Shown here: piece after piece, positions 1 through 31,146 of the stretch | Position numbering within the stretch: position 1 is the stretch's first letter | How the letters are laid out: each line of letters starts with the position of its first letter | Virus record (IMG/VR): IMGVR_UViG_3300010885_028425 | Coordinates: 1-31,146 of that record | Source: a virus | Length of the DNA: 31,146 nucleotides | Strand: one strand, 5' to 3' | Notes under the pieces: model-generated | Database searches by the model: none | Seen by the model: only the letters and a program-made list of their open reading frames with translations | Told to the model about the DNA's origin: nothing | Made by a program: the position numbers and the translations under genes

Positions 1-1
1 G

Positions 2-325
2 TTTGGCACAATGAGCTTCTATGGATACTTTACCAAACAGAATTTAGACAGCTTGGGCAAGTTCATGTTTGTGGGCTTGATTGCCATTATCATTGCCAGT
101 ATTATCAATATCTTTATTGGTAGTAGTGTAATGCAAATGGTTATCTCAGCCTTGGCCATTGTGATCTTCATGGGCTTGACTGCTTACGACACACAACAAA
201 TCCGTGAAATGGTCAGTACAGATTCCAGCCCTGCCGCTGAAGTATTGGGTGCGTTGACCTTGTACTTGGACTTTATCAATATCTTCTTGAGCTTGCTACA
301 ACTGTTTGGCGATAAGAAAGATTAA
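2..325 (+). CDS. Bax inhibitor-1 (BI-1/YccA-like) family membrane protein, C-terminal part (5' truncated by window edge)
   Basis: The frame is open to the left edge of the window and its translation begins Phe-Gly-Thr before the first visible Met, so the true start lies upstream; this family is usually about 220-240 residues with six to seven helices. Visible family signatures are the FGTMSFYGYFTKQNL stretch, the GLTAYDTQQIREM segment after a hydrophobic helix, and the C-terminal LGALTLYLDFINIFLSLLQLFG, which closely matches bacterial YccA/YbhL proteins. At least three membrane segments remain in the visible part. BI-1 proteins are inner-membrane proteins, some acting as pH-sensitive calcium leak channels; YccA modulates the FtsH protease. 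A role in protecting the host membrane or restraining host proteolysis during infection is inference. It is the first visible gene of an overlapping operon that also encodes ClpP, another proteolysis gene. Confidence 0.85.
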   Translation, partial: FGTMSFYGYFTKQNLDSLGKFMFVGLIAIIIASIINIFIGSSVMQMVISALAIVIFMGLTAYDTQQIREMVSTDSSPAAEVLGALTLYLDFINIFLSLLQLFGDKKD

Positions 326-326
326 T

Positions 327-767
327 ATGAAGCTGTTTGGACGTAGTAGTGGATACTATCTATTTTGGACAGGTTTTATCTACTTCTGGGTGGGCATGTA
401 CCTTGCATTTACACATGTCGCCCAACCGGAACTTGCTACACTAGGATTTGTACTGGCTCTTAGTGTACCACTTTGGTGTCCGCCAGTTGCTCGTCATTTT
501 AACATGGAGCCTGTAATGTTTGATTTGTTTAAGAAAAAGACAATGCCTAAAAATGTTTTGCCGTTTCCTGCGCCTAAATCAGTGGCGCCAGTAGAGCCGC
601 CTGCTCCTAAGGAAAAGGATCCAACTACCTATTACACTATCGGTCATACTGATGATAATCGTGTAACTATGCGAATGGGTTATACCACACTTACTATGAA
701 CTATCAAGGTGTTCAAAATCTTATCGATCAACTTGAATTGTACCAAAATCAATTGAGAGAAGAATGA
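327..767 (+). CDS. Small membrane protein with two N-terminal helices and a soluble C-terminal domain, unknown function
   Basis: I do not recognise a named family. The N-terminus has two hydrophobic segments (about residues 9-28 and 34-50), followed by a Lys/Pro-rich linker (about 68-98) and a compact polar domain (about 99-146) beginning TYYTIGHTDDNRVTMRMGY and ending in an amphipathic helix. The layout suggests an inner-membrane anchor presenting a cytoplasmic domain. I chose ATG 327, just after the stop of the upstream BI-1 gene; a TTG at 306 in the same frame would overlap that gene by 20 bases and has no ribosome-binding site. The stop overlaps the start of the next gene (ATGA), so translation is probably coupled. 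It could partner the BI-1 protein, but only adjacency supports this. Confidence 0.7.
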   Translation: MKLFGRSSGYYLFWTGFIYFWVGMYLAFTHVAQPELATLGFVLALSVPLWCPPVARHFNMEPVMFDLFKKKTMPKNVLPFPAPKSVAPVEPPAPKEKDPTTYYTIGHTDDNRVTMRMGYTTLTMNYQGVQNLIDQLELYQNQLREE

Positions 768-1180
768 AGTTCTTTGAACCCTTACGTGATGACCTAATGG
801 TGCAACAGCAGATCACTAATAGTTGGGAACACATGGTAGGTGTTATCATGCTGAATCAAACTGGGCGCAAGCCAGTAAAGCTGACCTTGCCCGAATTTCT
901 ATATTGGTTTCCTAATCCGCATGCACTGCTACAAGCAGATGAAAACTTTGTTAAAACCATCTTGGCACCCCTAGGCATGATGAATGTGCGATATGAAAGA
1001 CTAGTAGGTATGAGCAAGGACTACTTGACCTGGGACGGAGATGATGCTACAATGTTATATGGTATTGGAAAGTATGGTAGCGACAGTTACGAAATATTTT
1101 TCAAACACAACTACAGTGTAGAACCCACTGATAAAGAATTGAAACGCTATTTACAAGAGGAAGTTTATGAATCCGTTTAG
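764..1180 (+). CDS. MBD4-like HhH-GPD DNA glycosylase (mismatch/uracil-type)
   Basis: This 138-residue protein resembles the catalytic domain of MBD4, a monofunctional thymine/uracil glycosylase acting on G:T and G:U mismatches. Matching blocks are the N-terminal helix with W21-EHMVGVIMLNQT, the LAPLGMMNVRYERLVGMSKDYL segment, the helix-hairpin-helix LYGIGKYGSDSYEIF (98-112), and the catalytic Asp equivalent at D123 in VEPTDKELKRYL. As in MBD4, and unlike EndoIII, there is no Lys in the hairpin at the lyase position, and no Fe-S cysteine cluster follows. The protein is shorter than MBD4's domain and has no methyl-binding domain. It would start base-excision repair of deaminated cytosine or 5-methylcytosine; an attack on host or rival DNA cannot be excluded. 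Its start overlaps the upstream stop and its end overlaps the next gene by 14 bases. Confidence 0.75.
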   Translation: MKFFEPLRDDLMVQQQITNSWEHMVGVIMLNQTGRKPVKLTLPEFLYWFPNPHALLQADENFVKTILAPLGMMNVRYERLVGMSKDYLTWDGDDATMLYGIGKYGSDSYEIFFKHNYSVEPTDKELKRYLQEEVYESV

Positions 1181-1532
1181 AGATCAAGAAAAGTTCATGC
1201 GAGCATGTGATCAGTCGATTGGTGAATTTGACGAATTGCAATTTGCCTTGTATACTAATCTTATCACTGAAGAGCATCAGGAACTGCTGGAGGCAACACT
1301 GTCAGATGATCGAGTAGAGCAATTGGACGCACTTATTGATATCCTAGTTGTCACTATCGGAGCAATACACAGTATGGGTGCAGATGCCGAAGGTGCATGG
1401 AAAGAAGTCATGCGAACCAATTTTGCCAAGATTGATCATGATACAGGCAAAGTTCGTAAACGTGAAGATGGCAAGGTTCTAAAGCCCACTGGATGGGTGC
1501 CACCCGAATTGAAACAATTTATTAAGGAATAA
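1167..1532 (+). CDS. MazG-like / all-alpha NTP pyrophosphohydrolase
   Basis: A single-domain 121-residue all-alpha nucleotide pyrophosphohydrolase. The metal-binding EExxE motif is at E35-E36-xx-E39, and the second acidic cluster ExxDxxxD is at E51, D54 and D58. The tail carries the KIDHDTGKVRKREDGKVLKPTGW block seen in dCTP/dUTP-type and phage MazG-like proteins. These enzymes hydrolyse (d)NTPs to (d)NMP and pyrophosphate; phage members have been proposed to clean nucleotide pools or to alter host (p)ppGpp, and I cannot tell which applies. The start is preceded by AAGAGG at 1155-1160, inside the 3' end of the glycosylase gene it overlaps. The pairing with a deamination-repair glycosylase would fit a joint role in limiting damaged bases in DNA, which is inference. 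Confidence 0.8.
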   Translation: MNPFRDQEKFMRACDQSIGEFDELQFALYTNLITEEHQELLEATLSDDRVEQLDALIDILVVTIGAIHSMGADAEGAWKEVMRTNFAKIDHDTGKVRKREDGKVLKPTGWVPPELKQFIKE

Positions 1533-1534
1533 TT

Positions 1535-2062
1535 ATGACACAACTAGTACCAAATGTAACATTTGCTTTTCGAGAAGGTGACGAAGCACCCCAAGGCGGC
1601 GGATGCCCAATCGGCGGTGAGTTTGTTTTCAAAACAACCGATGACCTATTCGCCAACAAGCGAGTAGTGGTATTCAGCTTGCCGGGTGCGTTTACACCCA
1701 CATGCTCCACATATCAACTGCCGGGCTTTGAAGAGCAGTATGAAGACTTTAGGGCACAGGGTATTGACGATATCTATTGCATCTCAGTTAACGATGCATT
1801 TGTCATGAACGAATGGGCTCGTGCATTGAACATTCAAAATGTACATCCAATTCCAGACGGTGCAGGCGTGTTTACAGAAGGCATGGGCATGACGGTAGAT
1901 ATGAGTGCAATTGGTTTTGGCAAACGCAGTCGTCGTTATGCGGCTGTTATCGATAATGGACAAGTACAACACATGTTCGTTGAACCCGAATCTAGTGAAA
2001 CGGATCCGGATCCGTACGGCGTATCAAGCCCAGAAAATGTAATGAAATATCTAAAAGGATAA
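1535..2062 (+). CDS. Peroxiredoxin, Prx5/type II-like
   Basis: A thioredoxin-fold thiol peroxidase of 175 residues. The active-site block is PGAFTPTCS (50-58), with C57 as peroxidatic cysteine and T54 in the usual position, followed by [12 protein letters not shown]. The [15 protein letters not shown] block (128-142) carries the conserved Arg region of the Prx5 family. C82 (IYCISVND) is the only obvious further cysteine besides C24 that could resolve the sulfenic acid; there is no fused glutaredoxin domain. The enzyme reduces H2O2 and alkyl hydroperoxides in the cytosol using thioredoxin or glutaredoxin. AAGGA at 1524-1528 lies 6 bases before ATG. The gene sits 2 bases after the MazG stop and 2 bases before clpP. 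With the superoxide dismutase at 15242 it could complete superoxide-to-water detoxification. Confidence 0.9.
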
Positions 2063-2064
2063 AA

Positions 2065-2652
2065 ATGCCAAATTTAGTACCCATGGTCATTGAGACCGAA
2101 GCTCGTGGAGAACGTGCATATGACATCTACAGTCGCTTGCTCAAGGACCGTATTGTGATGTTGGATACAGATGTGAATGAACACACAGCCAGTTTGCTGG
2201 TAGCACAGTTCTTATTTTTGGAAAGTCAAGGCAATGAAGACATCAACTTTTTTATCAACAGTCCGGGCGGAGTGGTTACAGCTGGTATGGCTATTTACGA
2301 TACTATGCAATTCATTAAGCCTGACGTTAGCACCATCGTTATGGGCCAGGCCTGTAGTATGGGAAGTCTGCTAGCTACTGCTGGTGCTCCTGGCAAGCGT
2401 AAGATGCTACCAAACGCTAGACACATGATTCATCAGCCCTCGGGCGGTGCAGGTGGACAGGCCACTGACATGGAAATCCAAGTGAAAGAGATCCTAAAAA
2501 TGAAGCAGAATTTGACCCAGCTGTATGTCAAGCATAACAGCAAAGGTAAAACATATGAAGAGTTTTTGGCAGCTATGGAACGTGATAATTTCATGAGTGC
2601 CCAGGAAGCCCTGGAATACGGTTTGATTGACGAAATCATTACAAGTCGTTGA
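2065..2652 (+). CDS. clpP: ClpP serine protease, ATP-dependent Clp proteolytic subunit
   Basis: A complete 195-residue ClpP, the normal length of a processed bacterial subunit. The catalytic triad is present: S98 in GQACSMGS, H123 in [11 protein letters not shown], and D174 in [20 protein letters not shown]. The oligomerisation and oxyanion segment [29 protein letters not shown] is well conserved. The bacterial GQAASMGA has become GQACSMGS here, with Cys beside the nucleophile. This is a true ClpP rather than the S49/ClpP-like prohead protease of lambdoid phages. It has no ATPase partner in the window, so it would have to use host ClpX/ClpA, mix into host tetradecamers, or act alone; which is unknown. 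AAAGG lies 6-7 bases before ATG. It is the last gene of the first operon. Confidence 0.93.
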
Positions 2653-2688
2653 TTCTGTTAGATTAATTATAATGTAACATTAAGTATG

Positions 2689-2737
2689 TGCTGGGCCGAT
2701 AAATACACAGTAAGCAGGAGAACTATTGTGCCCAGCA
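2689..2737. promoter_or_regulatory. Inverted repeat TGCTGGGC/GCCCAGCA enclosing a late-type promoter and the ribosome-binding site
   Basis: TGCTGGGC (2689-2696) and GCCCAGCA (2730-2737) form a perfect 8-bp GC-rich stem. The 33-base loop holds the late motif GATAAATAC (2698-2706), the AGGAG ribosome-binding site (2716-2720) and most of the GTG start (2728-2730), whose last G is paired. A transcript reading through from upstream could fold and hamper initiation, whereas a transcript started at the late promoter (near 2711) would lack the 5' arm. Confidence 0.6.
2698..2706 (+). promoter_or_regulatory. T4-type late promoter motif GATAAATAC
   Basis: It matches the T4 late promoter octamer TATAAATA in seven of eight positions. 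The expected start site, about six bases beyond the octamer, gives a 17-base leader containing AGGAG before the GTG at 2728. The same 9-mer recurs at 9093 and 15229. Confidence 0.6.
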
Positions 2738-3456
2738 ACACCTATTTTAACTGGTCCGAACTAACCAGAAGTGATCTTACTTCCCTGTTCTGTACATTGA
2801 GAAATGATATAGTCGGGAAGACGCTTACACCTAGTCAAATTCAAAAGCGCATAAATCGTGCGATAAAACCACACCTTCCTATCAAATTGCGCAAGTGCAT
2901 CTACCCTAAAACTGATTTTGGATTGGTTTATATTGGCGGAGTCTACTACAGCGAACTGGATAAGAAAGGTTTACCCGCAATAGAAGTCAATTTCAACTTC
3001 AACCCATTTGATTGCACAGTCAAGATAACCGAATATCGCTTTCGTAGAATGGCTAGTCGTTTTGCAGACACAGTCATGCACGAAGTTATACACATGCGAC
3101 AATTCCGTGCAAGAAATTTCAAAAGTATTCCAGGTTATCAAAGCACAGCTGAATTGAGCAAAGAACGCAAAGAGCAAGAATACTACGGCGACACCGACGA
3201 AATGGGTGCATTTGCATTCAACATTGCCTGCGAACTATTGGATCGCTTTGGTTACGATCCAGTCCAAATCAAACGTTATCTAGACTCAAATCAGTCATAC
3301 CGCCATAAAACCAGTTGGTGGTGCTACTATTTGAAAACTTTTAATTGGAATCATGATCACAAGATCATCCGACGTATGAAAAATCTCATCATGCGTCAAC
3401 TTGAAAATGCCTACCTAGGCAAACCATTTAAGACCACAAACCACTTGACTTACTGA
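2728..3456 (+). CDS. Putative zinc metalloprotease (HExxH), GTG start
   Basis: The product is 242 residues from the GTG start. The HEVIH motif (118-122) follows a helix MASRFADTVM, and an acidic, small-residue helix GDTDEMGAFAFNIACELL (about 154-171) lies roughly 35 residues downstream and could supply the third zinc ligand, as in zincin peptidases. The N-terminal part is basic and the C-terminal region is rich in Trp, Tyr, His and Lys. I do not recognise a specific family; SprT-like and other phage metallopeptidases are possible relatives. I prefer GTG 2728 over the in-frame ATG 2686: AGGAG sits 7 bases before the GTG, and the late-type promoter at 2698-2706 lies downstream of that ATG. It may process proteins during late infection or lysis, but that is inference. 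Confidence 0.65.
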   Translation: MPSNTYFNWSELTRSDLTSLFCTLRNDIVGKTLTPSQIQKRINRAIKPHLPIKLRKCIYPKTDFGLVYIGGVYYSELDKKGLPAIEVNFNFNPFDCTVKITEYRFRRMASRFADTVMHEVIHMRQFRARNFKSIPGYQSTAELSKERKEQEYYGDTDEMGAFAFNIACELLDRFGYDPVQIKRYLDSNQSYRHKTSWWCYYLKTFNWNHDHKIIRRMKNLIMRQLENAYLGKPFKTTNHLTY

Positions 3457-3473
3457 TAGTTACCCTGTATAAT
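3445..3473 (+). promoter_or_regulatory. Sigma70-type promoter TTGACT-17-TATAAT before the ligase
   Basis: TTGACT (3445-3450) and TATAAT (3468-3473) are separated by exactly 17 bases. A near-consensus host-type promoter suggests early expression of the DNA ligase. Confidence 0.85.
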
Positions 3474-3487
3474 AAACACTTATACAG
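3465..3487. repeat. Perfect 8-bp inverted repeat over the -10 and start region of the ligase promoter
   Basis: CTGTATAA (3465-3472) and TTATACAG (3480-3487) flank the 7-base spacer TAAACAC. The repeat covers the -10 element and the likely transcription start, a usual place for an operator; it could instead form a 5' hairpin. Confidence 0.5.
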
Positions 3488-3505
3488 TTAACCATCGGAG
3501 TACAC

Positions 3506-4831
3506 ATGAGCATTTGTGCCAGTCATATCTGGAGTTTGGAAAGCCATCCAAGCCGTTTAAACAAAGAAGCCATTATCCTAGCCATTGCCCAAGAAGGCTG
3601 TGATGAATTCTTCCAAGGGTGTCGCTTGGCATTGGATCCCATGATCACTTTTGGTCTCAAACAAATACCGGAGAAAACAGATGAAGATGGACCAGGCTTG
3701 CCTTGGGACCACTTTACTCTTGCACTTACTGGCTTTACCACACGTCAAGTTACTGGTAACACAGCACGTGATGTAATTCAAGCTATGATGAAATCTGCCA
3801 CCAAAGCAGAATGGAATGGCTGGTATCGACGTATCCTTATCAAGGACTTGCGTTGCGGTACCAGTGAAAAAACAATCAACAAAGTAGTGGAGAAGAAGTA
3901 TGCTCAGTATGCTATTCCTGTATTCGGTTGTCAGCTTGCTCATGATAGTGCTAATCATGAGAGTAAGGTATCGGGCAAAAAACTTATCGAAGTCAAACTC
4001 GATGGAGTTAGAGTTATTACTATTGTACGTAGTGATGGTCGGGTGGACATGTTCAGTCGTAATGGTAAAGAACTTGCTAACTTTCCTCATATAGCACAAC
4101 AGATTTCAAACGTGATCCAACTAAAAGGTTCCAGCAAGAGCATGGACGTTGTGCTGGACGGTGAGATTATGTCAAGCAGTTTTCAGGACTTGATGAAGCA
4201 GGTGCACCGCAAGGACAATGTGGAAGCTGGAGATGCTGTTCTCAACTTGTTTGATGTGTTGCCATTGGAAGACTTCGAGAAAGGCATTTACGACAAAGAC
4301 CAAACCACTCGCAGTAGCATGATCAAGTTCTGGGTAGAACAAAATCAACATCTAATTCCTAATGTAACTTATGTTGCCAACGAACTTGTGGACTTGGACA
4401 CAGCAGAAGGCCAAACTCGTTATAAAGAAATCAATGCCAAGGCGATTGAGGGTGGGTACGAAGGTATCATGCTTAAAGATCCCGCCGCTGGTTACGAATG
4501 TAAACGCAGTGTGGCATGGCTGAAATTGAAACCGTTTATCGAAGTCAGCCTTACTGTAGTGGCTGTGGAAGAAGGAACTGGCAAGAATATAGGCAAACTT
4601 GGTGCGCTAGTGTGCGAAGGAGTTGACGATGGCAAGACCATTCGAGTCAATGTGGGCAGTGGACTTACTGATGAACAGCGAGATAGCTTTTGGAAGCTCA
4701 AGAGCGACTGTGTGGGTATGGTGGCTGAAGTACGTGCTGATGCGGTAACACAAAATCAGGACGGCTCATACAGCTTACGTTTTCCACGTTTTAAATCATT
4801 TAGAGGTTTTGAATCCGGTGAAAAATTATAA
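3506..4831 (+). CDS. ATP-dependent DNA ligase
   Basis: A 441-residue phage-type ligase. The nucleotidyl-transferase motifs are in order: I at K164-LDGVR (the AMP-accepting Lys), a GRVDMFSRNGKE block at about 178-189, III DVVLDGEIM (214-222), IIIa LNLFDVLPLEDF (246-257), IV EGGYEGIMLKD (315-325) and V WLKLKP (338-343). The OB-fold domain follows and ends in LRFPRFKSFRG (424-434). An N-terminal helical domain (1-150) resembles the DNA-binding region of T4 gp30-type ligases. It seals nicks in replication and repair; this window also encodes a glycosylase and UvdE, whose repair needs a ligase. GGAG at 3497-3500 lies 5 bases before ATG. A strong sigma70-type promoter precedes it, so early expression is likely. 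The stop overlaps the next small gene. Confidence 0.93.
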   Translation: MSICASHIWSLESHPSRLNKEAIILAIAQEGCDEFFQGCRLALDPMITFGLKQIPEKTDEDGPGLPWDHFTLALTGFTTRQVTGNTARDVIQAMMKSATKAEWNGWYRRILIKDLRCGTSEKTINKVVEKKYAQYAIPVFGCQLAHDSANHESKVSGKKLIEVKLDGVRVITIVRSDGRVDMFSRNGKELANFPHIAQQISNVIQLKGSSKSMDVVLDGEIMSSSFQDLMKQVHRKDNVEAGDAVLNLFDVLPLEDFEKGIYDKDQTTRSSMIKFWVEQNQHLIPNVTYVANELVDLDTAEGQTRYKEINAKAIEGGYEGIMLKDPAAGYECKRSVAWLKLKPFIEVSLTVVAVEEGTGKNIGKLGALVCEGVDDGKTIRVNVGSGLTDEQRDSFWKLKSDCVGMVAEVRADAVTQNQDGSYSLRFPRFKSFRGFESGEKL

Positions 4832-5063
4832 AAATATAATTCTTTGGGCACTATCTGTTTTTGCAATTTTTGTATTATTGCCTGTAGAAGATACTTTTGA
4901 TCAAAGTATGCATACCGAACAGTTTTGTGCATACGGAAATGTTTATGTAGAATTTAGAAAGGCCGGTAAAGTATGGGGTACCACATTTGTAGATGAGTTT
5001 GGTAAACCTATCAGATGTGATGGAGATTTGGAAAAAATTAGTAGCCATAGATTAATTTCTTAA
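4818..5063 (+). CDS. Small membrane-anchored protein, unknown function
   Basis: An 81-residue protein with an N-terminal basic stretch (KNYK), one hydrophobic segment (about residues 6-22) and a polar domain of about 55 residues with two cysteines (in EQFCAYGNVYVEF and IRCDGD). It reads as a signal anchor or secretion signal followed by a small periplasmic domain. I choose GTG 4818; AGAGG at 4802-4806 is 11 bases upstream, rather far, but the alternative TTG at 4809 is only 2 bases from it. Either start overlaps the ligase stop. I see no family match. Confidence 0.5.
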   Translation: MKNYKNIILWALSVFAIFVLLPVEDTFDQSMHTEQFCAYGNVYVEFRKAGKVWGTTFVDEFGKPIRCDGDLEKISSHRLIS

Positions 5064-5079
5064 ATACAGTATGAAAGAA
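5057..5079. promoter_or_regulatory. Late-type motif CTTAAATAC within an imperfect inverted repeat over the ATG
   Basis: The motif at 5059-5067 overlaps the upstream stop codon and ends 3 bases before ATG 5071. ATAC-A-GTAT is a perfect inner palindrome running into the ATG; TTCTT (5057-5061) and AAGAA (5075-5079) pair again outside a 2x2 internal loop. There is no Shine-Dalgarno sequence, so a transcript starting at the usual distance would begin at or within one base of the ATG. The octamer is weaker than the others (CTTAAATA). Confidence 0.4.
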
Positions 5080-5679
5080 CACAAGATCAATCTATCAAAT
5101 AATTTTATCATGGGCTGGTACATTGATCACAGTATCTGCGATCAACTGATCGAAATGCACAAGGATAGCAAATTTCAATATCAAGGTGCATTTGGAGAAT
5201 CTCAAGAAAAACTTAGATTTGATAAAGGTATAAAAGACTCTACAGATGTGCCACTCAGTCCGGACAGTGTTCCCCAAATTTATGTTGACAATTTGTTTAT
5301 GTGTGCTAAAATGTACATGGACCGATACCAATATTGTGACCTAGGTGAATTTGGTCTTTATGAAAATAGTCAGATTCAACATTATCCACCGGGTGGTGGT
5401 TACAAGGAATGGCACATGGAAAAGGGCGGGATATCTTGGCCCATAGTAACTAGACACTTGGTGTTTATGACTTACTTGAACGATGTTACTGATGGCGGGG
5501 GAACTGAATTCTTCTATCAGGGGTTGACAACTAAAGCTGAAAAAGGGCTGACATTGATATGGCCGCCTGAGTGGACATTCACTCATCGTAGTCAAATTAG
5601 CCCCACACAAGAGAAATATATTATAACAGGTTGGTTAAATTTAAAAACCTATCCATTGAAAGGAAATGAAGATGCGTAG
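5071..5679 (+). CDS. 2-oxoglutarate/Fe(II)-dependent oxygenase, prolyl-4-hydroxylase-like, HxE variant
   Basis: A 202-residue double-stranded beta-helix oxygenase. The first metal motif reads H115-M-E117 (in YKEWHMEKGG), so Glu replaces the usual Asp; the distal ligand is H172 in WTFTHRSQ, and K182 sits ten residues later as the probable 2OG carboxylate partner. The core RHLVFMTYLNDVTDGGGTEFF (129-149) is typical of prolyl-4-hydroxylase-like enzymes. HxE is known in a few active members such as clavaminate synthase and AsnO, so activity is plausible. The substrate is unknown; in phages these proteins are thought to hydroxylate proteins, nucleotides or DNA bases. It lacks a ribosome-binding site and starts right after a late-type motif. 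Its end overlaps the next gene. Confidence 0.82.
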   Translation: MKEHKINLSNNFIMGWYIDHSICDQLIEMHKDSKFQYQGAFGESQEKLRFDKGIKDSTDVPLSPDSVPQIYVDNLFMCAKMYMDRYQYCDLGEFGLYENSQIQHYPPGGGYKEWHMEKGGISWPIVTRHLVFMTYLNDVTDGGGTEFFYQGLTTKAEKGLTLIWPPEWTFTHRSQISPTQEKYIITGWLNLKTYPLKGNEDA

Positions 5680-6508
5680 TCATTATTGGACAATTGGTAA
5701 ATTTGCAGACTGGCTTCGTGGCACACCCAAGCTCAAGTGCGGTACGAGTGAAGAATGGGAAGCCTGGCAGGATCAAGCAAAAACTGCTTATCCTATCCGT
5801 TGGTGGATCGCCGAAGAAGGGTTGGACTACCTTCAAAAAATTGTCTATTACATTCCGGATAAATTAAATGATGTCAGATATTATATTAATAATCGCTGGG
5901 TTAGCCGCAGTCATAGTCTTACTGCTCATGCTCGTGATATTCGTCCTGGCTCTTGGAGCGATGTTGGGAGTAGATTCCTTCCATGCCTTTTTAATGAACT
6001 TCAAGACTTTGTTGAAATAGAACAAGCATGGCACCACTGCATGTGGAGTGACGATGCCAAGACCAAGTTTGATGTGCCTTGGTGGCGCAGTGGGTGGTTA
6101 CGTCTGCGTACATGGCGCAATGCCGAAGCTGGACTCGAATATCTCCGTTGGGCAAGTGAACTGGTTGTTGGAGAAGACATGGGTGTTGAACCAGGCAGCA
6201 AAGGATTCGGAGAACCAACTCATCAAGCCAACAGTGCCCGAGAAATTATCGAGCTTTACACTTGGTGGACTGTTACATATCGCAATCGTCCCGATCCTTA
6301 TGATGCCAGTGGGTGGACTGCGGCATGCGAAGCCAGTCGTGAAGCCAACGGCGGCAAGTTGAGTTTTAGCTCTCCTAAAGATCCTGTTCTCAAAAAAGCA
6401 CAGGATACAGCACACAAGCTACTTGACAAGATTGAAAAGGCTTATGAAAAAGAAGATGAAGAAATGATGATCCGCTTGATCAAAATCCGCGAGAGTCTAT
6501 GGACCTAA
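5672..6508 (+). CDS. Trp-rich conserved-looking phage protein, unknown function
   Basis: A 278-residue soluble protein, strongly enriched in Trp and charged residues, with no membrane segments. Two segments resemble each other: YPIRWWIAEEGLDYLQKI in the first quarter and TWRNAEAGLEYLRWA near the middle, so an internal duplication is possible. The C-terminal 60 residues look helical and coiled-coil-like (AHKLLDKIEKAYEKEDEEMM). I have no functional assignment. The start is ATG 5672, because AAGGA (5660-5664) is 7 bases from it but only 1 base from the in-frame ATG at 5666. It overlaps the oxygenase stop upstream and the radical SAM start downstream, so the three are probably co-expressed. Confidence 0.65.
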   Translation: MRSHYWTIGKFADWLRGTPKLKCGTSEEWEAWQDQAKTAYPIRWWIAEEGLDYLQKIVYYIPDKLNDVRYYINNRWVSRSHSLTAHARDIRPGSWSDVGSRFLPCLFNELQDFVEIEQAWHHCMWSDDAKTKFDVPWWRSGWLRLRTWRNAEAGLEYLRWASELVVGEDMGVEPGSKGFGEPTHQANSAREIIELYTWWTVTYRNRPDPYDASGWTAACEASREANGGKLSFSSPKDPVLKKAQDTAHKLLDKIEKAYEKEDEEMMIRLIKIRESLWT

Positions 6509-7851
6509 AATCAGTCAAGGATCAATTGGATGCAATTGGTCCAGGCATGTGCTTGGCCAAGTGGAAACAGGTTACCATACACTTGGCTACAGGCCACACC
6601 CACAGTTGTCATCATCCCAATACTCATGTGATACCCATAGAAGAAATCAAAACAAATCCCAGTGCATTGCATAACACACAATTTAAAAAAAATAAACGTC
6701 AAGAGATGCTGGAGGGCAAGCGACCCAGTGAATGTCAGTATTGTTGGAAAGTGGAAGACAGTGTCAAGACTGAAACTGTGTTTAGCGATCGGGTAACCAA
6801 AAGTTCTGAGATTTGGGCACAACCATATTTTAACGAAGTAATAGATGCTGGCTATGAAAAAAATGTATTGCCCAGCTACATGGAGATCAGTTTCAGTAGT
6901 GCGTGTAATTTCAAGTGTAGCTATTGCAGTCCCGAGATCAGCAGTAAATGGATGGAAGAGATACAACAGCATGGTCCGTATCCAACACATCTCAGCTACA
7001 ACGGTCTTGACCATTTCAAACAGATGCAAAAGATGCCGATTGCCGAACGTGAGGAGAATCCTTATGTGGATGCATTTTGGCAATGGTGGCCGGAGATGTA
7101 TCCAACACTGCATACATTTAGAATCACAGGTGGCGAACCCTTGATGACTAAACACACATTTAGAGTATTGGACTATATTTTAGAAAATCCCAATCCCAAT
7201 TTAGAACTGGGAATCAACAGTAATTTGGGTGTTCCCAAAAAATTAATTGATGATTTTATCGATAAGGTAAAGATCATACTGGATAAAAAATGTGTTAAAT
7301 CTGTAAAGCTCTACACAAGTTGTGAAGCACACGGTGCAAAGGCTGAATATATAAGATTTGGTTTAAACTATAAAGAATGGTATGCCAACTGCCAACGACT
7401 GCTGAGTGAGCTACCTGAACTGGAATTCAGTGTGATGTCCACATACAATGCATTGAGTGTAACATCCTATGATTTGTTTTTGAATGATTGGTTAAATCTC
7501 AAAAAAGATTTTAGAACACGACACCGCAATGTTAGTTTTGATGCACCGTACCTTAGAAATCCAGAATGGTTAACCATAGGTATTTTACCAAAAGAATACA
7601 TTCCCATGGCCGAGAGCAGTTACCAATTTGTTAAAAATAACAAGCCCTGGTTCCAAGATTATGAAATAGCCAGAATGGAACGCATATACGAGCTGTTTCA
7701 ATCGCAAGCTACTAAACCCATGTTATATTTGGAAACTTGGCGCAAGGATTTCTTTCTATTTGTAAACGAGCATGACCGTAGAAGAGGAACCAATTTTTTG
7801 GAGACTTTTCCCGAAATGTCCGAATTTTACCATTTCTGCAAGCAATTTTAA
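6499..7851 (+). CDS. Radical SAM protein, twitch-domain type
   Basis: A 450-residue protein with the radical SAM cluster motif CxxxCxxC at C136, C140 and C143 (SSACNFKCSYCS), followed by a TGGEPLM segment for SAM binding in a partial TIM barrel. Upstream of the core, C37 (HSCHHP) and C79/C82 (ECQYCWKVE) could form an auxiliary Fe-S site; here they precede the radical SAM core rather than follow it as in SPASM proteins. The C-terminal 150 residues have no recognisable motif. Relatives occur in marine T4-like phages, but their substrate is unknown to me; peptide or protein modification is a guess. The start overlaps the upstream gene by 10 bases. Iron-sulfur delivery by the ErpA-like protein at 16127 is plausible. 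Confidence 0.85.
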   Translation: MDLKSVKDQLDAIGPGMCLAKWKQVTIHLATGHTHSCHHPNTHVIPIEEIKTNPSALHNTQFKKNKRQEMLEGKRPSECQYCWKVEDSVKTETVFSDRVTKSSEIWAQPYFNEVIDAGYEKNVLPSYMEISFSSACNFKCSYCSPEISSKWMEEIQQHGPYPTHLSYNGLDHFKQMQKMPIAEREENPYVDAFWQWWPEMYPTLHTFRITGGEPLMTKHTFRVLDYILENPNPNLELGINSNLGVPKKLIDDFIDKVKIILDKKCVKSVKLYTSCEAHGAKAEYIRFGLNYKEWYANCQRLLSELPELEFSVMSTYNALSVTSYDLFLNDWLNLKKDFRTRHRNVSFDAPYLRNPEWLTIGILPKEYIPMAESSYQFVKNNKPWFQDYEIARMERIYELFQSQATKPMLYLETWRKDFFLFVNEHDRRRGTNFLETFPEMSEFYHFCKQF

Positions 7852-7854
7852 CGG

Positions 7855-7883
7855 TTGACTGAATCACCAAACGGCAGTATAAT
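7855..7883 (+). promoter_or_regulatory. Sigma70-type promoter TTGACT-17-TATAAT
   Basis: TTGACT (7855-7860) and TATAAT (7878-7883) are separated by 17 bases. The -10 lies in the 11-base palindrome GTATA-A-TATAC (7877-7887). The promoter starts only 4 bases after the upstream stop codon and serves the gene at 7916. Confidence 0.85.
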
Positions 7884-7915
7884 ATACATATTGTTAATAC
7901 ATAGGAGTGAGCTAA

Positions 7916-9079
7916 ATGGCCAAAACTGCATTTAAAAATCGTACTGCAAAGCCCAAGGACTTCAGTCCAGTTTGGGATAATGTAGAAACTATGACAGCGG
8001 AGCAATTCCAACGTCATTGGCACAATGCCATGTCTTACTACCGCTTGGAATTCAGCGGCAAGGATCTAAAACCCGCAGTTATCAAATGGATGACTGATAT
8101 TGGTTGTACCAAAACTGATGTGACTGCTTTTAAGAAAACCAAAGACAATCGTTGCAATGTCACAATGGGTGCTATTGCAAGTTGTTTGCTTCGTGGTATG
8201 CCCACAGTTCGTGCAGACTTCAACCAAGGTCGCGATACAGCCGAATGGTTGCGTAACGAAATTACCAGTGTAATTGAAGCTGGTAAGAACGATATTGAAG
8301 AAACCGAAGCTAAAGAAACCAAACCCTTGGTAGTACAGCCCAGCATCCAAGAACGTTTGCGTGAAACGGCGTTCAAAATGACCGAAGAAATCGAAGATGC
8401 TATCGAAGGTTTTCAAAATGATCCTGAAAACTTTGATCCAAAAGCATTCAAAATGCTTAACTTGCTCAAGGGCAAGGAAGTCAAAGCCGCCCACGCTAGG
8501 GTTATTAAAACCCTCTACAGCAGGGATTTAGCCGAGCTTCTAGAGTTGGCTAGCGGCAACGCTGATGAACAGCTTAAAGAGGGCTATAGCCACCGTACAA
8601 AGAAGCAAATTCGCAATTTGATTGCATTCTATCAAGAGATTATGAGTGCCTGCGATATGCTAGCCCAAGAAGCCAAAGTTAATCGCAAGCCAAAAGCTCG
8701 TAAAGCACAACCAAAAGAAAAGGTTGTGGCCAAAATGAAATACAAAAAATCGGACGAACCTTTGAAATTGGTTTCGATAAACCCTGTGGATATCATCGGC
8801 TCCAAAGAGCTTTGGATCTTTAACACTAAGACTCGTAAATTGGGTCGTTATGTTGCAGACGAGTACAAGGACTTGGGTGTTAAAGGCACCACAATTACTG
8901 GATTTAATGCTACCACCAGTGTTTGCAAGACCCTACGCAAGCCCGAAGACAAACTCAAAGAGTTCAAAGCGGCTGGTAAGGTACAACTACGCAAGTTCTT
9001 GGACAGTATCAATGCCACAGATACCATGATGAACGGGCGTATAAACGAAGAAACAATCTTGCTCCGAGTGCAAAGTTGA
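7916..9079 (+). CDS. Conserved-looking phage protein, unknown function, early-type promoter
   Basis: A 387-residue soluble, highly charged protein. The N-terminal part (about 20-110) and middle part (about 140-240, KAFKMLNLLKGKEVKAAHARVIKTLY) look helical. A basic linker at about 255-282 is rich in Lys, Arg and Ala, and a small C-terminal domain begins at LVSINPVDIIGSKELWIFNTKTRKLGRY. I recall similar hypothetical proteins in marine T4-like phages but no function. The basic linker would suit nucleic-acid contact, which is inference. AGGAG (7903-7907) lies 8 bases before ATG and a near-consensus host-type promoter precedes it, so it is probably made early and well. Confidence 0.75.
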   Translation: MAKTAFKNRTAKPKDFSPVWDNVETMTAEQFQRHWHNAMSYYRLEFSGKDLKPAVIKWMTDIGCTKTDVTAFKKTKDNRCNVTMGAIASCLLRGMPTVRADFNQGRDTAEWLRNEITSVIEAGKNDIEETEAKETKPLVVQPSIQERLRETAFKMTEEIEDAIEGFQNDPENFDPKAFKMLNLLKGKEVKAAHARVIKTLYSRDLAELLELASGNADEQLKEGYSHRTKKQIRNLIAFYQEIMSACDMLAQEAKVNRKPKARKAQPKEKVVAKMKYKKSDEPLKLVSINPVDIIGSKELWIFNTKTRKLGRYVADEYKDLGVKGTTITGFNATTSVCKTLRKPEDKLKEFKAAGKVQLRKFLDSINATDTMMNGRINEETILLRVQS

Positions 9080-9089
9080 TTTAGAAATA

Positions 9090-9123
9090 ATGGATAAATA
9101 CTCCAAAGAGAGTGTTTATCCAT
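9090..9123. promoter_or_regulatory. 12-bp hairpin containing a late promoter and ending on the start codon
   Basis: ATGGATAAATAC (9090-9101) pairs with GTGTTTATCCAT (9112-9123) through 12 bp with one G-U wobble around a 10-base loop. The late motif GATAAATAC (9093-9101) is the 5' arm, the AAAGAGAG ribosome-binding region (9105-9112) is essentially the loop, and the 3' arm covers the first two bases of the ATG at 9122. Only transcripts from upstream contain both arms; a transcript starting near 9106 would not fold this way. Confidence 0.7.
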
Positions 9124-10540
9124 GGCCCAACAAATAACTGATAATTTAGAAGTTTCCGGCAACCTACAAGTAGAATCAAATCTAGTTGTTAAGGGAACTA
9201 TAACTACAGATACATTTAATGTAAAGAATCTAGTAACACCAAATGGCAGTTTGGCCAGTGTTGGTAACTGGACGTATGCTACTGAAAACGAGCTCAACGG
9301 CAAAGGACTTAGCTGGGCCTGGGAGCAGGGTAGTACATATCTAAGTTATATGAATGGTAATAGATTACGTACTAATAGTAGCTTTGATTTAAGTGCAGGC
9401 TCATTTAATTTTAGTATAGATAATATTCCGGTATTGAGTTCAGATCGATTAGGTACTGGGATTGTAAAAAGCAATCTACAACAAGTTGGTACTTTACATA
9501 GTTTACAAGTATCAGGTGCAGTAAATCTAAGCGATCTATTGTTTGTTGACGATGTATCAAATAGAATTGGTATTGGTACAGAAGAGCCGGGTGCAAGCCT
9601 AACCATTTTGGATAACAACGTAGAAATTGGTATTGGCAGTCCTGACTACGGGGTAGGACACATTGGTTCATATAGCAATTCGGATTTTGATATTGTAACT
9701 GACGGACTACCAAGGATCAAGGTCAAGTCTACAGGCGAAGTCAATATAGGCGACCCCGTCAAAGGTGGTGGCAGATTAAATGTGTACGGCACATTGACTG
9801 CTACCAATGTGATAACAGATTACAAAATTGAAAGAAGCACTCCAATCAGCTTCAAAGCTAGCCCTGGACATGATATCTACGGTTTAGGGCTTGCATGGAC
9901 TGGCACCGGCTCTGCACGACAGTTTATCATGATGGGTGCTCCTGATAGATTGTGGAGTTCGGAAAGTATTGATCTTGCGCCACATCAAGCATACTACGTA
10001 AATGGTATGGTTGGACTAAGTGCAGACGGACTAGGGCCCACATTGCTCAATTCAAGTTTACAAACTGTAGGTACATTAACCAGTTTACGAGTTGCAGGGC
10101 ACAGCGATTTAAGTCATGTTAGAGCGGAAAATCTAACATTGGCATTGGATGATAACTCAGCTCGCTATGATCAAAGTAGCATTGACAGCAACACCCATTT
10201 TGATATTAAAATCAACGGCGAACTATTGCTCGGGTTGTCAAATAACAAATTGGTGTTGGGGGATGTTACGGAGCAACACAAACCAGTTCAACTGTTTGGA
10301 GCTGTCAGTATCAATGTCAATACTCCAGATCCAGAATTGAGTTTGGCTGTCAACGGCAATTACATGTTGGGCGGCAAACGCTTTGTACACTTCCCAAGTG
10401 CGCCTGCAACAGGCGAATATCAACTTGGTGACATGTGTTGGAATACCGCACCAACACCAAACAATTATATTGGTTGGATTTGTGTGGCCGGCGGCACTCC
10501 TGGTCTCTGGAATGGTTTTGGAATGATTGCTAGCCAATAA
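9122..10540 (+). CDS. Phage fibre-like structural protein
   Basis: A 472-residue protein rich in Ser, Asn, Gly, Leu and Val with the repeating short beta-strand pattern of trimeric fibre shafts (LEVSGNLQVESNLVVKGTITTD at the N-terminus). A segment recurs: LQQVGTLHSLQVSG...NLSDL (nt 9449-9538) and LQTVGTLTSLRVAG...DLSHV (nt 10031-10120). The C-terminal 55 residues form a probable tip with a conserved-looking WNTAPTPNNYIGWICVAG segment. There is no enzymatic motif and no intramolecular chaperone domain. The gene stands alone between a late-type promoter upstream and a sigma70-type promoter downstream. It is a likely late virion component, perhaps a side fibre or decoration protein; which position in the virion I cannot tell. 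Confidence 0.75.
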   Translation: MAQQITDNLEVSGNLQVESNLVVKGTITTDTFNVKNLVTPNGSLASVGNWTYATENELNGKGLSWAWEQGSTYLSYMNGNRLRTNSSFDLSAGSFNFSIDNIPVLSSDRLGTGIVKSNLQQVGTLHSLQVSGAVNLSDLLFVDDVSNRIGIGTEEPGASLTILDNNVEIGIGSPDYGVGHIGSYSNSDFDIVTDGLPRIKVKSTGEVNIGDPVKGGGRLNVYGTLTATNVITDYKIERSTPISFKASPGHDIYGLGLAWTGTGSARQFIMMGAPDRLWSSESIDLAPHQAYYVNGMVGLSADGLGPTLLNSSLQTVGTLTSLRVAGHSDLSHVRAENLTLALDDNSARYDQSSIDSNTHFDIKINGELLLGLSNNKLVLGDVTEQHKPVQLFGAVSINVNTPDPELSLAVNGNYMLGGKRFVHFPSAPATGEYQLGDMCWNTAPTPNNYIGWICVAGGTPGLWNGFGMIASQ

Positions 10541-10542
10541 AC

Positions 10543-10570
10543 TTGACCTTACACTGTAAAAGTGTATAAT
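10543..10570 (+). promoter_or_regulatory. Sigma70-type promoter TTGACC-16-TATAAT with internal inverted repeat
   Basis: TTGACC (10543-10548) and TATAAT (10565-10570) are 16 bases apart. TACACT-N5-AGTGTA (10550-10566) fills the spacer and reaches into the -10, which is a candidate operator for a repressor. Confidence 0.8.
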
Positions 10571-10573
10571 TAC

Positions 10574-10607
10574 TATATGCGGACTTAGGCATTCATCCCG
10601 CAATATA
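10574..10607 (+). other. Hairpin at the 5' end of the QueD-like gene leader
   Basis: TATATGCGG (10574-10582) pairs with CCGC-a-ATATA (10598-10607) with one bulged A and a 15-base loop. It lies at or just after the predicted transcription start and about 40 bases before the start codon. The leader (about 70 bases) is the longest in the window. I see no canonical preQ1-I riboswitch signature. Confidence 0.35.
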
Positions 10608-10645
10608 AACTCTGCATGCCATTGCTTAATCTTAAGGAGATAACA

Positions 10646-11152
10646 ATGGCAAATTTACAACCTGTGCAATACAAGTACACTTCAACAAAAGAATATCACG
10701 ACGCCTTTCCCTGTGCATATCGTCAATGGCGAGCTGATAGTCACTGTAATCTAAATCACGGATACAGTTTTTCAATGAAGTTTTTCTTTGGTACAAACGA
10801 TTTGGATGTCCGTAATTGGGCGGCTGACTATGGTGGACTAAAAGAACTCAAAAAAATCTTAGAAGATCAATTTGATCACACTACATTAGTATCGCAGGAT
10901 GATCCAGAATTAGAGTTTTACAAAGAAATGGAAAGACGCAAGTTAGCCAAACTAACTATTCTCCCAGCATTGGGTTGCGAGGCATTGAGCGATATGCTTT
11001 ACAAATATGTAAACGGTGTTTACATTCCCGACATGTGGGGTGAAGGTGAAGCCAAACGCTTGTGGTGTTACCGTGTTGAAGTGCGTGAAACTCAAAGCAA
11101 TATGGCTTTCCGTGAAGGTCATCGCGAATGGAATGAAGACTTATTTGCATAA
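10646..11152 (+). CDS. QueD/PTPS-like protein (6-carboxytetrahydropterin synthase family), divergent metal site
   Basis: A 168-residue tunnelling-fold protein. Alignment by eye with QueD gives ADSHCNLNHGYSF (catalytic C34, H38), DYGGLKELK (61-69), FDHTTL (76-81, with D77/H78), the GCEALSDMLY helix (E112) and RVEVRETQSNMA (E148). Two of the three usual zinc-binding histidines appear as Tyr: AHR is AYR (Y25) and HGH is HGY (Y40), leaving H38. I recall bacterial relatives with the same CAFRQW...LHGYA pattern, so this looks like a subfamily trait. Canonical QueD makes 6-carboxytetrahydropterin for 7-deazaguanine synthesis, used by some phages to modify DNA; the other pathway enzymes are not in this window. 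AAGGAG (10634-10639) supports ATG 10646 over the in-frame ATG 10616. Confidence 0.75.
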   Translation: MANLQPVQYKYTSTKEYHDAFPCAYRQWRADSHCNLNHGYSFSMKFFFGTNDLDVRNWAADYGGLKELKKILEDQFDHTTLVSQDDPELEFYKEMERRKLAKLTILPALGCEALSDMLYKYVNGVYIPDMWGEGEAKRLWCYRVEVRETQSNMAFREGHREWNEDLFA

Positions 11153-11303
11153 ACTTTGGCGACTTTGGGCCAAGGCATTGGGAGAAAAAGCAGGCAGTAC
11201 GGACGAGGAATCGGATCGAATTGCTTGCATTCGTACAGTAATTGTGTTATCATATGTACTTACAAACATTTTTATAATCTTAGGTGTCATACGACACTGG
11301 TAA
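11133..11303 (+). CDS. Small single-pass membrane protein
   Basis: A 56-residue protein that overlaps the last 20 bases of the QueD-like gene in another frame. A basic/aromatic N-terminus (KTYLHKLWRLWAKALGEKAG), an acidic linker (STDEESD) and one transmembrane helix (about residues 34-53) ending IRHW are visible. I recall near-identical small proteins in marine T4-like phages but no function. The frame stays open further upstream, but that part reads as the QueD-like gene's shadow; ATG 11133 is preceded by GGA only, so initiation probably depends on coupling to upstream translation. Confidence 0.6.
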   Translation: MKTYLHKLWRLWAKALGEKAGSTDEESDRIACIRTVIVLSYVLTNIFIILGVIRHW

Positions 11304-11311
11304 AGGCACAT

Positions 11312-12325
11312 ATGCAAAAACGTATTGGCTATGCTTGCAAATGGTTAGATGACGTCAGCGAGGTAAGAGGCATGAAAGTCAATGCCGCTAACAGAGAGCT
11401 GAATGGTCGCAGTACCACCATGCGCTGGTTACGTGAACACCCCACCGAAGCTGAACAGCGTCAATATGATCTGATGAATCACAACACCGCGGCTGCCGTC
11501 AAGCAGATTGAATGTGTGTCTCAACTGCCACCTGAACGTAGAATGATGCGTATTGGTTCGGAAATGCTGAGCGGCTACACTGAAAAAGATTGGATCAAAT
11601 GGTGGCAACATCCAGATCAGCAACGGCACTGCGAGAAGATATTTGCACCAGTAGGCGAGGCCGCTCGCAAACACGATGTGCGTATCAGCTTTCATCCTGG
11701 ACAGTTCTGTGTGCTGGCTAGCGAGAATCCCGGCATTGTGGAACGAAGTATTGAAGAATTTGAATATCATGCTGACATGGCTCGATGGATGGGGTTTGGT
11801 AAAAAATTCCAAGACATGAAGATCAATGTGCATATTTCGGGCAAGCGTGGACCCGAAGGCATCAAAGAAACGCTGAAGAAGTTGAGTCCCGAAGCTCGCA
11901 ACTGCATCACTATCGAGAACGATGAAAACTCCTGGGGAGTGGATTCCAGTATTGAGCTTGTGGATCATTGTGCATTGGTACTAGACATTCACCACCATTG
12001 GATTAGGACTGGCGAGTATATTCAACCTAACGATGACAGAGTGAAACGTATCATCGATTCATGGCGTGGTGTGCGTCCTACCATGCACTACTCGGTCAGT
12101 AGAGAAGATGTGTTGGTAGGGCATGATCCCAATGTGCTACCAGATCATGCGGCGCTACTGGCTGCTGGCTACAAGAAACAAAAGATGCGAGCACACAGTG
12201 ATTTTTACTGGAACAACCCCTGTAACGAGTGGGCTCTCAGCTTCTGGGATCAGTTTGATATCATGTGCGAAAGCAAGGGCAAAAATATCAGTAGCGGTAT
12301 GCTATATGATCAATCTAAGAACTAG
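11312..12325 (+). CDS. uvsE: UV damage endonuclease UvdE
   Basis: A 337-residue TIM-barrel UV endonuclease starting with the family's RIGYA. Metal-site residues by position and motif are H128 (ISFHPGQF), H174 (INVHISGK), E202 (ITIENDENSW), D225 and H228 (LVLDIHHHW), H259 (TMHYS), H295 (AHSDFYW) and E320 (IMCESKGK); all expected ligands seem present. The enzyme nicks 5' of cyclobutane dimers and 6-4 photoproducts, an alternative to T4's endonuclease V. It fits a virus of sunlit water and works with polymerase and the ligase encoded at 3506. AAAGG at 11302-11306 lies 5 bases before ATG 11312; the frame is open upstream but no better start is seen there. Its 3' end overlaps the convergent oxygenase gene by 24 bases. 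Confidence 0.9.
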   Translation: MQKRIGYACKWLDDVSEVRGMKVNAANRELNGRSTTMRWLREHPTEAEQRQYDLMNHNTAAAVKQIECVSQLPPERRMMRIGSEMLSGYTEKDWIKWWQHPDQQRHCEKIFAPVGEAARKHDVRISFHPGQFCVLASENPGIVERSIEEFEYHADMARWMGFGKKFQDMKINVHISGKRGPEGIKETLKKLSPEARNCITIENDENSWGVDSSIELVDHCALVLDIHHHWIRTGEYIQPNDDRVKRIIDSWRGVRPTMHYSVSREDVLVGHDPNVLPDHAALLAAGYKKQKMRAHSDFYWNNPCNEWALSFWDQFDIMCESKGKNISSGMLYDQSKN

Positions 12326-12802
12326 AGCAAGCCGCTGTCCGATACGTACCTTATTAACATGATGTACGTATTCTATATCTGCTGGTGCTAACACATACGT
12401 GCCGATGGTGGGAGTAAATGTACATCCTTGATTTGGATACACTAACTCACCACCCGCAAAATCTTTATTTAAAAACACAATGGCACTGTGTGTCCACGGC
12501 TTGATACGGGTCACTTGGCCGTTTTCCATTGTGGCATTATCAGCATGCGGATGATTAAATGCACCTGCTGGATAGCATAAGAAGGTGGCAATATCTAAAT
12601 TGTCTCGAGTAAACGACAGTCGATTTAAGATAGCATCAACAGTGGGATGGTTATCGCAGTTTGCTTTTTTAACTCCGTCCTTAGAGTCAACATTGGCAAA
12701 ATACACCATGTTCTTTTCACTAACTTTAGGAAGCATATCATCGATTAGAGATTTGATTTCTTCAGCAGTTGCTATATTTGGTATTACAGTTATTCCGGCC
12801 AT
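12302..12802 (-). CDS. 2-oxoglutarate/Fe(II)-dependent oxygenase
   Basis: A 166-residue compact oxygenase with the full facial triad: H86-A-D88 in NHPHADNA and distal H147 in YVHHVNKV. R157 (VRIGQRLALVLR) is ten residues after H147 and should bind 2OG. The central strand WTHSAIVFLNKDFAGGELVYP (103-123) is typical of prolyl-4-hydroxylase-like proteins. The N-terminal 60 residues are helical. The substrate is unknown. It is the last of three minus-strand genes; its start overlaps the upstream gene by 13 bases and its end runs tail-to-tail into uvdE. Confidence 0.85.
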   Translation of the reverse strand: MAGITVIPNIATAEEIKSLIDDMLPKVSEKNMVYFANVDSKDGVKKANCDNHPTVDAILNRLSFTRDNLDIATFLCYPAGAFNHPHADNATMENGQVTRIKPWTHSAIVFLNKDFAGGELVYPNQGCTFTPTIGTYVLAPADIEYVHHVNKVRIGQRLALVLRLII

Positions 12803-13473
12803 GTGTCTAAAGCGCCTGTGCTTTGCACAAAAAAGTATTGTGTTAATCTACGAGGCATATTTTTATTTTGTCTAGCACCGTGCAGTATGCCAGCGGGCCA
12901 AGTTACCAGTCTGTTGAATTTGTTTTTAATCAGTTCTGTAGTTATAAAATTATTATGGTATTTGTCATGCACTTGTTCAAACTCTGATTGACTAATCTTG
13001 CCCTGTTGTAAATCTTCCATGGGATTAGTATAGTCATTGATTGTTCTATCTATTAGTTCTTGCCTGGACCAATTTAGTTCTGGACGTACTCGACATATTT
13101 CTAAATCGCAATCTGGGTCTGGGTCTGGTGTTAAAAACACTTGCCCGCATAGAACAAGTTTATAATCCGCTGTGGTCATTCTGCAAGCATCTGGATTTTT
13201 ACCATCAATGTGTACCCAGTTGTGGTTAAAAACCTCAATTGGTTTATACTCATGTTGCATAAAAAATGTATTCATGAACACAGTTCTGCCATCCAATCCG
13301 TGCATGTTATAGATGGCTTTTCTAAATTTCCAAAAATGCGCCAAGGACAGATCTTGTAGTCCCACACTACGCTTACCGCTACCGCATCCGATAATTGGAT
13401 AATCATTCTTTAGTAGATCGAGGATCTCAGTTGGATCCTCGTAAAAATCATCTACTACTTGGATTTTGTTCAT
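12790..13473 (-). CDS. 2OG-Fe(II) oxygenase-like protein (DUF6445-type)
   Basis: A 227-residue protein with H88-I-D90 (NWVHIDG), a distal H198 (VTWPAGILHGAR) and R209 followed by RLTQYFFV, the arrangement of the DUF6445 branch of 2OG oxygenases. The segment between the two halves (about 115-180) is longer and more acidic/helical than in the neighbouring oxygenase and carries PDPDPDCDLEICRVRPEL. The assignment rests on the triad and C-terminal block; biochemical activity of this branch is not known to me. ATGA overlap with the upstream basic-protein gene indicates translational coupling. Confidence 0.75.
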   Translation of the reverse strand: MNKIQVVDDFYEDPTEILDLLKNDYPIIGCGSGKRSVGLQDLSLAHFWKFRKAIYNMHGLDGRTVFMNTFFMQHEYKPIEVFNHNWVHIDGKNPDACRMTTADYKLVLCGQVFLTPDPDPDCDLEICRVRPELNWSRQELIDRTINDYTNPMEDLQQGKISQSEFEQVHDKYHNNFITTELIKNKFNRLVTWPAGILHGARQNKNMPRRLTQYFFVQSTGALDTWPE

Positions 13474-13676
13474 TCACTTTTTGGTTTGCGTGGAGCACGT
13501 GGCTTTTTAACAGCTGGTGCTTTTTTAGCGGCTGGCTTCTTTTTGGCTGGTGCGATACTTTCAACCATGGCAGCCGAAGCTGTTTCAGCCACAGGCGTTT
13601 CTATCTTGTAAGGCACTTCCACTTGAGCTTCAGCGGCTGGTTTAATTCCAAATAGTTTTTTGATATAGTGTAACAT
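13470..13676 (-). CDS. Lys/Ala/Pro-rich basic protein, histone H1-like tail
   Basis: A 68-residue protein with a short amphipathic N-terminus (MLHYIKKLFGIK), an acidic middle, and a C-terminal 26 residues made almost only of Lys, Ala, Pro and Arg (PAKKKPAAKKAPAVKKPR). Such tails resemble the histone H1 C-terminus and bacterial HU/H1-like proteins and bind DNA non-specifically. GGAG (minus strand, at 13688-13685) lies 8 bases before the ATG. A perfect T4 late octamer lies upstream, so it is probably made late, perhaps to condense or package DNA; that role is inference. It leads the minus-strand operon with two oxygenases. Confidence 0.65.
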   Translation of the reverse strand: MLHYIKKLFGIKPAAEAQVEVPYKIETPVAETASAAMVESIAPAKKKPAAKKAPAVKKPRAPRKPKSE

Positions 13677-13697
13677 AATAAAATCTCCGTTATGTAC

Positions 13698-13707
13698 GTA
13701 TTTATAG
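13698..13707 (-). promoter_or_regulatory. T4-type late promoter CTATAAATAC (minus strand)
   Basis: The minus strand reads CTATAAATAC, containing the exact T4 late octamer TATAAATA. The predicted start near 13693 gives a leader of about 17 bases with GGAG before the ATG at 13676. Confidence 0.75.
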
Positions 13708-13719
13708 ATATATAGTACT

Positions 13720-14622
13720 ATGCAAAAAATACCTTTAGTAACTATAACCTGCGCTAGAGACCTGCATTTGTTGGAATTGCAAGCTCAGAGTATACAGCAA
13801 CATTTGACATCAACACACGATGTATATATTATAGTGAACGAATCCGATACAACTGCATGGTTTAAATATTTTGATCAGAACATAAAACACTACTATGCAC
13901 AGCACAATTTAATTGTAATTTGTAGGGACGAGTTTGATGTACAGTGGGCATTATGGACGAATGGCAAAGTTAACAATTGGAGCAGTGGCTGGGTCACTCA
14001 ACAAATACTAAAGTTGATAGTTGCGGATAAAATACCGCAACATGCCTATCTTGTATTGGACAGTCAGAATTTCTTGATAAAAGAATTTGATACTGTTTTA
14101 GAAGATAAAATACCATATCGTCCTGGCATCTTTTCAATGCCCAGGACCACCTGGGACAGTTACGCAAAGCTGTTTGGGATCAGCAATTTGGAACCCAGCG
14201 ACGACGTCATGTCCATATGTACTCCGATATATTTGAATACGAGTCTAGTTAACAGTTTGATTGAAAACTTTTCAGGTCAAAGAGAGTTTGCCAAATGGTT
14301 TAATTCCATACCTGGAAAAAGTGAGTTTATACTGTATTACTTGTGGGCACAAACTAAGGGATTGTTTGATACATGTCATTGCAAAACCGATGATTGGGCA
14401 GGGCCGTACTTGCGCGATTCAACCACATTTGACCATGACTTTGAAAAATTCTTTGACTTTGTTGGCATACACGAACCACACAAGTGGACCAGTATAAATC
14501 ATAGAAGTTGGGGAGACATGACTGATAAGCAATACAATGATCTATTGATCAAGTTGTCTGACTATGACTTAACACCTGACTTCACAGAATACAGAACACA
14601 CTACTTGGAGAGATACCGTTAA
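13720..14622 (+). CDS. Glycosyltransferase-like protein (DUF6492-type)
   Basis: A 300-residue protein with a GT-A-like N-terminus: LVTITCARDLHLLELQAQSI (6-25), then the GWVTQQILKL helix (90-99) and HAYLVLDSQNFLI (108-120) at the position of a DxD-like nucleotide-sugar motif (D114). This order matches DUF6492 proteins, which are thought to be glycosyltransferases. The donor and acceptor are unknown; LPS, virion or modified bases are all possible. There is no Shine-Dalgarno sequence before ATG 13720; the 43-base gap to the divergent gene is AT-rich and holds a TATAGATA and a TATAGT that could serve as promoter elements. The stop overlaps the next start (TAATG), linking it to the following oxygenase. 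Confidence 0.65.
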   Translation: MQKIPLVTITCARDLHLLELQAQSIQQHLTSTHDVYIIVNESDTTAWFKYFDQNIKHYYAQHNLIVICRDEFDVQWALWTNGKVNNWSSGWVTQQILKLIVADKIPQHAYLVLDSQNFLIKEFDTVLEDKIPYRPGIFSMPRTTWDSYAKLFGISNLEPSDDVMSICTPIYLNTSLVNSLIENFSGQREFAKWFNSIPGKSEFILYYLWAQTKGLFDTCHCKTDDWAGPYLRDSTTFDHDFEKFFDFVGIHEPHKWTSINHRSWGDMTDKQYNDLLIKLSDYDLTPDFTEYRTHYLERYR

Positions 14623-15233
14623 TGCTAACTTCAGTGGACCCATGGCGCCCGATAATTTACAAAGATAACTTTGGTGGATTAGACCACAGCGGTATCATCG
14701 ATAAAATAAATCCCATCCTCGATCAGTGTGCATCGTCTAACACATACCTTGAAAAGGATGGCGGTGTTAGCAGTGTGAGAGATTCAAAAACAAATAACAG
14801 TCTTGGGCCCATTGCTTGGGACGAGTTCGCTGGTTTAAGAGACTGGATGACTCCTAGAATTACCCAAGCAGTTGCCAACTGGGGTCTGCCCAGTATGAAC
14901 TATGTTGTGGATCTAAGCTGGATCAATCGTCACGGACCTGGTGCATGGACCGATGAGCATGTGCATAGAGCCACTGCATTTGTTGCTACATATTATATCA
15001 AAGCGCCTGAACATGGCGGACATTTGTTAGTACGCAACCCTTTAGAATACCATTGGAATTATTATCCCGAAGGTGATGATTTATCAAAGGAGATATGGAA
15101 GCCCGTAGAAGTAACTACTGGAGATTTTGTGTTGTTCCCCGGATGGCTACCCCACAAATCGGATATCAATCGTTCCTTGGACACAAGATATGTGTTGAGC
15201 GTTAACTTTATTGTTGCTCCAAGATACCGATAA
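14622..15233 (+). CDS. 2OG-Fe(II) oxygenase family protein (TIGR02466/PF13759-like)
   Basis: A 203-residue protein with the family pattern SWINRHGPGAWTDEHVHRAT (first metal region, H113/H115), the strand AFVATYYIKAPEHGGHLLVRNP (119-140), then GDFVLFPGWLPHKSDIN (distal H178) and R189 in TRYVLSVNF. The first metal motif is HVH where many relatives have HxH or HxD, so which residues bind iron is uncertain. The family is common in T4-like cyanophages and has no established substrate. GGAG at 14607-14610 is 11 bases before ATG, and translation is probably coupled to the glycosyltransferase-like gene through TAATG. Confidence 0.78.
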   Translation: MLTSVDPWRPIIYKDNFGGLDHSGIIDKINPILDQCASSNTYLEKDGGVSSVRDSKTNNSLGPIAWDEFAGLRDWMTPRITQAVANWGLPSMNYVVDLSWINRHGPGAWTDEHVHRATAFVATYYIKAPEHGGHLLVRNPLEYHWNYYPEGDDLSKEIWKPVEVTTGDFVLFPGWLPHKSDINRSLDTRYVLSVNFIVAPRYR

Positions 15234-15257
15234 ATACTGTCATGTATAATTTTATCA
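15229..15257. promoter_or_regulatory. Late promoter GATAAATAC within an inverted repeat spanning the SOD start codon
   Basis: GATAAATAC (15229-15237) overlaps the upstream stop and ends 4 bases before ATG 15242. TAC/GTA (15235-15237 with 15244-15246) and GATAAA/TTTATC (15229-15234 with 15252-15257) pair with a 5-base bulge on the 3' side. By T4 geometry transcription would start at the A of the ATG, and no Shine-Dalgarno sequence is present. Confidence 0.5.
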
Positions 15258-15802
15258 GGCATATTTCCCTAAATGAAGGCAAAACTCCCTTGACTTTGGA
15301 GCAGACACCCTTGCCTTACAGCAGAACTGCACTGGCACCCGTAAAAAGCAAAGCCACATTGGACTATCATTATGGAGAATTGTACAAGGGCTATGTGGAT
15401 CGATACAACAAAGGTGAGGGCGATCCTGACTTCAACGAAGCTGGCGCTTTTTTGCATGACATTTATTTTAGACAATTTCAGCATCCCACGAACAATAACC
15501 AGCCCGATCATATAGCTTTGAATTTTATCAACAAGCACTACAAGTCCTTTGGAAATTTGCAAGAACAATTTGAAAAAACTGCTATGAAAATACAGGGTAG
15601 CGGATGGGTGTATCTAGCAAGAGATGGCAGTATCAAAACCATTAAAAATCACGAAGTCAGAATGGACATCATACTGCTGGTGGACTGGTGGGAGCATGCC
15701 TGGGCTCTGGACTATCAAGCTGACAAGAAAGATTACCTACACAATATCTGGAGAATCATGAATTGGAACATGATTGGCTCTAGAGTTGGTCGAGTGTCTT
15801 GA
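15242..15802 (+). CDS. Fe/Mn superoxide dismutase
   Basis: A 186-residue SOD. The N-terminal hairpin carries LPYSRTALAPVKSKATLDYHY with metal ligand H43, a shortened second helix FNEAGAFLHDIYF with H72, the characteristic FGNLQEQFEKTAMKIQGSGWVYLA (103-126), and D148-WWEH152-AW with the last two ligands, followed by DYLHNIWRIMNW. All four ligands are in place. The tmxxHHxxH helix is reduced to DYHYGELYKGYV, and the usual NQD segment reads KNHEV, so metal choice (Fe or Mn) cannot be read off. It converts superoxide to H2O2 and O2 in the cytosol; the peroxiredoxin at 1535 could remove the product. There is no ribosome-binding site; a late-type motif ends 4 bases before ATG. Its end overlaps the convergent zinc-ribbon gene by 23 bases. 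Confidence 0.88.
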   Translation: MYNFIRHISLNEGKTPLTLEQTPLPYSRTALAPVKSKATLDYHYGELYKGYVDRYNKGEGDPDFNEAGAFLHDIYFRQFQHPTNNNQPDHIALNFINKHYKSFGNLQEQFEKTAMKIQGSGWVYLARDGSIKTIKNHEVRMDIILLVDWWEHAWALDYQADKKDYLHNIWRIMNWNMIGSRVGRVS

Positions 15803-16067
15803 GACTACTGGCAGGAATACTCCATACTTTACGGCTTTCTACACCTTTGCTTTGTGCAAATTTCTTGGCATCACACTCAGAACACACATGATAGTAGTTG
15901 TCGTTTAAACGCTTGGGATCCATGGCACCTTTATCCCTATGAAATAGATTTTGACAACTGTCGCACCTAAATATAACCACACGTTTTTTACGGCTATAGG
16001 TATGGGTCATACCGCACGTACTAGTGCGTACATAGTAGTTTTGTCTAAGTTCTGTTCCTAAATACAT
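15780..16067 (-). CDS. Small zinc-ribbon protein
   Basis: A 95-residue basic protein with two CxxC knuckles: C35/C38 (IFRCDSCQ) and C62/C65 (HVCSECDAKKF), separated by 23 residues with KGAMDPKRLNDNYYH between them. This is a four-cysteine zinc ribbon; similar proteins occur in marine T4-like phages without known function. Nucleic-acid or protein binding is plausible. There is no HNH catalytic motif, so I do not call it a homing endonuclease. It lacks a Shine-Dalgarno sequence and starts 3 bases after a minus-strand late-type motif. Confidence 0.65.
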   Translation of the reverse strand: MYLGTELRQNYYVRTSTCGMTHTYSRKKRVVIFRCDSCQNLFHRDKGAMDPKRLNDNYYHVCSECDAKKFAQSKGVESRKVWSIPASSLKTLDQL

Positions 16068-16079
16068 AATGTATTTACA
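16059..16079. promoter_or_regulatory. Minus-strand late-type motif in a palindrome overlapping the zinc-ribbon start codon
   Basis: TAAATACAT-A-ATGTATTTA (16059-16077) is a perfect 9-bp inverted repeat with one central base. On the minus strand TGTAAATAC (16079-16071) lies in the 5' arm and the ATG (16067-16065) in the 3' arm, with only 3 bases between motif and ATG. The octamer TGTAAATA has two mismatches to TATAAATA. Confidence 0.45.
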
Positions 16080-16099
16080 TTAAGGTTATAAAATCCTTT

Positions 16100-16108
16100 G
16101 ATAAATAT
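16100..16108 (+). promoter_or_regulatory. Late-type promoter motif GATAAATAT
   Basis: The octamer GATAAATA has one mismatch to the T4 late consensus and sits in the small palindrome TGAT-AAAT-ATCA (16099-16110). The predicted start near 16113 leaves a 14-base leader with GAGGG (16115-16119). It probably drives the Fe-S carrier gene and the giant structural gene 3 bases behind it. Confidence 0.55.
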
Positions 16109-16126
16109 CATATCGAGGGCTACAAA

Positions 16127-16450
16127 ATGATCACAATCACCGAATCTGCAAAAGCAAAAATCAAGGATTTACTGCTTGAAGAGAACAATCCACAATTATC
16201 ACTACGTACATTTGTACAGGGCGGAGGGTGTAGCGGATTCAGCTATGGATTCACATTTGATGAAGTGACAAACGAAGACGATTTTGAAATCCCAGTTGAC
16301 ACTTTCAAGATCCTAGTGGACAGCATGAGCATGACATATCTCACAGGCGCTGATATAGATTACAAAGACGATCTCACAGGCAGCCAATTTGTAATAACAA
16401 ACCCCAATGCACAATCAACCTGCGGCTGTGGCAGCAGTTTCGGAGTATAA
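16127..16450 (+). CDS. A-type iron-sulfur cluster carrier (ErpA/IscA/HesB-like)
   Basis: A 107-residue A-type carrier with the three conserved cysteines: C35 in [16 protein letters not shown], and C99 and C101 in [17 protein letters not shown]. The C-terminal TNPNA(Q/K)STCGCGSSF makes ErpA the closest match I recall. These proteins accept [2Fe-2S] or [4Fe-4S] clusters from the scaffold and pass them to target enzymes. HesB-like genes are known in T4-like cyanophages and pelagiphages. Here it is transcribed directly ahead of a 12-kb structural gene from a late-type promoter, so a role in virion or late Fe-S protein maturation is possible; the radical SAM protein at 6499 is another client candidate. 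Confidence 0.92.
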
Positions 16451-16453
16451 TAA

Positions 16454-28698
<12,245 letters not shown>

Positions 28699-28699
<1 letters not shown>

Positions 28700-28947
28700 T
28701 GTCACAACTAACTATAAATGTAGGTACTATTGCCAACGACAAAACTGGCGACACACTACGATCGGCTTTTGTAAAAGCTAACTCAAATTTTACAGAGTTG
28801 TATACAGCATCGGGAACAGTGCCCAACGGTACCAAAACATCAACTGCCGTCGGTACTGCTGGGCAAATTAGTTACGATTCTACTTACCTTTATGTTTGTA
28901 TAGCAACAAATACATGGCGTCGTGTAGCGTTGGGTAGCACTTATTAA
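28699..28947 (+). CDS. Mini-fibre protein: N-terminal assembly module plus small C-terminal tip
   Basis: An 82-residue protein. Residues 1-39 are the same module that begins the two flanking large genes (TINVGTIANDKTGDTLRSAF, then NFTELY); residues 50-82 are a short tip (AGQISYDSTYLYVC, NTWRRVAL) of a type found at the ends of phage structural proteins. No shaft lies between them. It could cap or space the attachment site used by the long fibres, or be a remnant of a deleted fibre; the intact start (TAATG overlap with the giant gene) and clean frame favour a functional gene. Confidence 0.7.
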
Positions 28948-28952
28948 GATAC

Positions 28953-28961
28953 GGTAAATAC
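28953..28961 (+). promoter_or_regulatory. Late-type promoter motif GGTAAATAC
   Basis: Two mismatches to TATAAATA (GGTAAATA) but the full TAAATAC core. The expected start near 28966 leaves a 13-base leader with AGAGAG before ATG 28979. I see no strong inverted repeat around it. Confidence 0.45.
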
Positions 28962-28978
28962 TAAAAGAGAGCGCAAAC

Positions 28979-30865
28979 ATGTCATTACAAACAATCAATT
29001 TAGGAACTTATGCAAACGATGGCACCGGGGATGACCTACGTACTGCGTTTACCAAAGTAAACAGCAATTTTGCGGCCCTGACACTGACCTCTGGTATTTC
29101 AAGTGCTGCCAACCTAGGTACAGGAGTTGGTATATGGGCTGATAAGAATCTAACAAATTTACGTTTCAAAAGCCTCACTAGTACCGGAGCCAGTGTTACT
29201 ATCACCAGCACAACCAACACAGTAAATTTAGAATCGGCAACAAAGGTCAGCAAAGACACCAGTCCCATTCTAGGTGGTAATTTAAATCTCAATAATTTTT
29301 ATATTTCAGGTGGTGATACACGAACCACAGTTCATGGCTACGACCAACGAATAAGCGATAATCTTTTAGCATTGTTGATGCGTAATAACACATTCACTGT
29401 GGATCTAGGATCATTCAGTTACCCTACTGGATACGACACAGTATCAAGAGGATATAATGTAGATTTTGGTACTGGTTTCTTGTCAACCAACAATCACGTT
29501 AATTTTGGTAACTACAGCACTGTTGTTGGTCTAGAAGACAGCAACAATCATAAATTAACACTGACTGGTAATTTGGTCACCAGCGGCGGATACAACCTCA
29601 CATTGAATTTGTCTGGCAATAGCAATCTCACACTGCCTACTGGTGGTACGCTGGCTGTTGCAGGTTCTGGATTAGGACAGTTTGGAACAACAACCAGTTC
29701 GCAATTAAGAACCATCATGAGCGACCCTACTGGTACTGGTGCTCTAGTATTTGGTACCAGTCCCACACTCAGCAATCCCACATTTAGTGGAAATATAACT
29801 TTAGGCGGTACTACATCAACTGGTACCACTGGCACTGGATCTATTGTATTTTCTAACAGTCCTATTTTGACCAGCCCCACAATCAACGGTAGTATTACTG
29901 GTATTACCAATATCGATACCAGTAGTGCTTCAACCAGTTTCTTTCCCAGTCCAACAACTGCCAATTTGTTCAGTCAAGGCACAGCCATAACTATTGGTGC
30001 AAATACTGGGACCACGACTGTTAGTAATACTTTAACTGCTAGCAGTCCTACATTTAACATAAGTGTAAACACTGCAAGTACAAGTTTTAATTTATACAAC
30101 ACCACAGCAACCACTATCAATGCGTTTGGTGCATCAACAACCATCAACGTTGCGGCCAATGCGGCCAGTGCAACCACACTGTATGTTGGTTCAACTACTA
30201 AAGATAATACTTTAAGTATAAGCGGAAATACCACTACTGGTACAGCTAGTCTAAGTTCCAATGTGGTAGGTGGCACAGCCAACGTGTTTGTAGGAGTTAC
30301 TGGATCAGTCAACATTGGTGGTACTGCTAGTACTGTGAGTATTGGTAATAATTCTGGTAACAGCACATTGAGTATTATAGGTAATGGTACAAGCGGTACC
30401 AGTACAATTACTTCTAATGTTACCACCGGTACTGCCAACATATACGGTGGTGTTACTGGTACGATCAATTTGGGTGCTACAGCATTGGCTGTCAATATTG
30501 GTGTTAGTACTGGTACAACTACTATTGCTGGCGCCACTGCCGTAACTAATATAAAGAGAGTGGGTTTAGAAATTACTCCTCCCAATTATATCACTGTTGC
30601 AACAACAGCCACTTATTCATTAAGTAATACAGTAACAGAAAATATTTTACTTGTTACTGCAACTGCTTTGACTATTACACCAACATTTCCTAATACTGGA
30701 GTTGTGGATGGGCAAAGACTAAGATTTACCGTAGCAGTCAACAATGCCACACTGGCAGGAACAGGTGGTGCAACTTTGGTAGGAACATTTGCTGGAGCAG
30801 TTACAGCACCAACAACATTCACATATATCTATAGAGCAAGCAACACCACATGGTACAGACAATAA
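28979..30865 (+). CDS. Phage fibre-like structural protein
   Basis: A 628-residue protein starting with the shared assembly module (TINLGTYANDGTGDDLRTAF, then NSNF). A fibre shaft follows with short, irregular beta repeats rich in Thr, Gly, Ser and Asn; around nt 30225-30540 near-repeats such as TGTASLSSNV/SGTSTITSNV and GGTANVFVGVTGSVNIG/TGTANIYGGVTGTINLG are visible. The C-terminal 95 residues (from about nt 30580) are a distinct globular tip with TLAGTGGATLVGTF and a final TTFTYIYRASNTTWYRQ. There is no enzymatic motif. A late-type motif precedes the gene. It is probably a tail or side fibre; receptor binding by the tip is inference. Confidence 0.78.
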   Translation: MSLQTINLGTYANDGTGDDLRTAFTKVNSNFAALTLTSGISSAANLGTGVGIWADKNLTNLRFKSLTSTGASVTITSTTNTVNLESATKVSKDTSPILGGNLNLNNFYISGGDTRTTVHGYDQRISDNLLALLMRNNTFTVDLGSFSYPTGYDTVSRGYNVDFGTGFLSTNNHVNFGNYSTVVGLEDSNNHKLTLTGNLVTSGGYNLTLNLSGNSNLTLPTGGTLAVAGSGLGQFGTTTSSQLRTIMSDPTGTGALVFGTSPTLSNPTFSGNITLGGTTSTGTTGTGSIVFSNSPILTSPTINGSITGITNIDTSSASTSFFPSPTTANLFSQGTAITIGANTGTTTVSNTLTASSPTFNISVNTASTSFNLYNTTATTINAFGASTTINVAANAASATTLYVGSTTKDNTLSISGNTTTGTASLSSNVVGGTANVFVGVTGSVNIGGTASTVSIGNNSGNSTLSIIGNGTSGTSTITSNVTTGTANIYGGVTGTINLGATALAVNIGVSTGTTTIAGATAVTNIKRVGLEITPPNYITVATTATYSLSNTVTENILLVTATALTITPTFPNTGVVDGQRLRFTVAVNNATLAGTGGATLVGTFAGAVTAPTTFTYIYRASNTTWYRQ

Positions 30866-30884
30866 ACTTGATGGGGCGTGATTA

Positions 30885-31146
30885 ATGGCATTAAACATCT
30901 GGACTCAACCATCAGGTTATAGTTTTGGAACATTTCCTGAGCAAGTATCGGTTAACTTACCATTACCGTTAATACCTGCGGCAGGATTTAACGGCGTGCC
31001 GCCGCCAAGCTACGACGGAACTAGGCACCATCCTACAGCACCGTTACGCAATAGTGCAGGAGCACCATTTGCTCGAAATGCAGTAAACAGCTATACAGAT
31101 GGCTTACATGCTATGCGTACTGATCTAGCCAATGCTCGCACAGTTA
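30885..31146 (+). CDS. Structural protein, N-terminal part (3' truncated by window edge)
   Basis: An open frame runs from ATG 30885 to the right edge (87 codons) without a stop. It begins MALNIWTQPSGYSFGTFPEQ, which I recognise as the start of large putative structural proteins of T4-like cyanophages, where an Ig-like 'LPxGLxL' region normally follows. Here the sequence after LPLPLIPAAGFNGVPPP instead reads SYDGTRHHPTAPLRN and AVNSYTDGLHAMRTDLANA, which I do not recognise. The ATG lies 19 bases after the previous stop with only a weak GGGGCG stretch ahead of it. Confidence 0.65.
   Translation, partial: MALNIWTQPSGYSFGTFPEQVSVNLPLPLIPAAGFNGVPPPSYDGTRHHPTAPLRNSAGAPFARNAVNSYTDGLHAMRTDLANARTV

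Follow-up and report, generated by a model that had tools for sequence, protein, structure and literature searches.

The start of a tail-fibre-like gene in a 31,146-nt stretch of viral DNA (the window) lies within a hairpin that encloses a T4-type late promoter, and we consider it probable (roughly 0.83) that the gene is controlled by a transcript-origin switch of the T4 type, with the site of late initiation, the read-through and the effect on translation predicted from the sequence. Early in infection, host sigma70 polymerase would start at position 7855, transcribe the upstream gene and, with no terminator in its way, run on into the fibre gene. In this read-through RNA, the promoter-bearing 5' arm of the hairpin would fold onto the ribosome site and the start codon and so block translation. 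Late in infection, a sigma factor of the gp55 type would start at about 9105-9106, inside the loop, so that the late message would lack the 5' arm and the fibre gene would be translated.

A first-pass annotation of the window had proposed a switch of this kind, and the proposal is supported by compensatory changes in the stem, by replacement stems in relatives, by a conserved sigma70 promoter, by a gp55-like sigma factor and by the T4 precedents. Low early translation could also stem from other causes, since the ribosome site of the fibre gene (GAG) is weak. The mechanism itself is already known from T4, and because the sequence-level features that can be tested are present, we file the fibre-gene case with the T4 switch. 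What is new is that the target is a tail-fibre gene, that the stem has been re-invented repeatedly and that hairpins appear to be traded against terminators. A literature search that covered open-access papers, with subscription papers largely outside its scope, returned no report of promoter-in-hairpin control on a tail-fibre gene.

Architecture of the hairpin at the fibre-gene start

The stem, read directly from the sequence, comprises 14 bp with one G-U pair around the 6-nt loop CAAAGA (9104-9109). Its outer 12 pairs, which contain the G-U, join 9090 ATGGATAAATAC 9101 to 9112 GTGTTTATCCAT 9123, and two further inner pairs follow (T9102-A9111 and C9103-G9110). The hairpin had first been described as a 12-bp stem with one G-U pair and a 10-base loop that formed the ribosome-binding region. 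Its location and the single G-U pair hold, whereas its size has to be revised and the GAG of the ribosome site (9110-9112) is found in the stem. The 3' arm hides this GAG together with the AT of the ATG, the latter as originally noted; the arm stops at the T, so the G of the ATG is unpaired.

Folding of the surrounding 76 nt (9075-9150) yields -20.2 kcal/mol (z -4.66), a value equalled by 0 of 200 shuffles. Among helices with loops of 4-12 and at most one G-U pair, the hairpin is the longest of the window; the longest helix in 12 dinucleotide shuffles of the whole window had 12 bp, compared with the actual 14 bp. No known Rfam RNA family matched the fibre hairpin above the gathering threshold. 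We also considered the hairpin as an intrinsic terminator of the upstream gene and rejected this, as the stem is followed by GGCCCAACAA instead of a T run and the hairpin is absent from the terminator scan. The protein encoded downstream has partial matches to virion structural, tail fibre and short tail fibre families (Table 1).

Table 1. Features of the window belonging to the predicted switch, and a second promoter-enclosing hairpin
Feature	Position	Strand	Evidence and remarks
Sigma70-type promoter TTGACT-17-TATAAT	7855..7883	+	11/12 consensus matches; presumed source of the early read-through message
Conserved upstream gene, phrog_11903	7916..9079	+	E 8e-65; presumed early
5' arm of hairpin	9090..9103	+	sequence and fold; predicted only in read-through RNA
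Late promoter motif GATAAATA	9093-9100	+	T4 consensus TATAAATA at -13 to -6
Predicted +1 of late transcript	9105..9106	+	T4 spacing (PMC1524935); probable leaderless late genes in relatives
Ribosome-binding region AAGAGAG	9106..9112	+	sequence; similar AAGAGA-type site recurs in relatives
3' arm of hairpin	9110..9123	+	fold; overlies the ribosome-site GAG and the AT of the start codon
Putatively controlled gene, 472-aa tail-fibre-like virion protein	9122..10540	+	ATG 9122-9124
Second, weaker promoter-enclosing hairpin	2689..2737	+	arms 2689-2696 and 2730-2737; GATAAATA at 2698-2705; start GTG 2728

Early and late promoters

The sigma70 promoter proposed at 7855 is present and near-consensus in most relatives: 67 of 87 distinct relatives have a perfect TTGACA-17-TATAAT and 11 more match at 11/12 (78 of 87 in total), while shuffled controls never exceeded 10/12 (0 of 87 at 11-12). 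In the window, the terminator scan found no convincing terminator on the stretch from this promoter to the hairpin, and early transcripts from 7855 are predicted to read through into the fibre gene. In Ochrobactrum phage OC, a relative of the phrog_11903 gene is located near the genes for RNase H, gp33, the helicase loader and gp32, a neighbourhood that fits an early or middle gene, the promoter class being assigned from sequence alone. The upstream stop codon precedes the late motif by a median of 20 nt. In a few relatives (e.g. L206) it is very near the hairpin, and a terminating ribosome there might disturb the 5' arm, which counts against the switch.

That the 5' arm bears a late-promoter motif was borne out. 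Late promoters in T4 consist of the consensus at -13 to -6, with position -13 being variable in other T4-like phages (PMC1524935), and at this spacing the late start would fall in the hairpin loop, between the arms, leaving the late RNA without the 5' arm. Although gp55 was not identified on the 31-kb contig, matches to it were found in three large relatives, of 356, 345 and 223 kb; the gp55-like sigma of the 356-kb relative, the only one tested, matches the PHROG late sigma family at E 1.9e-73. Before gene starts of these three relatives, in the same order, NATAAATA occurs in sense versus antisense orientation 51 vs 9, 47 vs 12 and 19 vs 5 times. The distances from motif to ATG are bimodal in large relatives, with a tight cluster at 12-13 nt, counted from the motif start, and a broad one at about 23-38 nt. 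In the tight cluster the ATG lies at about the expected +1, which suggests that these genes have probable leaderless late messages and lends independent support to the predicted start at 9105-9106.

Leaderless-type spacing recurs in G001, G002 and other relatives, and in the two largest relatives it applies to about a fifth to a quarter of the late-motif genes, compared with 1 of 24 in T4. The window has an example in a superoxide-dismutase-like gene at 15242 (15229-15244), and a spacing of 12-15 nt is kept there in about 35 relatives. Upstream of this gene family, between divergent genes, some loci (among them L039, L052 and L025) carry back-to-back late motifs, ATATTTAT..ATAAATAT, an arrangement that suggests overlapping divergent late promoters.

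Hairpin designs and compensation in relatives

To avoid selection for pairing, loci were gathered via the upstream protein and not via the hairpin, with a few added through a fibre search; they were collapsed by sequence identity, and the related sequences are still non-independent. This provided 90 distinct downstream regions, 71 of which combine a late motif with an ATG in range. One of these (L230) was set aside because the reading frame behind its first hairpin is very short and is followed by a second promoter. The remaining 70 regions were scored and comprise 15 with an intrinsic terminator before the promoter, as judged by eye on printed sequences, and 55 without. All 55 terminator-free regions contain a strong hairpin sealing the ribosome site, and in all of their designs the 3' arm covers the ribosome site or the start codon and the predicted late start is located between the arms.

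Three terminator-free designs were distinguished: the promoter is placed inside the 5' arm, as in the window, in the loop of a GTCTC/GAGAC stem, or in loops closed by other stems, for example CTCTCGTGCT/AGCACGAGAG (L276), TCTCTCGTCC/GGACGAGAGA (L360) and TTCCAGTA/TACTGGAA (L246). Unrelated designs have the same geometry and complementarity alone, with no arm sequence in common. The window-type design is kept across four N-terminal families of the fibre protein, and 22 contigs, two of 345 and 223 kb among them, have a single copy of the exact window-type hairpin per record. In L230, a window-type hairpin with the altered inner stem ATACCT/AGGTAT lies just downstream of the upstream gene and leads to the very short reading frame; the second late motif stands before the fibre gene, and the hairpin looks like a relic.

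The first-pass annotation had pointed out that stem variation without compensation would speak against the switch, a check whose outcome favoured the switch. In an alignment of 33 window-type sequences, 91.9% of the cells are paired, and sliding the partners by 1-3 columns destroys the pairing (33-54%); changes on both sides were counted in 17 cells, compared with 6.7 in shuffled data. A switch between G-C and A-U at columns 10/41, just outside the promoter box, is compensated in 7 of 7 variant sequences and none is left unpaired. Of the 17 both-sided changes, 9 fall on the outermost pair, 6/45, which is itself unpaired in 17 of the 33 sequences, so the internal pair 10/41 is the stronger evidence. 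The promoter columns are invariant, as expected, and uninformative on pairing; much of the 5' arm is thus unable to covary, and compensation is seen mainly at one outer pair of the stem and in the changes of design.

Nucleotide searches returned no matches in cultured phages, and in the sampled cultured phages that carry the upstream gene (PA5oct, OC, Cr30, phiM12 and BUCT-ZZ01) the fibre gene is not adjacent to it. A scan of genome contigs yielded one binned contig labelled Bacteroidetes, which is not enough to name a host.

Predicted strength of the block and relation to terminators

As a measure of the block we used the predicted free-energy cost of making the ribosome site accessible, in the read-through RNA and in the late RNA. 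For the fibre gene of the window, opening costs 15.9 kcal/mol in the read-through and 1.2 kcal/mol in the late transcript. By the same measure, the differences amount to 14.8 kcal/mol for T4 gene e, 12.9 for I-TevII, 12.7 for I-TevI and 12.6 for gene 49, while 167 late-like sites in six relatives have a median difference of 1.8 kcal/mol; the value for gene 28979, whose motif register was two bases off, was left out of these results.

The 55 terminator-free relatives have a median difference of 15.9 kcal/mol (range 9.5-23.3), whereas the terminator-bearing ones have a median of 8.0 kcal/mol (range 2.1-14.3), a contrast with p 1.6e-8 when sequences are counted without correction for kinship. Corrected for kinship on the upstream-protein tree, it reduces to 3-6 independent transitions, with which a pair test cannot reach significance, and the apparent trade between hairpin and intrinsic terminator is therefore suggestive. 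The cleanest single contrast is that of L360, with a perfect stem and no terminator, and its close relatives L376 and L369, with a terminator and almost no stem.

Further promoter-enclosing hairpins and leaders

Late-like sites were scanned in T4, six relatives and the window, using 5' regions swapped between sites as the control. The scan recovered T4 I-TevI, I-TevII and segB, and in every relative the fibre hairpin ranked first or close to first. A conserved 241/242-aa gene, found at 2728-3456 in the window, was flagged as well. In the window, opening the ribosome site of this gene costs 9.0 kcal/mol in the read-through and 4.5 kcal/mol in the late RNA; about 35 relatives retain its leader hairpin, with a median difference of 10.4 kcal/mol, the stem of the window being different and weaker. 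Pairing in this leader is kept, but covariation did not stand out, with 7 both-sided changes against 4.3 in shuffled data and 96 of 1,000 shuffles reaching 7. We lean towards the view that, among these large T4-like phages, promoter-enclosing hairpins are general, repeatedly re-evolved early-to-late insulators that are interchangeable with intrinsic terminators, and that each genome uses them on two or more conserved genes (those for the fibre and the 242-aa protein).

Several other leaders were recorded. In the relatives' 242-aa gene leaders, GTGCGTATATAAT is conserved just upstream of the late motif and resembles an extended -10 early or middle promoter. A 107-aa gene (16127) was rejected as a switch, since its leader folds, but only weakly in most relatives (median 2.8 kcal/mol); just upstream of its late motif, dozens of relatives share a strongly conserved block, TTTACATTAAGGTTATAAAA (window 16060-16126), possibly another promoter class. 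A GC-stem leader, GCGGAC...CCCGC..ATATAAACTCTGC, precedes a QueD-like gene (window 10560-10616) and has no Rfam match; a similar leader lies downstream of the phrog_11903 gene in L059, L074, L079, L085 and L277. Positions 16454-28699 of the window are occupied by one open reading frame of 4081 aa, for which no Pfam match was returned.

Alternative explanations

The hairpin might serve the 3' end of the upstream early message, as an exonuclease block or an RNase III site that protects or processes it, and overlap the start codon incidentally. Its place just past the stop codon of the early gene is a common spot for such hairpins, but in every terminator-free design the start codon or the ribosome site is covered by the 3' arm and the two arms flank the predicted late start, and hairpin strength is lost in relatives with a real terminator. 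We regard this explanation as unlikely, although a 3'-end role and a translation block could coexist.

Even less probable is a role at the DNA level, in which the 3' arm of the inverted repeat would be bound by a protein or would act as a further late promoter, in antisense orientation. Back-to-back late motifs do exist at the 15242 family, yet an antisense late motif in the 3' arm is found in just 1 of 41 promoter-in-arm relatives, on which ground we rejected such a promoter; moreover, G-U pairs and bulges preserve RNA pairing while breaking DNA symmetry, and the other designs share complementarity only. The occurrence of one design ahead of several fibre N-terminal families would agree with a boundary for homologous recombination in fibre-gene exchange, the pairing being a by-product of promoter and leader sequence. 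Such a boundary needs identity, however, and the arms vary in sequence among relatives while their pairing is kept, which makes this the least probable of the explanations considered. The transcript-origin switch remains our preferred reading.

Comparison with known systems

The promoter-in-hairpin switch of T4 is usually told as a few special cases, namely lysozyme, endonuclease VII and homing endonucleases. Its placement before a tail-fibre gene across dozens of environmental phages, where unrelated sequences have been used to rebuild the stems, makes it look like a standard timing device, makes the rule searchable in phages that cannot be grown, and offers a natural comparison between two ways of insulating a late gene, by terminator or by hairpin.

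Among the T4 precedents named at first pass, e and I-TevI are as given in reviews (PMC3014915, PMC2988022). The case of soc is weaker: the first bases of its 5' arm lie at roughly the predicted late start, which makes gene 49, e and I-TevI more suitable for comparison. In T4 gene e (lysozyme), the ribosome site is covered by folding of the long early RNA, whereas the late RNA is missing the 5' part; the effect on synthesis is approximately 100-fold (PMC3014915). Unlike in the window, the nearest late promoter lies in the loop, as in the loop designs of the relatives, and the target is a lysis enzyme. In T4 I-TevI, I-TevII and segB and in Aeh1 mobE, a hairpin likewise conceals the ribosome site in transcripts coming from upstream, and the late promoter lies within or next to it (PMC2988022), but the targets are mobile endonucleases, the intron-encoded ones located inside early or middle units. 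The leader of T4 gene 49, whose 5' arm bears the late motif AATAAATAC and whose 3' arm extends into the ATG, has nearly the same geometry as the window, although it differs in sequence, belongs to an endonuclease VII gene and comes from a phage of E. coli.
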